From contig NZ_CP090347.1 of assembly GCF_021398715.1 (NCBI RefSeq), positions 1,798,001-1,862,000 of the forward strand: a stretch of 64,000 nt of DNA, read 5' to 3'. The first letter of the stretch is position 1. Each line of letters begins with the position of its first letter. The notes beneath the pieces are model-generated. The model was not told where the DNA came from. It saw nothing but the letters and a program-made list of their open reading frames with translations, and did no database searches. The translations under genes and the position numbers were made by a program. This DNA comes from Microbacterium binotii (GTDB lineage Bacteria > Actinomycetota > Actinomycetes > Actinomycetales > Microbacteriaceae). Shown here one piece after another: positions 1 to 64,000 of this stretch.

Positions 1-357
1 TCCCCAGTCGGTGAGCTGGTTGTGGACGAGCCCGGTCAGCGGATCGCGCGCGCGGTAGCCGACGAGCCCGTGCTCGCCGACATCGGATGCGGTGAGCAGG
101 CTCGTCAGGGCGGCCGCCGTCGTACTCGGGAACACCGAGGTCGCGACACGCTTCTTGCCGCGATGCTCGGCGAGGAAGCGGGCGTAGGCGAGGTTCTCGG
201 CGAGGTTGGCGGCGCCCAGTCCGTCGACGACGAACACGATGAGGCTCTGCACGGTCGGCCAGCGCGCGGAGCCGCCATCCAGGGCCGCGATCGCGTCGGG
301 CAGTACACCGGTGAGCCTCGGGGCGCCGGAGGGGTCCGCCGGTAGGCTGAGGGTCAT
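1..357 (-). CDS. alkaline phosphatase / nucleotide pyrophosphatase family protein, N-terminal part
   Basis: Only the first 119 codons are inside the window; the reading frame is open to the left edge, so the gene is cut by the window and not broken. The start ATG is at 357. The translation carries VVDGLGAANL near residue 50, the first metal-ligand Asp motif of the alkaline phosphatase superfamily. It is followed by FPSTTAAALTSLLT, the segment that holds the catalytic Thr in nucleotide pyrophosphatase/phosphodiesterase-type members. The family hydrolyses phosphate mono- or diesters; the substrate here cannot be told. It diverges from parC, so 358-411 must hold both promoters. I see no signal peptide at the N-terminus. 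Confidence 0.8.
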   Translation of the reverse strand, partial: MTLSLPADPSGAPRLTGVLPDAIAALDGGSARWPTVQSLIVFVVDGLGAANLAENLAYARFLAEHRGKKRVATSVFPSTTAAALTSLLTASDVGEHGLVGYRARDPLTGLVHNQLTDWG

Positions 358-411
358 CGGGCCCAGTCTCGCATACCCGCGCCAGGCCCTTTTCGACCCG
401 AGGTGTTCTGC

Positions 412-2871
412 ATGTCCCGAGCCACGTCCGATTCCGCGCCCGCCGAGGAAGGCCGCATCGAAGACATCGACCTGTCTGCTGAGATGCAGGGGTCCTTCCT
501 CGAGTACGCGTACTCGGTCATCTACTCGCGCGCCCTCCCGGATGCGCGCGATGGACTCAAGCCGGTGCAGCGGCGCATCCTGTTCCAGATGGCCGACATG
601 GGCCTGCGCCCGGATCGTGGCCACGTCAAGAGCGCCCGCGTCGTCGGCGAGGTCATGGGTAAGCTGCATCCCCACGGCGACTCCCCCATCTACGACGCAC
701 TCGTGCGCCTCGCCCAGGACTTCGCGCTGCGGGTGCCGCTCGTCGACGGGCACGGCAACTTCGGTTCCCTCGACGACGGCCCGGCTGCCGCCCGCTACAC
801 GGAGGCGCGTCTGGCGCCGGCCGCGCTCGCGCTCACCGAGAATCTCGACGAGGACGTCGTCGACTTCATCCCCAACTACGACGGCCAGTTCCAGCAGCCC
901 GAAGTCCTCCCCGCCGCCTTCCCCAACCTGCTCGTCAACGGCACGACCGGCATCGCGGTGGGCATGGCGACCAACATGGCGCCGCACAACCTCAACGAGG
1001 TCGTCGCCGCCGCCATCCACTTGCTCGACAACCCCGACGCCACCCTCGAAGAGCTCATGGAGTTCGTCCCGGGTCCTGACCTGCCCGGCGGGGGCGTCAT
1101 CGTCGGTCTCGACGGCATCAAGGACGCCTACGCCCAGGGCCGCGGAAGCTTCCGCACCCGGGCCAAGGTGTCGGTCGAGTCGCTCGGCCCCCGTCGCACC
1201 GGATTGGTCGTGACCGAGCTGCCGTACATGGTGGGCCCGGAGCGCGTGATCGAGAAGATCAAGGACGCCGTCAACGCGAAGAAGCTCACCGGCATCGCGG
1301 ATGTGGCCGACTTCACCGACCGCAACCATGGCCTCCGCCTGGTCATCACGATCAAGACGGGATTCGATCCCAAGGCCGTCCTCGACCAGCTCTACCGGCT
1401 GACGCCGCTGGAGGACTCGTTCGGCATCAACAACGTCGCCCTCGTCGACGGTCAGCCCCAGACGCTGGGTCTGAAGCCGTTGCTGCGCGTCTATCTCGAC
1501 CACCGCATCTCCGTCGTCACTCGCCGCAGCCGCTATCGTCTCGCACGCAAGCAGGAACGACTGCACCTCGTCGAGGGCCTGCTCATCGCGATCCTCGACA
1601 TCGACGAGGTCATCCAGGTCATCCGGTCCTCGGACGACAGCGAGCAGGCACGGACGCGCCTCATCGAAGTGTTCGACCTCTCTCAGCTGCAGGCGGAGTA
1701 CATCCTCGAGCTGCGCCTGCGACGCCTCACCCGCTTCTCCCGCATCGAGCTCGAGACCGAGCGCGACCAGCTGCGCGCCGACATCGCGGCACTCGAGGAG
1801 CTGCTCGGCAGCGATGTGCTCTTGCGCGCCCAGGTCGCGCGCGAGCTGGAGGCCGCATCCGACACGTACGGCACGCCGCGTCGCACGCTGCTGCTGAACG
1901 GCGGCCCAGTCACGCCCCGCGGTGCGAAGGCGGCGGCCGCCGCCGATCTGCAGATCGCCGACGCGCCGTGCCGCGTGTTCCTGACGGCGACCGGGCGGAT
2001 GCTGCGCGCCGAGCTGACACAGGATGCGCTCGACGGCGGCATTGTGCCGCCCGCTCGACGCAGCAAGCACGACGCCATCCGCAGCGCGGTGGACGCGACC
2101 GTCCGCGGTGACGTGGGAGCGGTCACCAGCGCCGGGCGCCTCGTGCGTTTCTCCCCCGTCGACCTCCCCTCGGTCCCCGGGAACAGTGTGCAGCCCGCAG
2201 CCGGCGCGAAGGCCGATCAGTACCTCGGTCTCAGCGCGAACGAGCACGTCCTCGCTCTCGTCCCGCTCGACGCAACCGCCCCGATCGCGCTGGGTACGGC
2301 CCAGGGCGTCGTCAAGCGTGTCGCCGTCACAGAGCTGGCGCCGGGCAAGCCGGATGCGGAGATCATCGCCCTGAAGCCGGGCGACCGCGTCGTCGGCGCG
2401 GCTCTGGCACCCGATGAGGTCGAGCTCGTCTTCGTGAGCTCGGACGCGCAGCTGCTGCGTTTCGACGCGTCCGCGGTGCGCCCCCAGGGCAAGAGCGCGG
2501 GCGGCATGGCCGGCATCCGGCTCGCCGACGGGGCCAAGGTGATCTTGTTCACCGCCGTCGCGGCGTCCGAGGAGTCCGTCGTCGTGACGATCGCGGACTC
2601 GTCGCAGGCGCTTGCGGGCACGGCCGGGGGCAGCGGCAAGGTCTCCGTGCTGTCGGAGTTCCCCGCCAAGGGACGCGCGACCGGCGGTGTGCGTGCGCAG
2701 CGCTTCCTGAAGGGCGAGGACACCCTCATGCTCGCGTGGGTCGGCGACCGGCCGCGCGCCGTCGGCCCCGACGGCGCCGTGCGCGCGCTCCCCGAGGCGG
2801 GAGCGAAGCGCGACGCATCCGGTCAGCCGTTCGACGACGTCATCGGCGCCGTCGGCACCCCGATCGCCTGA
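412..2871 (+). CDS. parC: DNA topoisomerase IV subunit A (ParC)
   Basis: A 819-residue type IIA topoisomerase A subunit that cuts and rejoins DNA and works with the ParE product encoded convergently downstream. The N-terminal breakage-reunion domain has the quinolone-region sequence [12 protein letters not shown] and the catalytic Tyr129 in ARYTEARL. A coiled tower and a C-terminal beta-propeller follow from about residue 500. The C-terminal domain has no obvious GyrA-box, which favours ParC over GyrA. An in-frame GTG at 403 is possible, but GAGG at 400-403 sits 8 nt before the ATG at 412, so I chose 412. Gene order with parE, sigA and PAC2 nearby matches other actinobacteria. Confidence 0.93.
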
Positions 2872-2886
2872 CACCGCTCTTTCACT

Positions 2887-2959
2887 CCGCGAGACTGCAT
2901 CTCCCGCACGAGATCACGGGTATCACCCGTGATCTCGTGGCGCGGATGCAGTCTCGCGG
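2887..2959. terminator. large two-part palindrome between convergent parC and parE
   Basis: Two perfect 15-bp stems are nested: outer arms 2887-2901 and 2945-2959, inner arms 2907-2921 and 2925-2939. A 5-nt mismatched internal loop lies on each side, with a 3-nt terminal loop (ATC). It lies 15 nt after the parC stop and 33 nt beyond the parE stop. This fits a bidirectional terminator. The length and regular design also look like a mobile intergenic palindrome. Confidence 0.75.
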
Positions 2960-2992
2960 GAGAGGGACGAGAGAGCGGACGGATGCGGCGCG

Positions 2993-5071
2993 TCAGGCGT
3001 CGATGGACTCGCGCGAGAGCCGGTCGCTCGAGGTCACGATGAAGTCGCGGCGCGGGGCCACTTCGTTACCCATGAGGAGCTCGAAGGACTCGTTCGCCCG
3101 GGTGGCCGCATTCGCGTCCTCCACGGTCACGCGTCGGAGCATGCGACCGGCGCGGTCCATCGTCGTGGTGGCGAGCTGATCGGCGTCCATCTCGCCCAGA
3201 CCCTTGTAACGCTGCACGGGCTCCTGCCAGCGCTTACCGGCCTTCTGCAGCTTCGCCAGCAGGGCGTGCAGCTCCTTCTCGCTGTACGTGTAGATCGTCT
3301 CGTTCGGCTTCGTGCCCGGGTTCATCACGACCACGCGGTGCAGGGGCGGCACGGCAGCGTAGACGCGTCCGGCCTCGACCAGCGGACGCATGTAACGGAA
3401 GAAGAGCGTGAGCAGAAGGGTGCGGATGTGGGCTCCGTCGACATCGGCGTCGCTCATCAGGATGACCTTGCCGTAGCGTGCGGCGTCGATGTCGAAGGAG
3501 CGGCCGGAGCCGGCGCCGATCACCTGGATGATCGCCGCGCATTCGGCGTTGGACAGCATGTCGCTGATCGATGCCTTCTGCACGTTGAGGATCTTGCCTC
3601 GGATCGGCAGCAGAGCCTGGTACTCGCTGTTGCGGGCCAACTTCGCGGTACCGAGGGCGGAGTCGCCCTCGACGATGAACAGCTCGGAGTCGGCGACCTC
3701 GTTCGTCCGGCAGTCCGCCAGCTTCGCGGGCAGGGACGAGGACTCGAGCGCGGACTTCCGGCGCTGCGTCTCCTTGTGGGTGCGCGCGGAGATACGCGCC
3801 TTCATCTCCGAGACGACCTTCTCCAGTAGCTGCGCGGTCTGATTCTTGTCGTCGCGCTTCGTGGAGGTGAACTTCGCCGTCAGCTCGCGCGAGACCACGT
3901 TGGCGACGATCTGGCGCACCGCCGGCGTACCGAGGATCTCCTTCGTCTGGCCCTCGAACTGCGGCTCCGGCAGGCGCACCGTGAGAACGACCGTGAGCCC
4001 CGCGAGGATGTCGTCCTTCTCGAGCTTGTCGTTGCCGACCTTGAGCCGACGGGCGTTCTGCTCCACCTGGCTCCGGACGACTTTCATCAGCCCGGCTTCG
4101 AAGCCTGCCTGGTGCGTTCCACCCTTCGGGGTGGCGATGATGTTCACGAACGAGCGCATGGTCGTGTCGTAACCGGTTCCCCAGCGCAGCGCGACATCGA
4201 CCTCGCAGGAGCGCTCGAGCTCGGTCGGCACCATCGCGCCCGACGGCTGCAGCACGGGAACCGTCTCGGTGAACGTGCCCTCACCGGTCAGCCGCCAGGT
4301 GTCGGTGATCGGCGCATCGGGCGCCAGGAAGTCGGCGAATTCGGAGATGCCGCCGTCGAAGCGGTAGCTCGTCTCCACCCGCTCCTCGCCGCGCTGGTCG
4401 TCGACCACGATCTCCAGCCCGGGCACGAGGAACGCCGTCTGGCGTACGCGCTGCACGAGCTCGTCGAGTCCGAACGTCGCGTCTTTCGTGAAGATCTGCC
4501 GGTCCGCCCAGTAGCGGATGCGGGTTCCCGTCACGCCGCGCGGCGCCTTGCCCACGACGCGCAGCTCGGATGAGCGCCGGTAGGGCGTGAACGGCGCGTC
4601 GGGCGAATCGCCGGCGAACGTGCCGGGCTCCCCGCGGTGGAACGACATGGCGTAGGTCTTGCCGCCGCGGTCGACCTCGACGTCCAGACGCTCCGAAAGC
4701 GCGTTCACGACCGAGGCGCCGACACCGTGCAGACCACCGGATGCGGCATAGGAGCCGCCGCCGAACTTACCGCCGGCGTGGAGCTTCGTGAAGACGACCT
4801 CGACGCCGGTGAGTCCGGTGCGCGGCTCGACGTCGACGGGGATGCCGCGCGCGCGGTCCCGCACCTCGACGCTGCCGTCGGCGTGGAGCAGGATGTCGAT
4901 GCGCGAACCGTGCCCGGCGAGGGCCTCGTCGACGGAGTTGTCGATGATCTCCCACAGACAGTGCATGAGTCCGCGGGAGTCGGTGGAGCCGATGTACATG
5001 CCCGGGCGCTTGCGGACGGCCTCGAGTCCTTCGAGGACCTGCAGGTGGTGGGCGGAGTACTCGGCGGTCAC
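2993..5071 (-). CDS. parE: DNA topoisomerase IV subunit B (ParE)
   Basis: The ATPase subunit of topoisomerase IV, about 692 residues. The N-terminal GHKL ATPase domain is clear: EGLEAVRKRPGMYIGS, then IIDNSVDEALAG with the Mg-binding Asn, and GLHGVGASVVNALS. The transducer domain follows. The C-terminal Toprim domain has FIVEGDSALGTAKLAR and SDADVDGAHIRTLL. The frame is open to 5185, but the extra N-terminus is arginine-rich and unlike the family. The GTG at 5071, which gives the usual TAEYSAHHLQVLEGLEAV beginning, is preferred. Its ribosome-binding sequence TTGAGG is only 3 nt away, so the exact start is less certain than the identity. Confidence 0.93.
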   Translation of the reverse strand: MTAEYSAHHLQVLEGLEAVRKRPGMYIGSTDSRGLMHCLWEIIDNSVDEALAGHGSRIDILLHADGSVEVRDRARGIPVDVEPRTGLTGVEVVFTKLHAGGKFGGGSYAASGGLHGVGASVVNALSERLDVEVDRGGKTYAMSFHRGEPGTFAGDSPDAPFTPYRRSSELRVVGKAPRGVTGTRIRYWADRQIFTKDATFGLDELVQRVRQTAFLVPGLEIVVDDQRGEERVETSYRFDGGISEFADFLAPDAPITDTWRLTGEGTFTETVPVLQPSGAMVPTELERSCEVDVALRWGTGYDTTMRSFVNIIATPKGGTHQAGFEAGLMKVVRSQVEQNARRLKVGNDKLEKDDILAGLTVVLTVRLPEPQFEGQTKEILGTPAVRQIVANVVSRELTAKFTSTKRDDKNQTAQLLEKVVSEMKARISARTHKETQRRKSALESSSLPAKLADCRTNEVADSELFIVEGDSALGTAKLARNSEYQALLPIRGKILNVQKASISDMLSNAECAAIIQVIGAGSGRSFDIDAARYGKVILMSDADVDGAHIRTLLLTLFFRYMRPLVEAGRVYAAVPPLHRVVVMNPGTKPNETIYTYSEKELHALLAKLQKAGKRWQEPVQRYKGLGEMDADQLATTTMDRAGRMLRRVTVEDANAATRANESFELLMGNEVAPRRDFIVTSSDRLSRESIDA

Positions 5072-5237
5072 AATCCTCAAGGGTATCCGGGGCCACCCCC
5101 GCGGCTCTGCACAGACACGACGGCACGGGGGCCGCCGTACGCGGTCAGCGAAACGCGCGCCCGAGCGGGCATGAGTCACGGGCACGCATGGTTACATGTC
5201 ATATCCGTACCCGCCCGACGCACCGAGGAGGTCTCCG

Positions 5238-5462
5238 ATGAGCACGACGTCGACACCCACCGAGCAGTCCGCCGTTCTGGAACACCGGTTGACTGCCGCC
5301 GACCGCTGCGACTCGTGCGGAGCGCAGGCCTACATCGCCGCCGAGGTGAACGGCAGCGAGCTGCTGTTCTGCGCACACCACGGCCGCAAGTACGAAGAGA
5401 AGCTCCGCGCCGTGGCCACCAGCTGGCACGACGAGACCGCTCGCCTGGTCGACGCGGTCTGA
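5238..5462 (+). CDS. small CxxC protein, DUF7455-like
   Basis: A 74-residue protein starting at the ATG 5238, with GAGGAG 7-8 nt upstream. The core reads TAADRCDSCGAQAYIAA, then LLFCAHHGRKYEEKL, giving a CxxC and a CxHH pair that could bind one zinc. Actinobacterial proteins of this pattern are usually annotated as DUF7455 and often lie beside parE and the principal sigma factor, as here. No function is established as far as I know. It diverges from parE and converges on the racemase-like gene ending at 5469. Confidence 0.85.
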   Translation: MSTTSTPTEQSAVLEHRLTAADRCDSCGAQAYIAAEVNGSELLFCAHHGRKYEEKLRAVATSWHDETARLVDAV

Positions 5463-5468
5463 TCCGTC

Positions 5469-6503
5469 TCAGCGGTATCGCCGCTCCACCAGCGGCGATA
5501 CCCGCAGCGCGATCTCCTCGCCGATCGTGCCGATCGTCTCGGCCAGATCGGTGGGGCTCGCCGCATCCGTGCCATAGATGCGAACCCTGTCGCCCGCTCG
5601 CGCGCCGTCCCATCCGCTGACCGTCGCGCTGACCTCATCCACCGCCACCAGGCGCCGGGGGCCCGCCGGCGTCATGACGTCAACACGTCCCGCCAGCGCC
5701 GAGACCAGCCCGTCGAGCGCTCCCACATCGATGCGCACCCGGTCGCCGTCGACGGAGAGCACCTCGGCGTCCCATGAGCCGATGGGCGCGATTCCCAGCT
5801 CGGCGTCGGCCGGACCGCCCGCGGGGCGGATTCCGTAGCAGAACGCCCCCACCCGGACGAGGTCGTACCGGAACTCCGCGCGGGCCGACGACGCCGCGCT
5901 CGCGGCGAGATGACGGAGCGGGCGCTCGAGTCCCGCAGCCGTCGCAGCAGCGACCGCCTGTTCGAAAGCCGCCCGCGAGAGATCGTCCTCGTCGTCGGAC
6001 GCCTCGGCGATGTGGCTCCATATTCCGGAGAGTTCCACGACGCCTTCCCCCGCCAGAGCGACGACGCGGTTCACCGCATCCGTCCACTCCTCCGGCCGGA
6101 TGCCGTTGCGGTGCAGACCCGTGTCGACCTTCAGGTGGATGCGGGCGCGAACACCGCGCGCTCGGGCCGCATCCGCAACGTCCTCGAGGAGATCCGCGTC
6201 GCCGACACCGAGGTCGAGATCCGCATCGAGCGCCGAGAGGATCGCACTCTCGCCCGCGATCATCCAGACGAAGATGCGCGGCTCCCGTCCGACAGCGCCT
6301 CGTACCTCGAGCGCGGTCGCGACATCGAACGCGCCGATCCAGCCGACGCCCTCGGCCACGGCGCGGCGCACCACCTGCGACACCCCGTGCCCGTACGCGT
6401 CGTCCTTGACCACGAGCATGAGTGCGGCGGGTGCCACGCGATCGCGCACGACGGCGATGTTGCGAGCAAGCCGGTCGAGGTCAACGTGCAGCACGGAACT
6501 CAC
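5469..6503 (-). CDS. alanine racemase-like PLP barrel protein lacking the catalytic tyrosine segment
   Basis: A 344-residue fold-type III PLP protein. The TIM-barrel half looks complete: VVKDDAYGHG with the PLP Lys33, HLKVDTGLHRNG (residues 123-134, with the Arg that contacts PLP), SHIA around His164, HLAASAAS, and VRVGAFCYGIRP. The C-terminal beta domain is shortened: the VGYG segment that holds the second catalytic base (Tyr265 in Bacillus Alr) and the GYxDG stretch are missing. The last part, AETIGTIGEEIALRVSPL, is again typical. The GTG start at 6503 overlaps the TGA of the preceding racemase-like gene by 4 nt. The frame is open to 6563, but the extension is not Alr-like. I infer that it pairs with its neighbour to form one active site; the substrate is unknown, perhaps ornithine or lysine. 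Confidence 0.85.
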   Translation of the reverse strand: MSSVLHVDLDRLARNIAVVRDRVAPAALMLVVKDDAYGHGVSQVVRRAVAEGVGWIGAFDVATALEVRGAVGREPRIFVWMIAGESAILSALDADLDLGVGDADLLEDVADAARARGVRARIHLKVDTGLHRNGIRPEEWTDAVNRVVALAGEGVVELSGIWSHIAEASDDEDDLSRAAFEQAVAAATAAGLERPLRHLAASAASSARAEFRYDLVRVGAFCYGIRPAGGPADAELGIAPIGSWDAEVLSVDGDRVRIDVGALDGLVSALAGRVDVMTPAGPRRLVAVDEVSATVSGWDGARAGDRVRIYGTDAASPTDLAETIGTIGEEIALRVSPLVERRYR

Positions 6504-7153
6504 GCCGTCTCCTCCCGCCGGGCCCGCAGTCCCACCGCGGTCGCGATCTCGTCCGCGCGCCATCCCGTCGCGCGCGCCCAGTCGGCGACACGCGGTGCGT
6601 CGTCGCCGAAGAACACCGCCCGATCCCCGCGTGCGACCGGTGCGTCACCGATGTCGACGACGCACACATCCATTGCGACGCGGCCCACGATCGGATGCGA
6701 GGCGCCGCCGATCACGACGTGCGCTCGATTGCCGAGCTCACGAACCACGCCCTGCGCGTAGCCACCCGTGACGAGCGCCACGCGTGTATCCACGGGCGCG
6801 CGGTGGCTGTAGCCGTAGGAGACACCCTCGCCGGCGCGCAGCGCCTTGGTGGAGAGCACGGTGCCGATCAGTGTCATCGCGGGAAGCGTCCGATCCCACC
6901 CGAAGACGACGTCCGGAGCGAGGGTCGCAGATCCCACCGTCACCGTGCGATCGCGCTCCGCGAGTCCTGCGACGTCGTCGATGAGCAGCACCGCGTCCGT
7001 CTGGGCGCGCAGAGCGGCGGCGGTCGCCAGCAGACCGTGGCCGTAGGCGTCGCGGCGAAGATCGACGACCGGCGCGACGACGCCGGCCGATCGCACGTTG
7101 ACCACGATGGCCGACGTGCGGATGCGCGCTACGGGTGCGCCGTCGTCGCTCAT
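6500..7153 (-). CDS. truncated alanine racemase-like protein with C-terminal catalytic domain but no PLP lysine
   Basis: A 217-residue protein. Residues 10-70 resemble only the first strands and helices of the Alr barrel, and the usual VVKADAYGHG motif reads LRRDAYGHG, so the PLP lysine is Arg33. About 150 residues of barrel are missing. The C-terminal domain is complete: GEGVSYGYS with the catalytic-base Tyr113, GGYAQGVVREL for the usual GYxDGxxR, and IVGRVAMDVCVVDIG with Met161-Asp162. It therefore keeps what the next gene lacks. In homodimeric Alr the Lys of one subunit faces the Tyr of the other, so a heterodimer could hold one complete site. The C-terminal-domain gene comes first in transcription order, which argues against a simple frameshift of one alr. 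Confidence 0.85.
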   Translation of the reverse strand: MSDDGAPVARIRTSAIVVNVRSAGVVAPVVDLRRDAYGHGLLATAAALRAQTDAVLLIDDVAGLAERDRTVTVGSATLAPDVVFGWDRTLPAMTLIGTVLSTKALRAGEGVSYGYSHRAPVDTRVALVTGGYAQGVVRELGNRAHVVIGGASHPIVGRVAMDVCVVDIGDAPVARGDRAVFFGDDAPRVADWARATGWRADEIATAVGLRARREETA

Positions 7154-7158
7154 GCGTC

Positions 7159-7905
7159 TCAGAGCTGGATCGCGGTGAAGCGCTTGTCGACAGCCAGGCG
7201 CTCGATCTCCGCACGTGCCGCGCGCGCGTGCGCATCGATCTCGGCGTGCGCGGGACCGGGCGAGTACTGCGCGTCGCGACGGGAGAACGCCTGCGTGAGC
7301 AGCGCATCGGCCAGGTCGGGGTTGAGTGGCAGCACCGGGCCCTGCACGTTCGTCGCGTAGACCGAGCCCATGCGCACGGTTTCGAACCCGCCCTCGATCC
7401 CGCCGTTGCCGGCGGTCACGGTGCCGTAGGCGATGGCGGGGTCACCCAAGCGCCACAGCGACGCGTGGTCTTCGAATCCGATGAGCTTTCCGTCGCTGGT
7501 GTCCGCGACGACATAACCCACCCGGCGCTGCTTCGTACGTCCCACGCGGGCCGGGATGAGTCCGAGGCCGTCGAGGTGCGTGCCGTCGACGAGGTCGATG
7601 CCCTCGGAGAGCAGCTCTGACCCTCCGCCCACGGCCAGCACGACCGCACCCGCTCCGATGAGCGCCGTGAGCCACTCTCGACGGCTCGCGAGGTCGTCGC
7701 GCACCACACGCAGCGCCGAGAGCGGACCGTTGCCGATCACGATGATGTCGGCGTCCGCCGGTGCGTCCTCGCCGGGGTCGACGAGAGTCACCTCCGACCC
7801 ATGGCCGGCCAACGACGCACGTGCGGCGAGGACCTCCACGTTCCCGCGATCGCCCGTCACGCCGAGCAGATCAGGGTAGAGCTGAACGATTCGCAGCGTC
7901 GTCAT
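7159..7905 (-). CDS. GatD-like class I glutamine amidotransferase homologue without catalytic residues
   Basis: A 248-residue CobB/CobQ-type GATase domain protein, the partner of the MurT-like ligase upstream (4-nt ATGA overlap). The fold is recognisable: the LRIVQLYPDLLGVTGDRGN start, the GNGPLS loop, IGFEDHASLWRLG, and the C-terminal GPVLPLNPDLADALL. In GatD the nucleophile lies in a CGGxQLLG motif. Here the segment is AVGGGSELL (residues 91-99), with glycine for cysteine, and the protein contains no cysteine. The catalytic His of the usual LHGPLLPKNP motif is Gln188 (NVQGPVLP). Glutamine hydrolysis through a thiol therefore looks impossible. I infer a structural or substrate-binding role in a MurT complex that uses another amine donor. 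Confidence 0.88.
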   Translation of the reverse strand: MTTLRIVQLYPDLLGVTGDRGNVEVLAARASLAGHGSEVTLVDPGEDAPADADIIVIGNGPLSALRVVRDDLASRREWLTALIGAGAVVLAVGGGSELLSEGIDLVDGTHLDGLGLIPARVGRTKQRRVGYVVADTSDGKLIGFEDHASLWRLGDPAIAYGTVTAGNGGIEGGFETVRMGSVYATNVQGPVLPLNPDLADALLTQAFSRRDAQYSPGPAHAEIDAHARAARAEIERLAVDKRFTAIQL

Positions 7906-9197
7906 CGTCGCGCCACCTCCTGGTCGCCGTAGCCGAGGATGCGGCGACCGATCATCATGAGCTCGTAGTTCACGAACCAGATCTGCCGGCCGGCCGCGGT
8001 GGGAGCGAAGGCTCGCATGAGCTCGACGGCCTTCTCCATATCGGGTTCGACGACCCCGATCGGGATGCCCGCGTAGGCGAGTCGCGTCGCGATCTGGTGT
8101 GCCTTCTCCCCCGTGACGACATCCACGTGGTCGAACGCACTGAGATCGACGTCGTAGAGCCAGGACACGTCCGGGGTGCCTTCGTCGATGGCCATGAGGA
8201 CGCGCTCGGGAGCACCGTCGAGCGCGTCGACGTTGAGCTGGAGACTCGGGCCGTTCTTGAACATCACGAACTCGACCTGCTCACCCGAACGGTCGCGGCG
8301 CAGCGGCACGAGCTCACCTCGGCCGTAGGCCGGCGTCATCTGGGAGAAGCCCGCTGCAGCAGCGTCTGCCCGAAAGGCCTCACCAAGGACGTGACGAGCA
8401 GTGCTGATCGCGGCCGCCGCATCCACCGCATAGTGGAGCCCGCGAGCCGGCAGCGTCACGGCGATCGGCCGGCCGTCGAGCGTGATCTCGACATTGCGAC
8501 CGGTCACCGCGGTGACCTCGCTCTCGGCCGGATGGTCGAGAGCGCCGACCGTACCGCTGCGCGTGTCGGCGGCGTTGTTCAGTCCGTGTGCCGACGCGGC
8601 GACGACCTCGCGGGAAGCGCCGAAGAACGAGACCGGAGACCGCAGCGCGGCGGCGTCGATCTTGCTGAGGTACGGGTCGTCGCGGTTGACCACCACGCGC
8701 ACGGATGCACGGGTCGCTGCGTCGAGCATCATGTCGGCGACCCGCTCGGTCTCGTAGAAGCGATAGAGCTGGTCGACCTGCACGTTGAGCGCGACGATGA
8801 CGCGGGGTGACAGGATGTCGGCGAGATCCGCCGCGTACCCTTCGTCCACCTCGAGCACGGCCACGTCGGCCCGGACCTTGCCGGTGGGGGTCGCTTCGGC
8901 CAGGAGCGCGCTGGTGACTCCCTGGGGCAGATTCGCGCCGGTCGGGTTGGTGAACACGCGAAGTCCGTGGGCGCGCAGCACCTCGCTGACCATGTGCGTG
9001 GTCGTCGTCTTCCCGTTGGAGCCGAGGACGAAGACCACGCCGTACGGGAACTGCGCCGCGAGGCTGCTCAGCAGGGTCGGCGCAAGACGGTTGGCGAGGT
9101 AGCCCGGGAAGGCCGACCCGCCACCACGCAGACGCGTGGCGAAGCGGGCGGCCTTGCCTGCGAGCACCGCGGGGACATAACGGATGCTGCCGCTCAC
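7902..9197 (-). CDS. MurT-like Mur ligase (lipid II D-Glu alpha-carboxyl activating enzyme), zinc ribbon lost
   Basis: A 431-residue Mur-ligase-family protein with a DUF1727 C-terminal domain. It shows the P-loop GSNGKTTTT (residues 59-67), TNPTGANLPQG, EVDEG, the NRDDP loop, YGRGELV, a KNGPS segment in place of the usual KNPAG, and DVSWLYDVD. The canonical enzyme activates the D-Glu alpha-carboxyl of lipid II with ATP, and GatD supplies ammonia. Here the central region, about residues 192-250, which normally carries a four-cysteine zinc ribbon, has no cysteine, and none occurs anywhere in the protein. GTG start at 9197, only 7 nt after the sigA stop. The ATPase part looks functional, so I infer a ligase with a changed acceptor or amine donor. 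Confidence 0.88.
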   Translation of the reverse strand: MSGSIRYVPAVLAGKAARFATRLRGGGSAFPGYLANRLAPTLLSSLAAQFPYGVVFVLGSNGKTTTTHMVSEVLRAHGLRVFTNPTGANLPQGVTSALLAEATPTGKVRADVAVLEVDEGYAADLADILSPRVIVALNVQVDQLYRFYETERVADMMLDAATRASVRVVVNRDDPYLSKIDAAALRSPVSFFGASREVVAASAHGLNNAADTRSGTVGALDHPAESEVTAVTGRNVEITLDGRPIAVTLPARGLHYAVDAAAAISTARHVLGEAFRADAAAAGFSQMTPAYGRGELVPLRRDRSGEQVEFVMFKNGPSLQLNVDALDGAPERVLMAIDEGTPDVSWLYDVDLSAFDHVDVVTGEKAHQIATRLAYAGIPIGVVEPDMEKAVELMRAFAPTAAGRQIWFVNYELMMIGRRILGYGDQEVARR

Positions 9198-9204
9198 GCC
9201 CCGA

Positions 9205-10548
9205 TCACTCCAGGTAGTCGCGCAGCGACTGCGAGCGGCTGGGGTGCCGCAGCTTCGCCATGGTCTTCGATTCGATCTGACGGATCCGCTCGCGCGTCAC
9301 ACCGAACGTGTCGCCGATCTGGTCGAGGGTCTTGGGCTGGCCGTCGCCGAGACCGAAGCGCATGCGGATGACGCCCGCCTCGCGCTCGCTCAGGGAGTCC
9401 AGCAGGGACTCGAGCTGACGCTGCAGCATCGTGAAGCCCACCGCGTCGGCGGGGACCACGGCCTCGGTGTCCTCGATGAGGTCACCGAACTCGCTGTCGC
9501 CGTCTTCACCCAGCGGCGTGTGCAGGGAGATCGGCTCACGGCCGTACTTCTGCACCTCGATGACCTTCTCGGGGGTCATGTCGAGCTCGCGGCTGAGCTC
9601 CTCGGGCGTGGGCTCGCGGCCGAGGTCCTGGAGCATCTGACGCTGCACGCGAGCCAGCTTGTTGATGACCTCGACCATGTGCACCGGGATGCGGATGGTG
9701 CGCGCCTGGTCGGCCATGGCGCGGGTGATGGCCTGACGGATCCACCACGTCGCGTAGGTCGAGAACTTGAAGCCCTTGGTGTAGTCGAACTTCTCCACGG
9801 CGCGGATGAGGCCGAGGTTGCCCTCCTGGATGAGGTCCAGGAACTGCATGCCGCGTCCGGTGTAGCGCTTCGCGAGCGACACGACCAGACGCAGGTTGGC
9901 ACCCAGCAGGTGGCTCTTGGCGCGCTGCCCGTCGCGGGCGACCCACTGCAGGTCGAGGCCGAGCTGCGTCGACTTCTCGGCCGCCGACATCTTCGACAGC
10001 TTCTCTTCGGCGAACAGACCCGCCTCGATCCGCATGGCGAGCTCGACCTCTTCGGCCGCGTTCAACAGCGGGACCTTACCGATCTGCTTCAGGTAGTCCT
10101 TGACCGGGTCCGCGGTGGCGCCGGTGATCTGCGTCGAGTAGACCGGAACGTCGTCCTCGTCGCTCGAGGAGATGACGATGGCGCCGGTGGGAAGCGGCTC
10201 GCTGAAGGCGGGCTTGGTGTTCTCACCGTCTTCGTCGTCGGCATCGTCGTCGGACGCCTTGGCGCTCTTCTTCTCGCCCGCCGGCTGCTGCTCGTCGCCC
10301 TCTTCGGCGTCGTCGCTGTCATCGACCTCGACGTCCACGTCGACGTCGTCCTCGAACTCTTCCTCGTCGTCGGCGGCTGCCTTCTTCTTGGCGGGCGCCT
10401 TCTTCGCCGGGGCCTTCTTGGCCGGAGCCTTCTTCGCGGGCGCCTTCTTGGCCGGCGCCGCGGTCTCGGTCGCCGTGTCGACGACCTCCTCGTCACCCGG
10501 CGTCGCGGTCTTCCGCGAGCGGGATTCGGTCTTCGTGCCAGGAGTCAC
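9205..10548 (-). CDS. sigA: principal RNA polymerase sigma factor (SigA/RpoD/HrdB type)
   Basis: A 447-residue sigma-70 group 1 factor that directs RNA polymerase to housekeeping promoters. The N-terminus is a low-complexity Lys/Ala/Pro repeat (AKKAP units, about residues 33-55) followed by a long acidic Asp/Glu stretch. Regions 1.2 ([16 protein letters not shown]), 2 ([20 protein letters not shown] and [14 protein letters not shown]), 3 and 4.2 ([19 protein letters not shown]) follow in order. The GTG start at 10548 has AAAGG 6 nt upstream. It is followed without a terminator by the MurT/GatD/racemase genes, so sigA transcripts may extend through them. Confidence 0.95.
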
Positions 10549-10748
10549 GGTTCACCTTTCACCGACGCGATCACGCCGGTCGTTCTCGAACACGAGTAAG
10601 ACCCTTGTCAAGTCCGGAGCGGGAAACTCCTTGATCGACAACGGGCCGGTGCTCTATTGTCTCATACCCCCGACCGCGGCTTTGCACGCGCGGCCTGCTC
10701 CCCTTGACAACACCCCCGCATCCCCCTGCATTCCCCCGACGCCTGGCG
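10549..10748 (-). promoter_or_regulatory. upstream region of sigA
   Basis: A 200-nt gap between the PAC2 gene and sigA. A TTGACA hexamer lies on the minus strand at 10606-10611, but I find no good -10 box at the expected spacing. Other AT-richer steps occur near 10655-10665. It should contain the sigA promoter or promoters; the exact sites are not resolved by eye. Confidence 0.35.
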
Positions 10749-11678
10749 TCAGCCGAAACTCGGTCCTCGTTGATCGTCGTCATGGGAGCCGTTGGCGAGG
10801 AAGCGTTCCAGCTCCGCCGCGATCTCGTCCGCGCTGGGCAGATCCGCCTCGTGCAGGAGAGGCGTGGCCATCGTCGCACCCGCCATGTAGGCGTCGTAAC
10901 GCTCCTCAAGGCCCGTGAGCATCGTGGTGAGTTCGTCGCTCGCACCCACCTGCTCGCCGACCTTCGACAGGAAGTCCTCGTTCTGCTCGCGCAGGTCGTC
11001 GACAGCGAAGACCAGACCGGTGGCGGCCGTGATGCTGTCGAGCGCGGTGATGGCGGATGCGGGGTACTCGGTGTCGCTGAGGTAGTGCGGGACCAACAGG
11101 ACGAATCCGGCGACGGAGTGACCGGAGGCGACGAAACGGTACTCGAGCAGATGCCCGACCGTCGCGGGCACGGTCGTGCGCGGCTTCCAGACCGAGTGCG
11201 CCTCGGTGAGGGCCGCCCGGTTTCCCGACACCGTCGTGCCCAAGGGGCGCGTGTGCGGCACCGGCATACCGATCGCGTGCACCCACGTGACCGACGAGAC
11301 GGCGAAAGCCGTCGCCGCACCCACGACCGCGTCGACGAACCCCTCCCACGCGAAGTCGGGCTCATAACCGGCCAGCAGGAGGAACGGACGCGAGAGCGCG
11401 TCGTAGGCCAGCGAGAGTTCGAGACGTGCCGGACGGTAGTCCGTGAGGTGGTCGGCGTCGAAGGTGATCTGTGGTCTGCGCGCGCGGTAGTCGAGCAGGA
11501 CGTCGTTCTCGAAGCGCAGCAGGACGGCGGGGCTCGCCTCATCGCGCAGATACCCGATCGACTGGGACACGGCGGAACCCGCATCCGTGAAACCCGTCAG
11601 CAGGATCACGAGCGGCAACCCGGCGGGCACCGCGGGCGCGTCATCGACGCTCACGTACAGCGGCGGGTTCCAGGACAT
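10749..11678 (-). CDS. PAC2 family protein (proteasome assembly chaperone 2-like)
   Basis: A 309-residue actinobacterial PAC2-family protein, recognisable from LPLVILLTGFTDAGSA near the start, VSSVTWVHAIGMPVPHTRP in the middle, and SVAGFVLLVPHYLSDTEYP with AITALDSI later. Bacterial PAC2 proteins are related to archaeal and eukaryotic proteasome assembly chaperones. Their bacterial role is not settled. The ATG at 11678 is chosen because no in-frame start lies close upstream, but GGAGG sits only 1 nt before it, an unusually short gap. The frame stays open far beyond the start through the antisense of pepA, which is not coding. It diverges from pepA. Confidence 0.85.
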   Translation of the reverse strand: MSWNPPLYVSVDDAPAVPAGLPLVILLTGFTDAGSAVSQSIGYLRDEASPAVLLRFENDVLLDYRARRPQITFDADHLTDYRPARLELSLAYDALSRPFLLLAGYEPDFAWEGFVDAVVGAATAFAVSSVTWVHAIGMPVPHTRPLGTTVSGNRAALTEAHSVWKPRTTVPATVGHLLEYRFVASGHSVAGFVLLVPHYLSDTEYPASAITALDSITAATGLVFAVDDLREQNEDFLSKVGEQVGASDELTTMLTGLEERYDAYMAGATMATPLLHEADLPSADEIAAELERFLANGSHDDDQRGPSFG

Positions 11679-11747
11679 TCCTCCATGGTACGAGGCCGCG
11701 AACGCGCAACGGCCGGTGTGGGCCGTCTCTACTCGCTTCGGCGTCCT

Positions 11748-11753
11748 TAGGAT
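11748..11753 (+). promoter_or_regulatory. -10 box of a probable leaderless pepA transcript
   Basis: TAGGAT lies 6 nt before the pepA ATG at 11760, so transcription would start at or next to the start codon. GGAG lies between the box and the ATG and could also serve a slightly longer transcript. No clear -35 is visible. Confidence 0.5.
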
Positions 11754-11759
11754 GGAGTC

Positions 11760-13229
11760 ATGCCGTTCCCGGATCTGCACTTCACCTCGGCCCCTCTCAC
11801 CGACAGCACCGCGGACGCGCTGCTGTTGGCGCTGCCTCCGCTCGACGACGCGTTCTACGACGACGGGCTCGGCCAGGCGATGCGCGACACATTGGATGCG
11901 GTGGGCTTCACCGGTGCCCCCGGGTCCGTGCAGCGCGTGGTGCTGCCCGGAGCGGCGGAGCTTCCCTCCATCCCCGTCGCCGTCGTCGGCACCGGCGCCG
12001 CCCCCGATGGCGGGGCGTTGCGCTTCGCCGCGGGCGCGGGCGTCCGCACACTCGTCGGCTTCGCCTCGCTCTCGCTCGCCGCACCGTCCGTCACCGGCGG
12101 GGCACGCGAGCTCGCGGAGGGCGCGGGCCTCGGCGGCTATCGTTTCGCGGGCTACAAGAGCTCCACGGGCAAGACCCGCGCCGCGACGGTGACCGTGCAC
12201 GCCGACGGATCCGAGGCCGACCTCGCCGCCGCGCGGGCGACCGCATCCGCCGCCGCCGTCGTGAAAGACCTCGTGTCCACGCCCGCCGAGTGGCTGGGCC
12301 CGGCCGATCTGGCGAACCAGGCCGCCGAGCTGGTCGCTGGTCTCCCCATCACGGTCGAGGTCTACGACGAGGTGCGGCTTCGCGAAGAGGGCTTCGGCGG
12401 GATCCTCGGCGTCGGCCAGGGCTCCGACCGTCCGCCGCGACTCGTCCGCCTCGATTACTCCCCCACCGACGCGAAGCGGCACATCGCGCTCGTCGGCAAG
12501 GGCATCACGTTCGACACCGGCGGCCTCTCACTCAAGCCCGCCGCGTCCATGGTCGGGATGAAGTACGACATGTGCGGCGCCGCGACCGTCCTCGCCGTCG
12601 TCCGGGCGGCGGCCCAGCTCGCCGCGGATGCCCGCGTGACGGCCTGGCTCTGCGTCGCCGACAACATGCCTTCCGGCCGTGCGACCCGCCCGGGCGACGT
12701 CCTGCGGATGGCCGACGGAACGACGGTCGAAGTACTCAACACGGATGCGGAGGGCCGCCTCGTCCTGGGCGACGGCCTCGTCGCGGCCAGCCGTGAGAAC
12801 CCCGATCTGATCATCGATGTCGCCACTCTGACGGGCGCCATCACCGTCGCGCTCGGAAACCGACTCACCGGCGTCATGGGTTCCGATGACGCCGTCGCCG
12901 AGTACCTCGAGTCAGCGGAGCGGGTCTCCGAGCTCTCCTGGCGTCTGCCGCTGCCCGCGCACATGGAAGAAGAGCTCGACTCCCCGATCGCCGACATGGT
13001 CAACGCCAAGATCGGCGACCCCGCGGCGGGCTCGTTGTTCGCCGGCCTCTTCCTGCAGCGGTTCGTCGGCCGCACCGACGGCCCCGAATCACCGCGCATC
13101 CCCTGGGTGCACCTGGACATCGCGGGCGTCGGAATGAACAAGGGCGCGGGCTACGGCTTCACCGACAAGGGGCCCACCGCCGCCACCGTTCGCAGCCTCA
13201 TCGACCTCGTCGCCGGATCCTCCCGGTGA
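11760..13229 (+). CDS. pepA: leucyl aminopeptidase (M17 family)
   Basis: A 489-residue cytosolic aminopeptidase that removes N-terminal residues from peptides using two metal ions. The C-terminal catalytic domain has GKGITFDTGGLSLKPA (metal-binding Lys and Asp), MKYDMCGAATVL and the family signature NTDAEGRLVLGDGL. Residues 1-170 form the less conserved N-terminal domain. The length is normal for the family. Its TGA overlaps the GTG of lpd by 4 nt (GTGA), so the two are translationally coupled, as commonly seen in this group. Confidence 0.95.
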   Translation: MPFPDLHFTSAPLTDSTADALLLALPPLDDAFYDDGLGQAMRDTLDAVGFTGAPGSVQRVVLPGAAELPSIPVAVVGTGAAPDGGALRFAAGAGVRTLVGFASLSLAAPSVTGGARELAEGAGLGGYRFAGYKSSTGKTRAATVTVHADGSEADLAAARATASAAAVVKDLVSTPAEWLGPADLANQAAELVAGLPITVEVYDEVRLREEGFGGILGVGQGSDRPPRLVRLDYSPTDAKRHIALVGKGITFDTGGLSLKPAASMVGMKYDMCGAATVLAVVRAAAQLAADARVTAWLCVADNMPSGRATRPGDVLRMADGTTVEVLNTDAEGRLVLGDGLVAASRENPDLIIDVATLTGAITVALGNRLTGVMGSDDAVAEYLESAERVSELSWRLPLPAHMEEELDSPIADMVNAKIGDPAAGSLFAGLFLQRFVGRTDGPESPRIPWVHLDIAGVGMNKGAGYGFTDKGPTAATVRSLIDLVAGSSR

Positions 13230-14596
13230 CCGTCCGCAGCGTCGACGTCGCCATCATCGGCGGCGGCAGCGGAGGATATGCGGCTGCTCTGCGCGCCGCG
13301 GAACTGGGCAAGAAGGTCGTCGTCATCGAAGCCGACAAGGTCGGCGGCACGTGCCTGCACCGAGGATGCGTGCCCACCAAGGCGCTCCTGCACGTCGGTG
13401 AGACGGCGGATGCGGTCCGCGAGGGGCCCTCGCTGGGCGTGAAGGCGACGCTCGACGCGATCGACGTGCCCGCGATGCACGCGTTCCGCACCGATCTGGT
13501 CGCGAAGAAGTACAAGGGCCTTCAGGGCCTCCTGTCCGCGCGCGACGTGGAGATCGTGTCCGGCCACGGCCGGATCGCCTCACCTGGCGTCGTCGAGGTG
13601 GAGGGCGAGACGATCGCGGCCACCGACATCATCGTCGCCACGGGCGCTCGCACCCGCACCCTGGGGATCGAGCTCGGTGGCCGCATCCTCTCCAGCGAGA
13701 CGGCACTCGAGCTCGATGAGGTCCCGTCCCACGCGATCGTGCTGGGCGGCGGCGTCATCGGCGTGGAGTTCGCCAGTCTATGGCGCTCCCTCGGAGCCGA
13801 GGTCACGGTCGTCGAGGCCGCCGACAGCCTCGTTCCTGCGGAGGACGAGGTCCTGCGCCAGCAGCTCTCCCGCGCATTCCGCCGTCGCGGCATCCAGACC
13901 CGGCTCGGTTCCCCCTTCGTCGCCGTCACGCAGGATGCACAGCAGGTTCGCGCCGAGCTGGCGGACGGGACCGTGCTCACCGGCGACTATCTGCTGGTGG
14001 CCGTCGGGCGTGAACCCGCGGCCGACGGCATCGGGCTCGAGGAGGCCGGAGTCGTCCTCGATCGCGGCTTCGTGGTCGTCGACGAGCTGCTCCGCACGAC
14101 GGTTCCCGGAATCTGGGCCGTCGGCGACATCGTGGCGGGCCCGCAGCTCGCGCACCGCGGGTTCCAGCACGGCATCGCCGTAGCCGAGCGGATCGCGGGC
14201 CAGCACCCGACGGTCGTCTCGGACGAGCTCGTGCCGCGCGTGGTGTACAGCTCGCCCGAACTCGCGTCGGTCGGCATCACACGCCGGGCGGCCGAGGAGC
14301 GTTACGGCGCCGACGGCATCCGCGTCGTCGATTACAACCTCGCGGGCAACGCACGCACCGAAATCCTGGGCGGCGGCGGTGTCGCGCGGGTGATCCGGCG
14401 CGTCGACGGCCCGGTGGTGGGCGTCCATCTCGCGGGCCCGAGAGTGGGCGAGCTGATCACCGAGGCGCAGCTGGTGATCGGCTGGGACGCACACCCCGAG
14501 GATGTCGTCCCCTTCATCCACGCGCACCCCACTCAGAGCGAGGCGCTGTCCGAAGCGTTCCTGGCTCTGGCAGGCAAGCCCCTGCACACGCTATGA
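13226..14596 (+). CDS. lpd: dihydrolipoyl dehydrogenase (E3)
   Basis: A 456-residue FAD-dependent enzyme that reoxidises dihydrolipoyl groups of 2-oxoacid dehydrogenase complexes, with NAD as acceptor. It has the FAD-binding GGGSGGYAAALRAAELG at the N-terminus, the redox-active disulfide GGTCLHRGCVPTK, a second dinucleotide fold (LGGGVIGVEFASLW), WAVGDIVAGPQLAHRG, and the C-terminal dimer-interface catalytic pair in HAHPTQSEAL. The GTG start overlaps the pepA stop. sucB follows 55 nt later with its own likely promoter. The context suggests service for the 2-oxoglutarate and pyruvate dehydrogenase complexes. Confidence 0.95.
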   Translation: MTVRSVDVAIIGGGSGGYAAALRAAELGKKVVVIEADKVGGTCLHRGCVPTKALLHVGETADAVREGPSLGVKATLDAIDVPAMHAFRTDLVAKKYKGLQGLLSARDVEIVSGHGRIASPGVVEVEGETIAATDIIVATGARTRTLGIELGGRILSSETALELDEVPSHAIVLGGGVIGVEFASLWRSLGAEVTVVEAADSLVPAEDEVLRQQLSRAFRRRGIQTRLGSPFVAVTQDAQQVRAELADGTVLTGDYLLVAVGREPAADGIGLEEAGVVLDRGFVVVDELLRTTVPGIWAVGDIVAGPQLAHRGFQHGIAVAERIAGQHPTVVSDELVPRVVYSSPELASVGITRRAAEERYGADGIRVVDYNLAGNARTEILGGGGVARVIRRVDGPVVGVHLAGPRVGELITEAQLVIGWDAHPEDVVPFIHAHPTQSEALSEAFLALAGKPLHTL

Positions 14597-14610
14597 GGCT
14601 TCGGCTTCAC

Positions 14611-14616
14611 TAAGCT
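14611..14616 (+). promoter_or_regulatory. -10 box before sucB
   Basis: TAAGCT starts 14 nt after the lpd stop and would give a short untranslated leader of about 30 nt ending in GAAGGAG before the sucB ATG. It would let sucB be expressed apart from pepA-lpd. No good -35 is seen. Confidence 0.4.
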
Positions 14617-14651
14617 AGACACCGATATCGCAGTTCGAAGGAGCAAATCCC

Positions 14652-16331
14652 ATGAGCACTTCCGTTGTCCTCCCCGCTCTCGGCGAGAGCGTCACCGAGG
14701 GAACGGTCACCCGCTGGCTCAAGAATGTGGGTGACACGGTGGAGGCGGACGAGGGTCTGCTCGAGATCTCCACCGACAAGGTCGACACCGAGATCCCCTC
14801 GCCGGTCAGCGGCGTCATCGAAGAGATCTTCTTCCAGGAGGACGACACCGTCGAGGTGGGCGCCGTCCTCGCCAAGATCGGCGACGGCTCCGCCGCTGCG
14901 GCACCGGCCGCAGAGCCCGAGGTGGCCGCCGCTCCCGAGCCCGCCGCAGAGGAAGCCGCTCCCTCGCCCGCGCCCGCCGCATCCGGTGGCCGTGACGTCG
15001 TTCTGCCGGAGCTCGGCGAGAGCGTCACCGAGGGCACCGTCACGCGCTGGCTCAAGGCCGTGGGCGACGAGGTCGCCGTGGACGAGCCGCTGCTCGAGAT
15101 CTCCACCGACAAGGTCGACACCGAGATCCCCGCGCCGTTCGCCGGCACGCTGCAGGCCATTCTCGTCCAGGAGGACGAGACGGTCGCCGTCGGAAGCCCG
15201 CTCGCCCGCATCGGCGACGGCGCTGCTCCGGCCGCCGAGGCCGCTCCCGAGGCTCCGTCCACGGAGAAGCCCGTCGAGGTCGAAGAGACGGAGGCCGCGG
15301 CCCCCGCCACGCCCGCCCCCGCTGCTGCGCCGGCCCCGGCCGCTGCTCCGGCACCCGCACCGGCCCCCGCCGCTGCTCCGGCACCGGCCCCCGCGGCCGA
15401 GACCTCGGGGGCCGAGGGCTCGGGCTACGTGACGCCGCTCGTGCGCCGCCTCGCCGCCCAGCAGGGCGTCGACCTCTCGACCGTCACCGGGTCGGGCGTC
15501 GGCGGACGCATCCGCAAGGAGGACGTGCTCAAGGCGGCCGAGGCTGCGGCCGCTCCCGCTGCGGCATCCGCACCCGCGGCACCGGCCGCGACCAAGGCTC
15601 CCGTCGAGGTGTCCGAGCTCCGCGGTACGACGCAGCCCATGTCGCGTCTGCGCAAGGTGCTCGCCAAGCGCGCCGTCGAGTCGATGCAGGCCACCGCGCA
15701 ACTCACGACCGTGGTCGAGGTCGACGTGACGAAGGTCGCGCTCTTCCGCGACGGCGTCAAGAACGAGTTCCAGCAGAAGACGGGCGACAAGCTCTCCTTC
15801 CTGCCGTTCTTCGTCCTGGCCGCCGCCGAGGCGTTGAAGACGTACCCCGTCATCAACGCGACCGTCGACGGCGAGCAGATCGTCTACCCGTCGAGCGAGA
15901 ACATCTCGATCGCGGTCGACACGGAGCGCGGCCTGCTGACGCCGGTCGTGCGCGAGGCGGGCGACAAGAACCTCGCCCAGATCGCTCACGACATCGCTGA
16001 CCTCGCGGCCCGCACGCGCGACAACAAGCTGAAGCCCGACGAGCTCGCCGGTGGCACCTTCACGGTCACGAACACGGGCTCCCGCGGCGCGCTGTTCGAC
16101 ACCCCGGTCGTGTTCCTGCCGCAGTCCGCGATCCTCGGCACGGGCACCGTCGTCAAGCGCCCCGGCGTCGTGACGGTCGACGGCAAGGACGCGTTCTCGG
16201 TCCGCTCGTACGTGTACCTGGCTCTGTCGTACGACCACCGGATCATCGACGGCGCCGACGCGGCACGCTTCCTGTCCGCGATGAAGACGCGCCTCGAGAC
16301 GGCCGACTTCGCCGGAGATCTCGGGATCTGA
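14652..16331 (+). CDS. sucB: 2-oxoglutarate dehydrogenase E2, dihydrolipoamide succinyltransferase
   Basis: A 559-residue E2 enzyme with two N-terminal lipoyl domains, whose lipoylated lysines are Lys43 and Lys154, both in STDKVDTEI. The two domains are close copies of each other. A long Ala/Pro linker (about residues 215-255) leads to the E3-binding domain ([25 protein letters not shown]). The acyltransferase domain ends with the catalytic His529 in [10 protein letters not shown]. It moves the succinyl (or acetyl) group from E1 onto CoA. In actinobacteria this E2 can serve both pyruvate and 2-oxoglutarate complexes, and aceE is in this window. GAAGGAG precedes the ATG. Confidence 0.93.
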
Positions 16332-16343
16332 CCTTTCCCGCAC

Positions 16344-17612
16344 CTATGGGTGCTGCGCGACATCGTGGATGCCGCGCAGCACCCATTCGTCGTTCTGGCG
16401 CACGATCGCCACGATCTGCGACGCCGCTCGCTCGCTCGGATCGTCGGCACGCAAGAGGGTGAGATCCCCGAGATCGTCGATGACCGTCAGCGTTGCGTCG
16501 GCGACCGCGGCCGCGCCCGCCGGGTCGGCGTCGATCCGCGCCTCCTGCAGCTTCTGTCGACACGCGTCGTCGCCGCACGCGTTCCATACCGCGAGCAGCG
16601 CGCGTGCGGCAGCAACGGGGTCATCCGACGTCTGCGCTGCGGCAGGAGTTTCCGCGGGAAGCACCGTCGCCCCGGTGTCGTCGGCGGCGAGGGAGTCCTC
16701 GGACGATACCGGCACGGGTGCGCTGTCATCGGGTTCCGGCCACAGGAGCCCCACCGCGAGCACGAGACCCACGACCCCGATCCCGACGAGGAACACGGGT
16801 AGACGGGATCGGGGCGTCTTCGCCGAGGCGGGACGACGCCATCGCTGACGGAGGGCGTCCACGCGCTCTGCGACCAGGTCGCTGAGCGACCCGTCCATCG
16901 CCACGGTCAGACGACGCCACGCCGGGGTGGGTCGATTCGCCTCCGCGCGCGCCTGAGCGCGGGTGATCGACGCATCGACGGAAGACCCGTCGATGCGCAC
17001 GGCCTGCGGCCGCGCCGCGGCGAACAGGTCGTCCTCCAGAGCGGGCAGCCCCCGCACGATACGCGCGGTGTCGGTCACGGCGCCCGCCGCCGCGCTGATC
17101 GCGCGTGCCGCTGCTTCATGATCACCGGGATCGAGCTTCGCCATCAGCTGGGCGGCTCCCTCCGCAGCCGTGGGGCCCTCGTGAGCGTGGACGAACAGAG
17201 GTGTCCCGGCATTGTCCAGCCACCAGGTGCCGACGCAGGTGCCCCGTGGATGCGCGGACGTCTCCGCCGCGACACCGCGCAGCAGACTCACGGCGATGGT
17301 GACGGCCTCGCCCGGCTCCACCGTTCCCCGCCGACGTAACAGTGACTCGAGGGTGCAGCGAACCGCCGGGAGGAGGACCAGTGGTCCCCGCGTCGTCGTG
17401 ACGACGTCCAGAGGAGCCATGACGTGTTCGCCCGACGCGGCCCAGATTCCAGTGCCCTCGACGGCGGCCACCGGCACCGCGAGTGCCGGCTCGCCCTCGT
17501 GGACGACGACGTCTCCACCGAAGGGGGCCGCATCGGCGACGACGGTACGCAGGACCACGGGCTCCAGGAGCGGACGCAACGGGGGCGGTGCGGGCAGGAG
17601 CGACGACGACAT
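16344..17612 (-). CDS. single-pass membrane protein with degenerate kinase-like N-terminal domain
   Basis: A 422-residue protein. Residues 75-160 run like the hinge and helices D/E of a Ser/Thr protein kinase: PLVLLPAVRCTLESLLRRRG, then GEAVTIAVSLLRGVAAE, then GTWWLDNAGTPLFVHA at the place of the catalytic loop. There is no HRD, DFG or other catalytic residue. A single membrane segment spans residues 271-291 (LPVFLVGIGVVGLVLAVGLL), followed by an acidic linker and a small outside domain with a Cys pair (CGDDAC). I infer an inactive kinase-like anchor or sensor; the family is not one I can name. The ATG at 17612 is chosen; the open frame continues upstream to 17714 with a low-complexity Arg/Ser sequence. 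Confidence 0.65.
   Translation of the reverse strand: MSSSLLPAPPPLRPLLEPVVLRTVVADAAPFGGDVVVHEGEPALAVPVAAVEGTGIWAASGEHVMAPLDVVTTTRGPLVLLPAVRCTLESLLRRRGTVEPGEAVTIAVSLLRGVAAETSAHPRGTCVGTWWLDNAGTPLFVHAHEGPTAAEGAAQLMAKLDPGDHEAAARAISAAAGAVTDTARIVRGLPALEDDLFAAARPQAVRIDGSSVDASITRAQARAEANRPTPAWRRLTVAMDGSLSDLVAERVDALRQRWRRPASAKTPRSRLPVFLVGIGVVGLVLAVGLLWPEPDDSAPVPVSSEDSLAADDTGATVLPAETPAAAQTSDDPVAAARALLAVWNACGDDACRQKLQEARIDADPAGAAAVADATLTVIDDLGDLTLLRADDPSERAASQIVAIVRQNDEWVLRGIHDVAQHP
16346..16386. terminator. perfect 14-bp hairpin at the sucB / minus-strand gene junction
   Basis: Arms 16346-16359 and 16373-16386 pair perfectly with a 13-nt loop. It starts 15 nt after the sucB stop, and almost all of it lies inside the last codons of the convergent gene. 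It is a good candidate terminator for sucB and probably also shields sucB from incoming transcripts. Confidence 0.65.
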
Positions 17613-17717
17613 GCTCCGATCGTGTCTGCCGGAACGGCGCGCCGTGCTCCGAGCGCGGAACGGGATGAGACCAGGTGCGCTGCTCGCGGATGGGGAGAAG
17701 AGATCGGACGGCACCGG

Positions 17718-17723
17718 TAGGCT
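17718..17723 (+). promoter_or_regulatory. -10 box of a probable leaderless transcript
   Basis: TAGGCT lies 7 nt before the ATG at 17731. The same hexamer and spacing occur before ppgK and def in this window, which supports a leaderless promoter class. A weak GAAGGG overlaps the gap. Confidence 0.5.
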
Positions 17724-17730
17724 GAAGGGT

Positions 17731-18441
17731 ATGGCAGCCCGCGATTCCGCACCCGAGAAGCGCCCCGGATTCTTCTCGCAGTTGAAGACCCTCTACCGCT
17801 ACACCAAGGATGCGTACTCCTGGCTGCCGTACGCTCTGATCGGCATCGTGCTGCTCGGCATCGCCCTCGGCGCGGGCGTCGGCTTCCTCATCCCGCCGTT
17901 CGCCATCTGGAGCGTGATCCTCTGGGGCATCACGGGCCTGTTCGCCGGTATCCTCGGCTCGCTCATTCTGACGACCCGCCTGTCGACCACCGCGATGTAC
18001 AAGCAGATCGACGGCATGCCGGGAGCGGCAGGACGCGTGATGTCCGTGTCGCTCGGTCGCCGCTGGCAGGCCAGCGAGATGCCTGTCGGGATCAACCCCC
18101 GCACGCAGGAGGCCGTCTACCGCGCCGTCGGCCGCGGCGGCATCGTCCTCGTCGGCGAGGGCGCGCGCGGTCGCCTGACGCGGCTCATCGCGGACGAACG
18201 CTCCAAGGCGCAGCGTGTGGCCTCCGGTGTTCCCGTGACCGTCTTCTACGTGGGTCACGGCGACGACGAGGTTCCGATCGCGAAGCTCGCGAGCACGATC
18301 AAGGCCCTGCCGAAGAAGATCGACCGCACCACCATGGCAGCCGTCATCAAGCGGATCGACTCGGTGTCGCAGTCGCTGACGTCGCTGCCGATCCCGAAGG
18401 GCGTCGACCCCAACCGCGTGCGGGCTCAGCGCCCCCGTTGA
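17731..18441 (+). CDS. DUF4191 family membrane protein
   Basis: A 236-residue protein of the actinobacterial DUF4191 family. A short charged N-terminus (PGFFSQLKTLYRYTKDAYSW) precedes two hydrophobic segments at about residues 31-56 and 60-82. A cytoplasmic domain with AVGRGGIVLVGEGARGR and VPVTVFYVGHGDDEVPI follows. The function is unknown. In actinobacteria it usually sits between lipoate or 2-oxoacid dehydrogenase genes and glnA, as here. It converges with the RDD gene, with only 3 nt between stops. Confidence 0.88.
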   Translation: MAARDSAPEKRPGFFSQLKTLYRYTKDAYSWLPYALIGIVLLGIALGAGVGFLIPPFAIWSVILWGITGLFAGILGSLILTTRLSTTAMYKQIDGMPGAAGRVMSVSLGRRWQASEMPVGINPRTQEAVYRAVGRGGIVLVGEGARGRLTRLIADERSKAQRVASGVPVTVFYVGHGDDEVPIAKLASTIKALPKKIDRTTMAAVIKRIDSVSQSLTSLPIPKGVDPNRVRAQRPR

Positions 18442-18444
18442 TCC

Positions 18445-18879
18445 TCAGGCGCGGATGAGGATGCTGCCCGCAGCCTGATCGTGCAGGCCGCGCTGGTCGG
18501 CATCCCAGACCACCGCGGGGATGACGAGCAGCAGCAGCACCGTCCGGACGATCGGCCGCCACAGACCGATCCATCCGCCGCGGACGAGAACCAGCCGCAT
18601 CCCGAGGATGCGGTGGCCGGGACTTCCCCCGATCAGCGGGATGAAGAGGATCTGCACGAGCGCGAACACCAGCATCGGCGCGAAGGTCGACAACCCCGCC
18701 TCCCCCGGCAGCGCCCACGGGTCGTACCGGAGGAACGCCACGGCGAGGATGGTGGCGCACGTCCAGTCGATCAGCAGGGCGAGAAGGCGCCGTCCGACAC
18801 GGGCGACGGAGGTCGATCCGGTACGGGGCAACCCGAGGCGCTCACCGGGATAGCTGGACTCGACGGGGGTCTCGGGCAT
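18445..18879 (-). CDS. RDD family membrane protein
   Basis: A 144-residue protein with RDD-family hallmarks: RRLLALLIDW at the start of the first membrane helix, and GSPGHRILGMRLV after the second, followed by a third hydrophobic segment (PIVRTVLLLLVIPAVV). It has three or four membrane helices. RDD proteins are often thought to transport ions or small molecules, but few have been tested. It lies head to head with glnA, so the GlnR-like box in the gap could also affect it. The neighbourhood of RDD, DUF4191 and glnA is conserved among actinobacteria. Confidence 0.88.
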   Translation of the reverse strand: MPETPVESSYPGERLGLPRTGSTSVARVGRRLLALLIDWTCATILAVAFLRYDPWALPGEAGLSTFAPMLVFALVQILFIPLIGGSPGHRILGMRLVLVRGGWIGLWRPIVRTVLLLLVIPAVVWDADQRGLHDQAAGSILIRA

Positions 18880-18902
18880 GCATCAACCCTAATCGGGCAC
18901 CC

Positions 18903-18940
18903 GTAACATCCCGGAAACATATGGGACACTGGCGAGCAAC
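18903..18940. promoter_or_regulatory. four-part GlnR-type binding site upstream of glnA
   Basis: Four 5-mers are spaced by exactly 6 nt: GTAAC at 18903, GAAAC at 18914, GACAC at 18925 and GCAAC at 18936. This is the a-b-a-b arrangement of the GlnR box (gTnAC-n6-GaAAC repeated) known from Streptomyces and Mycobacterium; the first pair is a perfect match and the second is weaker. A possible -10 box (TAGCGT at 18951-18956) follows. It suggests nitrogen control of glnA by GlnR, although no glnR is in the window. Confidence 0.65.
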
Positions 18941-19014
18941 GCCCGATCGATAGCGTCGGATCAGCCCGCCGTGGCGGGCGGAACTTCCCGAAATGCCCTA
19001 CCTCTGGAGTCTCC

Positions 19015-20439
19015 ATGTTCAGTGATTCATCCGAGGTGCTGAAGTTCATCAAGGACGAGGACGTCAAGTTCCTCGACATCCGCTTCACGGATCTCCCTGG
19101 TGTGCAGCAGCACTTCAACATCCCCGCCTCCACCGTCGACGAGGAGTTCTTCACCGTCGGTCAGCTGTTCGACGGCTCGTCGATCCGCGGGTTCGCGAAC
19201 ATCCACGAATCGGACATGCAGCTCATCCCGGACGTGTCGACCGCGTACCTCGACCCGTTCCGCGAGGCGAAGACGCTCGTCATGGTCTTCGACATCTACA
19301 ACCCGCGTAACGGCGAGATCTACTCGAAGGACCCCCGTCAGGTCGCCAAGAAGGCCGAGAAGTACCTCGCCTCGACCGGCATCGCCGACACCGCGTTCTT
19401 CGCCCCCGAGGCCGAGTTCTACATCTTCGACGACGTCCGTTACGAGGTGAAGCAGAACTCGAGCTTCTACTCTGTCGACTCCGAAGAGGGCGCCTGGAAC
19501 ACGGGCCGCGCCGAAGAGGGCGGCAACCTGGCCAACAAGACCCCCTACAAGGGCGGCTACTTCCCCGTCTCCCCCGTCGACAAGACGGCGGACCTGCGCG
19601 ACGACATCAGCCTGCGCCTCATCGAGGCGGGCCTCATCCTCGAGCGCGCGCACCACGAGGTGGGCACCGGCGGCCAGCAGGAGATCAACTACCGCTTCGA
19701 CACCATGGTGCACGCGGCCGACGACATCCTGAAGTTCAAGTACATCGTCAAGAACGTCGCCGAGCAGTGGGGCAAGGTCGCGACCTTCATGCCCAAGCCG
19801 CTCTTCGGCGACAACGGCTCCGGCATGCACACGCACCAGTCGCTGTGGAACGACGGGAAGCCGCTGTTCTACGACGAGAAGGGCTACGGCGGCCTGTCCG
19901 ACATCGCCCGCTGGTACATCGGCGGCATCCTGGCGCACGCGCCCGCCGTCCTGGCCTTCACGAACCCCACGCTGAACAGCTACCACCGCCTGGTGAAGGG
20001 CTTCGAGGCCCCGGTCAACCTGGTCTACTCGGCCGGAAACCGCTCGGCGGCCATCCGCATCCCGATCACGGGCACCAACCCCAAGGCCAAGCGCATCGAG
20101 TTCCGCGCGCCCGACGCCTCGGGCAACCCGTACCTCGCGTTCGCCGCTCAGCTCATGGCCGGCCTCGACGGCATCAAGAACCGCATCGAGCCGCACGAGC
20201 CGGTCGACAAGGACCTCTACGAGCTTCCCCCCGAGGAGGCCAAGGGCATCCCGCAGGTGCCGAACTCGCTGCTCGACTCGCTCGAGGCGCTGCGCGCCGA
20301 CCACGAGTTCCTGCTGCAGGGCGGCGTCTTCACCGAGGAGCTCATCGAGACCTGGATCGAGTACAAGATCGAGAACGAGATCCAGCCGATCGCTCAGCGC
20401 CCGCACCCCTTCGAGTACGAGCTCTACTTCGGCGTCTGA
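19015..20439 (+). CDS. glnA: glutamine synthetase type I (GlnA1)
   Basis: A 474-residue enzyme that makes glutamine from glutamate, ammonia and ATP. It has the GSI signatures FDGSSIRGF, the ATP-binding segment [27 protein letters not shown], and the adenylylation loop [10 protein letters not shown] with Tyr402. It is therefore the class controlled by GlnE, which is encoded at 26-29 kb. A GlnR-type site lies upstream, and a strong palindromic terminator follows. The length is normal. Together with GlnE and the second synthetase it marks this region as the nitrogen assimilation centre of the window. Confidence 0.96.
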
Positions 20440-20462
20440 CTCCGAGAGCTTCGCGCTCCCAC

Positions 20463-20502
20463 ACGAAGAACCGCCCCGGCATGCGCCGGGGCGGTTCTTC
20501 GT
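20463..20502. terminator. strong terminator hairpin after glnA
   Basis: An 18-bp perfect stem with an ATGC loop, arms 20463-20480 and 20485-20502, GC-rich in the centre. It lies 24 nt after the glnA stop and 9 nt before the convergent DUF4190 stop, so it can stop transcription from both sides. Confidence 0.88.
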
Positions 20503-20510
20503 CGTAGCGG

Positions 20511-21191
20511 TCAGCCGAAGGAGCCGCTACTCATAGCCGCGATGAGCGCCACGAGCAGGAAGAGGCCGACCGCGATCGCGAGCAGGAGCGTGATGTGGCC
20601 GAGGATCATGCCGATGATCGCATTCGTGCGACCGACGCCTCCCGCGCGCTTCGCCTTCGAGAGGCCCGCGTAGCCGAGCGCCACGGAACAGATGCTGAGC
20701 GGGAACGTCATGATCACGATGAAGAACCCGAGGAAGGGGATCAGCAGGCTGAGCAGGGATGCGGCGGAGATCGCACCGAGGATCATCGACCACAGTGCGG
20801 GGTTGTTTGACGGCGGACCGTCCACCGCCGGCACGGCCTGCTGCGGAGCCGGGTAGCGGGGCTGAGGCGCATGACCGATCGGTGGCTGACCATAACCCTG
20901 CACCGGCGGATAGCCCGGTGTCTGCGGGGGCGGCCCGTAGCCCGGTGCGGGTGGATAGCCCGGTGCAGGCGGCGCGTATCCCGGGTACGTCTGCTGCGGT
21001 GGCGCCCCGTGGGGCTGGGGTGGCACGCCGGCGGCCGGCTGTCCGGCCTGATATCCGCCGGAGCCGGGAGCCGGCGGCGCCGGACAGTCCGGCTGCGAGG
21101 CCGGCGGCCGTTCGCCGACCATCGGTTCGTGGTGGATTGAGCCGTCGGATGCCGCGGAGTGCTGCTCGGACGGCTGCTGCGGATCGGACAT
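20511..21191 (-). CDS. proline-rich DUF4190 membrane protein
   Basis: A 226-residue protein. The N-terminal 125 residues are low-complexity Pro/Gly/Tyr/Gln sequence with repeated PGYPP-like units, on the cytoplasmic side. Two hydrophobic helices follow at the C-terminus (ALWSMILGAISAASLLSLL and IGMILGHITLLLAIAVGLF), joined by the DUF4190 loop SVALGYAGLSKAKRAGG. The function is unknown. The ATG at 21191 has GGGGGAA upstream. The in-frame sequence further upstream contains another ATG, but without a binding site. Confidence 0.85.
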   Translation of the reverse strand: MSDPQQPSEQHSAASDGSIHHEPMVGERPPASQPDCPAPPAPGSGGYQAGQPAAGVPPQPHGAPPQQTYPGYAPPAPGYPPAPGYGPPPQTPGYPPVQGYGQPPIGHAPQPRYPAPQQAVPAVDGPPSNNPALWSMILGAISAASLLSLLIPFLGFFIVIMTFPLSICSVALGYAGLSKAKRAGGVGRTNAIIGMILGHITLLLAIAVGLFLLVALIAAMSSGSFG

Positions 21192-21326
21192 CGTTCCCCC
21201 GGTCGTCGTCGTGTCGCTGTGCATCGCGCCGGGCGGCGCGAACACGCTCAGCGGTTGCCGTCCAGCATACGGATGCGGATGCCACGGCGGCCGGACCTTG
21301 CGCTCCGCACGGGATGACCGTCGCGC

Positions 21327-21371
21327 ACTCTCCGGTGACCGCGGCGAACGAGGCCGCGATCACCGGAGAGT
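21327..21371. terminator. terminator hairpin after the PepSY gene
   Basis: Arms 21327-21345 and 21353-21371 pair over 18 of 19 positions around a 7-nt loop. It lies directly after the stop of the PepSY gene at 21380 on the minus strand, closing the five-gene metal operon. Confidence 0.75.
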
Positions 21372-21379
21372 CGGCGGGT

Positions 21380-22798
21380 TCAGACCGCACGCATCCGCGT
21401 ACGGAGACCCAGCAGCACGTCGATGACGACGAACGCGATCAGCGGATATCCGACGAGCGGCAGCCACCAGCCGATCAGACCCGCGACCGCGATGACGGAG
21501 AGCACACCCCACCAGGGCGCCGCGCGCATCGCACCCCGTGCCGGCGCAGACCCCATCCGCTTCCCCCCACGTGTCGGCCTGCGTCGCCACCACATCGCGT
21601 AACCGAGCACGACGAGCGTCCCGATGCCGACGGCGATGATCAGCAGCGCGAGCTGGTTCACCCACCCGAACAGCACTCCCATGTGCAGGTCGATGCCCCA
21701 GCGGGCGAGTTTGGCCAGCAACGGGAACTCGGCGAAGTCCACCCGCGAGACCACCTGCATCGTCGCACCGTCGATCGCGACCGCATCCGCCCCCGTGGGG
21801 AAGGAGCGCTTGATCTCGGTGACCGTCCACGCGCCCCCGGACGCCGCGGGAGGTTTGATCTCCACCTCGCCCGTGTCGACGTTGATCCGACGTGCGATCG
21901 CGAGGACCGCGTCGAACGTCGCGGGGTTCGCCTCCCCCGTCGGCATCGGCGCCGCACCGCCGTGATGGGCCGCGTGCTCGTCCGGGGACTCCTCGGCACC
22001 GGAGAGATCCGTCTGGAGCGCCGGCGTCGCTCCCCCGATCGCCGCGCGCGCCGCCGAGACGTTCGCGCCGGCGTAGGTCGACCAGGTGATGCCCGTCGCC
22101 GAGAGCATGAGAGCGCCGAGAAGCACCCAGATACCCACGGATGCGTGCCAGCTGAACAGACGCCGGTACCCGCTGCGTCGCACGGCGGGCATCACAAGCT
22201 CCCGCTTGACGCGCGCCTTCCGGATGCGCATCACCCACAGCGCACCACCTGCGACCACGATGATCGCCAGCCAGGATGCGGCCAGCTCGCTGTACAGGCG
22301 TCCGGGTTCACCGAGGTGAAGATTGCGGTGGAGGTTGGAGATCCACGTGCGCACGGGAAGCGAGCCGCTCGTGCCGTACGCCGTGAGATCGCCGCGGATC
22401 TCCCCCGTCCCGGGGTCGACGAAGACGGCCCGCGATTCACTGGCCGCGAGGTCGTCCTCGGCGAACATGACCCGCGTCGTGTCACCCGGTTCCGGCGCCG
22501 GACGCACGGCGGTCAGCACCGCGCCCTCGCCGACGTACGTCTCCGCCGCGGTGATCTGCTCCGCGAGCGGCAGCGATGTGGCGGTCGCCGGCGCATGAAG
22601 CTCGTGCCCGTACACGAGCTCATCGAGTGTGGGGGCGATCGCGTACAGAGCCCCGCTCGTCGCCGCGACGAGGATGAAGGGACCGACGAGCAGCCCCGCG
22701 TAGAAATGGAGCCGCAGAAGCAGCGATCCGAACCATCCGCCGCGGGGACGGGGCGGGCGCGGACGGCCCCGGGGCGGAGAGACGAGGGTGTCGGTCAT
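21380..22798 (-). CDS. PepSY-domain membrane protein (PiuB-like)
   Basis: A 472-residue protein with four or five membrane helices and PepSY domains, the arrangement of PiuB/iron-uptake-associated membrane proteins. The first helix is LHFYAGLLVGPFILVAATSG. A large outside loop with NLHRNLHLGEPGRLY leads to a second helix (WLAIIVVAGGALWVM), LFSWHASVGIWVLLGALML, a His-rich stretch DEHAAHHGG, and DLHMGVLFGWVNQLALL. Histidines next to the helices could bind haem or metal, as in related reductases. It ends the operon 11 nt after the DyP peroxidase gene. I infer electron transfer or metal reduction at the membrane. Confidence 0.82.
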   Translation of the reverse strand: MTDTLVSPPRGRPRPPRPRGGWFGSLLLRLHFYAGLLVGPFILVAATSGALYAIAPTLDELVYGHELHAPATATSLPLAEQITAAETYVGEGAVLTAVRPAPEPGDTTRVMFAEDDLAASESRAVFVDPGTGEIRGDLTAYGTSGSLPVRTWISNLHRNLHLGEPGRLYSELAASWLAIIVVAGGALWVMRIRKARVKRELVMPAVRRSGYRRLFSWHASVGIWVLLGALMLSATGITWSTYAGANVSAARAAIGGATPALQTDLSGAEESPDEHAAHHGGAAPMPTGEANPATFDAVLAIARRINVDTGEVEIKPPAASGGAWTVTEIKRSFPTGADAVAIDGATMQVVSRVDFAEFPLLAKLARWGIDLHMGVLFGWVNQLALLIIAVGIGTLVVLGYAMWWRRRPTRGGKRMGSAPARGAMRAAPWWGVLSVIAVAGLIGWWLPLVGYPLIAFVVIDVLLGLRTRMRAV

Positions 22799-22809
22799 CG
22801 TTTCGCTCC

Positions 22810-24036
22810 TCACGACAGCAGGGTCTCGCCGATGAATCCGCCCGGCGCGCAGCCGGGCGGTGCCGCGAACACCGCAGAGCCGATGGGCGTCGTCCACTCG
22901 TTCAGCAGGTCGAGCTCGTCGAGGCGCCGCTGCAGCGGCACGAACTGACTCGCCACATCGGCCTGGAAAGCGACGAACACCAGACCCGCACGTGAGATCT
23001 CGCCGCCCGCGGGAGCGTCGTCGTAGTTGTAGCCGCGCCGGAAGATGCGCTCCCGGCGGTCATCGCTGCGCGCACGGCGCATGTGCGAGAACTCCGGGAT
23101 GACGGGGAACCCGATGGGTGTCTTCGCCTCGAAGTCCGGCTCGTCGTGCTCGTTCGTCCCCGTCAGCGGCGCACCGTTCGACTGGTAGCGGCCGACGGAC
23201 TCGTCGCGGCCGGGACGGTCCAGCCTGTCCCACTTGTCCAGATCCATCGCGATGCGGCGCACGACCACTCCGGTGCCGCCGGCGAGCCATCCGCGCTGGT
23301 GCCACACGAGCTCGTCGAAGTCGGCGGTTCCGGGTTCGGGATTGGCCGTACCGTCGACCTGTCCGAAGAGATTGCGCATCGTGGTGCCGGGCTTCACCGT
23401 GCCGTGCGCACGGCGAAACCCGTTCTGCGTCCATCGGACTGTCGCGAAGCTGCGCGCATCCTTCAGCAGCATCCTCGACGCGTGCGCGAGTGTCACCGGA
23501 TCGTCCGATGCCACTTGGATCAGCAGGTCCCCGTCGCAGTACTCCGGCTGCAGGCGGTCGATGCCGAAAGCAGGCAGAGGCGCCAGCCACGCGGGAGCGG
23601 ACCCGCCCGCCACAGCGACGAAGCGCGGTCCGAACGCGAACGTCACGGTGAGGCGGGCGGGTGCGAGCGCGAGCTCGGGCTCGGAGTCGGCGAGGGCCGG
23701 CTCGCCCTGCGTCATCCGCGCGGCGTCGTCGCTCAGCGTGCGCATGAGCCGCCGCAGGCCGTCGCGATCGACCTCGGGCTTCAGATCCAGGGCCACGAAG
23801 ACCGCGTGCGACTGCGCGTCCGTATCGATTCCGGCCTGATGCACGCCGTAGAAGGGCACCGTGGTGTCCCCGTTGAGGGGCGGGACGGCGGACGCCGCGG
23901 GGGGCGCCGTCTGGAATGCGGCATCCATCGCGATCGCGGCCGCCGCGCCGACACCGGCGACAGCTCCCCCGAGGAGGAACTGTCGCCGGGTGGCGCGATG
24001 CCGAACCGTGGTGTCGTCGGGATCGCGCCGTGACAT
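22810..24036 (-). CDS. Tat-exported Dyp-type peroxidase (EfeB-like)
   Basis: A 408-residue haem peroxidase. The N-terminus has a twin-arginine signal (TRRQFLLGGAVAG, residues 16-28), so it is exported folded. The DyP hallmarks are FGQVDGT for the GxxDG motif with the distal catalytic Asp, RRIAMDLDKWDR, and FSHMRRARSDD with the proximal haem His. EfeB takes part in ferrous iron uptake with EfeU and EfeO, but neither is here; the neighbours are copper-handling genes and a PepSY protein. The start ATG overlaps the PCuAC stop by 1 nt. A specific role in copper or haem handling is inferred from context only. Confidence 0.9.
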   Translation of the reverse strand: MSRRDPDDTTVRHRATRRQFLLGGAVAGVGAAAAIAMDAAFQTAPPAASAVPPLNGDTTVPFYGVHQAGIDTDAQSHAVFVALDLKPEVDRDGLRRLMRTLSDDAARMTQGEPALADSEPELALAPARLTVTFAFGPRFVAVAGGSAPAWLAPLPAFGIDRLQPEYCDGDLLIQVASDDPVTLAHASRMLLKDARSFATVRWTQNGFRRAHGTVKPGTTMRNLFGQVDGTANPEPGTADFDELVWHQRGWLAGGTGVVVRRIAMDLDKWDRLDRPGRDESVGRYQSNGAPLTGTNEHDEPDFEAKTPIGFPVIPEFSHMRRARSDDRRERIFRRGYNYDDAPAGGEISRAGLVFVAFQADVASQFVPLQRRLDELDLLNEWTTPIGSAVFAAPPGCAPGGFIGETLLS

Positions 24037-24578
24037 CAGTGGCTCATCCCGCTGTCGCCGCTCATGTCCATGTCGCCACCCTCGTAGTTCTCGTTCGCCC
24101 CGGCGTAGTCCTTGACCGGAGCGGTGATCTGGGAGCTCGTGCCGTCCGCGTACGTGAGGGTGAGGGTGACGTCGTCGCCCGCGACGAGCGGCGCGGTGAG
24201 ATCCATGAGCATGATGTGGTTGCCGCCGGGGGCGAGGGTGAGACTGCCGTGCGCGGGAATCACGAAGCCGCCCTCGATCTGACGCATGACCATCTGCCCC
24301 GACTCGTTCTCGACGGTCTCGTGGAGTTCGACCGCAGACGATGCGGGTGTCGTCGCGGATGTCACCGTGACGTCGGTGTCGCCGCCGTTGTTCAGCTCGC
24401 CGAACGCGGCCGACATCCCGGAGTCGGCGGACTTGACCCAGGCGTCGGAGACGGAGATCGCCTCAGCAGCGGTGACGGAGCTCGAGGTCGGCTGGCTCTG
24501 GGCGGCGCAGCCCGCGAGGGCGAGTGCGGTGAGAGCGAGCGCTGCGGTGAAGCGGATGCGGGTGGTGGGAATGTTCAC
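24036..24578 (-). CDS. PCu(A)C copper chaperone lipoprotein
   Basis: A 180-residue exported copper chaperone. The signal ends in a lipobox (LALAGCAA), so it is probably lipid-anchored. The copper motif of the family is visible: a His in ELHETVEN, a Met in GQMVMRQ about 10 residues later, then NHIMLMDL. The tail is Met/His/Asp-rich (GGDMDMSGDSGMSH) and may add copper ligands. The GTG start at 24578 follows AAAGG by 9 nt. In other bacteria such proteins deliver Cu(I) to cytochrome oxidase. Operon position between copC and the DyP gene supports copper trafficking. Confidence 0.9.
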   Translation of the reverse strand: MNIPTTRIRFTAALALTALALAGCAAQSQPTSSSVTAAEAISVSDAWVKSADSGMSAAFGELNNGGDTDVTVTSATTPASSAVELHETVENESGQMVMRQIEGGFVIPAHGSLTLAPGGNHIMLMDLTAPLVAGDDVTLTLTYADGTSSQITAPVKDYAGANENYEGGDMDMSGDSGMSH

Positions 24579-24612
24579 AGGGGTGTGCCTTTCAAATGCG
24601 GGACGGGCGAGC

Positions 24613-25209
24613 TCAGTGCTCGGCGTCGTCCGTGCCGCGCGCGTCGGAGCGGCGGCGGAGGAAGAGGATGAGTGCGAAGAGCGCGACGGCGATGCCGGCG
24701 CCGGCGGCGCCGATGAACGCGATGCGCAGCGCTCCGGCGTTCTCCTGACCGGCCTCATCGGCCGTCGGCTCGTCTGACTGCGCTGCCTGGCCGTCGGCAC
24801 TCGGTGCCGTCGGCTGCGCCGTGTGCTCGAGAGGGGTCCCATCGCCGATCGTGAACGGGACGGTGCCCGCGATCGGATGCCCGTCCGACGACACGACGCG
24901 CCACCGCACCTCGTACCCTGCCGCCGGCATGTCCGGCTGCAGCTCGACGGTGACGGTCGCGCCGTCCAGCACCGGCTCGGTGGCCACCCAGTCGTGCCCT
25001 CCGGCATCGGCGACGATCACCGCCGCACCGGTGTCGAGCACGTCGGCGGAGAAGGTCAACGTGACCTGCGTCGGAGCCTCGGTGAGTCGTTGCCCGGTCT
25101 CGGGCGTGGAGGAGAGAAGTTCATCGTGAGCGGACGCGGGGGCGGCCACCGCCAAGACAGCGGCGAACGCCACCACGACCCCCGCGACGATACGTCGCGA
25201 GAGGGACAT
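24613..25209 (-). CDS. CopC-domain copper resistance protein with C-terminal membrane anchor
   Basis: A 198-residue protein with a cleavable signal (to PASA) so that the mature protein starts AHDELLSSTP, placing the N-terminal His as a copper ligand. The CopC beta-sandwich continues with TFSADVLDTGAAVIV and WRVVSSDGHPIAGTVPF, whose Asp-Gly-His is the second part of the metal site. A low-complexity linker leads to a C-terminal membrane helix (IAFIGAAGAGIAVALFALILF) and a basic tail. It is related to the CopC part of YcnJ. It holds Cu(II) outside the membrane. It lies 34 nt before the PCuAC gene. Confidence 0.9.
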   Translation of the reverse strand: MSLSRRIVAGVVVAFAAVLAVAAPASAHDELLSSTPETGQRLTEAPTQVTLTFSADVLDTGAAVIVADAGGHDWVATEPVLDGATVTVELQPDMPAAGYEVRWRVVSSDGHPIAGTVPFTIGDGTPLEHTAQPTAPSADGQAAQSDEPTADEAGQENAGALRIAFIGAAGAGIAVALFALILFLRRRSDARGTDDAEH

Positions 25210-25256
25210 GGGACACCTTTCGACAGCGGCGCGCGCAGGCGCCGCACCACACGGAA

Positions 25257-25277
25257 CGCCTGTCTCGGCGACAGGCG
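25257..25277. other. small hairpin between the membrane gene and copC
   Basis: Arms CGCCTGTC and GACAGGCG pair perfectly over 8 bp with a 5-nt loop, in the 108-nt gap upstream of copC. It has no T-run. It may be an RNA-stability element or a partial terminator inside the operon. Confidence 0.4.
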
Positions 25278-25317
25278 GAAGCGCAGCACACGACGCAAGC
25301 GCGTCGCGACAGCGTGA

Positions 25318-25935
25318 TCAGACGGTGTGCAGTCGAGGTGGGCCGCGGCGGGCGATGTCTCGGAGGAAGAGTCTCTGACGGGGCGGACGCTGCCGTGCGC
25401 AGGCGACAGAGGGGAAGCGCGGAGCGTCGACGTCGACGTCCGCGACGACGAGCGCCAGGCGGATGCGGAGGCGCACGACCAGGGTGCGCGCCAGCTCGAT
25501 CAGGGCACGCACGCATCGTTCGCCGCGATGCAGCGCGAGGATCGTCACCACGGCGGCGGCGGCGTGACCGAGCCACATCGCCGGATCGCCGTGCAGGGCG
25601 TCGGTCATCCCGACGCTCGAGGTCTGCTGAACGCTGCCCATGCCGTGCATCGCGTGATGCTCCTGGCCCATCCCGGGCACTGCGAAGGATCCGAGGACGA
25701 AGAGCGTGTGAAAAAGAGCCTGGCTGAGCGCGACGGCGACCGACAGGCGCCACACCGAGAGGCGACGCCCCGTGAGGACCGTGCAGACGGCGAGCGACAG
25801 CACGAACGGGATCAGGATCCCGAGCCACCCCGGCACCGCTCCGCCGGCGCTCACGTGGGAGAGGAGGGCGATGAAGGTCGCCACGGCCGCAGACGTCGTC
25901 CCGCGCAAGAGGCGGGGCAGACGGGAACGGCGCAC
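25318..25935 (-). CDS. Met/His-rich integral membrane protein at the head of the copper operon
   Basis: A 205-residue protein with about four hydrophobic segments: TTSAAVATFIALLSHVSAGG, WLGILIPFVLSLAVC, RLSVAVALSQALFHTLFVLG, and MWLGHAAAAVVTILALH. The loop before the last helix is rich in Met and His (GMGQEHHAMHGMG), as in copper-binding membrane proteins. A basic C-terminal tail is cytoplasmic. I do not recognise a named family. Context (copC, PCuAC and DyP downstream on the same strand) suggests a metal-related role. It diverges from nothing; glnE ends 48 nt upstream on the same strand. Confidence 0.7.
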   Translation of the reverse strand: MRRSRLPRLLRGTTSAAVATFIALLSHVSAGGAVPGWLGILIPFVLSLAVCTVLTGRRLSVWRLSVAVALSQALFHTLFVLGSFAVPGMGQEHHAMHGMGSVQQTSSVGMTDALHGDPAMWLGHAAAAVVTILALHRGERCVRALIELARTLVVRLRIRLALVVADVDVDAPRFPSVACARQRPPRQRLFLRDIARRGPPRLHTV

Positions 25936-25983
25936 GACCCTATTGTTGCAGCCGGTGAGAGAGACCTCGTCCCACGCGGACCA

Positions 25984-28983
25984 TCAACCGTAGAACTGCT
26001 TCTCGAACACGCGTCGAGACAGGCGGGCCGCCCGCATCCAGTCCTCTTCGACCCGCGAGGCCGAACGCGGCGGATACTCCAGCAACCGTCCGATGCCGTC
26101 GAGGCGGCGCCGGTCGGCAGGCAGCACGTCGCTCGTCTGCGCCGACAGCAGGGTGTTGGCCGAGCGCAGACGACTGGCGAGTCGCCACGCCTCGTGCAGG
26201 CGCGGAACGGCGCTGTCCGGAAGCAGCCCCGCCTCCCCGGCGGTGCGCAGGGCGTCCGTGGTCGATGTCGTGCGCAGCGCCGGCACGGCGTGGGCGTGCT
26301 GCAACTGCAGCAGCTGCACGAGCCACTCCACGTCGCTGAGCCCGCCGGGACCGAGCTTGAGGTGGCGTGACGGATCGACGCCCTGCGGAAGCCGCTCGCT
26401 CTCCACACGCGCCTTGATGCGTTTGATCTCACGCACGCCCTGCGGGTCGGCGCGCGCGGGGTAGCGAACGCTGTCGGCCAGCGCCGTGAACGCGTCGATG
26501 AGTTTCACGCTGCCCGCGACGCCACGGGCACGCAGGAGGGCCTGGGCTTCCCACGACAGCGACCACCGACCGTAGTACTCCGCGTAGGACTCCAGCGACC
26601 GCACGAGTGGACCGTTGCGCCCCTCCGGGCGCAGATCCGCATCGAGGTCGAGCGGGACGCGGTGGTCTTCGGAATGGGTGCGCAGCCCCTGGACGAGCTT
26701 CAACGACAGTGCATGCGCGCGTTCCGGGTCGACGCCGTTCGCCCGATAGACGTACAGCACGTCCGCATCCGAGCCGAACCCGAGCTCACGCCCGCCGAAG
26801 CGTCCCATTGCGATGACCGAGAAGTCGAGTGCATCGTCTTCGGGCGGCACCACCTCACGACGCACGGCCCGCAGGGTGGCCTGGATCGTGACCTCGGTGA
26901 TCGTGCTGAGCGAATCGGCGAGCTCTTCGATCGTGAGCACGCCGAGGACAGCGGCCATCGCGGTGCGCAGCAGCTCACGTCGTCGCAGCGCGCGCACGAA
27001 CGGCATCGCGTCGTCGAGGCTGTCGTGCCGCGTCTGGATCGCGCGAGCCTCCGTCTGCAGGGCGACGCCGCTGCGCGGACGCAGGAGTTCGGGGTCGTCG
27101 AGCCAGGCCGCCGCTTCGGGGATCCACTCCATGAGCTCGCCGATGTAGCGGGAGCCCGACAGCACCCGGGTGAGGCTCTCGGCCGCCGCCGACGAGTCGC
27201 GCAGCAATCGCAGGAACCACGGGGTGTCCCCCAGCCGCTCGCTGATGCGGCGGAAGGCGAGCAGCCCGTAGTCCGGGTCGACCCCGTCTGCGAACCACCG
27301 GATCATGATCGGCATGAGGTGGCGCTGGATCGTGGCCTTGCGGCTGATCCCACTCGTCAGCGCCGCAATGTGCCGGAGCGCGCCCGCCGGATCCTGGAAG
27401 CCGATGGCCGCCAGACGGTCGTGCGCCTGCGCGGCGGACAAGGTGCGCTCGCCCTCCGGGAGGGCTGCGACGGCGGAGAGGAGCGGTCGGTAGAACAGGC
27501 GCACGTGGATGTCGCGCACCTCGCGTTTGACCCGCTCCCACTCTGCCGTGACTCCGGCGGCGCTGTCGGCGACGCCGCTCGCGCGCGCGAGCACACGGCG
27601 ATCGTCGTCCTTCTCCGGCATGAGGTGGGTGCGACGAAGACCACGCAGCTGCAGTCGGTGCTCGAGCACGCGCAGGAACCGATAGTCGCGGGCGAAGGCC
27701 GCGGCCTCGGCGCGCCCGATGTAGCCCTCCGCGACGAGCGCATCCAGCGCGTCCAGCGTGCCCCGCTGACGGATGCGGTCGTCGGTGAGCCCGTGCACGA
27801 GCTGCAGAAGCTGCACGGTGAATTCGATGTCGCGGATGCCGCCGGGGCCGAGCTTGATCTGCAGCGGCACCTCCTGCGCGGGGATGTGGTCGGTGACGCG
27901 CTCCCGCATGCGTTGCACGCTGTCGACGAAGTTCTCGCGGGCGGCGCTCGTCCAGACCTTCGGCTGCACAGCGGCGACGTACTCGCGACCGAGCTCCAGG
28001 TCGCCGGCGAGCGGCCGCGCCTTCAGGAGCGCCTGGAACTCCCAGCTGCCCGCCCAGCGGTCGTAGTAGGAGAGGTGGGACTCGAGGGTGCGTACGAGTG
28101 CGCCCTGCTTGCCCTCGGGTCGCAGGTTGGCGTCGACCTCCCACAGCGGAGGTTCGATCTCGATCCCCGAGATGCCCTGCATCGTCTGCACGGCGAGGCG
28201 CGTGGCGATGTCGATGAGGCGACTCGCGCCCCACTCCTCCTCGGCGCCGTCTGCGGCACCGCAGACGAAGATGACGTCGACGTCGCTCACGTAGTTCAGC
28301 TCGCGGGCGCCGGTCTTGCCCATTCCGATGATCGAGAGCCGCGTCGCTGCGACCTGTTCCCGAGGAAACAGGCCTCCGGGCCTTCCCTGCGAGATGCGGG
28401 TGCGGGCCACGCTCAGCGACGCCTCGAGCGCGGCGCCCGCCGCATCCGCGAGGGCCGCGGCGACCTCGGGCAGCACCTCGATCGCGTCCGGCGCTCGCAG
28501 GTCGAAGGCCGCGATGCGTGCCAGCAGCCTGCGGTAGCGCACACGCAGTGCGACCCAGGCGGACTCGTCCCCGGATGCGGCGAAGCCGTCCTGCGCCCCG
28601 ACGGACTCCTGCAGCTCTCGCTGCATCTCATCCGCGCGCGGCAGGATCTCCCCCGCCGTCGCGAGGTCTGCGAGTTCTTCGGGGTGACGCAGGTAGAACT
28701 CGCCGAAGCCTTCCGAGGCGCCGAGCAGCAGCCAGAACACCCGGCGCGCGTGCGGATCGCGCAGGGTCGCCGTCACCGCATCCGGGTTGCGGCGTGCGAT
28801 CCTGCTCGCGCTGCGCAGCGCGCCGTCGGGATCGGCGGCCCGCCCGAGATCGCTGATGACGTCGGAGCGACCGAGCGCCAGCAGCTCGACGAGCTCGTCG
28901 AACGCCTGCTCCGCCGCCTCGAGGTCGCCGAGTCCGAGCCGGACGAGGTCCGTTCGGCTCGAGGAGCGCTCCGTGCCGGCCAT
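25984..28983 (-). CDS. glnE: bifunctional glutamine synthetase adenylyltransferase / adenylyl-removing enzyme
   Basis: A 999-residue enzyme that adds AMP to, or removes it from, the regulatory tyrosine of GlnA. Two nucleotidyltransferase halves are visible. The N-terminal (removing) half has LNYVSDVDVIFVCG and GPGGIRDIEFTVQLLQL. The C-terminal (adding) half has ELGFGSDADVLYVYRANG, DLRPEGRNGPLVRSLESY and LGPGGLSDVEWLVQLLQL. The length is normal for the family. The gene starts 7 nt after glnA2, so the two form an operon. The target tyrosine is present in GlnA (Tyr402) but not in GlnA2. Confidence 0.95.
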   Translation of the reverse strand: MAGTERSSSRTDLVRLGLGDLEAAEQAFDELVELLALGRSDVISDLGRAADPDGALRSASRIARRNPDAVTATLRDPHARRVFWLLLGASEGFGEFYLRHPEELADLATAGEILPRADEMQRELQESVGAQDGFAASGDESAWVALRVRYRRLLARIAAFDLRAPDAIEVLPEVAAALADAAGAALEASLSVARTRISQGRPGGLFPREQVAATRLSIIGMGKTGARELNYVSDVDVIFVCGAADGAEEEWGASRLIDIATRLAVQTMQGISGIEIEPPLWEVDANLRPEGKQGALVRTLESHLSYYDRWAGSWEFQALLKARPLAGDLELGREYVAAVQPKVWTSAARENFVDSVQRMRERVTDHIPAQEVPLQIKLGPGGIRDIEFTVQLLQLVHGLTDDRIRQRGTLDALDALVAEGYIGRAEAAAFARDYRFLRVLEHRLQLRGLRRTHLMPEKDDDRRVLARASGVADSAAGVTAEWERVKREVRDIHVRLFYRPLLSAVAALPEGERTLSAAQAHDRLAAIGFQDPAGALRHIAALTSGISRKATIQRHLMPIMIRWFADGVDPDYGLLAFRRISERLGDTPWFLRLLRDSSAAAESLTRVLSGSRYIGELMEWIPEAAAWLDDPELLRPRSGVALQTEARAIQTRHDSLDDAMPFVRALRRRELLRTAMAAVLGVLTIEELADSLSTITEVTIQATLRAVRREVVPPEDDALDFSVIAMGRFGGRELGFGSDADVLYVYRANGVDPERAHALSLKLVQGLRTHSEDHRVPLDLDADLRPEGRNGPLVRSLESYAEYYGRWSLSWEAQALLRARGVAGSVKLIDAFTALADSVRYPARADPQGVREIKRIKARVESERLPQGVDPSRHLKLGPGGLSDVEWLVQLLQLQHAHAVPALRTTSTTDALRTAGEAGLLPDSAVPRLHEAWRLASRLRSANTLLSAQTSDVLPADRRRLDGIGRLLEYPPRSASRVEEDWMRAARLSRRVFEKQFYG

Positions 28984-28990
28984 GGCCGGC

Positions 28991-30328
28991 TCAGAGCATC
29001 TCGAGGTTGCTCTGCAGCTCGAAGGGCGTCACCTGCGAACGGTAGCCCGCCCACTCACGCCGCTTGTTGGCGAGCACGTAGGTGAAGACGGTCTCGCCCA
29101 GCGTCTCGGCGACGAGCTCCGACTCCTCCATGTACTGCAGCGCCTGATCGAGGCTCGCCGGAAGCGGTGCGTATCCGAGCGCGCGGCGCTCGGAATCGGT
29201 CAGCGACCACACGTTGTCCTCGGCCTCGGGGGGCAGCTCGTAGCCCTCCTCGATGCCCTTGAGACCCGCGGCCAGCATGAGCGCGTACGCGAGGTAGGGG
29301 TTGGCGGCCGAGTCGAGGGCACGGTACTCCACTCGCGAAGACCCGCCCTTGTTGGGCTTGTAGAGCGGCACGCGCACGAGCGCCGAGCGGTTGTTGTGAC
29401 CCCAGCTGATGAAGCTGGGTGCCTCGTCGCCGCCCCACAGGCGCTTGTACGAGTTGACGAACTGGTTCGTCACCGCCGAGATCTCGTTGGCGTGACGCAA
29501 CAGGCCGGCGATGAACTGGCGGCCGACCTTGGAGAGCTGGTACTGCGCACCCTCTTCGTAGAAGGCGTTGTGGTCCCCCTCGAAGAGCGACATGTGCGTG
29601 TGCATGCCGCTGCCGGGCTGCCCGCTGAGCGGCTTCGGCATGAACGTCGCGTAGACGCCCTGCTCGATCGCCACCTCCTTGATGACCGTGCGGAACGTCA
29701 TGATGTTGTCGGCCGTGGCCAGCGCGTCGGCGTAGCGCAGGTCGATCTCGTTCTGTCCCGGGCCGCCCTCGTGGTGGCTGAACTCGACCGAGATGCCGAG
29801 GTCCTCCAGCATCCGCACCGAGCGGCGGCGGAAGTCGTGGGCCGTTCCGCCCGGCACATTGTCGAAGTAGCCTGCGGAGTCGACCGGCTCGGGGCCGGCC
29901 GGACCGTAGGTCGAGGACTTCAGCAGGTAGAACTCGATCTCGGGATGCGTGTAGAACGTGAATCCGGCATCCGAGGCCTTCGCGAGCGTGCGCTTGAGGA
30001 CGTGACGAGGATCGGCGACCGCGGGCTGGCCGTCGGGGGTCGTGATGTCGCAGAACATGCGCGCGGTCGGGTCGATCTCACCGCGCCACGGCAGGATCTG
30101 GAAGGTCGTGGGATCCGGATGGGCGAGCAGGTCGGACTCGAAGGTGCGCGTGAGGCCCTCGATCGCGGAACCATCGAAACCGAGGCCCTCGGTGAAGGCT
30201 CCCTCGACCTCGGCGGGGGCGATCGCCACCGACTTCAGCGTTCCGATCACATCGGTGAACCAGAGTCGGATGAACTTGACGCCGCGCTCTTCGATCGTGC
30301 GCAGTACGAAATCGCGCTGCTTGTCCAT
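28991..30328 (-). CDS. glnA2: glutamine synthetase, GlnA2 type
   Basis: A 445-residue type I glutamine synthetase starting at the ATG 30328, with GGGAGG upstream. It has FDGSAIEGL, KPLSGQPGSGMHTHMSLF and NNRSALVRVPLYKP. At the place of the adenylylation loop it reads DNVWSLTDSERRALG, with Trp where GlnA has Tyr, so control by GlnE is not expected. It is shorter than GlnA1, as is usual for GlnA2. Paralogues of this kind in Streptomyces are linked to polyamine or other glutamate-derivative metabolism, but the substrate here is not known. It lies 7 nt before glnE. Confidence 0.9.
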   Translation of the reverse strand: MDKQRDFVLRTIEERGVKFIRLWFTDVIGTLKSVAIAPAEVEGAFTEGLGFDGSAIEGLTRTFESDLLAHPDPTTFQILPWRGEIDPTARMFCDITTPDGQPAVADPRHVLKRTLAKASDAGFTFYTHPEIEFYLLKSSTYGPAGPEPVDSAGYFDNVPGGTAHDFRRRSVRMLEDLGISVEFSHHEGGPGQNEIDLRYADALATADNIMTFRTVIKEVAIEQGVYATFMPKPLSGQPGSGMHTHMSLFEGDHNAFYEEGAQYQLSKVGRQFIAGLLRHANEISAVTNQFVNSYKRLWGGDEAPSFISWGHNNRSALVRVPLYKPNKGGSSRVEYRALDSAANPYLAYALMLAAGLKGIEEGYELPPEAEDNVWSLTDSERRALGYAPLPASLDQALQYMEESELVAETLGETVFTYVLANKRREWAGYRSQVTPFELQSNLEML

Positions 30329-30389
30329 GCTTTTCCTCCCGGCCCCGCGGGGCCCGATCACGTGGTGGGGGTGCGCTCGAAGCGGCGCG

Positions 30390-30575
30390 TCAGTCGTTCT
30401 CGAGGGCGTCGTCTGCCGCCCACTGCGCCGAGCGCTGCTTGATCAGTTCGGGGGCGTTCGCCGCTTCTTCGGCGGTGTCGAACGGGCCGGCGCGGTCGAT
30501 CGCCGGGGACTCGAAACCTCGCTCCACCTCGCCGGTGGTGAGGTTGTACCAGTACTTCTCGCTGTCTTCGCTCAC
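30390..30575 (-). CDS. small SPOR-like protein
   Basis: A 61-residue acidic protein: KYWYNLTTGEVERG, then PFDTAEEAANAPELI and a C-terminal ADDALEND tail. Close relatives in Microbacteriaceae have been labelled SPOR-domain protein or, wrongly, methionine aminopeptidase. The pattern of an aromatic strand followed by a DT(A/P)EEA helix does resemble a single SPOR-type repeat. There is no signal peptide, so it is cytosolic. Function is unknown. It lies 61 nt upstream of glnA2 on the same strand. Confidence 0.75.
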   Translation of the reverse strand: MSEDSEKYWYNLTTGEVERGFESPAIDRAGPFDTAEEAANAPELIKQRSAQWAADDALEND

Positions 30576-30631
30576 GGCTGACTCCTCATCGCTCTCGTGA
30601 CGATCCTACTGATCGCGACCCGTGTGCTGGA

Positions 30632-30637
30632 TAGGCT
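30632..30637 (+). promoter_or_regulatory. -10 box of a probable leaderless ppgK transcript
   Basis: TAGGCT lies 6 nt before the ppgK ATG at 30644, and no ribosome-binding site fits in the gap. This is one of the clearest leaderless arrangements in the window. Confidence 0.6.
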
Positions 30638-30643
30638 GAACCC

Positions 30644-31441
30644 ATGGCAGCACAGAAGTCTCGCGCGGTGGGTATCGACATCGGCGGAACCGGTATCAAG
30701 GGTGGAATCGTCGACCTCGAGAAGGGCGAGCTGATCAGCGACCGGATCAAGGTGTCCACACCTTCGGGCGCAGAGCCGAAGGACGTTCTTGATGCGGTGC
30801 GCAGCGTGCTCGACACGCTCGAGGTCGCGGACTCCGACTACCCGCTCGGCGTCGCCTTTCCGGCGATCGTGAAGAACGGTCGGACGCTGTCGGCCGCGAA
30901 CGTCTCCGACAAGTGGATCGACTTCCCCGCCGAGGAGTTCTTCGAGGAAGGTCTCGGCCGCGACATCCACTTCGCCAACGACGCGGATGTGGCCGGTGTC
31001 GCGGAGATGCGTTTCGGCGCCGCGAAGGGCGTCGACGGACTCACGATCCTCACAACGCTCGGCACGGGTATCGGCTCGGCCGTCATCTACAACAACGTCC
31101 TCATCCCCAACAGCGAGCTCGGCCACCTGCAGCGTGCGAAGCACGGCAAGGACGCCGAGGCGTACGCCGCGTACTCCGCGATGGAGCGCGACGAGCTGAG
31201 TTGGGAGGCGTGGGCCGAACGCCTGCAGTGGTACTACTCGCACGTCGAGTTCCTGTTCAGCCCCGACCTGTTCATCGTCGGCGGCGGCGTCTCGAAGCAC
31301 GCGGACAAGTTCCTGCACCTGCTCGATCTGCGCACCCCGATCGTGCCCGCGGTGCACCGCAACAATGCGGGGATCATCGGCGCGGCAGCGCTCTCGCTGG
31401 GCGTCGAGCCGGATCTCGAGGAGACCGTCACAGGTCAGTGA
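30644..31441 (+). CDS. ppgK: polyphosphate glucokinase
   Basis: A 265-residue ROK-family kinase that phosphorylates glucose with polyphosphate (often also ATP). It has the phosphate-binding GIDIGGTGIKGGIVD, the catalytic Asp in HFANDADVAGVAEM, TILTTLGTGIGSAVIY, and NSELGHLQ in place of the zinc motif seen in many ROK proteins. Length and sequence match actinobacterial PpgK well. It is expressed from a likely leaderless promoter. It ends 1 nt before the stop of the convergent PfpI-family gene. Confidence 0.93.
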   Translation: MAAQKSRAVGIDIGGTGIKGGIVDLEKGELISDRIKVSTPSGAEPKDVLDAVRSVLDTLEVADSDYPLGVAFPAIVKNGRTLSAANVSDKWIDFPAEEFFEEGLGRDIHFANDADVAGVAEMRFGAAKGVDGLTILTTLGTGIGSAVIYNNVLIPNSELGHLQRAKHGKDAEAYAAYSAMERDELSWEAWAERLQWYYSHVEFLFSPDLFIVGGGVSKHADKFLHLLDLRTPIVPAVHRNNAGIIGAAALSLGVEPDLEETVTGQ

Positions 31442-31442
31442 T

Positions 31443-32132
31443 TCACGCTCCGGCAAGCCGGGCAGCGGCGCGCTCGACGGTCTCCAGCCGAGTCGTTCTC
31501 GCCCATGCCGTCATCATGTCGACGTGAGCGGGATCGGCATCCGTCCCGTCGGGCGAACCGGCGTCGAACGGCGGTTGCGGGTCGTACTCCATCGCCAGTT
31601 GCACGGCCTGGGCGGTCGCGGCGTCGAAGACCTCCGCGGCGACCGTCAGAGCGAAATCGATCCCGCTGGTCACGCCGCCGCCGGTGATGACGTCGCCGTC
31701 GCGAACGACGCGCGCATGTTCCGGGATCACGCCGAGCACCTCCAGCATCGGGTGCGATGCCCAGTGCGTCGTTGCCCGTCGGCCCTGCAGCAGCCCTGCC
31801 GCACCCAAGACGAAGGAGCCCGTGCACACGCTCGTGACGTATCGCGCGTGACGGGCCTGCTCGCGGACGAAGTCGAGGGCCTCGCCGTCGTCCAAGAGGT
31901 CGAAGGCGCCCTGCCCGCCCGGAACCATGAGGACGTCCGCCTGGGGTGCGTCCGCGAACGACACCGTCGGCAGAATGGAGAACCCCGCGTCGGTCGCCAC
32001 CGGCTCGATCCGATGCCACGCGAGATGACTCACCGCGCCGGGCAGGCGCGAGAAGACCTCCGCGGGTCCGGTCAGATCGAGCTGTGTGACCGACGGGAAC
32101 AGCAAGGACACGAAGTGCACGGTGTCTGGCAT
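31443..32132 (-). CDS. DJ-1/PfpI family protein (isonitrile hydratase-like)
   Basis: A 229-residue class I GATase-fold protein. It has the FPSVTQLDLTGPAEVF start typical of the ThiJ/InhA subgroup, the nucleophile elbow with Cys in SVCTGSFVLGAAGLL, a following ATTHWASHP, and GGGVTSGIDFAL. InhA-like members hydrate isonitriles; others are transcription factor fragments or glyoxalases, so the substrate is uncertain. There is no HTH domain here. It stands alone and converges with ppgK. Confidence 0.85.
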   Translation of the reverse strand: MPDTVHFVSLLFPSVTQLDLTGPAEVFSRLPGAVSHLAWHRIEPVATDAGFSILPTVSFADAPQADVLMVPGGQGAFDLLDDGEALDFVREQARHARYVTSVCTGSFVLGAAGLLQGRRATTHWASHPMLEVLGVIPEHARVVRDGDVITGGGVTSGIDFALTVAAEVFDAATAQAVQLAMEYDPQPPFDAGSPDGTDADPAHVDMMTAWARTTRLETVERAAARLAGA

Positions 32133-32212
32133 GGCTTCGATGCTGGCCGAAACCCCGTCGCCTCGCGAGTCCTCGTCGTGTGATCAGCCCGTTGACATGC
32201 AAGACTCACCTG

Positions 32213-32500
32213 GTGGACGCCGCAACATCGCTGGAGCAGTCCCTCCGCGAGCTCAACACGCTGCTCGCCTCGGTCGGCGAGACGTTCTGGGCGCAGTGGG
32301 CGGCGCGCGCCGCCGATCGCATCGCCGCGGGCGGTGATCCCGGCGATGTGCGCGGTGTCTTCGGCGGGATGGGCAGCTTCAGCGATCTGATCATCCATCC
32401 GGCCAACGGGCACGCCATCACGGACGATCAGGTCGCCGCGGTGAACCGACGGCTCGACGAACTCCGCCAGAGGATCTACGCCCAGTCGCAGGCGGTCTAG
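32213..32500 (+). CDS. small conserved protein with FGGMGSFSDL motif
   Basis: About 95 residues from a GTG at 32213; an alternative GTG lies at 32180, and no ribosome-binding site decides between them. The sequence is helical at the start (SLEQSLRELNTLLASVG), followed by FWAQWAARAADRIAAGG and VFGGMGSFSDLIIHPANG. The GGMGSF motif recalls a small uncharacterised family, possibly DUF6966, but I cannot confirm this. A TTGACA hexamer at 32192-32197 lies within the region before the start. It lies immediately upstream of the oppositely transcribed RNase P RNA. Confidence 0.6.
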   Translation: MDAATSLEQSLRELNTLLASVGETFWAQWAARAADRIAAGGDPGDVRGVFGGMGSFSDLIIHPANGHAITDDQVAAVNRRLDELRQRIYAQSQAV

Positions 32501-32517
32501 GTCTGCGACGGGCGGGG

Positions 32518-32882
32518 CGAATGGGCCGGCCTGTACGCCGGGTTCTGTCCGGGGGCTTTCGCCCCGTGGACGGTCATCTCTCTCGGCGACACGTTGCCGT
32601 GCCGCTCCAGCGGCCTACCCGGGGACTCGGCGAGCCGCGTCATCATCCCCTGTCTGGCCTTGCTCCGGACGAGGTTTACCTTGCGGGTCGTGTCACCACG
32701 ACCCCGGTGGTCTCTTACACCACCCTTTCACCCTTACCCGGGCCGAAACCCGGGCGGTCTGCTCTCTGTGGCACTGTCTCGCGGATTGCTCCGGGTGGGT
32801 GTTACCCACCGCCCTGCCCTACGGAGCCCGGACGTTCCTCGGCGCGGTTTCCCGCGACGCGACCGTCCAGCCGACCCATTCG
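32518..32882 (-). ncRNA. rnpB: RNase P RNA, bacterial type A
   Basis: Read on the minus strand, the 5' part contains GAGGAACGTCCGGGCTC, the conserved P4 strand. Further on come GTAAGGGTGAAAGGGTGG and GTAAGAGACCACC. The 3' part holds ACAGAACCCGGCGTACAGG, the other conserved block. The ends CGAATGGGTCGGC (from 32882) and GCCGGCCCATTCG (to 32518) pair to form P1, which fixes both boundaries at about 365 nt. It is the catalytic RNA that removes 5' leaders from tRNA precursors. It follows the PolA-like gene by 10 nt. Confidence 0.95.
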
Positions 32883-32892
32883 CGTGTCGAGT

Positions 32893-34545
32893 CTACCGGG
32901 GCTGAGCCGCATCGTCCGGCGCCTGTCGGATGACCTCGACATCGAGCGGGAAGTCGATCGGGAACGTGCCGAACAGCAGGCGCCCTGCCGCTTCGGCGGC
33001 CTCGGCCACCGCCTGCGCGGCCGCGTCCGCCAGTTCCTCCGGCGCGTGCACCATGACCTCGTCGTGGAGGAAGAACACCAGATGCGCGCGATCTGCGAAC
33101 GCCGGCCCGGATGCGGATGCGGGCGGTCCTGATGCCGCCGGCAGTGCGTCCAGGCGCCGCCGGATCTCGGCGAGCCAGCACAGCGCCCACTCCGCCGCGG
33201 TGCCCTGCACGACGAAGTTCCTCGTGAAGCGGCCACGTTCGCGCGCAGCGCGCAGCGCACCCTCGCGAACGCCCGGCTCCGCATCCGCCTCGCTCGCGCG
33301 CGCCTGCAGCGCGAGCCACGGCGCCTCCGCGTCGGGTGTGCCGCGTCCGAGCCAGGTGGCCACCCCGCGGCCGTCCTCCCCGGCGACCGCCGCGTCGTCG
33401 ACGAGGGCCATCGCCCTCGGGAACGTCTTCCGCAGACGCGGTACGAGGCGTCCACTGTCGCCGGTGGTCGCGCCGTACATCGCCCCGAGGACCGCATACT
33501 TCGCCTCCTCACGGGTCGCGACCGCGCCGGTGGCGACGATTCCCTCGTAGAGGTCCCGTCCGCGCGCCGCCTCCGCCATTCGCGTGTCGCGCGACATCGC
33601 AGCGAGCACACGCGGTTCGAGCTGGGCCACATCCGCATCCACGATGACCCACCCGGAATCGGGGCGCACGGCCGGACGCAGCTGCCTCGGGATCTGCAGT
33701 GCTCCCCCGCCACTCGATGCCCAGCGACCCGTCACGACGCCCGCCGGCACGTACACGGGTCGAAACCGGTCAGCGCGCACCCACTCGTCGAGCCACGCCC
33801 AGCCGTTCGCCGTGTACAGCCGCGCGAGCCTCTTGTACTCCAGAAGGGGCTCGACCACCGGATGCTCGATGCGGGCGAGCTCCCACTTGCTCGTCGAGCC
33901 CACCGTCAGCCCGGCCCGATGCAGCGCGCGGAGCACTCGCGGCGGGGAGTCCAGCGACAACGAGGCGTCGCCGAGCGCCGCGCGCACCCGCTCGCCCACG
34001 TCACGCATGCGGTCGGGCGCTCCGCCGCCCACAGGGCGACGGCCGAGCGTGTCGACCAGGATCCGCTCGTGCGTCGCGCGATGCCAGGGCAAGCCCGCGG
34101 CGTGCATCTCGGCGGCGATCAGCGCGCCCGCGGACTCCGCCGTGATGAGCAGCGTCAATCGCCCCGGATCATGGGATGCGGCGATGACGCCCTGCTGGGC
34201 GCGCCACTCGGCCTCGACCTCATCGAGATCGAAGGCGGGCACCTGGTCGAACGCGAACAGCGTCTCCCCGCCGTCGTTCGCGGTCGGGGCGAGATCCCAC
34301 CGGTCACTCGCGCTCCACGGCACGCTCACGGGGCTCAGCGGGCTGTGGCGCAGGATGCGGCGGGCCAGCCGCACATCCCACGCGCGCGCCACGCGATCCC
34401 CCGCCTGGAGGATCACCGGGTAGCTCGCGGAGGTGTCGGCCCACACCCAGCGGGTGGGCGTCGGCGCGTCGCCGGAGACATCACGGACGCCGTCGGCCGC
34501 GACGATCCGCCAGGACGACGACGGCGTGCCCCGGCGGCCGGTCAT
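32893..34545 (-). CDS. PolA-family bifunctional 3'-5' exonuclease / DNA polymerase
   Basis: A 550-residue family A polymerase, shorter than DNA polymerase I and lacking the 5' nuclease domain. Motif A appears as VIVDADVAQLEPRVLA, motif B as EEAKYAVLGAMYGATTG, and motif C as FFLHDEVMVHAP. The N-terminal half replaces the exonuclease domain and shows weak conservation (DLDEVEAEWRAQQG). Actinobacteria often carry this second PolA-like protein in addition to PolA; its role is probably repair. The ATG at 34545 is used. It lies between the zinc-ribbon gene and rnpB on the same strand. Confidence 0.88.
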   Translation of the reverse strand: MTGRRGTPSSSWRIVAADGVRDVSGDAPTPTRWVWADTSASYPVILQAGDRVARAWDVRLARRILRHSPLSPVSVPWSASDRWDLAPTANDGGETLFAFDQVPAFDLDEVEAEWRAQQGVIAASHDPGRLTLLITAESAGALIAAEMHAAGLPWHRATHERILVDTLGRRPVGGGAPDRMRDVGERVRAALGDASLSLDSPPRVLRALHRAGLTVGSTSKWELARIEHPVVEPLLEYKRLARLYTANGWAWLDEWVRADRFRPVYVPAGVVTGRWASSGGGALQIPRQLRPAVRPDSGWVIVDADVAQLEPRVLAAMSRDTRMAEAARGRDLYEGIVATGAVATREEAKYAVLGAMYGATTGDSGRLVPRLRKTFPRAMALVDDAAVAGEDGRGVATWLGRGTPDAEAPWLALQARASEADAEPGVREGALRAARERGRFTRNFVVQGTAAEWALCWLAEIRRRLDALPAASGPPASASGPAFADRAHLVFFLHDEVMVHAPEELADAAAQAVAEAAEAAGRLLFGTFPIDFPLDVEVIRQAPDDAAQPR

Positions 34546-34564
34546 CTCATCCGACCGCGGCGGA

Positions 34565-35296
34565 TCACAACCCCGACTCGGCGGTGCGCACGAGGATGCA
34601 GCCGCACTCCGGGCACGTCGCCACGACGTCGTCGGCCAGCTGCCGCAAAGCCGCCAAGTCGGTGCCGGAGAGCATCATGTGGCAACCGCCGCAGGTGCGT
34701 GCCTGGAACAGTGCCGCCCCCGCCGAGCGGGTCGCCAGCTTCTCGTACAGCGCGAGGAGCTGCTCGGGAACGGCCCCTGCGACAGCTGCGCGGTCACGGC
34801 CCAGCTGCTGTTCGAGAGCCGACGCGGCCTCCACGGTCTCCTTCGCCTCCGCCGAGAGGCGCGAACCCTCGTCGTGGTTCGCGCTCACGAGCTGCTGCTG
34901 CTCGGCGACGGCGGCTTCCGCGGCTTCCAGCCGCTCCATGAGCTCCAGCTGCGTCTCTTCGAGCTCGTCCTGTCGACGAGTCAGCGACGCCAGCTCCCGC
35001 TCGAGGCCGACCGCATCCTTCGCGCTCGCGGTCTTCTGCAGCAGTTCCTCATCACGCTGACGACGCGCGACGACCAGCGCCACGTCGCCTTCCACACGTC
35101 GCAGCTCCACCGCGACATCGTCGACGACGTTCTGGCGCGCGGCGAGCTCCTGCGCGAGCTGCTGCTTGGCCTTCACGAGTTCGCCGATGCGTGCGGCCTG
35201 AGGAGGATTGCGCCGGGCGTGATCGGCCTGCGCGCGGCGGGCGTCGATGTCGGCGAGGTCCAACAGGCGCAACTGGTCAGCGTGGGCGGCGTTCAC
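34565..35296 (-). CDS. coiled-coil protein with C-terminal C4 zinc ribbon
   Basis: A 243-residue protein. Residues 1-170 form a long antiparallel coiled coil rich in Glu, Gln, Arg and Ala. The C-terminus has two cysteine pairs, CGGCHMML and CPECGCILVR, about 24 residues apart, forming a zinc ribbon. It belongs to the CT398/zf-RING_7 type family, which is widespread in bacteria, often beside a Nif3-like gene and RNase H-type genes. Function is unknown; nucleic acid binding has been proposed. The GTG at 35296 follows GGAGGG very closely, so the start may be one of the neighbouring codons. Confidence 0.85.
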   Translation of the reverse strand: MNAAHADQLRLLDLADIDARRAQADHARRNPPQAARIGELVKAKQQLAQELAARQNVVDDVAVELRRVEGDVALVVARRQRDEELLQKTASAKDAVGLERELASLTRRQDELEETQLELMERLEAAEAAVAEQQQLVSANHDEGSRLSAEAKETVEAASALEQQLGRDRAAVAGAVPEQLLALYEKLATRSAGAALFQARTCGGCHMMLSGTDLAALRQLADDVVATCPECGCILVRTAESGL

Positions 35297-35438
35297 CCCT
35301 CCAACCTACGCCAGCGCACAGGGCGCCGCGGCGGCGGTGCGGTGACGGCTTGTTACCTCCCGTGTCGGCCGGTGTGCTCGAACCGACGAGGCTCGTTAGT
35401 TTCGGGACTCGACCCCCGTCCGCCCTGAGGAGCCCGCC

Positions 35439-36245
35439 ATGAGCACCGCCGTCGCCACGGACCACGTCCATCCGGATGCGGGAGCGCCTGCATCCCTTGT
35501 GCAATTCAACGGCCTGGGGCGCACCTTCGGCACGCACGTCGTGCTCGACGGGATCAATCTGACGGTAGAGCCGGGCGAGCTCGTGGCGATCCTGGGAGCC
35601 TCCGGCTCGGGCAAGTCGACGCTGTTGCGCATCGCCGGCGGCCTCGACCGTGCCAGCGAGGGATCGGTGTCGATCGACGGCGAGCCCGTCGCCGCACACG
35701 ATGCCCGCGTCGCCATCGGCTTCCAGGAACCGCGACTGCTGCCCTGGCGGTCCGTGTCGGAGAACATCGCCCTCGGACTTCCCGCGGGCCTCTCGCGCGA
35801 CGAGCGCTCGCAGCGGATCGCATCGCTGCTGGAGCTCATCGGACTCACCGCCTTCGCCCACCATCGCCCTCGCGAGATCTCGGGTGGAATGGCGCAGCGC
35901 ACCTCGCTCGCTCGCGCGCTCGCCCGGCGCCCCGGCGTGCTCCTGCTCGACGAGCCGTTCGGCGCCCTCGACGCACTCACACGACTCAAGATGCAGGATC
36001 TCCTGCTCTCGATCCTGGATGAGGCGCCCACGACCACGCTTCTGGTCACGCACGACGTCGACGAGGCCCTGCAGGTCGCCGACCGCGTCATCGTTCTCGG
36101 AGTCGAATCAGGGTCGGCGGGCGCCCGCGTCCAGCGCCTGATGACGGTCCCCGGCACCCGGCCGCGCGACCGCGGCTCAGCCGAGCTCGCTGAGCTCCGC
36201 GCCGACCTGCTCGGCGCGCTCGGCATCGACCGCCACGCGCACTGA
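35439..36245 (+). CDS. ssuB: ABC transporter ATP-binding protein, aliphatic sulfonate/nitrate type
   Basis: A 268-residue ATPase of the taurine/nitrate/sulfonate importer group. It has Walker A (GASGSGKSTLL), the Q-loop (GFQEPRLLPWRSV), the signature (REISGGMAQRTSLARAL, with SGGM for the usual SGGQ), Walker B (LLLDEPFGALD) and the H-loop (LLVTHDVDEAL). It is first in a three-gene importer operon with a binding protein and a permease. Neither a sulfonate monooxygenase nor a taurine enzyme is nearby, so the exact substrate is uncertain. Confidence 0.88.
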   Translation: MSTAVATDHVHPDAGAPASLVQFNGLGRTFGTHVVLDGINLTVEPGELVAILGASGSGKSTLLRIAGGLDRASEGSVSIDGEPVAAHDARVAIGFQEPRLLPWRSVSENIALGLPAGLSRDERSQRIASLLELIGLTAFAHHRPREISGGMAQRTSLARALARRPGVLLLDEPFGALDALTRLKMQDLLLSILDEAPTTTLLVTHDVDEALQVADRVIVLGVESGSAGARVQRLMTVPGTRPRDRGSAELAELRADLLGALGIDRHAH

Positions 36246-36292
36246 CCTCCCGTCCCGCCCCCTCCCTTTCCACAGCAATCGAAAGGCTCGCC

Positions 36293-37297
36293 ATGTCCCG
36301 CTCTCGCCGTCTCCTCGGTGCCTTCGCCGGCTTCGCCGTCGCCGCCGTCGCCCTCTCGGGCTGTGTCGCCGGGGAGGATGCTCCCGCTCCCGCAGGCAGC
36401 GGAGCCGCCGCATCCGACGTCACCATCAAGCTCGACTGGGCCACCTACAACCCGCTCAGCCTCATCATCAAGGACCAGGGCTGGCTCGAAGCCGACGGGT
36501 ACGACGTCGAGTGGGTGCAGTCGCTGGGTTCGTCGAAGGCCAACGAGGCGCTGCGCGCCGGCGCCATCGATTTCGGGTCCACGGCCGGCTCCGCCGCGCT
36601 CCTCGCCCGCGCCAACGGCGTTCCGCAGCAGATCGTGGATGTCGTCGCGCAGCCCGAGTGGTCCGCGCTCGTCGTGCCCGCGGACTCCGACATCACCTCC
36701 GTCGCCGACCTGAAGGGCACCTCGGTCGCAGCCGCGCTCGGCACCGACCCGTACTTCTTCCTCGTGCAGGCGCTGGAGGCGGAGGGCCTGTCGATCAACG
36801 ACGTCACCGTGCAGAACCTCATCCACGCCGACGGCTGGGCGGCGCTCCAGGGCGGTTCCGTGCAGGCGTGGGCGGGCCTCGACCCGATCATGGCATCGGC
36901 GGAGGCCAGCGGGGCGAAGCTGCTCTACCGCAACCTCGACTTCAACTCGTACAGCGTGCTCAACGCCACCGAATCGATCATCAAGGATCACCCCGAGGTC
37001 GTGCAGGTGGTCGTGGACGCGTATGAGCGTGCGCGCGCCTGGGCGCTGGAGAACCCCGACAAGACCGCGCAGATCCTCGCCGACGCCGCCTCGATCGATC
37101 TGGCCGTCGCTCAGAAGGTCATCGACGAACGTGAGGGCCTCGATGTCGATCCTGTGCCCGGATCCGCGCTGGCGACCGTGCTCGCCCCGATCGGCGCGAT
37201 CCAGGTCTCGCTGGGCGATGTGACCTCGCAGGACAAGGTCGACAAGGCGCTCGACAGCTTGTTCGCGCCGGAGTTCGCCGAGAAGGCCAAGGGCTGA
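36293..37297 (+). CDS. ssuA: ABC transporter substrate-binding lipoprotein, sulfonate/NMT1 type
   Basis: A 334-residue binding protein. The signal peptide ends in a lipobox (ALSGCVAG), so the mature protein is lipid-anchored outside the membrane. The SsuA/THI5-like fold is seen in the segments TIKLDWATYNPLSLII, GAIDFGSTAGSAALLARAN, DLKGTSVAAALG and GWAALQGGSVQAWAGLDP. Related proteins bind aliphatic sulfonates, nitrate or thiamine precursors; the ligand here cannot be read from sequence alone. It lies between the ATPase and the permease genes, 47 nt after the first. Confidence 0.88.
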   Translation: MSRSRRLLGAFAGFAVAAVALSGCVAGEDAPAPAGSGAAASDVTIKLDWATYNPLSLIIKDQGWLEADGYDVEWVQSLGSSKANEALRAGAIDFGSTAGSAALLARANGVPQQIVDVVAQPEWSALVVPADSDITSVADLKGTSVAAALGTDPYFFLVQALEAEGLSINDVTVQNLIHADGWAALQGGSVQAWAGLDPIMASAEASGAKLLYRNLDFNSYSVLNATESIIKDHPEVVQVVVDAYERARAWALENPDKTAQILADAASIDLAVAQKVIDEREGLDVDPVPGSALATVLAPIGAIQVSLGDVTSQDKVDKALDSLFAPEFAEKAKG

Positions 37298-37325
37298 CAC
37301 CCGCCGCCGAGAGGACCACACGACG

Positions 37326-38144
37326 ATGAGCACGACCGGCACCGCCCCCCGCACGGCGCAGACCGCATCCGCACGCGGACCGCTGTCACGACGCGGCGTA
37401 CGCACCCTTCTGGGCTGGGTGGTGCCGGTCGCGCTGGTCGCGCTGTGGTTCCTGCTGACGAACCCCGAGGCGCCCATCGTCCCGGCCTACAAGTTCCCGG
37501 GCCCGGAGGCCGTCGTCACCGCCGGTGTCGACCTCGCCCAGCGCGGTGAGCTGTGGCAGTTCACCGCCATCTCGCTGCAGCGGGTCGTCATCGGGTTCAC
37601 CGTCGGCGCGCTGCTCGGCATCTCGCTCGGTGGTCTCATCGGGCTGTCGCGGTTCTGGGATGCACTGCTCTCCCCCACGCTCGGCGTCATCCGTGCTGTG
37701 CCCAGTCTCGCGTGGGTGCCGCTGCTGATCGTGTGGTTTCAGGTCGGCGAGCAGTCGAAGATCATCCTGATCGCGATCGGCGCGTTCTTCCCCGTGTTCA
37801 CGACGGTCTCGCTCGCGCTGCGTCACGTCGACGCGCAGCTGGTCGAGATGGGCCGCTCGTTCGGCTACACCGGCCTGCGCCTGTTCTTCACGGTGCAGCT
37901 GCCCGCGGTTCTTCCTGCGCTCTTCTCCGGGCTGCGTCTGGCGCTCGTGCAGGCGTGGCTCTTCCTCGTGGCAGCCGAGCTTCTCGGCGCATCGATGGGC
38001 CTCGGGTTCCTGCTCCTGCGCGGCCAGAACAACGGGCGCGTCGATCAGATCGTGCTCGCCATCATCCTGCTCGCGGTCATCGGGAAGCTCACCGACTCCC
38101 TGCTCGCGGTCCTGCAGCGCTGGGCCGTGCGCCGCTGGGGCTGA
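37326..38144 (+). CDS. ssuC: ABC transporter permease, sulfonate type
   Basis: A 272-residue permease with six membrane segments. After a basic N-terminus the first helix is VVPVALVALWFLLTN. The coupling (EAA-type) loop reads EMGRSFGYTGLRLFFTVQLPAVLPALFSG, split here as EMGRSFGYTGLRLFF and PAVLPALFSG. The end has RVDQIVLAIILLAVIGKLTD. It completes the importer with the two preceding genes. After its stop comes a gap of 239 nt containing a palindrome and no gene. Confidence 0.9.
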   Translation: MSTTGTAPRTAQTASARGPLSRRGVRTLLGWVVPVALVALWFLLTNPEAPIVPAYKFPGPEAVVTAGVDLAQRGELWQFTAISLQRVVIGFTVGALLGISLGGLIGLSRFWDALLSPTLGVIRAVPSLAWVPLLIVWFQVGEQSKIILIAIGAFFPVFTTVSLALRHVDAQLVEMGRSFGYTGLRLFFTVQLPAVLPALFSGLRLALVQAWLFLVAAELLGASMGLGFLLLRGQNNGRVDQIVLAIILLAVIGKLTDSLLAVLQRWAVRRWG

Positions 38145-38218
38145 CCTCTCCTCCACCGCTCCAGGCTCCGCCGGGACGCCTACCGGTCGCGTGCCCGCAC
38201 GCATCCGGCGCGCGCAGA

Positions 38219-38283
38219 TCGGAGATTCGGCGTCGCGTCGGAGGTTTCCACCCGAATCCTCCGACATCGGCGCAAATCTCCGA
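38219..38283. repeat. two-part intergenic palindrome after the ABC operon
   Basis: Outer arms TCGGAGATT (38219-38227) and AATCTCCGA (38275-38283) and inner arms GTCGGAGG (38237-38244) and CCTCCGAC (38258-38265) pair perfectly. The design of two stems separated by an internal loop is like the parC-parE palindrome but with a different sequence. It may end transcription of the ABC operon. The rest of 38145-38383 holds no gene that I can support. Confidence 0.65.
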
Positions 38284-38383
38284 CGGGCGAGAAACAGGAG
38301 GCACGCGCGACGAGCGGATGTGGCCGCCCGCCGGCTGTGGATAAGCCCAGCCGACGTGGCCTGCCCGCCGATACCGTGTCGGC

Positions 38384-38902
38384 ATGTCCCGGTGTCACGT
38401 CTCGATTGCGGCCATGATCGGCCTGTTCGTCGCGCTGGGCGTGTCCGGCTGTGCGACGCCGGCGCCCGACCCGACGCCCACCCCGACGGGGTTCGCCACC
38501 GAGGCCGAGGCCTTCGCCGCCGCCGAGGCGACGTACCGCGCCTACATCGACGCGTCCAATGCAGTCGACACGACTGACCCTTCTACCTTTGCCGCCGTGT
38601 TCGGAGCAACCGGAGGTGAGCTCAATGCATCGGCGAGGGAAAGCCTGACCGAGATGCACGCAGAAGGCACGGTCGTAATGGGCGATAGCACCTACTCCAA
38701 CCCAGTGCTCGTCGGATGGAACCCGCCAATAGCCACGATCGCCGTGTGCCTGGATGTATCTAGGGTGAGCGTCAGCAATTCGGATGGCCAGTCGCTCGTC
38801 TCACCTGACCGGCCACCCATCCAATCAATCGCCGTAGACGTAGACCTCGACATTCAGAAGGTCATAGAGATTCGCCCAAGCGGAATGGCAGGGCGATGCT
38901 GA
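38384..38902 (+). CDS. hypothetical lipoprotein
   Basis: A 172-residue protein with a signal peptide and lipobox (GVSGCATP), so it is probably lipid-anchored on the cell surface. A Pro/Thr linker (DPTPTPTG) leads to a helical start (EAEAFAAAEATYRAYIDASN), a pattern seen in many small actinobacterial lipoproteins of about this size. The middle and end (SVSNSDGQSLVSPDRPP, VDLDIQKVIEIRPS) match nothing I recognise. The last 7 nt overlap the start of the next gene. Base composition from about 38570 to 38900 is less GC-rich than its neighbours, perhaps because of transfer. Confidence 0.7.
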   Translation: MSRCHVSIAAMIGLFVALGVSGCATPAPDPTPTPTGFATEAEAFAAAEATYRAYIDASNAVDTTDPSTFAAVFGATGGELNASARESLTEMHAEGTVVMGDSTYSNPVLVGWNPPIATIAVCLDVSRVSVSNSDGQSLVSPDRPPIQSIAVDVDLDIQKVIEIRPSGMAGRC

Positions 38903-39675
38903 CGACATCAGCTGCGCTGTTGATCTGGACAGGCCTCCATGCGCTCATACCGGCGGTCTCGGGAGGCTGCGACTACGACGCGGGCTGGACCGGCGGATGC
39001 GCGAGCACCGACGGGACGTCCGTCATCGTGGAGGGCACGCAGACGCAGCCGGGAACGAACGGCGGCGGGTCGGAGTGGATCCCGACGAGCGGGCCCGGAG
39101 GCGGTGCGACGGCGCCCGCGGAGCCGAAGAATCCGTTCGGAATGGATCTTCTCTACGAACAGATTCCGCAGGACGAGGCGACGGAGGAGATTCCCGCTGT
39201 CACGGTGGCCGATCTCGCGGCGTTCACTCCGCAGAGGCCGTCCTTCGCCGCCGAGCCGGCGGGGCTCGGCGTGGCGGGGCTTCCCACCAACGTCATCGCG
39301 GGCGCTTCCGAGCACACGATCGCGGGCACGCTCTTCGGACGCCCGGTCACTGTTCGCTTCACCCCTGTCGGGTTCCGGTTCGACTATGGCGACGGCGCGA
39401 TCAGTACGACGTCGACGGGCGGCGCGCCCTGGGCCGCACTCGGACAAGCGCAGTTCACGCCGACCCCCACGAGCCATACCTTCGTCTCGCCCGGCGACTA
39501 CACCGTCACTGTGAGCGTCGCCTACGCAGCCGTCGTCGATTTCGGAGTCACGACGCGAGCGGTCAACGGCACCGTGGTCGCGGATGCGGCGCCGCAGGCG
39601 CTGCGGGTCCTCGAAGCTCGCACGGCCCTCGTCGACCAGACCTGCGCGCAGAATCCGCGCGGTCCCGGCTGCTGA
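38896..39675 (+). CDS. exported PKD-domain protein
   Basis: A 259-residue protein that overlaps the preceding lipoprotein gene by 7 nt. It begins with a hydrophobic stretch (AALLIWTGLHALIPAVSGG) that could serve as an export signal, then a Gly/Ser/Thr/Pro-rich linker with two cysteines. The C-terminal half is PKD-like: RFDYGDGAIST and SHTFVSPGDYTVTVSVAYAA match the WxFGDG and YTVTLTV hallmarks. PKD domains are extracellular binding modules. A final cysteine pair (CAQNPRGPGC) could form a disulfide. The target is unknown. It faces the type VII-related cluster on the other strand. Confidence 0.7.
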   Translation: MLTTSAALLIWTGLHALIPAVSGGCDYDAGWTGGCASTDGTSVIVEGTQTQPGTNGGGSEWIPTSGPGGGATAPAEPKNPFGMDLLYEQIPQDEATEEIPAVTVADLAAFTPQRPSFAAEPAGLGVAGLPTNVIAGASEHTIAGTLFGRPVTVRFTPVGFRFDYGDGAISTTSTGGAPWAALGQAQFTPTPTSHTFVSPGDYTVTVSVAYAAVVDFGVTTRAVNGTVVADAAPQALRVLEARTALVDQTCAQNPRGPGC

Positions 39676-39745
39676 GCGCCCGCAGGTTGGCACGCATCCG
39701 TGCGCTCACATGAGCTCAGCGAACGAGCGAGGCACCCGCTGCGCC

Positions 39746-40468
39746 TCAGCCACCGAGCGAGGCAGCGAATCCAGACAACTCGCCGTCGGCGCTCATGGTG
39801 CCGAACAGCGTGTCGACATCGATGGCGATCGTCTCGATCGTCGGCGTCGCGCCGGGAACGGAGATCTCCAGTGGGTAGGTTCCCGCGAACGCCATGACAC
39901 GCGACGACGAGCCGGACAGATTCTCGAACGCCGACGTGACATCCACGCCGTTGACGCTGTAGCGAGTACCGGAGGGGAGGTCCGCGGCGCCCGCGGCGTC
40001 GAAGCCGGCCGACGCCGGGTCGACGACGAAGACCCAGTGGGCGGGAATGTCGCCCTCTTCATCGACATGCGCGAGCTGGAGGGTCTCCGACCGCTCGTCC
40101 GCCCCGATGGCGTACGTGACGTGGATGTCGGCCAGGGTGCCGTCATCCGAGACCTTGGGCTCCCCGACGTTCTTGAGCGACGGCCGATCCGTCAGGGACT
40201 CATAGGCCTCGTCGCCGATGAACGGAGCGTCCGAAGCGGTCTCATCGATCGCGACATCGGTCATTCGCAAGGCCGCGGCCGCCTGCCCACCGGCGAGATA
40301 GCCGAAGAAGGTCTCCACCTGACCCGGGAGGCCGGCTGTGTCCGCGTCGAACTCCGGAGGCCCGTCGAGCGGTGCCACGGATGGAGCACACGCGGAGACG
40401 CCGAGAGCCACAGCCAGCAGTACGCCGGGCAACGCCAGTCGTTGGCGCCGTGACGACGGTGCGCGCAT
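39746..40468 (-). CDS. hypothetical lipoprotein next to the WXG cluster
   Basis: A 240-residue protein with a basic N-terminus, a signal peptide and a lipobox (GVSACAPS). After the anchor there is a folded domain starting VETFFGYLAGGQAAAALRM and continuing with IGDEAYESLTDRP, a layout like DUF4878/NTF2-type lipoproteins that often carry a helix-loop near the membrane. No enzyme motif is seen. It starts 5 nt after the stop of the WXG-type protein upstream and closes that operon, suggesting that it acts with it at the cell surface. Confidence 0.75.
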   Translation of the reverse strand: MRAPSSRRQRLALPGVLLAVALGVSACAPSVAPLDGPPEFDADTAGLPGQVETFFGYLAGGQAAAALRMTDVAIDETASDAPFIGDEAYESLTDRPSLKNVGEPKVSDDGTLADIHVTYAIGADERSETLQLAHVDEEGDIPAHWVFVVDPASAGFDAAGAADLPSGTRYSVNGVDVTSAFENLSGSSSRVMAFAGTYPLEISVPGATPTIETIAIDVDTLFGTMSADGELSGFAASLGG

Positions 40469-40473
40469 CGCGA

Positions 40474-41244
40474 TCAGCCGAGCGTCGCAGCGGGCCAGCT
40501 GCCGTTGGGGAAGCCGTAGAGGTTCGCCATCTCCTGCTTCAACTGATCCGCCTTGGACTTGGAATCCGTGAAGTTGGTGCCGAACGAGGCGACGGCATCC
40601 ACGCCGAGCTGCGCGAGATTCGTACATACCGTCACGATCTTCGGCACGGCGTCCAGCCACTCCAGCGGGTCAGCGGTGATGAAGGAGGCACCCGCGTTGA
40701 TCTGGTCGAGCACGTAGGTGGCGATGCGTTTTCCGAAGTCGATCCACGTGTTCAGGATCTTCTGCGCATAGTCGCTCAGGAAGTCGATCATCCCGTCGAC
40801 GTAGCCGACGACGGTCTCCATCGCGGTGCTCTGACGGCCCGCGAGCGCGCCGTATCCATCACCGGGGTCACCCTTCCAGCTCGTGTCTGCTTTGAGATAG
40901 TCCGCTGTGATGGTCGTGCGAGAACCACTGATCTTCTGCTTGACGACGATCCACTTGTCCTGCTTCGCGTACATCGCGAACGGGTTGCCCGGGCTGAGGT
41001 AGTCGGCGATGGTCGCCAAGAACTCGCCGAACTTCTCGACGGCGATCTGCAGCTTGTCGCGTACCTCCCCCATCCGGTCCATGAACCACTCCATGAACTT
41101 CTCCCACAACGAGATGTCGTCCTTCTTGCGGTTGAAGGTCTCGACGCACTCGTTGAGGCTGTCGCGCATGTCATCGATGCCGTCGGTGACACCCTTGACC
41201 AACGAGTCGAAGGTGCCCTGATCGCTAGGAATGACGGTTGTCAC
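40474..41244 (-). CDS. WXG-fold-like protein, 256 residues
   Basis: GTG start at 41244 with GAGGAG 7 nt upstream. The protein is mainly helical: TFDSLVKGVTDGIDDMRDS, then KKDDISLWEKFMEWFMDRM, and later YVDGMIDFLSDYAQKILN. The middle has ADTSWKGDPGDGYGALAG, a W-x-G turn like that of WXG100/LXG type VII secretion substrates. No toxin domain is recognisable at the C-terminus (KQEMANLYGFPNG). I infer a secreted or surface partner in the cluster. The open frame extends upstream through the next gene, but the sequence there is not coding in this frame. Confidence 0.7.
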   Translation of the reverse strand: MTTVIPSDQGTFDSLVKGVTDGIDDMRDSLNECVETFNRKKDDISLWEKFMEWFMDRMGEVRDKLQIAVEKFGEFLATIADYLSPGNPFAMYAKQDKWIVVKQKISGSRTTITADYLKADTSWKGDPGDGYGALAGRQSTAMETVVGYVDGMIDFLSDYAQKILNTWIDFGKRIATYVLDQINAGASFITADPLEWLDAVPKIVTVCTNLAQLGVDAVASFGTNFTDSKSKADQLKQEMANLYGFPNGSWPAATLG

Positions 41245-41272
41245 GGTGTCTCCTCGTTCCCCGTACTCAGAC

Positions 41273-41584
41273 TCAGCCCTGATCGAGTAGCCACTGCGAG
41301 TAGCCGTCGGCGGCCTCGTAGTTCCGCTTGGTCTCGAGCAGCTTGTCGGAGACGCTCTGCAACTCGGCGACGGCGCTGTCGATGAGGGTGTAGATCGTCT
41401 GTTGCGCGGTGTTGTAGTTGGACTCGGCGCCGGACATGTGTCCGAATCCGTCCATCTCATAGCGTCCGAGTTCGCAGGCGTCCGCGATCGTGCGCACCTC
41501 TGCGAACGTCCCGGACAGCGTGCTCCACGCGGTGGCATCCTGCTTGAGGTCGTCGAGCGCGGCCTCGTAGTCCTGATGACTCAT
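41273..41584 (-). CDS. small WXG100-superfamily-like helical protein
   Basis: A 103-residue, all-helical, acidic protein: DYEAALDDLKQDATAWSTLSG, split as DYEAALDDLKQDA and TAWSTLSG, then YNTAQQTIYTLIDSAVAELQ and KLLETKRNYEAADGYSQW. Its size, the paired helices and the W near the turn fit the ESAT-6/WXG superfamily, although a strict WxG is not present. It lies 28 nt before the 256-residue protein and 41 nt after the YbaB-like gene. It may form a heterodimer with the other small protein of the cluster. Confidence 0.7.
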   Translation of the reverse strand: MSHQDYEAALDDLKQDATAWSTLSGTFAEVRTIADACELGRYEMDGFGHMSGAESNYNTAQQTIYTLIDSAVAELQSVSDKLLETKRNYEAADGYSQWLLDQG

Positions 41585-41625
41585 TGTTCCTCCTCTGTAT
41601 CGAGAGCTTCAGTGAGCACGCGCGC

Positions 41626-42285
41626 TCACGCGCGTCCTTCGGCCGCGTGGACCTCTCTCACCACAGCGCTCAGCTCGGGAAGGTCGTCGAGCGCGTCCTG
41701 TTGCCGCTCGCCTAGCTGCTCACGAGCCCGAGCGAACAGATCCACGATCTCCCGTTCGAGTTGCGCCTCGGGCGTGAACTGCGCGTTCCGCGCATCGATG
41801 GTGAGACGCCGGACTCCGCTGCCCACGACTTCCAGCGTCACCTCGCCCGACGGACTGCGGAGCTGTACCGTCTCGCGCGCCGCCTCCATCACCGACTGCC
41901 GATAGGTATCGAGTTGCGCGAACGCCGTCAGCAGCGTCTCGAGTCGGCCCATCAGCTCATCGCGGTCGCTCGAGGGCTGCTGGAGCGGTGCGAAGCTCGG
42001 CGTCGCGTCGCTCGCGCGCTGCCACACCGCATCATCGGCACCGAGCTCGGTGGCGGTCTCGCCCCGTGCCGCACGGCTCGCCTGAACGAGCGTCAGCACG
42101 AGCGCGCCGGCATCGTCGGGCCGCACGCGCTGCCACCAGTTCTGCGCGAACCGCACGGCGTCGACCTTGCCGTCGCCATCGACCGACACTCGGATCGATC
42201 CGGACTCGTCGGTCTGCGTCCACACGTCCGGGTCGTCGCGGTAGATCTCACTGAGTCGCTGCTGGATGTCTGCCATCTCCGCCAT
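41626..42285 (-). CDS. YbaB/EbfC-like two-domain protein in the WXG cluster
   Basis: About 219 residues. Two tandem segments resemble YbaB-like folds: GSIRVSVDGDGKVDAVRFAQNW near residue 30 (split as GSIRVSVDGDGKV and DAVRFAQNW), and GEVTLEVVGSGVRRLTIDARN later. Such proteins are frequent in ESX-type loci and may act as chaperones. The ATG at 42285 is chosen: GGAG sits 6 nt upstream and the codon overlaps the TGA of the preceding WXG100 gene (TGATG). An upstream ATG at 42297 is possible but lies inside that gene. Confidence 0.75.
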   Translation of the reverse strand: MAEMADIQQRLSEIYRDDPDVWTQTDESGSIRVSVDGDGKVDAVRFAQNWWQRVRPDDAGALVLTLVQASRAARGETATELGADDAVWQRASDATPSFAPLQQPSSDRDELMGRLETLLTAFAQLDTYRQSVMEAARETVQLRSPSGEVTLEVVGSGVRRLTIDARNAQFTPEAQLEREIVDLFARAREQLGERQQDALDDLPELSAVVREVHAAEGRA

Positions 42286-42578
42286 CACTGGCTCCACAGC
42301 CGCTGTGTGGCGCGCTGCGCGTCGCTGAAGACCTCGTTCGACTCCTCGGTGCGCCGGCGGACGCGCTCGAGTTCGTCATGGAGCTGGGCCATGCTGGCGA
42401 TCCAGCGCTCCTGGGCGACCTTGTAGGCCTGGTGGGCGTCTCCGCTCCACTCGCCGCTGAGACGGTCGAGTTCCGCCTTCAACCCATCAAGGATGCGAGC
42501 GATCTCCGCACGCGCGCGCTCCATCTCCGCAACGAGCAGCTCGATACGCGAGCCGCCGACTCTGAGCTCACCTGTCAT
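42285..42578 (-). CDS. WXG100 family type VII secretion target
   Basis: A 97-residue protein of the ESAT-6-like size class. Two helices flank the turn LSGEWSGDAHQAY, which contains the exact W-x-G motif. The C-terminal helix ends TEESNEVFSDAQRATQRLW. The ATG at 42578 has GGGGGAG 4 nt upstream; a further in-frame ATG lies 6 codons earlier without a site. It heads a five-gene run with a YbaB-like protein, two further WXG-like proteins and a lipoprotein. No EccC-type ATPase or EccB/D/E membrane component is in the window, so the export machine would be elsewhere. Confidence 0.88.
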   Translation of the reverse strand: MTGELRVGGSRIELLVAEMERARAEIARILDGLKAELDRLSGEWSGDAHQAYKVAQERWIASMAQLHDELERVRRRTEESNEVFSDAQRATQRLWSQ

Positions 42579-42672
42579 GGCGCTCCCCCTTCGCACTCAG
42601 CCCGATGATGTCATGATCGGCGCGTGCGAATCCGGCTGTTGTCAGGATGTGGAGAAATGCGGTATCACCCTG

Positions 42673-42766
42673 GCGACGCGCGGAGGCCGCTCGCTCCGTG
42701 GGCCTCCCCCTTGCTACCCCACACGTCGCATCCGCGACGCGCGGGGCCCCTCGCTCGGTGGGCCCT
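42673..42766. repeat. duplicated hairpin unit running into the tRNA-Val 3' end
   Basis: Two imperfect copies, 42673-42707 and 42734-42766, share GCGACGCGCGG at one end and TCGCTC-GTGGGCC at the other. Each can form a hairpin (GGAGGCC with GGCCTCC; GGGCCC with GGGCCC). The right arm of the second copy is the tRNA acceptor 3' strand. They may be tandem terminators for tRNA-Val or a trace of a recombination event at the tRNA end. Confidence 0.55.
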
Positions 42767-42831
42767 GCCGGGATCGAACCGACGACATCCACGGTGTAAA
42801 CGTGGCGCTCTACCAGCTGAGCTAAAGGCCC
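42759..42831 (-). tRNA. tRNA-Val (anticodon TAC)
   Basis: A 73-nt cloverleaf on the minus strand. The acceptor 5' strand is GGGCCTT, paired with AGGGCCC before the discriminator A. The D arm is AGCTCAGCTGGTAGAGC. The anticodon loop contains TTTACAC with TAC. The T arm is GTCGGTTCGATCCCGGC-like with TTCGATC in the loop. CCA is not encoded. Confidence 0.95.
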
Positions 42832-42904
42832 TTCGTTGACAGTCTAGGCGGGGAAAGCCGCAGGCCCGATCCGCCATGTCACCCGGGGCCGTCTACACAC
42901 TCGC

Positions 42905-42910
42905 TAAGCT
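42905..42910 (+). promoter_or_regulatory. -10 box for a leaderless upstream ORF of aceE
   Basis: TAAGCT lies 5 nt before an ATG at 42916. Transcription starting at that A would make the 29-codon ORF leaderless and leave about 87 nt before aceE. The -35 region is not recognisable. Confidence 0.45.
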
Positions 42911-42915
42911 GGACG

Positions 42916-43005
42916 ATGGTGCATTTGTCCACTGCCGACAAGGCTCGCACCAACCCGATGGTTCCTTCCGGCAAGACCTGCCGTGTGATGAAAGGCGTCT
43001 CGTGA
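42916..43005 (+). CDS. 29-residue upstream ORF overlapping the aceE start
   Basis: The reading frame [15 protein letters not shown]... continues for 29 codons to [13 protein letters not shown] and stops at a TGA that overlaps the aceE GTG by 4 nt (GTGA). A -10-like TAAGCT 5 nt before its ATG suggests a leaderless transcript. AAAGG near its end is the aceE ribosome-binding site. The peptide contains one Cys, three Met and three Lys and is hydrophilic, with no signal. I infer a regulatory leader that couples its translation to aceE. It could also be chance, since conservation cannot be checked here. Confidence 0.45.
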
Positions 43006-45728
43006 CTGTCAACCAACAGGATCCGTACTCGCAGGGCCCCCTCGACAGCGATCCGGAAGAGACCGCGGAATGGCGCGAGTCGCTGGAGCAGCTCGTCCAG
43101 GCGAAGGGCCGCGGACGCGGTCGCGAGATCATGCTGAGCCTGCTTCAGGATTCGCGTGAGCTTCACCTCGGTGTGCCGATGGTTCCCACCACCGACTACA
43201 TCAACACGATCGCCCCCGAGAACGAGCCGGACTTCCCCGGCGACGAGGAGATCGAGCGCCGCTACCGCGCATGGATCCGGTGGAACGCGGCCATGACCGT
43301 CCACCGTGCGCAGCGCCCGGGCATCGGCGTCGGCGGTCACATCTCGACCTACGCATCCTCTGCCGCGCTCTACGAGGTCGGCTTCAACCACTTCTTCCGC
43401 GGTCTCGACGACCCCAACGGCGGCGACCAGGTCTTCTTCCAGGGCCACGCCTCGCCCGGCATGTACGCGCGGTCCTTCCTCGAGGGTCGCCTGAGCGAGC
43501 AGCAGCTCGACGGCTTCCGTCAGGAGAAGTCGGCGGCGCCGCTCGGACTTCCTTCGTACCCGCACCCGCGTCTGCTGCCCGAGTACTGGCAGTTCCCCAC
43601 CGTCTCGATGGGTCTCGGACCCGTCAACGCCATCTACCAGGCGATGACGAACAAGTACCTCACCAACCGCGGCATGAAGGACCTGTCCGACTCGCACGTC
43701 TGGGCGTTCCTCGGCGACGGGGAGATGGATGAGGTCGAGAGCCGCGGTCAGCTCCAAGTCGCTGCGAACGAGGGTCTGGACAACCTGACCTTCGTCGTCA
43801 ACTGCAACCTGCAGCGCCTCGACGGCCCCGTCCGCGGCAACGGCAAGATCATCCAGGAGCTGGAGAGCTTCTTCCGCGGCGCGGGCTGGAACGTCATCAA
43901 GGTCATCTGGGGCCGCGAGTGGGACTCGCTGCTCGCGAACGACGACCAGGGCGCTCTGCTCAACCTGATGAACGTCACGCCCGACGGCGACTTCCAGACG
44001 TACAAGGCCGAGAACGGCGCGTACATCCGCGAGAATTTCTTCGGTCGCGACGAGCGCGCCGCCGCTCTCGTCAAGGACTACACCGATGACCAGATCTGGA
44101 ACCTGAAGCGCGGCGGCCACGACTACCGCAAGGTCTACGCGGCGTTCAAGGCGGCCGTCGAGCACAAGGGCCAGCCGACCGTCATCCTCGCGCACACCAT
44201 CAAGGGCTACGGCCTGGGTCCGCACTTCGAGGGCCGCAACGCGACCCACCAGATGAAGAAGATGACCCTCGACGACCTCAAGCACTTCCGCGACGCGATG
44301 CACATCCCGGTCTCGGACGCGCAGCTCGAGGAGAACCCGTACCAGCCTCCCTACTACAACCCCGGAGCACAGGACGAGACGATCCAGTACATGGTGGAGC
44401 GTCGCCGCAAGCTCGGCGGCTTCCTGCCCGAGCGCCGCACGACGCACGTCGGCCTCGAGCTACCGGACGACAAGGCCTACGCGCTGCCGAAGAAGGGCTC
44501 GGGAACGCAGGAGATCGCCACGACCATGGCGTTCGTCCGGCTCCTGAAGGACCTGCTGCGCGTCAAGGGCTTCGGTGAGCGGATCGTTCCGATCATCCCG
44601 GATGAGGCGCGCACGTTCGGTATGGACGCATACTTCCCGACCGCGAAGATCTACAACCCGAACGGCCAGAACTACACCTCTGTCGACCGCGAGCTGCTTC
44701 TGGCGTACAAGGAGAGCCCGCAGGGTCAGATCATGCACGTCGGCATCAACGAGGCCGGCGCGGTGGCGGCGTTCACCGCGACGAGCACCTCGTATGCGAC
44801 GCACGGTCAGCCGCTCATCCCGGTCTACATCTTCTATTCGATGTTCGGCTTCCAGCGCACCGGTGACGCCCAGTGGGCCGTCGGCGACCAGATGGGCCGC
44901 GGCTTCATCATCGGCGCCACCGCCGGTCGCACGACGCTGACGGGTGAGGGCCTGCAGCACGCCGACGGGCACTCGCACCTGCTCGCCTCGACCAACCCGG
45001 CGACCGTCGCGTACGACCCGGCATACGGGTACGAGATCGCCCACATCGTGCGCTCGGGCATCGACCGCATGTACGGCGGCAACCACCCCGACCCGAACGT
45101 CATGTACTACATCACGGTCTACAACGAGCCGATCGTGCAGCCGGCTGAGCCCGAGGGTGTCGACGTCGACGGCATCGTTCGCGGCATCCACCGCATCTCG
45201 GAGGGCTCCGGCGACGGACACCGCGCGCAGATCCTCGCCTCCGGCGTGGGTGTGCCGTGGGCGCTCGAGGCGCAGAAGCTGCTGAGCGAGGACTGGGGCG
45301 TGAGCGCCGACGTGTGGTCGGTGACCTCCTGGTCCGAGCTTCGCAACGACGGGCTCGCCGCCGAGGAGCACAACTTCCTCCACCCGGAGGCGGAGCCGCG
45401 CACCGCGTACCTGACCGAGAAGCTGCGCGACGCGCAGGGCCCGGTGGTGGGTGTCAGCGACTTCATGCACGCGGTGCAGGACCAGATCCGTCAGTGGGTG
45501 CCCGGGCGCTACCTGACCCTGGGCGCCGACGGCTTCGGCTTCTCGGACACCCGCGCCGCTGCACGTCGCTTCTTCAAGATCGATGGCCCCTCGATCGTCG
45601 TGCGCACCCTGCAGGGCCTGGTGGATGAGGGTCGCCTCGACCGTTCCGTCATCGGTCAGGCGATCGAGAAGTACCGTCTGCACGACGTGAACGCCGGAAC
45701 CTCCGGCAACGCCGGCGGCGAGAGCTGA
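43002..45728 (+). CDS. aceE: pyruvate dehydrogenase E1 component, homodimeric type
   Basis: A 908-residue thiamine-diphosphate enzyme that decarboxylates pyruvate and passes the acetyl group to a lipoyl E2. The ThDP and Mg site is [14 protein letters not shown] with [14 protein letters not shown]. Other hallmarks are [42 protein letters not shown], and the transketolase-like core [18 protein letters not shown]. The GTG at 43002, with AAAGG 8 nt upstream, gives the normal N-terminus. The frame stays open upstream, but that sequence is not AceE-like. The downstream fasR starts only 2 nt after its stop, linking acetyl-CoA production to fatty acid synthesis. Confidence 0.96.
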
Positions 45729-45730
45729 GA

Positions 45731-46954
45731 ATGAGCCGATCCCCGGAGTCGTCGTCGGACAAGACGGAGACACTCGCCTGGTTGCGACGCATCTCCGGGG
45801 ATCTGGCCACGGTCACTCTCAAGCGCCTCGAGGACACGCTCCCCTGGTACGCCGACATGCCGCCGGCCAGGCGCTCCTCGGTGGGTCTCGTGGCCCAGGC
45901 GGGCATCACTTCCTTCATCCAGTGGTACGACGATCCGACGGCGACGCCGTGGATCGCGGCGGACATCTTCGCTGCGGCTCCCCGCGAGCTGCTGCGCTCC
46001 GTGAGCCTGCAGCAGACGCTGCAGCTCATCCGCGTCACCGTCGAGGTCACCGAGGAGCGCGTCGCGGGCCGCGGTGAGGATCTGCGCGAGGCGATCCTGC
46101 TCTACTCCCGCGAGCTCGCCTTCACCGCGGCCGACGTCTACGCGCGCGCCGCCGAGGCCCGCGGACTCTGGGATGCACGGCTCGAGGCTCTGGTGGTCGA
46201 TTCGATCCTCACGGGCGAAGCAGACGAAGAGCTCCCGAGCCGCATCGCCGCTCTGGGATGGCACGGTCACGGCGAGGTCTCCGTCCTCGTCGGCACGACC
46301 CCGCCGCAGTTCGATGTCGACCAGCTGCGGCGCATGGCCCGCAAGCTCGGCGTCGATGTCCTCGTGGGCGTGCAGGGATCCCGTCTCGTGCTCGTGATCG
46401 GACGCACCGACGCAGACCACCGCGCCGGCGGAGACGAGCAGTCCGAACTGCCCTTCCCCGAGATCGCGCGGCGCCTCGAACCCGGCTTCGGAACCGGCCA
46501 CCTCGTTCTCGGCCCCACCGTTCCCGCCCTCGTCGACGCGGGTCAGAGCGCCCGCGCCGCCCTCGCCGGCTTCGCGGTGGCTCGTGCCTGGCGCAACGCG
46601 CCCCGCCCCGTCGAAGCCGACGACCTGCTTCCCGAGCGCGCGCTCGCGGGCGATCCGCTCGCCAAGCACACCCTTGTCGAGCGCATCTACCGACCCCTCA
46701 AAGCGCACAGCTCCGACCTCGTCACGACGCTGTGGAGCTACCTCGACAACGGTCGCTCGCTCGAAGCCACGGCGCGCGAGCTCTTCGTGCATCCCAACAC
46801 CGTCCGGTACCGGCTGAAGCGCGTGTCCGACGTGATCGGCTGGGATGCGACGGGGCCGCGGGAAGCGCTGATCCTCCAGACCGCGCTCGTTCTGGGCGCC
46901 ATCGGAACGGACAACACGCGTCGCCGCGCGGCCGGGACACGCCGACCGCGCTGA
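45731..46954 (+). CDS. fasR: PucR-type transcription regulator, FasR-like activator of fatty acid genes
   Basis: A 407-residue regulator. The C-terminus is the PucR helix-turn-helix: LVTTLWSYLDNGRSLEATAREL, split as LVTTLWSYLDNG and RSLEATAREL, then FVHPNTVRYRLKRVSDVIGWD. The N-terminal two thirds have LATVTLKRLEDTLPWYADMP and QLIRVTVEVTEERVAGRGED, and match the protein found directly before fabD in Streptomyces (FasR), which activates the fabDHPF operon. It starts 2 nt after aceE, so it is probably co-transcribed with it. A palindromic region upstream of fabD is the likely operator. Confidence 0.88.
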   Translation: MSRSPESSSDKTETLAWLRRISGDLATVTLKRLEDTLPWYADMPPARRSSVGLVAQAGITSFIQWYDDPTATPWIAADIFAAAPRELLRSVSLQQTLQLIRVTVEVTEERVAGRGEDLREAILLYSRELAFTAADVYARAAEARGLWDARLEALVVDSILTGEADEELPSRIAALGWHGHGEVSVLVGTTPPQFDVDQLRRMARKLGVDVLVGVQGSRLVLVIGRTDADHRAGGDEQSELPFPEIARRLEPGFGTGHLVLGPTVPALVDAGQSARAALAGFAVARAWRNAPRPVEADDLLPERALAGDPLAKHTLVERIYRPLKAHSSDLVTTLWSYLDNGRSLEATARELFVHPNTVRYRLKRVSDVIGWDATGPREALILQTALVLGAIGTDNTRRRAAGTRRPR

Positions 46955-46960
46955 TAATTG

Positions 46961-46992
46961 GCGGGTATCTGCAAAGGAACCCGCGTTTCTTG
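46961..46992. promoter_or_regulatory. palindromic candidate operator between fasR and fabD
   Basis: Two inverted pairs overlap: GCGGGT (46961) with ACCCGC (46979), and CAAAGGAAC (46972) with GTTTCTTG (46985). They lie 48-79 nt before the fabD start in the only gap of the fab cluster that is long enough for a promoter. Binding of FasR here is inferred from position. Confidence 0.4.
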
Positions 46993-47039
46993 TCGCATGA
47001 CATCCATACCCCGGTCGGGGAGATTGGCAGGATAGAACG

Positions 47040-47960
47040 GTGATCATCGGTCTTTTCCCCGGGCAGGGTTCCCAAACGCCCGGGTTCCTCTCGCCGTGGC
47101 TGGAGCTGGACGGCGTTGCCGCCCGGCTCGACGAGCTTTCCGAGGCGGCACAGGTCGACCTCGCCGCAGCGGGCACGGAGTGGGATGCCGATGCGATCCG
47201 CGACACGAAGGTGGCGCAGCCGCTCATCGTCGCCGCGAGCCTCATCTCGTGGCACGCACTCGTCGCGCGCGCGGCCGGTGTTCCCACCGGCGTCGCCGGA
47301 CACTCGGTCGGCGAGGTGGCGGCCCTGGCCGCGTCCGGCGTGATCGACGACGTGTCCGCGCTTCGTCTGGTCGGTGTGCGCGGGCGCGCCATGGCGGATG
47401 CGGCCGCGCAGGCCGAAACGGGCATGAGTGCCGTCCTCGGCGGCGACGAGGAAGCCGTCCTCGCCCGCCTGGCCGAGCTGGACCTCACCCCCGCCAACTA
47501 CAACGGCGGGGGCCAGATCGTCGCCGCCGGCGCCAGCGGAGCCCTCGCCGAGCTCGCCGCGGAAGCCCCGCGCGGCACGCGCGTCATTCCGCTGCAGGTC
47601 GCCGGAGCGTTCCACACGCGCTACATGCAGCCCGCCGTCGAGGCGCTCGCGGCCGCGGCTGCGGAGCTCACCGCATCCGACCCGACGCTCACCCTCTGGA
47701 CGAACAAGGACGGCTCCCAGGTCGCCGAGGGCGCGCGCGCGCTGGACCTGCTCGTGGGCCAGGTCGCCTCGCCCGTGCGCTGGGACCTGGACATGGCGGC
47801 CTTCGCCGAGGCGGGTGTCACCGGCCTCATCGAGTTCGCGCCCGCGGGCACCCTCACGGGCCTCGCCAAGCGCGGGCTGCGCGGCGTTCCCGCCGTCGCC
47901 GTCAAGACCCCGGACGACCTGGATGCGGCCGTCGCACTGCTCTCGGAGGAGAACGCATGA
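47040..47960 (+). CDS. fabD: malonyl-CoA:ACP transacylase
   Basis: A 306-residue transferase that loads malonyl groups onto acyl carrier protein. It has GLFPGQGSQTPGF at the start, the nucleophile Ser89 in GHSVGEVAALAASG, VRGRAMADAA with the carboxylate-binding Arg, and the catalytic His in VAGAFHTRYM. The GTG start at 47040 overlaps AT-richer promoter-like sequence (GATAGAAC) and has only a weak binding site. Its TGA overlaps the fabH ATG by 4 nt. Confidence 0.95.
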   Translation: MIIGLFPGQGSQTPGFLSPWLELDGVAARLDELSEAAQVDLAAAGTEWDADAIRDTKVAQPLIVAASLISWHALVARAAGVPTGVAGHSVGEVAALAASGVIDDVSALRLVGVRGRAMADAAAQAETGMSAVLGGDEEAVLARLAELDLTPANYNGGGQIVAAGASGALAELAAEAPRGTRVIPLQVAGAFHTRYMQPAVEALAAAAAELTASDPTLTLWTNKDGSQVAEGARALDLLVGQVASPVRWDLDMAAFAEAGVTGLIEFAPAGTLTGLAKRGLRGVPAVAVKTPDDLDAAVALLSEENA

Positions 47961-48961
47961 CCGCCCCCACTCTGCGCCAGACCACGGGTCCGCAGTACAC
48001 GCGAATCCTCTCCTACGGTGCCGCACGCGGCGAGAACGCCGTTCCCAACGACGACCTCATCGAGCCGATCAACTCGAGCGACGAGTGGATCCGCCAGCGC
48101 ACCGGCATCGTCACGCGCGTGCGCGCCGACGCGACCACCAGTGCCACCGACCTCGCGACGATCGCCGCGAAGGAGGCGGTCGAGCGCTCCGGTGTCTCAC
48201 CCGAGCTGATCGATCTCGTCATCGTCGCAACGATCAGCAACGTCCGCCAGACACCCTCGATGTCTGCCGTCGTCGCCGACCGGATCGGGGCGAACCCCGC
48301 CGCGGCCTACGACTCGAACGCCGCGTGCGCGGGCTTCACCTACGGTGTCGCCCAGGCCGATGCGCTCATCCGCGCCGGCGTCGCGCACTACGCCGTCGTG
48401 ATCGGCGCGGAGAAGCTCTCCGACGTCGTCGATCCCACCGACCGGACGATCTCGTTCCTGCTCGGTGACGGCGCCGGCGCCGTCGTGATCGGCCCGAGCG
48501 AGACCCCGGCCATCGGCCCGACCATCTGGGGGTCCGACGGGTCCAAGGCGGATGCGGTGGGCATGGATGCCACGCTCGTCGAGTTCCGCGACGGCACCTC
48601 CCCCTGGCCCACTCTCCGCCAGGAGGGCCCGACCGTGTTCCGGTGGGCCGTGTGGGAGATGGTGAAGGTCGCTCGTCAGGCCCTTGAGGAAGCCGGCGTC
48701 ACCGCGTCCGACCTCGCCGCCTTCGTACCCCACCAGGCCAACATGCGGATCATCGACGAGTTCGCCAAGCAGCTGGGCCTGCCCGACACGGTCCTCATCG
48801 GTCGCGACATCGAGACCACGGGCAACACCTCCGCAGCCTCCGTTCCCCTCGCCACCCACCGCCTGCTCGAAGAGCACCCCGAACTCAGCGGCGGCCTCGC
48901 GCTCCAGATCGGCTTCGGTGCCGGTCTCGTGTTCGGCGCACAGGTCGTCGTGCTCCCGTGA
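47957..48961 (+). CDS. fabH: beta-ketoacyl-ACP synthase III
   Basis: A 334-residue enzyme that starts fatty acid synthesis by condensing an acyl-CoA with malonyl-ACP. The catalytic triad is visible: Cys124 in SNAACAGFTYG, His in FVPHQANMRII, and Asn in TTGNTSAASVPLA. The RQRTGIVTR and LLGDGAGAVVIG motifs are also typical. In this bacterial group branched primers such as isobutyryl- and 2-methylbutyryl-CoA are usual. The ATG overlaps the fabD stop (ATGA), so translation is coupled. Confidence 0.95.
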   Translation: MTAPTLRQTTGPQYTRILSYGAARGENAVPNDDLIEPINSSDEWIRQRTGIVTRVRADATTSATDLATIAAKEAVERSGVSPELIDLVIVATISNVRQTPSMSAVVADRIGANPAAAYDSNAACAGFTYGVAQADALIRAGVAHYAVVIGAEKLSDVVDPTDRTISFLLGDGAGAVVIGPSETPAIGPTIWGSDGSKADAVGMDATLVEFRDGTSPWPTLRQEGPTVFRWAVWEMVKVARQALEEAGVTASDLAAFVPHQANMRIIDEFAKQLGLPDTVLIGRDIETTGNTSAASVPLATHRLLEEHPELSGGLALQIGFGAGLVFGAQVVVLP

Positions 48962-48979
48962 GCCGAGACTCCGCGCCTC

Positions 48980-48985
48980 TAGACT
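48980..48985 (+). promoter_or_regulatory. -10 box before acpP
   Basis: TAGACT lies 19 nt after the fabH stop and would start transcription about 38 nt before acpP. An own promoter would fit the high demand for acyl carrier protein. No clear -35 is visible. Confidence 0.35.
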
Positions 48986-49029
48986 GATTCGCGGTCAACG
49001 CCCCCAGCCATATCGAACAAGGAGACATC

Positions 49030-49278
49030 ATGGCTTTCACCACTGACGAGGTCCTCGCCGGACTCGCCGAGCTCATCACCGACGAGACCGGGATCTCGGC
49101 CGACGAGGTCGCGCTCGAGAAGTCCTTCACCGACGACCTCGACATCGACTCGATCTCGATGATGACGATCGTCGTCAACGCCGAGGAGAAGTTCGGCGTC
49201 ACCATCCCCGACGACGAGGTCAAGAACCTCAAGACCGTCGGCGACGCCGTCACCTACATCACCTCGAACCAGGCGTGA
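49030..49278 (+). CDS. acpP: acyl carrier protein
   Basis: An 82-residue acidic four-helix carrier protein. The phosphopantetheine attachment Ser41 lies in DDLDIDSISMM; the usual DSL motif is DSI here. The rest (EEKFGVTIPDDEVKNLKTVGDAVTYI) is standard. AAGGAG lies 7 nt before the ATG. It carries the growing acyl chain between FabD, FabH and FabF, whose genes surround it. Confidence 0.96.
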   Translation: MAFTTDEVLAGLAELITDETGISADEVALEKSFTDDLDIDSISMMTIVVNAEEKFGVTIPDDEVKNLKTVGDAVTYITSNQA

Positions 49279-49333
49279 CCCCCTGCGGTGGGGGCGCTGA
49301 GCCCCCACCGCCACCCCGACTCGGAGACCGAAC

Positions 49334-50572
49334 ATGAGCACCGCCCGCATCGTCGTCACCGGCATCGGAGCCTCCTCCCCCCTCGGAGGAACGGCACCCG
49401 AGAGCTGGTCCGCCCTGCTGAACGGAGAGTCCGGCACCCGCACTCTCGAGCACGACTGGGTGGAGCAGTACTCCCTCCCGGTGACGTTCGCCGCCGAGGC
49501 GAAGGTCCGCCCGGAGGAGGTGCTGGAGCGACCGATCGCCAAGCGTCTCGACCCGTCCTCTCAGTTCGCCCTCATCGCGGCCAAGGAAGCCTGGGCGGAC
49601 GCCGGTGCGCCGGATGTCGCCCCTGAACGTCTGGGCGTCGACTTCGCCACCGGAATCGGCGGCGTGTGGACCCTCTTGGACGCGTGGGACACCCTGCGGG
49701 AGAAGGGCCCCCGGCGCGTCATGCCCATGACCGTTCCGATGCTCATGCCCAACGCGGCGGCCGGTAACCTGTCGCTGCACTTCGGTGCCCGTGCGTTCGC
49801 ACGCACCGTCGCGAGTGCGTGCGCCTCCAGCACGGAATCGATCGTCAACGCGATCGAGCACCTGCGCGACGGCCTCGCCGACGTCATCATCGCGGGGGGA
49901 ACGGAATCGGCCATCCACCCGATCACGATCGCGTCGTTCGCCTCCATGCAGGCGCTCTCCAAGCGCAACGACGACCCGGCCACCGCATCGCGCCCGACCA
50001 GCATCGACCGCGACGGGTTCGTCATGGGCGAAGGCGCCGCGGCGCTCATCCTCGAGACCGAGGAGCACGCTCGCGCGCGCGGCGCGAAGATCTACGCGTA
50101 CGTCGCCGGCGGCGGTGTCACGGCCGACTCGTATCACATCACCGCCAATGACCCCGAGGGCGCGGGCGCCGCGCGAGCGGTGGGGCTCGCGCTCGCCATG
50201 GCCGATGCCTCCGTGGACGACGTGACGCACATCAACGCGCACGCCACCTCGACGCCCGTCGGTGACCCCAATGAGTACACCGCTCTCAAGGCCGTCTTCG
50301 GCGATCGCATCGACGACATCCCCGTGTCGGCGACGAAGGCTTCGACGGGCCATCTTCTCGGCGGCACCGGCGCTCTCGAGGCGATCTTCACGATCCTCGC
50401 GATCAGCGAGCGACAGGCGCCGCCGACGATCAACATCACCGAGCAGGACCCGGCCGTGCCGTTCCGCGTGTCCGGCTCGGTGCAATCGCTGGGCGCCGGC
50501 GACCAGCTCGCGATCAGCAACTCGTTCGGCTTCGGGGGACACAACGCCGTGGTCGCGTTCTCGAACGTCTGA
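49334..50572 (+). CDS. fabF: beta-ketoacyl-ACP synthase II
   Basis: A 412-residue elongating condensing enzyme. The catalytic residues are Cys163 in ASACASSTESI, a His in NAHATSTPVGD, and a His in KASTGHLLGGTG. The C-terminal NSFGFGGHNAVVAF is the usual glycine-rich segment. It begins 55 nt after acpP and ends the fab cluster; a perfect palindrome just after its stop is the terminator. Reductase and dehydratase genes are not in this window. Confidence 0.95.
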   Translation: MSTARIVVTGIGASSPLGGTAPESWSALLNGESGTRTLEHDWVEQYSLPVTFAAEAKVRPEEVLERPIAKRLDPSSQFALIAAKEAWADAGAPDVAPERLGVDFATGIGGVWTLLDAWDTLREKGPRRVMPMTVPMLMPNAAAGNLSLHFGARAFARTVASACASSTESIVNAIEHLRDGLADVIIAGGTESAIHPITIASFASMQALSKRNDDPATASRPTSIDRDGFVMGEGAAALILETEEHARARGAKIYAYVAGGGVTADSYHITANDPEGAGAARAVGLALAMADASVDDVTHINAHATSTPVGDPNEYTALKAVFGDRIDDIPVSATKASTGHLLGGTGALEAIFTILAISERQAPPTINITEQDPAVPFRVSGSVQSLGAGDQLAISNSFGFGGHNAVVAFSNV

Positions 50573-50585
50573 GCCGTCACGCCGA

Positions 50586-50617
50586 AAGGCCCGGAGAGCG
50601 ATCGCTCTCCGGGCCTT
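50586..50617. terminator. perfect 32-nt palindrome after fabF
   Basis: A fully self-complementary run with 15-bp arms and a central AT pair, starting 13 nt after the fabF stop. It is GC-rich, without a T-run, as is common for terminators of high-GC actinobacteria. It probably ends the aceE-fasR-fab transcript and can also act on the facing gene. Confidence 0.88.
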
Positions 50618-50706
50618 CGTCGTATCGGGCGGCAGTGCGCCTTCCCAGCGCCGGGACGAGGTCGACCGGCATCCGGTAGCAGCGCTCCCGCCGCCCGAGG
50701 TCTTGG

Positions 50707-51210
50707 TCAGCCCACCTTGTGCAGCCACACCACCGGAGCGTCGTCGCCGGCCTGACGGAACGGTTCCAGCTCTTCGTCCCACGCCCCGCCGAGGGCGACG
50801 GTGAGCTCACGCTGCAGCTCCGCCGCATTCCCCGCCGCGATCTCCATCGCGTAACGGATGCGGTCCTCCCCGATCACCACGTTGCCGGCGGTGTCCGTCT
50901 GCGCGAAGTGCACGCCGAGATCCGGCGTGTGCATCCACCGACCGCCGTCGCTGCGCGCGCTCGGGTCCTCGGAGACCTCGAAGCGCAGGTGTTCCCAACC
51001 GTGCATGGCACTCGCGAGCGCCGCTCCGGTCCCGTTGGGTGCTTCCCAGTAGAACTCGGCACGGCGACTGCCCGGCAATACCGGCTGATCGGACCACTCG
51101 AAGTTCACCGCGCGCCCGAGCACACGCCCGACAGCCCACTCGAGGTGGGGACACAACGCCCGTGGCGCCGAGTGAATGAACACCACTCCGCGCGCCATGT
51201 GTGCAGCCAT
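50707..51210 (-). CDS. DUF3145 family protein
   Basis: A 167-residue soluble protein of the actinobacterial DUF3145 family, recognisable from RGVVFIHSAPRALCPHLEWA, GSRRAEFYWEAPNGTGAALAS and HGWEHLRFEVSEDPS. The conserved HSAPRALCPH segment with Cys and two His suggests a metal or active site, but no activity is established. The ATG at 51210, with GGAGAGAG before it, is preferred over the ATG at 51225. It commonly lies next to fabF in actinobacteria, as here. Confidence 0.9.
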   Translation of the reverse strand: MAAHMARGVVFIHSAPRALCPHLEWAVGRVLGRAVNFEWSDQPVLPGSRRAEFYWEAPNGTGAALASAMHGWEHLRFEVSEDPSARSDGGRWMHTPDLGVHFAQTDTAGNVVIGEDRIRYAMEIAAGNAAELQRELTVALGGAWDEELEPFRQAGDDAPVVWLHKVG

Positions 51211-51452
51211 TCTCTCTCCGATCATCAGGTGCGTCTTCCCCTACGACCTGACTCGGCGAACGAGCTGCGGATATGCGGTTGTCCCGGCCATTATCTCCGG
51301 CCCACCTGAGAATCACAAGTCTGTAACTCTCTGGATGTCGACGCGCCGCCGAGCGTGTCGAGCGGACTTCCGTCACCTGTCCTGCCCACGCGGCGCCAGG
51401 ACGCGCTTTGCTGGGAGAGCGCGTCTGTCGTGGCGCGCAGGAAGGGCGAGAC

Positions 51453-53075
51453 ATGATCGAGGCACCCGACCCGGCGACCGTCCCCGTCGCGCCCACGCGC
51501 GTGGGCGCGCTCGCCCCGCTCACCGTGCCCGCGTTCCGCGCCCTGTGGATCGCGGCCCTGATCAGCAACATCGGCAGCTGGATGCAGACGGTCGGGGCGC
51601 AGTGGTTCCTCGTCGAACAGCACAGTTCCCCTCTGCTCATCGCTCTCGTGCAGACCGCGAGCGCCGCGCCCGTCCTTCTGCTGGGGATACCAGCGGGCGT
51701 GATCGGTGAACTTCTGAACCGACGAACCCTGCTGATCTGGGTGCAGGCCACGCAGGTCATCATCGGGGGCGTGCTGGTCGTCCTCACGATGACCGGTGAG
51801 ATGTCGCCCTATCTGCTGCTCGCGCTGACCCTCGTGCTCGGGGCGGCCTCAGCTGTGCAGTTGCCCGCGTACGGCGCGATCTCCGCCGAGATCGTACCGA
51901 CGCCCTTCATCCCCAACGCGGCGTCGCTCAGCTCGATATCGGTCAACGTCGCACGGGCGATCGGTCCCGCTATCGCGGGAGCCTTGGTGTCGCTGCTGGG
52001 TGTCGCCTTCGTCTTCGCACTGAACGCCGCATCCTTCGCCGTCTTCCTCGTGGTTCTGCTGGCGTGGCGAGGTTATCGCCCGTCACCGCATGGGTTCGAG
52101 CCCTTTCTGGATGCCACCCGAGCGGGGGTGCGTTACGTCCGCAACGCGGGCATCATCCGTGCTCTCTACCTGCGCCTGGGGCTCTTCATCGTCCCCGCGT
52201 CGGCGCTGTACGCGCTTCTCCCGCTGCTCGCGACCGAGCGCCTCGGTCTCGACGCCACGGGGTACGGAGTACTTCTCGCAGGGGTCGGGGCAGGTTCCAT
52301 CGTGGGTGCCTTCACGATGCCGCGCGTGCGAGACGCGATCGGCGTGAACCGTACCGTGCTGCTGTGCGCCCTCGCTTTCGGAGCGAGCATGGTCGGCACC
52401 GCCGTCTCTCCCTGGGCCGCGCTCAGCGTCGTGATCCTGGCCGCGGGCGGTGCCGGCTGGATCGGTGTGATCGCGACCCTCAACGGCGCCGTGCAGTCAT
52501 TCCTCCCCACGTGGGTGCGCACGCGCGGGCTCTCGATCTATCAGATGGTGCTGTTCGGCTCGACGGCAGCGGGATCCGCGCTCGCGGGTGCCGTGGCCGG
52601 CTGGATCGGATCGGTCACGGCTTGTCTGGCGGCGGGGGTTCTCGTCGTCCTGGTGGCGCTGACTCAGCTCGTGATCCCGCTCGCGGCGACGGGAGACATC
52701 GCCCGTGGCCGTGGCGAACTCCCCCTGCCCCAGCGCGATTCGGATGCGGACATCGATGAGAACGCGCAGACGCTGGTCCTCGTGCGCTATCGGGTCGACG
52801 ACGGAAGCCGGGCGGAGTTCCTGAGTCGGATGGAGCTCGTGGAGCACAGCCGACGCCGAACCGGGGCACGGAGCTGGACGCTGTACGCCGACCGGGAAGA
52901 GCCTGGCGTGCTCGTGGAGGCCTTCGACGTCGGCAGCTGGCGCGAGCATCTGAGCCAGCATGCCGAGAGGCTCACGGGCTATGACCAGAAGGTGATCCAC
53001 GACGCGCAGATGCTCGCACTGTCCGTCGACACCGAACATCTGATCGCAACCGGTCCTGCGCCGCGCTCCGCGTGA
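51453..53075 (+). CDS. MFS exporter with C-terminal alpha/beta domain (transmembrane secretion effector type)
   Basis: A 540-residue major facilitator protein of the EntS-like MFS_3 group with twelve membrane helices over residues 20-410 (first: FRALWIAALISNIGSWMQTV). The extra C-terminal 110 residues (LVLVRYRVDDGSRAEFLSRM, then VEAFDVGSWREHLSQHAERL) resemble a small ferredoxin-like or monooxygenase-type dimer domain, an arrangement typical of this family. The substrate is unknown; siderophores or drugs are usual guesses. The upstream 51211-51452 gap has no other gene. Confidence 0.85.
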   Translation: MIEAPDPATVPVAPTRVGALAPLTVPAFRALWIAALISNIGSWMQTVGAQWFLVEQHSSPLLIALVQTASAAPVLLLGIPAGVIGELLNRRTLLIWVQATQVIIGGVLVVLTMTGEMSPYLLLALTLVLGAASAVQLPAYGAISAEIVPTPFIPNAASLSSISVNVARAIGPAIAGALVSLLGVAFVFALNAASFAVFLVVLLAWRGYRPSPHGFEPFLDATRAGVRYVRNAGIIRALYLRLGLFIVPASALYALLPLLATERLGLDATGYGVLLAGVGAGSIVGAFTMPRVRDAIGVNRTVLLCALAFGASMVGTAVSPWAALSVVILAAGGAGWIGVIATLNGAVQSFLPTWVRTRGLSIYQMVLFGSTAAGSALAGAVAGWIGSVTACLAAGVLVVLVALTQLVIPLAATGDIARGRGELPLPQRDSDADIDENAQTLVLVRYRVDDGSRAEFLSRMELVEHSRRRTGARSWTLYADREEPGVLVEAFDVGSWREHLSQHAERLTGYDQKVIHDAQMLALSVDTEHLIATGPAPRSA

Positions 53076-53124
53076 GCGTGAGTCATGACATACGTCTCGC
53101 GCGCGGGCGCGCCCGGTGGGGTGC

Positions 53125-54084
53125 TCACCGTGCGACGGCTGCGTTGAGCAGCTGGTCGATCAAGGTCACGTAGCCGAGCCCGACGGCGGCGTACATGCGG
53201 GGCACCTGCGAGTGCTCGGTCATCCCGGGCGTGGTGTTCACCTCGTTGAGCACGACGCCGCGACCGGTGACGAAGAAGTCGAAGCGTGCGACACCCGCGC
53301 ATCCGAGTGCATCGTAGAGACGCACCGCATCCCGCTCCAAGATCTCCAACTCGTCCGACGTCACGCGCGCGGGGATGATGAACGGCGCGCTGCCGTCGTA
53401 TTTCGCGGCGTGGTCGAACAGAGCCCGGTCGGCGACGGCGATCTCCAGCGGCTCGCCGACCCGCAGTGCGCCCGAGGTGCCACGGAACACGGCGATGTCC
53501 ACCTCTCGCCCGGTGATGAAGGGCTCCACCAGCACGCTGCTCCCCGCGCGGCGCGCCCGTTCGATCGCAACCGCCAGATCAGCCGCGTCCGAGACCAGCG
53601 ACACACCGTTGCTCGAGCCTCCCGACGTCGGCTTCACCACGAACGGCGTAGCGAGGGGAACGCTCGGGACCGCGTCACCCGCCTCGATCAGGATGCCCGG
53701 CGCCGTCGCCACTCCGAGGGCACCCGCGACGAGCTTCATCGCCCACTTGTCCATCGCCAAGGCACCGGCCCGCACCGGAGAACCCACGAAGGGGACACCC
53801 AGCATCGTGAGAAGGCCCGCGATCGCACCATCCTCGCCGTTCACCCCGTGCAGCACCGGGAAGACCACGTCGCAGCCGTCCAGCAGGCGGACGGCGTCGG
53901 CGGGCGTGAGCGACCCGTCGACCGAGCGCCACTGCCCACCGCGCTCGATGGTCAGCTCGCAGACATCGTCACCGAGCTCACGCGCCGCTCGCGCCACCGA
54001 GGCCGCCGACGCGAGCGAGACATCGTGCTCGTCGTTCGCTCCGCCGCCGATGACCACGATCCTTCGCTGCCGGAGTGTCGTCAT
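53125..54084 (-). CDS. ddl: D-alanine-D-alanine ligase
   Basis: A 319-residue ATP-grasp ligase that joins two D-alanines for peptidoglycan. It has the N-terminal Glu/His region (GGGANDEHDVSLASA), FPVLHGVNGEDGAIAGLL, VGSPVRAGALAMDKWAMK, the grasp segment FVVKPTSGGSSNGV, the omega-loop Tyr in FDHAAKYDGS, which favours D-Ala over D-lactate ligases, and VLNEVNTTPGMTEHS with Mg ligands. The ATG overlaps the alr stop by 4 nt, so the two enzymes that make and use D-alanine are translated together. Confidence 0.92.
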   Translation of the reverse strand: MTTLRQRRIVVIGGGANDEHDVSLASAASVARAARELGDDVCELTIERGGQWRSVDGSLTPADAVRLLDGCDVVFPVLHGVNGEDGAIAGLLTMLGVPFVGSPVRAGALAMDKWAMKLVAGALGVATAPGILIEAGDAVPSVPLATPFVVKPTSGGSSNGVSLVSDAADLAVAIERARRAGSSVLVEPFITGREVDIAVFRGTSGALRVGEPLEIAVADRALFDHAAKYDGSAPFIIPARVTSDELEILERDAVRLYDALGCAGVARFDFFVTGRGVVLNEVNTTPGMTEHSQVPRMYAAVGLGYVTLIDQLLNAAVAR

Positions 54085-55247
54085 TCAGGTTCCTTCCGTT
54101 GTGTTCTGCGCTGCACACGCGAAACGCGGGCACCGATCCGGGTGACGATCTCGTGCTCGATGGTCTCCGACCATCTCGCCCAGTCGGCGACGGTGGGCTC
54201 TCCCTGGTCGCCGGGTCCGAAGACCGTCACGGTCTCCCCCGGGGTCAGAAAGTCGTCGCCGGTGTCGATGACCGCCATGTCCATGGAGATCAGGCCGACG
54301 ATCGGCCGACGGCGACCCCGCACGAGGACCTCGGCGCGGTGGGAGGCCGCTCGCGGCAACCCGTCCGCGTAACCCAGCGGAAGCAGGGCGAGGTGGGTGG
54401 GACGGTCAGTGATGAAGCGGGCGCCGTAGCCGACGCTCACATGTGCACCTACCCGACGCGCGCTGATGACCGGTGCGCGCAGGGAGAGGGCGAAGCGCAG
54501 CTCGCTCGAGGTCCGCGAGGGGTCGATCCCGTACAGGCCCGCTCCGACGCGATGAAGGTCGTGGTCGCCGCCGATCCCGGTGATCGTCGCCGCCGTCGCC
54601 GCCAGATGCGTGACGGCGGGCGCAAGCCCTCGGCGGCGAGCGCTTCGAACGGCCGCATCGAAGCGCAGCCGTTCGCGGAGGTTCTGCGGGTCGTTCGGGC
54701 GGTCCGCGCACGACATGTGCCCCATGATCCCGACGACCTGCGCATACCCCTGCCGCTCCGCCATCCGGGCGAGTTCGCACAGGCTCCGCCACTCGGATGC
54801 GGGCGCGCCGTCACGGCTCATGCCCAGATCGGCATGGAGGTGCAGACGTGCCCGGTGACCGAGGCGGTGCGCGACGCGCACGACGGCCTGCAGCGCGTCT
54901 GCACTCGACACGCCGAGGTCTATGCGCTGCGACACGGCCGACGCGAAGTCAGCACCGACCGGATTCAGCCAGCTGAGGATCGGGACATCGAGACCGCAGC
55001 GTCGAAGGGTGAGTGCCTCGTCGAGCGACGCGACCCCGAGCGCGGTGGCACCTTCCTCGATCGCTGCTGACGCCACGGGACCGTGACCGAATGCGTCCGC
55101 CTTCATCACCGCCATCAGGCGGCCCCGCGTGAGACGGGAGAAGTACCGCACGTTGGCTCGGATCGCTTCCTCGTCCACGCGCAGCTCCGGAGCCGACAGG
55201 ACCGCATCAGCGCGGGGTTGTGAGGCGTTCGGCACGATCAGAGTCAA
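54081..55247 (-). CDS. alr: alanine racemase, complete
   Basis: A 388-residue PLP enzyme that interconverts L- and D-alanine. All key parts are present in one chain: Lys49 in VMKADAFGHG, HLHADLGMSRDG (the usual KIDTGMxRxG, altered to HAD-L-GM but with the Arg), GHMSCAD, the catalytic Tyr274 in SVGYGARF, PLGYADGLPRA and SMDMAVID. The start is a TTG at 55247; a GTG at 55235 is the alternative. It is directly followed by ddl. Because this enzyme is complete, the split racemase-like pair at 5.5-7.2 kb is probably for something else. Confidence 0.92.
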   Translation of the reverse strand: MTLIVPNASQPRADAVLSAPELRVDEEAIRANVRYFSRLTRGRLMAVMKADAFGHGPVASAAIEEGATALGVASLDEALTLRRCGLDVPILSWLNPVGADFASAVSQRIDLGVSSADALQAVVRVAHRLGHRARLHLHADLGMSRDGAPASEWRSLCELARMAERQGYAQVVGIMGHMSCADRPNDPQNLRERLRFDAAVRSARRRGLAPAVTHLAATAATITGIGGDHDLHRVGAGLYGIDPSRTSSELRFALSLRAPVISARRVGAHVSVGYGARFITDRPTHLALLPLGYADGLPRAASHRAEVLVRGRRRPIVGLISMDMAVIDTGDDFLTPGETVTVFGPGDQGEPTVADWARWSETIEHEIVTRIGARVSRVQRRTQRKEPE

Positions 55248-55392
55248 TCCATGCGCCCGTCACAGCGTCGTATGCAGTTCTCGATACGTTCGCGATACAC
55301 ACGTCCGTGGAACTCGCGGACGCTCCGTCCTCTATGGTGAGGACAATCTCGAACCCGACCGCGCCGGTCGGTCACGGAGCGAAGGGAACCTC

Positions 55393-55626
55393 ATGGGCAT
55401 CACATTCCCGTCGGGATCGATCACGGTGAGGACCGCAGCGGACGAGGTCGTGATCCTGCACATCTGCGATCTGTGCGGTGCCGTCGTCGCAGAAGCCGAC
55501 GACACCGACCTGGCTTTCCACAAGCGCTGGCACAGGATGACCGGCTCCGGCAACTGGATCGACCCGGAGACCGGTCGGCTCCACGGTTCCGGCGGCACCG
55601 TCCGACCGGACACATCGCGGAGCTGA
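55393..55626 (+). CDS. small protein with C2H2-like zinc motif
   Basis: A 77-residue protein starting at ATG 55393 with GAAGGG upstream. It contains HICDLCGAVV and FHKRWHRM, giving C-x2-C-x14-H-x3-H, a likely single zinc finger. The N-terminal GSITVRTAADEVVIL and the C-terminal tail GSGGTVRPDTS are flexible. No family is recognised. A possible -10 (TATGGT, 55333) lies upstream. It stands alone between alr and the CAT tRNA. Confidence 0.75.
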   Translation: MGITFPSGSITVRTAADEVVILHICDLCGAVVAEADDTDLAFHKRWHRMTGSGNWIDPETGRLHGSGGTVRPDTSRS

Positions 55627-55643
55627 ATCCTCGATGAGCTGCG

Positions 55644-55717
55644 TAGGGCGGGTGGGACTTGAACCCACGATCGTCGGGTTATGAGCCCGCTGCCTTGACC
55701 AGCTTGGCCACCGCCCC
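55644..55717 (-). tRNA. tRNA with CAT anticodon (elongator Met or Ile2)
   Basis: A 74-nt cloverleaf on the minus strand with the acceptor GGGGCGG pairing to CCGCCCT, so the first pair is G-U, before discriminator A. The anticodon loop is CTCATAA. The T arm is GTGGGTTCAAGTCCCAC. CAT could mean elongator methionine or, if the C is modified to lysidine, isoleucine (AUA). The initiator is unlikely because the three G-C pairs of its anticodon stem are not arranged that way. Sequence alone does not settle the identity. Confidence 0.85.
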
Positions 55718-55731
55718 CTGTGGCGAAAAGC

Positions 55732-56727
55732 CTACCGCGGCGGCGCGGTGTCTCCGCGGCTGCCTCGCTGCAGCGGCAATTCCTGGCTGTCGCTGATGAC
55801 CTGTGGGTGGTTCCGGGTCAACGAGAACACACCGTAGACCGCGATGAGGCCGGCCACGACGAAGCCGGCAATGGCCCAGGCGCCCGCGGTGGCCGCCTCC
55901 TGGAGGATGACGAGGCCGATCACGACTGCGACGATGGGGTCGATGACCGTGAGCCCCGCGATGACCAGGTCGGGCGGCCCCACCGAGTACGCGGTCTGCA
56001 CGAAGTACGCACCGAGGGTGACCGCAACGAGCAGACCCACGATGCACAGGATCGAGAGCCAGCCGAAGTCGCCTTCCTGGATGTTCTTGATGACGACCTT
56101 CGCGAGCGTGGCGACGAATGCGTACAGCACCCCCGCCGCGACGATGTAGAAGAGCGGACGCGCGTGCTTGCGCATCCACAGCCACCAGGAGAGGGCGGTC
56201 AGCACCACCACGACCGCGAGCAGTCCGAGGATCGTCAGGAGCTCCGACTGCGAAATCGGCTGCTCCGTCGCGACGAAAGCGGCGATGGTGACGAAGATGA
56301 GGATGCCGCCCACACACGCGATGATCGAACGCACCGACGCCTTCGTCGGCTTGTGTCCGGAGATCCTCGCATTCAGCAGCGTCGTGATCACGAGGGACAC
56401 CGCCCCGAGAGGCTGAACCAGGATCAGCGGCGCGAAGGCGAGAGCCGTCAGCTGACAGGTGATCCCCAAGCCGAGCATCACGGTTCCCGCGACCCAGGAC
56501 GGCCGCCTGAGCAGCTGAAGGAGCTGCCCGCCGCTGAGCCCGCTCGCACCAGACGCGTTCGCGAGGCGCTCGACCTTGACGACACCGCGATGCTGATACT
56601 GCGCGCCGAGCGACATGAACACCGCACCCAGAAGGGCGATCGGGATACCGATCAGGATGCCCGGGTCGCGGAACACGCCGACGAGGTCGTTGGCGACATC
56701 GTTCAGGATCACTTCCGCTGGGAGCAC
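55732..56727 (-). CDS. DMT-superfamily membrane transporter (NIPA/EamA-like)
   Basis: A 331-residue membrane protein with nine or ten helices, beginning LIGIPIALLGAVFMSLGAQYQHRGV. The tandem-duplicated drug/metabolite transporter layout is seen in LAFAPLILVQPLGAVSLVITTLLNA, split as LAFAPLILVQPLG and AVSLVITTLLNA, in the first half, and in PPDLVIAGLTVIDPIVAVVIG in the second. The type is close to NIPA magnesium-transporter-like or multidrug-resistance EamA proteins. The substrate cannot be read. It lies upstream of the CAT tRNA, with the gene ending 14 nt from it. Confidence 0.82.
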   Translation of the reverse strand: MLPAEVILNDVANDLVGVFRDPGILIGIPIALLGAVFMSLGAQYQHRGVVKVERLANASGASGLSGGQLLQLLRRPSWVAGTVMLGLGITCQLTALAFAPLILVQPLGAVSLVITTLLNARISGHKPTKASVRSIIACVGGILIFVTIAAFVATEQPISQSELLTILGLLAVVVVLTALSWWLWMRKHARPLFYIVAAGVLYAFVATLAKVVIKNIQEGDFGWLSILCIVGLLVAVTLGAYFVQTAYSVGPPDLVIAGLTVIDPIVAVVIGLVILQEAATAGAWAIAGFVVAGLIAVYGVFSLTRNHPQVISDSQELPLQRGSRGDTAPPR

Positions 56728-56758
56728 CCTATGACCCTAACCTCAGGCGTGCGCTCGG

Positions 56759-56764
56759 TAGGCT
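56759..56764 (+). promoter_or_regulatory. -10 box of a probable leaderless def transcript
   Basis: TAGGCT lies 7 nt before the GTG start of def at 56772, and no ribosome-binding site fits between. Same hexamer and spacing as before ppgK and the DUF4191 gene. Confidence 0.6.
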
Positions 56765-56771
56765 CAGACAC

Positions 56772-57338
56772 GTGGCTGTCCTTCCGATTCGCATCATGGG
56801 CGATCCCGTCCTCCACTCCCCCGCTGCCCCCGTCGAGGAGGTGACCGACGAGATCCGCACCCTGGTCGCCGACATGTACGAGACCATGGATGCGGCGCCC
56901 GGTGTCGGTCTCGCCGCCCCCCAGGTCGGCGTGGGCCTGCGCATCTTCACCTACACGTATCAGGACGACGAAGGTGCCGATTGGCGCGGCGAGATCATCA
57001 ATCCGGAGCTTTGGATGACGCCGCTCATCCCCGGGGAACCCGACGAGGACGAGGAGTCCGAGGGCTGTCTCTCGTTCCCGGGTGAGCGCTTCCCGCTGCG
57101 CCGTTCGGAGCGGGTGCGTGTGACGGGAACCGACCTCGAGGGCCGTCCGGTCTCGATCGAGGTCGACGGCTGGCGCGCCCGCATCCTGCAGCACGAGTTC
57201 GACCACCTCGACGGCGTCCTCTACGTCGATCGCCTGAGCGACTCCGACTGGAAGACGACGCAGAAGATCGCCCGCAAGCGGGGATGGGGACGCCCGGGAG
57301 CGTCCTGGCTCCCGGGCGTCGACGACCTCGAAGGCTGA
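56772..57338 (+). CDS. def: peptide deformylase
   Basis: A 188-residue metalloenzyme that removes the formyl group from new proteins. The three signature motifs are present: GVGLAAPQVG, EGCLSFPG with the metal-binding Cys, and QHEFDHLDG with two metal-binding His and the catalytic Glu. The GTG at 56772 gives the usual AVLPIRIMGDPVLH start. The C-terminal basic tail is normal for actinobacterial forms. It converges on the flotillin gene with 3 nt between the stops. Confidence 0.95.
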   Translation: MAVLPIRIMGDPVLHSPAAPVEEVTDEIRTLVADMYETMDAAPGVGLAAPQVGVGLRIFTYTYQDDEGADWRGEIINPELWMTPLIPGEPDEDEESEGCLSFPGERFPLRRSERVRVTGTDLEGRPVSIEVDGWRARILQHEFDHLDGVLYVDRLSDSDWKTTQKIARKRGWGRPGASWLPGVDDLEG

Positions 57339-57341
57339 GAC

Positions 57342-58751
57342 TCAGACCCCTTCGGCCGGCTGCCCGGCTGCCGGCGGCGCGGGCGGGGTGTGCTGCTGCG
57401 CCTGCGGTGCCGCCGCCTGCAGCTGCTCGCCCATGGCCTGGCCCACCACACGGCCCTGGATGATCTCAGCGAGGTCGAGGCCCGTCGCGACTTTCACCGC
57501 ATCGAAGGTGGCACGCAGCCCCTGTGCGGACTCGGCCGCGAGGTGGCTGCTGGCGCCTTCTCCGCCGAGGACCGTCACGGAGCCGACCTTGTCGTATCCC
57601 TTCGCGAACTCGGCCATCATCGGCACGAGTGCCTCGAGAGCGCGCTGCGCGAGCAGTGCCTGCTGGTTGCGACTGAGAGCCTCGGCCTCCGCCTGGATCG
57701 CCGCAGCGCGCGCCTCACCCTCGGCACGGACGGCGTCGGCCTCGGCGTTCGCACGCAGCCGCGTGGCGGCCGCATCCTGCTCGGCGATCTGCGCCTGCGC
57801 CTGCGCGGCCTTCACCTTGGCGTACGCGTCGGCATCGGCCGCGCGTTCGCGCTCGTAGAGGTTGGCGTCGGCGACCTTCTTGATGTCGGCATCCAGTCGG
57901 GCCTGCTTGTTCTCGGCCTCCTGGAGCAGAACGGCCTGCTGACGCTCCGCCCGGGCGAGGGCCTCGGCCTGCTCGGCCTCGGCGTTGGCCCGCCCGACCT
58001 CCGCCTGCGCTGCTGCCGTGTTCTTGTCGAGCGCCGTCTGCTCGATCAGGTTCGCCTCCTGGGTGGCGATCTGACGCGCCCGGATCTCGCGCTCCGCGTT
58101 GATCTTGGCGACCTCCGCCTCGCGCTTCACGCGCTCGACCTCGGTCGCGCCGAGAGCGGAGATGTAGCCGTTCTGGTCGGTGATGCCCTGGATCTGGAAC
58201 GAGTCGAGGATCAGACCCTGCGACGACAGATCACTCTTGATGCCTTCGGCGATCTGATCCGACAGACGCTGGCGATCGCGCATGAGCTCTTCGACCGTCA
58301 ACGTGGCGACGACACCGCGAAGCGCACCCTCGAGCTGTTCGGTCGTGAACTGCTCGATGGCCTTGTCCTGCGAGGCGAAGCGCTCGGCCGCACGGCGGAC
58401 GGATTCGGGGTCGGAACCGATCTTGACGAGCGCCACACCGCTCACGTTGACCGTGACGCCGTTGGAGGACTGCGCCGTCGGCTCCATCTTGATCTGACGC
58501 GCGCGGAGGGAGATCATCTCGCCGCGCTGGGTGAGCGGGTTCACGATCGCACCGCCTCCGGTGATCACGGTGATCCGCGAGTCCCCGCTGGTGCTGCGCT
58601 GCTTCTTACCCACGATCACCAGAGCCTCGTCGGCCTTCGCCACCCGGTACCAGGCGCGGATCAGGATCAGCACGATCACCAGAACGACGACGAGCACGAT
58701 TCCGCCGACGATGGCCAGCAGCCCCATTGCTCCGAGTGCGGCGATATCCAT
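57342..58751 (-). CDS. flotillin-like SPFH/band 7 membrane scaffold protein
   Basis: A 469-residue protein. One N-terminal membrane segment (AIVGGIVLVVVLVIVLILI) is followed by the SPFH domain (VITGGGAIVNPLTQRGEMISL, split as VITGGGAIVNP and LTQRGEMISL; SSNGVTVNVSGVALVKIG; EGALRGVVATLTVEELM). A long coiled-coil flotillin domain rich in AEAE repeats (about residues 215-380) and a Pro/Ala/Gln tail come next. It would organise membrane microdomains. The second ATG (58751), 6 nt after AAGG, is preferred over the ATG at 58757 that touches it. Confidence 0.9.
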   Translation of the reverse strand: MDIAALGAMGLLAIVGGIVLVVVLVIVLILIRAWYRVAKADEALVIVGKKQRSTSGDSRITVITGGGAIVNPLTQRGEMISLRARQIKMEPTAQSSNGVTVNVSGVALVKIGSDPESVRRAAERFASQDKAIEQFTTEQLEGALRGVVATLTVEELMRDRQRLSDQIAEGIKSDLSSQGLILDSFQIQGITDQNGYISALGATEVERVKREAEVAKINAEREIRARQIATQEANLIEQTALDKNTAAAQAEVGRANAEAEQAEALARAERQQAVLLQEAENKQARLDADIKKVADANLYERERAADADAYAKVKAAQAQAQIAEQDAAATRLRANAEADAVRAEGEARAAAIQAEAEALSRNQQALLAQRALEALVPMMAEFAKGYDKVGSVTVLGGEGASSHLAAESAQGLRATFDAVKVATGLDLAEIIQGRVVGQAMGEQLQAAAPQAQQHTPPAPPAAGQPAEGV

Positions 58752-58908
58752 GTGCATCCTTCCGGTCGCGGCGAGGGACGCCTCACCCCGAAGCGTCTCC
58801 CCCTCACCCTATCCACCGGCTATGTCGGTGCCGAGCCGGTTGTGGACGAACACCGGGACCGGGTACGCAGGCGCTCGCCATGTTCTCCGGGGCACCGAAG
58901 AGCGCATG

Positions 58909-58938
58909 AAAAAAGACCCGGGGTGGAAGCCCGGGTCT
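58909..58938 (-). terminator. intrinsic terminator after tRNA-Asn
   Basis: Arms 58930-58938 and 58914-58922 form a 9-bp GC-rich stem with a 7-nt loop, followed on the minus strand by six T (58909-58914). It is the only hairpin with a classic T-run that I found and lies 37 nt after the tRNA-Asn 3' end. Confidence 0.88.
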
Positions 58939-58974
58939 CAGGTGAGAGCTGCGGTAGATGACGCAGTACTCTCG

Positions 58975-59047
58975 CTCCCCGGCTTGGACTCGAACCAAGA
59001 ACCTATCGGTTAACAGCCGATTGCTCTGCCAATTGAGCTACCGAGGA
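58975..59047 (-). tRNA. tRNA-Asn (anticodon GTT)
   Basis: A 73-nt cloverleaf on the minus strand. The acceptor TCCTCGG pairs with CCGGGGA (one T-G) before discriminator G. The D arm is AGCTCAATTGGCAGAGC, the anticodon loop CTGTTAA with GTT, and the T arm TTGGTTCGAGTCCAA. CCA is not encoded. An intrinsic terminator follows. Confidence 0.95.
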
Positions 59048-59099
59048 ATGCTGTCCTTCTCGCGAAGGCAACCCGACTATCGTAGCAAACTCCGCGGGC

Positions 59100-59870
59100 T
59101 CACGACGACACGAGACGACGATCGGCCGACGACGAAGGCGTCCACTGCATCTGCTTCACGCCGTGTCCGAATCCCACCGCATGGCCACCTTGCATCACCA
59201 ACACGTCGGCGTCGAAGCTCGCGAGAGTCTCCGCTTCGTTGGCCACGAGGAGCAGCGAGGTACCCCGTTCCCGGCGCCGCGTCTCGAAGGCGGTCCGCAC
59301 CAGCTCCCGTCCCTCGACGTCGAGATTCGCCATGGGCTCGTCGGCGACCACCAGCTGCGGATCGAGCACGAGTGCTCGGGCGATCGCGACACGTTGACGC
59401 ATCCCCGAGCTCAGCTCGTACGGGAACTTGGATGCCGCCCCGATGCTGAGTCCGAGTTCGTCGAGGAGCGTCACCACCCGCAGCTCGAGGGCGCGCGCGT
59501 TCACCCGCCGCGCACGGCTCGTCACCGGTTCCGCCACGATCTCGGCCACCGTCAGCCGGGGCGGGAGCTGGGCACCGTCCTGCTGGCCGAGGTAGCCCGC
59601 GAAGACCGGAAGGGCGCGACGACGGCGACCGCCGTGCCGCACCGACACCCCTTCGACCACGGCATCGCCGCCGATGACGTGGACGCCCTCATCCGCTTGC
59701 CCGGCCAGGACGGCCGCGAGCGTCGACTTCCCGGAGCCGGTCGAACCGACCAGGATGAGGGCTGCTCCGCGCTCCAGGCGGAAGGAGATGCCGTCGATCA
59801 CCCGCTCGTCGCTGCCGGCATGAGCGAGTGAGATGTCGCTGCAATCGATGCTGTGCGCGGCCTGATCCAT
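59100..59870 (-). CDS. orphan ABC-type ATP-binding protein
   Basis: A 256-residue ABC ATPase: Walker A GSTGSGKSTL, Q-loop GYLGQQDGAQLPPRL, signature ELSSGMRQRVAIARAL (SSGM for SGGQ), Walker B LVVADEPMANLD, and a switch segment where the usual His is replaced (LLLVANEAETL). No permease or binding protein gene is adjacent, so its partner is unknown; it may also be a non-transport ABC protein. The ATG at 59870, with AGGA 7 nt upstream, is preferred over 59885. It follows dnaG by 32 nt on the same strand. Confidence 0.8.
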   Translation of the reverse strand: MDQAAHSIDCSDISLAHAGSDERVIDGISFRLERGAALILVGSTGSGKSTLAAVLAGQADEGVHVIGGDAVVEGVSVRHGGRRRRALPVFAGYLGQQDGAQLPPRLTVAEIVAEPVTSRARRVNARALELRVVTLLDELGLSIGAASKFPYELSSGMRQRVAIARALVLDPQLVVADEPMANLDVEGRELVRTAFETRRRERGTSLLLVANEAETLASFDADVLVMQGGHAVGFGHGVKQMQWTPSSSADRRLVSS

Positions 59871-59902
59871 GCAGTCATCCTGCACGCTGAGCGTCCGAAT
59901 CG

Positions 59903-61756
59903 CTACTGATCGAGGGTCAGGCGCAGTCGCGCCGCATCCAGTTCGCGCAGGCGCAGCCGGACGTCGCGCCCCTCCGGCGAGTCGGGGGCGAGCCGCTGGA
60001 TGTCTCCCACCAGCTCCTGCTTCTGCCGGTCGATGGCACGCAATCGGATGCGCAACGCCAGGTCACGGGCCGAGATCACGGCGTGCTCTTCGTCGCGCGC
60101 CGGAAACTCCCCCGTGAGCAGTTCGGCAGCCAACGACCGGTACGGCTCCCTCACGGCGTCGACCGCCGCGGCGGCCCACCCCGGACGAGAGTGATCCGGA
60201 ACCGCCGCGATGCTCGAGCGCACCGCCTCGAGCGCAGGATGCTGGAAGGTCTCGTCGAGCGCTGCCCGCAGCTCTGCCGGGTCGAGGCGGTGCCCGTACT
60301 GCAGGAATCCCATCACCGCGTCGCGCTCCAGATCGGCCGAACGGGGCAGCGAGGCGAGTGTGACGCGCATGGCCGGCGGTTGCGGGGCGTCGGGCGCGGC
60401 CACCGGGGCAGCGACCGGCTCGGGCGCACCGGCGGCGCGGGCCCGCTGGCGGGCCACCTCGCGATGGACGTCCTTCAGGTCTTCGCCGAGTCGGCGCGCG
60501 AGGACGTGCTCGTAACGCCGACGCAGTGGCTCATCACGGATCTCGGCCAGCAGGGGCGCAGCGAGGTTCAGACCCGCGAGCCGGCCCTCGACCGTGCGCA
60601 GGTCGAGGCCCGCGAGACGCTGATCGATGACGAACTCGAACATCGGCACCTTCGTGTCCATCAGCGCGCGCACCGCTCCGTCACCGCGCGCCAACCGGAG
60701 ATCGCACGGATCGAGGTCCGCAGGCCCCACGGCGACGAAGCTCTGCACGTTGGCTGTGCGCGTCTCGGCGAACGCGCGCACAGCGGCCTTCTGGCCCGCC
60801 GCATCCGGGTCGAAGGTGAAGACGATCTCGGCTGCGGCGTCGTCTCCCATGATGCGACGCAGCACCTTCATGTGCTCGGCACCGAACGCCGTGCCACAGG
60901 TGGCGACCGCGGTGGTCAGCCCGGCCAGATGGCACGCCATGACATCGGTGTACCCCTCGACGACGATGACGCGGCGCTTCTCTCCGCGGGCGATGTCGCG
61001 CTTGGCGAGGTCGATGCCGTACAGGACCTGTGACTTGCGGTAGATCGGCGTCTCGGGCGTGTTGAGGTACTTCGGCCCCTTGTCGTCCTCGAGCAGACGC
61101 CGCGCACCGAAGCCGAGCACCTGACCGGTGACGTCGCGGATGGGCCAGACCACCCGACCGCGGAAGCGGTCGTAGACGCCGCGCTGCCCCTGGGACACGA
61201 GTCCCGCGGTCAGCAGCTCCTCCTTCGTGAAGCCTTTCGCCGTCATCGCGTCGAGCATCCCCGACCATCCCGGCGGCGCGAAGCCCACACCGAAGTGCGC
61301 GGCCGCACCGGCGTCGAAGCCCCGCTCGCCCAGGAAGCGGCGCCCCACCTCTGCCTCGGGAGTCAGCAGCTGCGCCCGGAAGAACTCGGCAGCCGCTGCA
61401 TTCGCCGCGTAGAGTCGGGCGCGTCCGGACGTCTCCGGCGCCGCCCCGCCCTCCTCATAGTGGAGCGTGTAGCCGATGCGTCCGGCGAGGCGCTCGACCG
61501 CCTCGGTGAACGTCAGATGATCCATCCGCCGCAGGAACGTGTAGACGTCGCCGGACTCGCCGCATCCGAAGCAGTGGTAGAAACCCACCTGCGGTCGGAC
61601 GTGGAAGCTGGGACTCTTCTCGTCGTGGAACGGGCACAGGCCTTTGAGGGATCCCACGCCCGCGGACTTGAGAGCGACGCGCTCCCCCACGATGTCGGCG
61701 ATGTTCGTGCGGGCCTTCACCTCTTCGACGTCGGCCTGCGCGATGCGCCCCGGCAT
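59903..61756 (-). CDS. dnaG: DNA primase
   Basis: A 617-residue primase that makes RNA primers for replication. The N-terminal zinc domain has [13 protein letters not shown] and [14 protein letters not shown] (CHC2). The catalytic core shows the [13 protein letters not shown] Toprim segment and [15 protein letters not shown]. The C-terminal helicase-binding part is variable, as usual. The ATG at 61756 overlaps the dgt stop (TGATG). The frame is open further upstream but lies inside dgt. dus, dgt and dnaG form the usual actinobacterial cluster. Confidence 0.95.
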
Positions 61757-63099
61757 CAGAGCCCCTCGAGAGGCTCGGGAAGGGCGTACAGGGAGCGGGC
61801 GATGGTTCGCCCTCCCGGCATCCAGACGTCGAGGGTCTCGGTGTCGATCTCGCCGACCAGACGGTGGTGCCAGCCGAGGGCGAAACGGTCGGTCAGACTC
61901 GCCACCTGGTCGACGATCACGCGTCGGCGTGCGCTGTCGTTCTCTGCGCGGACGAAATCCTCTGCGTGCAGGGCATCGAGGTGCTCCGGCGCTTCCCACA
62001 GGGCGGTCGCGAGCCGCTTCAGCAGACGTCGCTGCTCACGATAGAGGCCCTTTCGCCCCTCGATCGTGACCACGAACGCCCCGATCGTGCCTTTGAGCAC
62101 CGCCATCTCGGCTTCGACGACGCGCGGGACGACCACGTGCCCGTTGTACCGCGTCAGAGCCGGCGCGTCGTACGCCTCGCGCGTCGCAGCGGTCGCGGCG
62201 CGCGCGAAGCGACCGATCAGGTCGGAGGTGAGGTTCTTCAACCTCGCGTGCGCCGCGCGGGTGCCGTCGAAAGAAGCGATCCACTCCGGCAGGCTGGTCA
62301 GGCGGTAGAGGGCGTCCTCGAGCTCGTCGCGCGTGAAGTCGTAGCCGACCCATGTCTGGATGGCGCTCAGCAGTGCCGTGTGCTGACGCGGGTCCGAGAG
62401 GCGCCCGGGATCGAGGTATCCGTTGATGACGGCGTCCTCGAAGTCGTGCACCGAGTAGGCGATGTCGTCGGAGAGGTCCATGACCTCGGCCTCGATGCAG
62501 CGCACCCGTCCCGGCGCCCCCTGGCGCATCCAGCGGAAGACGGGTTCGTCGTCCGGGTAGACGCCGAACTTCAACCGCCCTCCCGGATCGGGCACCGGGC
62601 TGTCGATGGTCCACGGGTACTTGCAGGTCGCGTCGAGGCTCGCGCGCGTCAGGTTGAGCCCGTAGCTGCGCCCGTCGTCCGAGATCACCTTCGACTCGAG
62701 ACGGGTCAGGATGCGGAGCGTCTGGGCATTGCCCTCGAAACCGCCGATGTCCTCGGCCCAATCGTTGAGCGCACGCTCGCCGTTGTGCCCGAACGGCGGA
62801 TGACCGAGGTCATGGCTCAGACACGCGGTGTCCACGACGTCCGGCGCCAGCTGCAGGGCGGTGGCGAGCTCGCGCCCCACCTGCGCGACCTCGAGCGAGT
62901 GGGTCAATCGGTTGCGCGCGAAATCGGCCGGGCTCGCGGGAGAGAGCACCTGCGTCTTCGCCGCCAGCCGGCGCAGCGAGGCGGAGTGGAGCACCCGAGC
63001 GCGATCGCGGGCGAAGTCGTCGCGCTGCGAGCGGTGCTGTTCGGCGAAGAAGCGGTCGGCATCGCTCGCGTCGTATCCGTCGGGCCGCGTCCCCGTCAC
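61756..63099 (-). CDS. dgt: deoxyguanosinetriphosphate triphosphohydrolase-like HD protein
   Basis: A 447-residue HD-domain enzyme that hydrolyses dNTPs to nucleosides and triphosphate. The HD motif is [16 protein letters not shown]; the typical [21 protein letters not shown] and [16 protein letters not shown] precede it. The GTG at 63099 is 7 nt after the dus stop and gives the normal start. An open frame continues upstream inside dus. It links dus and dnaG through a 1-nt overlap at its end. Confidence 0.93.
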
Positions 63100-63106
63100 G
63101 GAGCGT

Positions 63107-64000
63107 TCAGCCGCCACTGTGGTCGAGCTCCGCATCCGCCAGCGCGCCGGCGGCGTCGGTCGCCAGCTCTCGGCTGTCGAGCCAGCCCTCGGGGAGCGCC
63201 GGGCGCTTCGGGGTTCCCGCGCGACCGCGCTGGCCCTCGGCCGCCTCGCCCGGGTACGGCGCGTCGAGCTCCAGCGTGCCGAGGAGATCGTCGATCTCCT
63301 GCAAGGAGGAGGCCGTCGCCAGGCGCGCTCGGATGTCGCCGCCCACGGGATAGCCCTTGAAGTACCAGGCCACGTGCTTGCGGATATCCCGGCACCCGCG
63401 GTCCTCGTCCTCGAAGAACTCCACGAGCAGCTCCGCGTGACGCCGGAAGGCGCCCGCCACGAAACCGAGTGTCGCATCGACGGGCTGCGTACCGGCACCA
63501 CCGCCGAACGCGCGGGCCAGGTCGCCGAAGAGCCACGGACGCCCGAGGCAGCCGCGGCCCACCACGACACCGTCGCAACCCGTCTGCTCGACCATCCGCA
63601 CGGCATCCTCCGCCGACCAGATGTCGCCGTTGCCGAGGACGGGCACGCTCGTGATGGTCTGCTTCAGCGTCCCGATCGCGTCCCAGTCGGCGTTGCCCGA
63701 GTAGAACTGCGACGCGGTGCGCGCGTGCAGCGCGATCGCCGCGACTCCCGCATCCTCCGCGATGCGGGCGGCGTCGAGATACGTGAGGTGGTCGTCGTCG
63801 ATGCCTTTGCGCATCTTCACGGTCACCGGGATGTCACCCGCACCCCGCACGGCCGCGCGGACGATGTCACCGAACAGTCCGCTCTTCCACGGCAGCGCTG
63901 CTCCCCCGCCCTTGCGGGTCACCTTCGGGACTGGGCAACCGAAGTTCAGATCGATGTGGTCGGCGCGGTCCTCGTCGGCGAGCAGTCGGGCGGCCGCTCC
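63107..64000 (-). CDS. dus: tRNA-dihydrouridine synthase, C-terminal part
   Basis: The frame is open to the right edge, so the 5' end lies outside the window; 297 residues are visible. The flavoenzyme reduces uridines in the D loop of tRNA. Visible motifs are HIDLNFGCPVPKVTRKGGG with the catalytic Cys, PVTVKMRKGIDDDH, LHARTASQFYSGNADWD, and VLGNGDIWSAEDAV with GCDGVVVGRGCLGRPWLF for FMN binding. It is of the DusB type. It is the first visible gene of the dus-dgt-dnaG run. Confidence 0.93.
   Translation of the reverse strand, partial: GAAARLLADEDRADHIDLNFGCPVPKVTRKGGGAALPWKSGLFGDIVRAAVRGAGDIPVTVKMRKGIDDDHLTYLDAARIAEDAGVAAIALHARTASQFYSGNADWDAIGTLKQTITSVPVLGNGDIWSAEDAVRMVEQTGCDGVVVGRGCLGRPWLFGDLARAFGGGAGTQPVDATLGFVAGAFRRHAELLVEFFEDEDRGCRDIRKHVAWYFKGYPVGGDIRARLATASSLQEIDDLLGTLELDAPYPGEAAEGQRGRAGTPKRPALPEGWLDSRELATDAAGALADAELDHSGG

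Follow-up and report, generated by a model that had tools for sequence, protein, structure and literature searches.

A sigA-linked MurT/GatD-like ligase and a split racemase in Microbacterium binotii: a candidate module for the group-B peptidoglycan bridge

We analysed a 64,000-nucleotide stretch of the Microbacterium binotii genome, hereafter the window, in which four genes on the minus strand (9197-5469) encode a MurT-like ligase, a GatD-like partner and two half-racemases, AlrC and AlrN (Table 1). All four genes, which an earlier sequence-only reading had grouped as a cassette, were confirmed in place, as were their junctions of -4 (murT/gatD), +5 (gatD/alrC) and -4 (alrC/alrN) nt; the mechanically called reading frame for AlrN (6563-5469) proved to be over-long. 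A spacer of 7 nt separates murT from the upstream sigA-type gene, which ends at 9205. In Pfam, the MurT-like protein matched Mur_ligase_M (3.8e-13, 50.3 bits, cut-off 24) and MurT_C (3.6e-7, 30.6 bits, cut-off 25), and the other cassette proteins matched GATase_3 (5.6e-12), Ala_racemase_C (4.9e-31) and Ala_racemase_N (4.1e-51). The gene order sigA, ligase, (racemase pair), parE recurs across the Microbacteriaceae, mostly with the DUF7455 gene before parE, which indicates that the arrangement is more than chance. Besides the split pair, the M. binotii genome carries two further, full-length Alr copies.

Table 1. Features at the locus, with positions counted within the window
Feature	Position	Strand	Remarks
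MurT-like ligase	7902..9197	-	GTG start, 431 aa; Mur-ligase central and MurT C-terminal domains
GatD-like partner	7159..7905	-	248 aa; 4-nt overlap with murT; GATase_3
AlrC racemase half	6500..7153	-	5-nt gap after gatD; C-terminal domain
AlrN racemase half	5469..6503	-	GTG start, 344 aa; 4-nt overlap with alrC; PLP barrel
sigA-type primary sigma factor	9205..10548	-	adjoins murT upstream; locus landmark
DUF7455 protein	5196..5462	+	opposite strand to the cassette; downstream landmark
parE/gyrB-type topoisomerase subunit	2993..5185	-	downstream landmark; listed GTG start probably too early

The window MurT contains no cysteine residue at all and hence no zinc ribbon. Since the zinc-ribbon cysteines are also missing from 28 of 30 MurTs outside the family, this feature is uninformative on group B, and its loss was ruled out as a group-B signature. 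The GatD-like partner was more telling. Its catalytic cysteine position is occupied by Gly93 (motif LAVGGGSELL), while the position of the histidine motif is retained (GFEDH). None of 76 sigA-linked Microbacteriaceae copies carries the catalytic cysteine, nor does any of 77 named GatDs (the named set comprising the 80 best among at least 291 relatives), these counts leaving out six survey loci with a MurT and three named loci for which BLAST found no GatD. By comparison, the cysteine is kept in all 30 copies examined outside the family (27 by pattern, 3 by eye). The catalytic histidine is present in 52 of the 76 sigA-linked copies, including that of the window. The loss of the cysteine supports the earlier suggestion that this MurT has ceased to draw ammonia from glutamine. 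In S. aureus, the exchange C94G in GatD abolished the glutamine-dependent activity of MurT and left its NH3-dependent activity intact at pH 8.5 (PMC3266927). The latter activity favours a reading in which MurT with a dead GatD still amidates D-Glu from free ammonia, the racemase belonging to unrelated metabolism. We regard this as very improbable: the cysteine is lost from 76 of 76 linked copies, which is lineage-wide and not sporadic; an amidated alpha-carboxyl would be unable to carry a group-B bridge; and the CofE-like enzyme that displaces the pair in other genomes also lacks a glutaminase, its relatives outside the family being fused to an Asn_synthase-type part.

Where MurT is missing, most relatives carry this CofE-like amide ligase in its place. 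Among 149 Microbacterium genomes, 29 have MurT, 119 have CofE, none has both and one, which is 72% complete, has neither; the MurT copies in 28 of these genomes other than M. binotii are 73-98% identical to the window type. A family sample of 120 genomes, drawn like the other surveys from larger groups, gave 97 with some MurT, 16 with a strong CofE match, no overlap and seven with neither. In 12 of the 97 MurT-bearing genomes only an unlinked MurT with a Cys-intact GatD was present and, together with the seven genomes without either ligase, this means that the rule is not family-wide. Pfam MurT_C was too weak for surveys inside the Microbacteriaceae and missed three genomes (G318, G412 and G451), which were recovered by another search. 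Mapped onto a ParE tree, the CofE label requires 17 changes, 12 of which are forced by well-supported branches. The four CofE-like proteins that were scanned matched PF01996 with 28.1-43.9 bits (cut-off 25), and a PDB sequence search with a single CofE-like sequence gave no significant match. Weak partial CofE matches to other frames, perhaps representing the true F420 enzyme, were seen in some of the same genomes. Outside the family, a CofE-like domain is found fused to an AsnB-type protein in 15 of 184 genomes, all without a MurT_C match; in the fusion of locus L239 the CofE part scored 17.3 bits, which is under the 25-bit cut-off.

Several candidate readings were tried and rejected. In genome G053 a weak CofE homologue adjoins a zinc-ribbon MurT, but a CofE-MurT fusion was ruled out: the long frame is without Pfam domains over its first part, and the CofE match falls in a different frame, so that the genes are adjacent and not fused. 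The sense frame beside CofE in L222 and L218 holds no domain, the conserved gene there being an antisense ATP-grasp gene, and the extra gene in G049 and G119, first considered as a third ligase, turned out to encode a solute-binding protein.

The ATP-grasp gene (PF14397) is present at 35 of the 38 CofE loci that were fetched and also at L118, L120, L123 and L125, which belong to a sigA-linked MurT class with GatD dead or missing. Moreover, in 10 Microbacterium genomes chosen because no split AlrC was found in them, the CofE locus has the ligase but lacks both racemase halves. In some Microbacterium walls, glycine precedes the diamino acid. These three observations would suit a scheme in which the ligase begins the bridge on the D-Glu alpha-carboxyl with Gly, or some other residue that is not a diamino acid, and the D-diamino acid supplied by the racemase is joined on by a further enzyme, for example the ATP-grasp protein encoded alongside. 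We consider this scheme unlikely; the MurT clades sort by both the identity of the diamino acid and its handedness, and the Clavibacter bridge consists of D-DAB alone, with no ATP-grasp match in the Clavibacter MurT stretches L047, L050 and L164.

Judged by its residues and domains, what had been read as a racemase pair is one predicted racemase split into two complementary halves, which jointly provide the Ala_racemase_N and Ala_racemase_C domains. AlrN holds the catalytic lysine (VVKDDAYGHG) and arginines (HRNG, LVRVG), and its C-terminal domain lacks the tyrosine segment. AlrC holds the catalytic tyrosine (YGYSHRAP) and the MD motif; its barrel has shrunk to about 80 aa, with an arginine at the lysine position. 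Over 55 pairs, the lysine was present in AlrN in 55 and in AlrC in none, the tyrosine in AlrC in 49 and in AlrN in none, and no protein had both; the six AlrC proteins without the tyrosine have a histidine (three) or another residue (three). In the sample of the order, split AlrC occurs in 7 of 14 genomes of the family and in none among the listed matches of 184 other genomes, whose group-A status was deduced from their family; this agrees with the contrast between group-A and group-B species proposed as a check. Ligase, partner and racemase halves had also been proposed to form one functional unit. They are not a fixed four-gene unit, and the idea that the cassette always stays together was ruled out. 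In most Microbacterium genomes, the racemase pair stands with a CofE-like ligase in place of MurT/GatD; Agromyces-type (L-Dab) genomes have the ligase and lack a second racemase, and in several genera the second racemase is full-length and located elsewhere in the genome. One further case, a MurT without racemase in G208, was dropped when a divergent pair was recognised at the locus.

A racemase tree, which took in 23 of the 55 AlrN sequences, consists of a canonical clade and two second-racemase clades. One of these, supported by 99/99, holds Curtobacterium, Frondihabitans, Frigoribacterium, Microbacterium and Agreia (Orn/Lys); the other, weakly supported (96/68), holds Clavibacter, Herbiconiux, Subtercola, Leifsonia and Pseudoclavibacter (DAB). 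In the MurT tree, whose survey genomes took their genus labels from MurT identity with named loci and whose survey and named sets overlap so that some rows are duplicates, a second racemase accompanies 13 of 13 labelled rows of the Orn/Lys clade and 0 of 31 rows of the Agromyces/Rathayibacter clade (22 single, 3 unknown, 6 unlabelled); nine rows of the tree with extra Alr copies of unclassified type were labelled 'unknown'. The Okibacterium/Mycetocola part is mixed. For Curtobacterium, Leifsonia, Pseudoclavibacter and Rathayibacter, the bridge residues used in the comparison are those we presume for these genera. Published residues are D-Orn for Frondihabitans, D-Lys for Frigoribacterium, D-DAB for Clavibacter, D- and L-DAB for Herbiconiux and L-Dab for Agromyces aureus, while Microbacterium has D-Orn, L-Lys or DAB, depending on the species, L-Lys being that of the M. 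imperiale clade, M. enclense and M. gubbeenense (PMC10757982). Thus compared, the second-racemase lineages and MurT clades appear to sort with the bridge residues D-Orn/D-Lys, D-DAB and, where a second racemase is lacking, Agromyces-like L-Dab. Agreia and Subtercola are near neighbours by ParE and 16S, yet both trees separate them: Subtercola, with DAB, falls in the DAB clade, and Agreia, in which L-DAB is linked to D-Orn, falls in the Orn/Lys clade. The proposal of a racemase for a group-B D-diamino acid beside MurT is thereby supported, with exceptions. Each of the Rhodoluna-like genomes G010 and G092 has a single Alr match despite the D-Dab of Rhodoluna (D-Ala-D-Dab is reported for Rhodoluna lacicola). 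Some basal genera also do not fit the scheme. Within Microbacterium, we predict that absence of the split racemase, with the ligase retained, goes with L-Lys.

The trees also bear on a possible role of the ligases outside the wall, for instance on the gamma-glutamyl tail of folate or F420, the sigA linkage then being historical. In favour of this, FPGS and CofE are non-homologous enzymes with the same gamma-glutamylation chemistry (PMC10861534). Of all readings we give this one the least credence: the window ligase is nearest to MurT in NCBIfam (6.4e-33), far above FolC (4.3e-4), it has a GatD partner, and both ligase and racemase trees track wall chemistry.

Taken together, these findings make it probable that the cassette both produces the bridging amino acid of group-B peptidoglycan and links it to the wall peptide. 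By analogy with its family, MurT would activate the D-Glu alpha-carboxyl on a lipid-linked precursor with ATP. GatD would be kept as a structural subunit that, like the S. aureus C94G mutant, cannot split glutamine, so that the attacking amine would be that of an amino acid, here most likely D-ornithine, and not that of ammonia. AlrN and AlrC are predicted to assemble into an obligate heterodimer, with the lysine of AlrN and the tyrosine of AlrC combining in its one active site, and this heterodimer would convert an L-diamino acid into its D-form. In other lineages, the non-homologous CofE-family amide ligase would carry out the same ligation at the same site, and the ATP-grasp gene that often lies beside it may add a further residue. 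With somewhat less assurance, we favour the broader view that one exchangeable module underlies the group-B cross-link: MurT/GatD and CofE each shed a glutaminase, became D-Glu alpha-carboxyl amino-acid ligases and were swapped at one locus more than 10 times, with a racemase lineage of their own that at least twice broke into complementary halves forming a one-site heterodimer, so that ligase and racemase clade would predict the residue and its handedness.

Since Schleifer and Kandler (1972), group A versus group B has counted as a basic chemotaxonomic division of peptidoglycan; outside the Microbacteriaceae, group B occurs in Erysipelothrix and Eubacterium. In the open-access literature that was searched, no gene for the group-B bridge step was recognised. 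If our reading is correct, it names genes for this step, which can be tested with purified proteins and lipid II, and provides a sequence predictor of wall type in the Microbacteriaceae. It would further reveal a neofunctionalised MurT, place the CofE family in cell-wall synthesis and add a PLP racemase split in nature into two parts that share one composite site.

The closest known system is the MurT/GatD lipid II isoglutaminyl synthase of S. aureus and S. pneumoniae, with which the window pair shares the two-gene organisation of ligase and partner, the Mur-ligase and MurT_C domains and, as expected from these, an ATP-dependent chemistry at the D-Glu alpha-carboxyl. It differs in the glycine at the catalytic cysteine of GatD, the missing zinc-ribbon cysteines and the racemase alongside, and it scores far under the NCBIfam equivalog cut-offs of MurT (114 versus 800 bits) and GatD (72 versus 400 bits). 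The displacing ligase shares its domain family (PF01996) with the CofE/FbiB F420 gamma-glutamyl ligase, which joins a carboxylate to an amino acid through an amide bond; unlike the gene of that enzyme, the displacing gene sits between sigA and the racemase genes. In the AsnB-CofE fusion of other families of the order, the CofE-like part is 43-51% identical to the Microbacteriaceae form, which lacks the Asn_synthase part (1.8e-68 in L239, the only fusion scanned). Finally, the split racemase resembles Alr/DadX alanine racemase and its broad-specificity relatives in the PLP barrel lysine, the C-terminal tyrosine, the arginine positions and the Ala_racemase_N/C domains. However, its two essential catalytic residues sit on two separate proteins, and the AlrN barrel half falls outside the clade of canonical Alr from the same genomes.

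The gene coordinates agree with the junctions of -4, 5 and -4 nt that had been claimed for the cassette. On its 3′ side, DUF7455 lies on the opposite strand and is followed by parE. The source genome is a single contig of 3,290,652 bases and, as its canonical alanine racemase (Alr) lies outside the window, it carries two full-length Alr genes plus the split pair AlrN (barrel half) and AlrC (C-terminal-domain half). Its relatives place it in Microbacterium. The six best-matching named loci were from Microbacterium species, with one exception labelled Planococcus (L134, Planococcus sp. APC 4015). This locus was of the Microbacterium type and was placed inside Microbacterium in the ParE tree; its record is probably mislabelled.

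Cassette genes and further racemase gene in the window
Feature	Coordinates	Strand	Remark
sigA-type gene	10548-9205	-	directly ahead of cassette
MurT-like ligase gene	9197-7902	-	
GatD-like protein gene	7905-7159	-	
alanine racemase family gene, AlrC	7153-6500	-	
alanine racemase family gene, AlrN	6503-5469	-	
third alanine racemase, full-length	54081-55247	-	both Pfam domains strong

Residue 93 of the GatD-like protein is a Gly where the catalytic Cys would be expected. We aligned 94 GatD proteins encoded at MurT loci in a family sample of 120 genomes, the window counted in; the Cys was missing from all 76 proteins with sigA in the stretch and was kept in 14 of the 18 from the remaining loci, which had no sigA in the stretch. 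The Cys was likewise missing from 77/77 GatD proteins at named loci. Outside the family it was kept in 30/30 GatD (order sample, 30 of 71 MurT matches), as called by pattern for 27 and by eye, as CGSYQ, for three. These counts are in line with the sequence-only reading of a MurT that no longer uses ammonia, here that from glutamine, and the ligase pair of the window should, judging from its residues, not use glutamine. According to part of a study on S. aureus, a Cys-to-Gly exchange in GatD abolished glutamine use, and MurT was still supported with NH3 at pH 8.5 (PMC3266927). Since that mutant keeps NH3 use, MurT should, by analogy, stay active beside the natural Gly form and accept a different amine. 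A missing zinc ribbon in MurT was ruled out as an informative sign, since 28/30 outside-family MurTs are without it too. One class of sigA-linked MurT loci (L118-L123, L125) showed the zinc-ribbon pattern in L120-L123 and L125, and it was not found in L118 and L119; the GatD proteins of L118-L123 were without the Cys, with motifs like LFTHNALEVLG, and no GatD was found at L125. The very reduced genome G015 (locus L105, contig of 927,303 bases) kept a divergent version of the split racemase pair along with MurT and a GatD lacking the Cys.

A racemase does stand beside MurT, as had been proposed, and the proposal can be extended in that the "pair" should be one enzyme divided over two complementary genes. 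Alignment against the genome's own canonical Alr places the barrel, including the PLP Lys and two Arg, in AlrN, from which the catalytic-Tyr segment is missing; that segment and the later Met are in AlrC, whose barrel is a stub. We surveyed 55 pairs, 24 from sampled genomes and the window and 31 from named loci (one more named locus had AlrN without AlrC), numbering residues as in the Geobacillus enzyme. AlrN had the Lys in 55, Arg136 and Arg219 in 54 each, Met312 in two and the Tyr in none; AlrC had Met312 in 55, Arg219 in two, and Arg136 and the Lys in none (Arg replaced the Lys in 47), while its Tyr was present in 49 and replaced in six (His in three, others in three). In homodimeric Alr the active-site Tyr is supplied by the partner chain, so an AlrN-AlrC heterodimer should form exactly one complete site. 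In the order sample of 198 genomes, split AlrC occurred in 7 of the 14 from the own family and in none of the 184 others among the matches listed; two outside matches extended to the N-terminal stub of AlrC, yet within long frames.

Across 149 Microbacterium genomes, own included, MurT was detected in 29 (E<1e-100) and split AlrC in 123 (E<1e-34; G208 was added on inspection), and most MurT-less genomes still held the racemase pair. Next to sigA, these encoded a CofE-like protein of ~231 aa (PF01996 above cut-off in four scanned), which was found in 119 genomes (E<1e-60), none of them shared with MurT; only G250, 72% complete, had neither ligase. In the family sample, MurT (E<1e-10) was present in 97/120, strong CofE (E<1e-80) in 16, both in none, and neither was found in seven (G019, G022, G049, G051, G062, G099, G119). 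The sole MurT was unlinked to sigA, with a Cys-intact GatD, in 12 of the 97; in G053 a weak CofE (37%, 1.3e-33) adjoined a zinc-ribbon MurT. The naive probability of zero overlap, ignoring shared ancestry, is 8e-15 for the family and 5e-30 for the genus. CofE lay beside sigA in 37 of 38 fetched CofE loci, sigA being on a different contig in the exception, L323. Mapped onto a ParE tree with 129 loci, of which 36 had CofE, 79 MurT and 14 neither ligase in that position, the CofE label needed 17 changes, 12 of them forced by starred branches, and both ligases occurred within Microbacterium and within genera g7, g9 and g13. We read this exclusivity as one enzyme displacing the other for the same job. 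CofE has no glutaminase and forms amide bonds with amino acids, an independent pointer to amino-acid ligation. An ATP-grasp gene (L226:6299-7378, minus strand) had counterparts in 35/38 CofE loci (PF14397 in two scanned) and also at L102, L118, L120, L123 and L125; it stands beside CofE or beside some of the sigA-linked MurT genes, and its product may catalyse an additional ligation.

Two adjacent full-length Alr genes were seen in 14 genomes chosen for that feature and in G087. A tree of 58 barrels had three parts, canonical Alr and two second-racemase clades. The Orn/Lys clade (99/99) joins tandem second copies of Curtobacterium, Frondihabitans and Frigoribacterium with split AlrN of Microbacterium, Agreia, Salinibacterium and Microcella; the DAB clade (96/68) joins second copies of Clavibacter, Herbiconiux and Subtercola with split AlrN of Leifsonia, Pseudoclavibacter, Pontimonas and others. 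As both clades contain split and full forms, splitting probably occurred at least twice. The clades agree with bridge residues in the relevant parts of published descriptions: D-Orn for Frondihabitans, L-DAB connected to D-Orn for Agreia and DAB for Subtercola (PMC5945732), D-Lys for Frigoribacterium (PMC7033078), D-Orn, L-Lys or DAB, depending on species, for Microbacterium (PMC10757982), D-DAB for Clavibacter (PMC9603630), and D- and L-DAB for Herbiconiux (PMC10011130). The sharpest contrast is that of Agreia and Subtercola, adjacent by ParE and 16S but in separate MurT and racemase clades, a split that parallels their bridge residues. Second tandem copies of the Orn/Lys clade (L295-L298, L300, L312) carry HRDG or HREG against GRNG or SRNG in canonical Alr; the acidic residue beside the substrate Arg could select for a basic side chain.

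The MurT tree sorted in the same terms among the rows listed, with a second racemase in 13/13 labelled rows of the D-Orn/D-Lys clade, in 22/24 of the D-DAB clade and in none of the clade of Agromyces, Rathayibacter, Plantibacter, Cryobacterium and Rhodoluna (22 single-Alr rows, three undetermined); the Okibacterium/Mycetocola region was mixed. For A. aureus, D-Glu-L-Dab appears in part of a published description (PMC5217419), and the Agromyces-like genus g80 had one Alr match in 5/5 genomes. Ten Microbacterium genomes chosen as being without split AlrC had neither racemase half at the CofE locus, as expected for L-Lys walls.

Some observations do not fit, among them the six AlrC without the Tyr and the mixed Okibacterium/Mycetocola region. 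Rhodoluna-like genomes had a single Alr match, at odds with the D-Dab given for Rhodoluna lacicola in part of its description (PMC4156110). In a basal group, sigA adjoins parE with no ligase or racemase between them; any MurT found there was unlinked and had an intact GatD, and in the other members no ligase was detected. G054 and G066 combined a linked GatD lacking the Cys with an unlinked intact one. Unlinked, Cys-intact MurT/GatD was seen in some Microbacteriaceae, at L100, L103, L104, L106-L111, L113, L115 and L129, twice in a genome with a linked copy lacking the Cys.

Gene content, Cys loss, complementary racemase halves, exclusive ligase exchange and co-sorting with published residues are direct observations; the carboxyl used as ligase substrate, the nucleophile and the AlrN-AlrC heterodimer are inferred. 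The proposal that the cassette makes and attaches the group-B bridge residue is supported and extended. We recognised no description of such a system in the open-access literature searched.

Outside the family, CofE-like homologues (E<1e-30) occurred in 15/184 genomes, every one in a frame of 809-1016 aa. Their N-terminal part resembled the asparagine-synthetase type in L239-L241; Pfam confirmed this part in L239, the sole one scanned, with the CofE part below cut-off. MurT_C matches numbered 65, none shared with these homologues (naive chance 0.001). At L239-L243, from three other families of the order, an AsnB-type protein is fused to a CofE-like domain in genomes with no MurT_C match, possibly as an alternative route for wall-precursor amidation. 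FPGS and CofE are described, in part of one paper, as non-homologous enzymes with one chemistry (PMC10861534). Kin of both ligase systems that have a glutamine-using part thus exist outside the family, and in Microbacteriaceae both systems occur without one.
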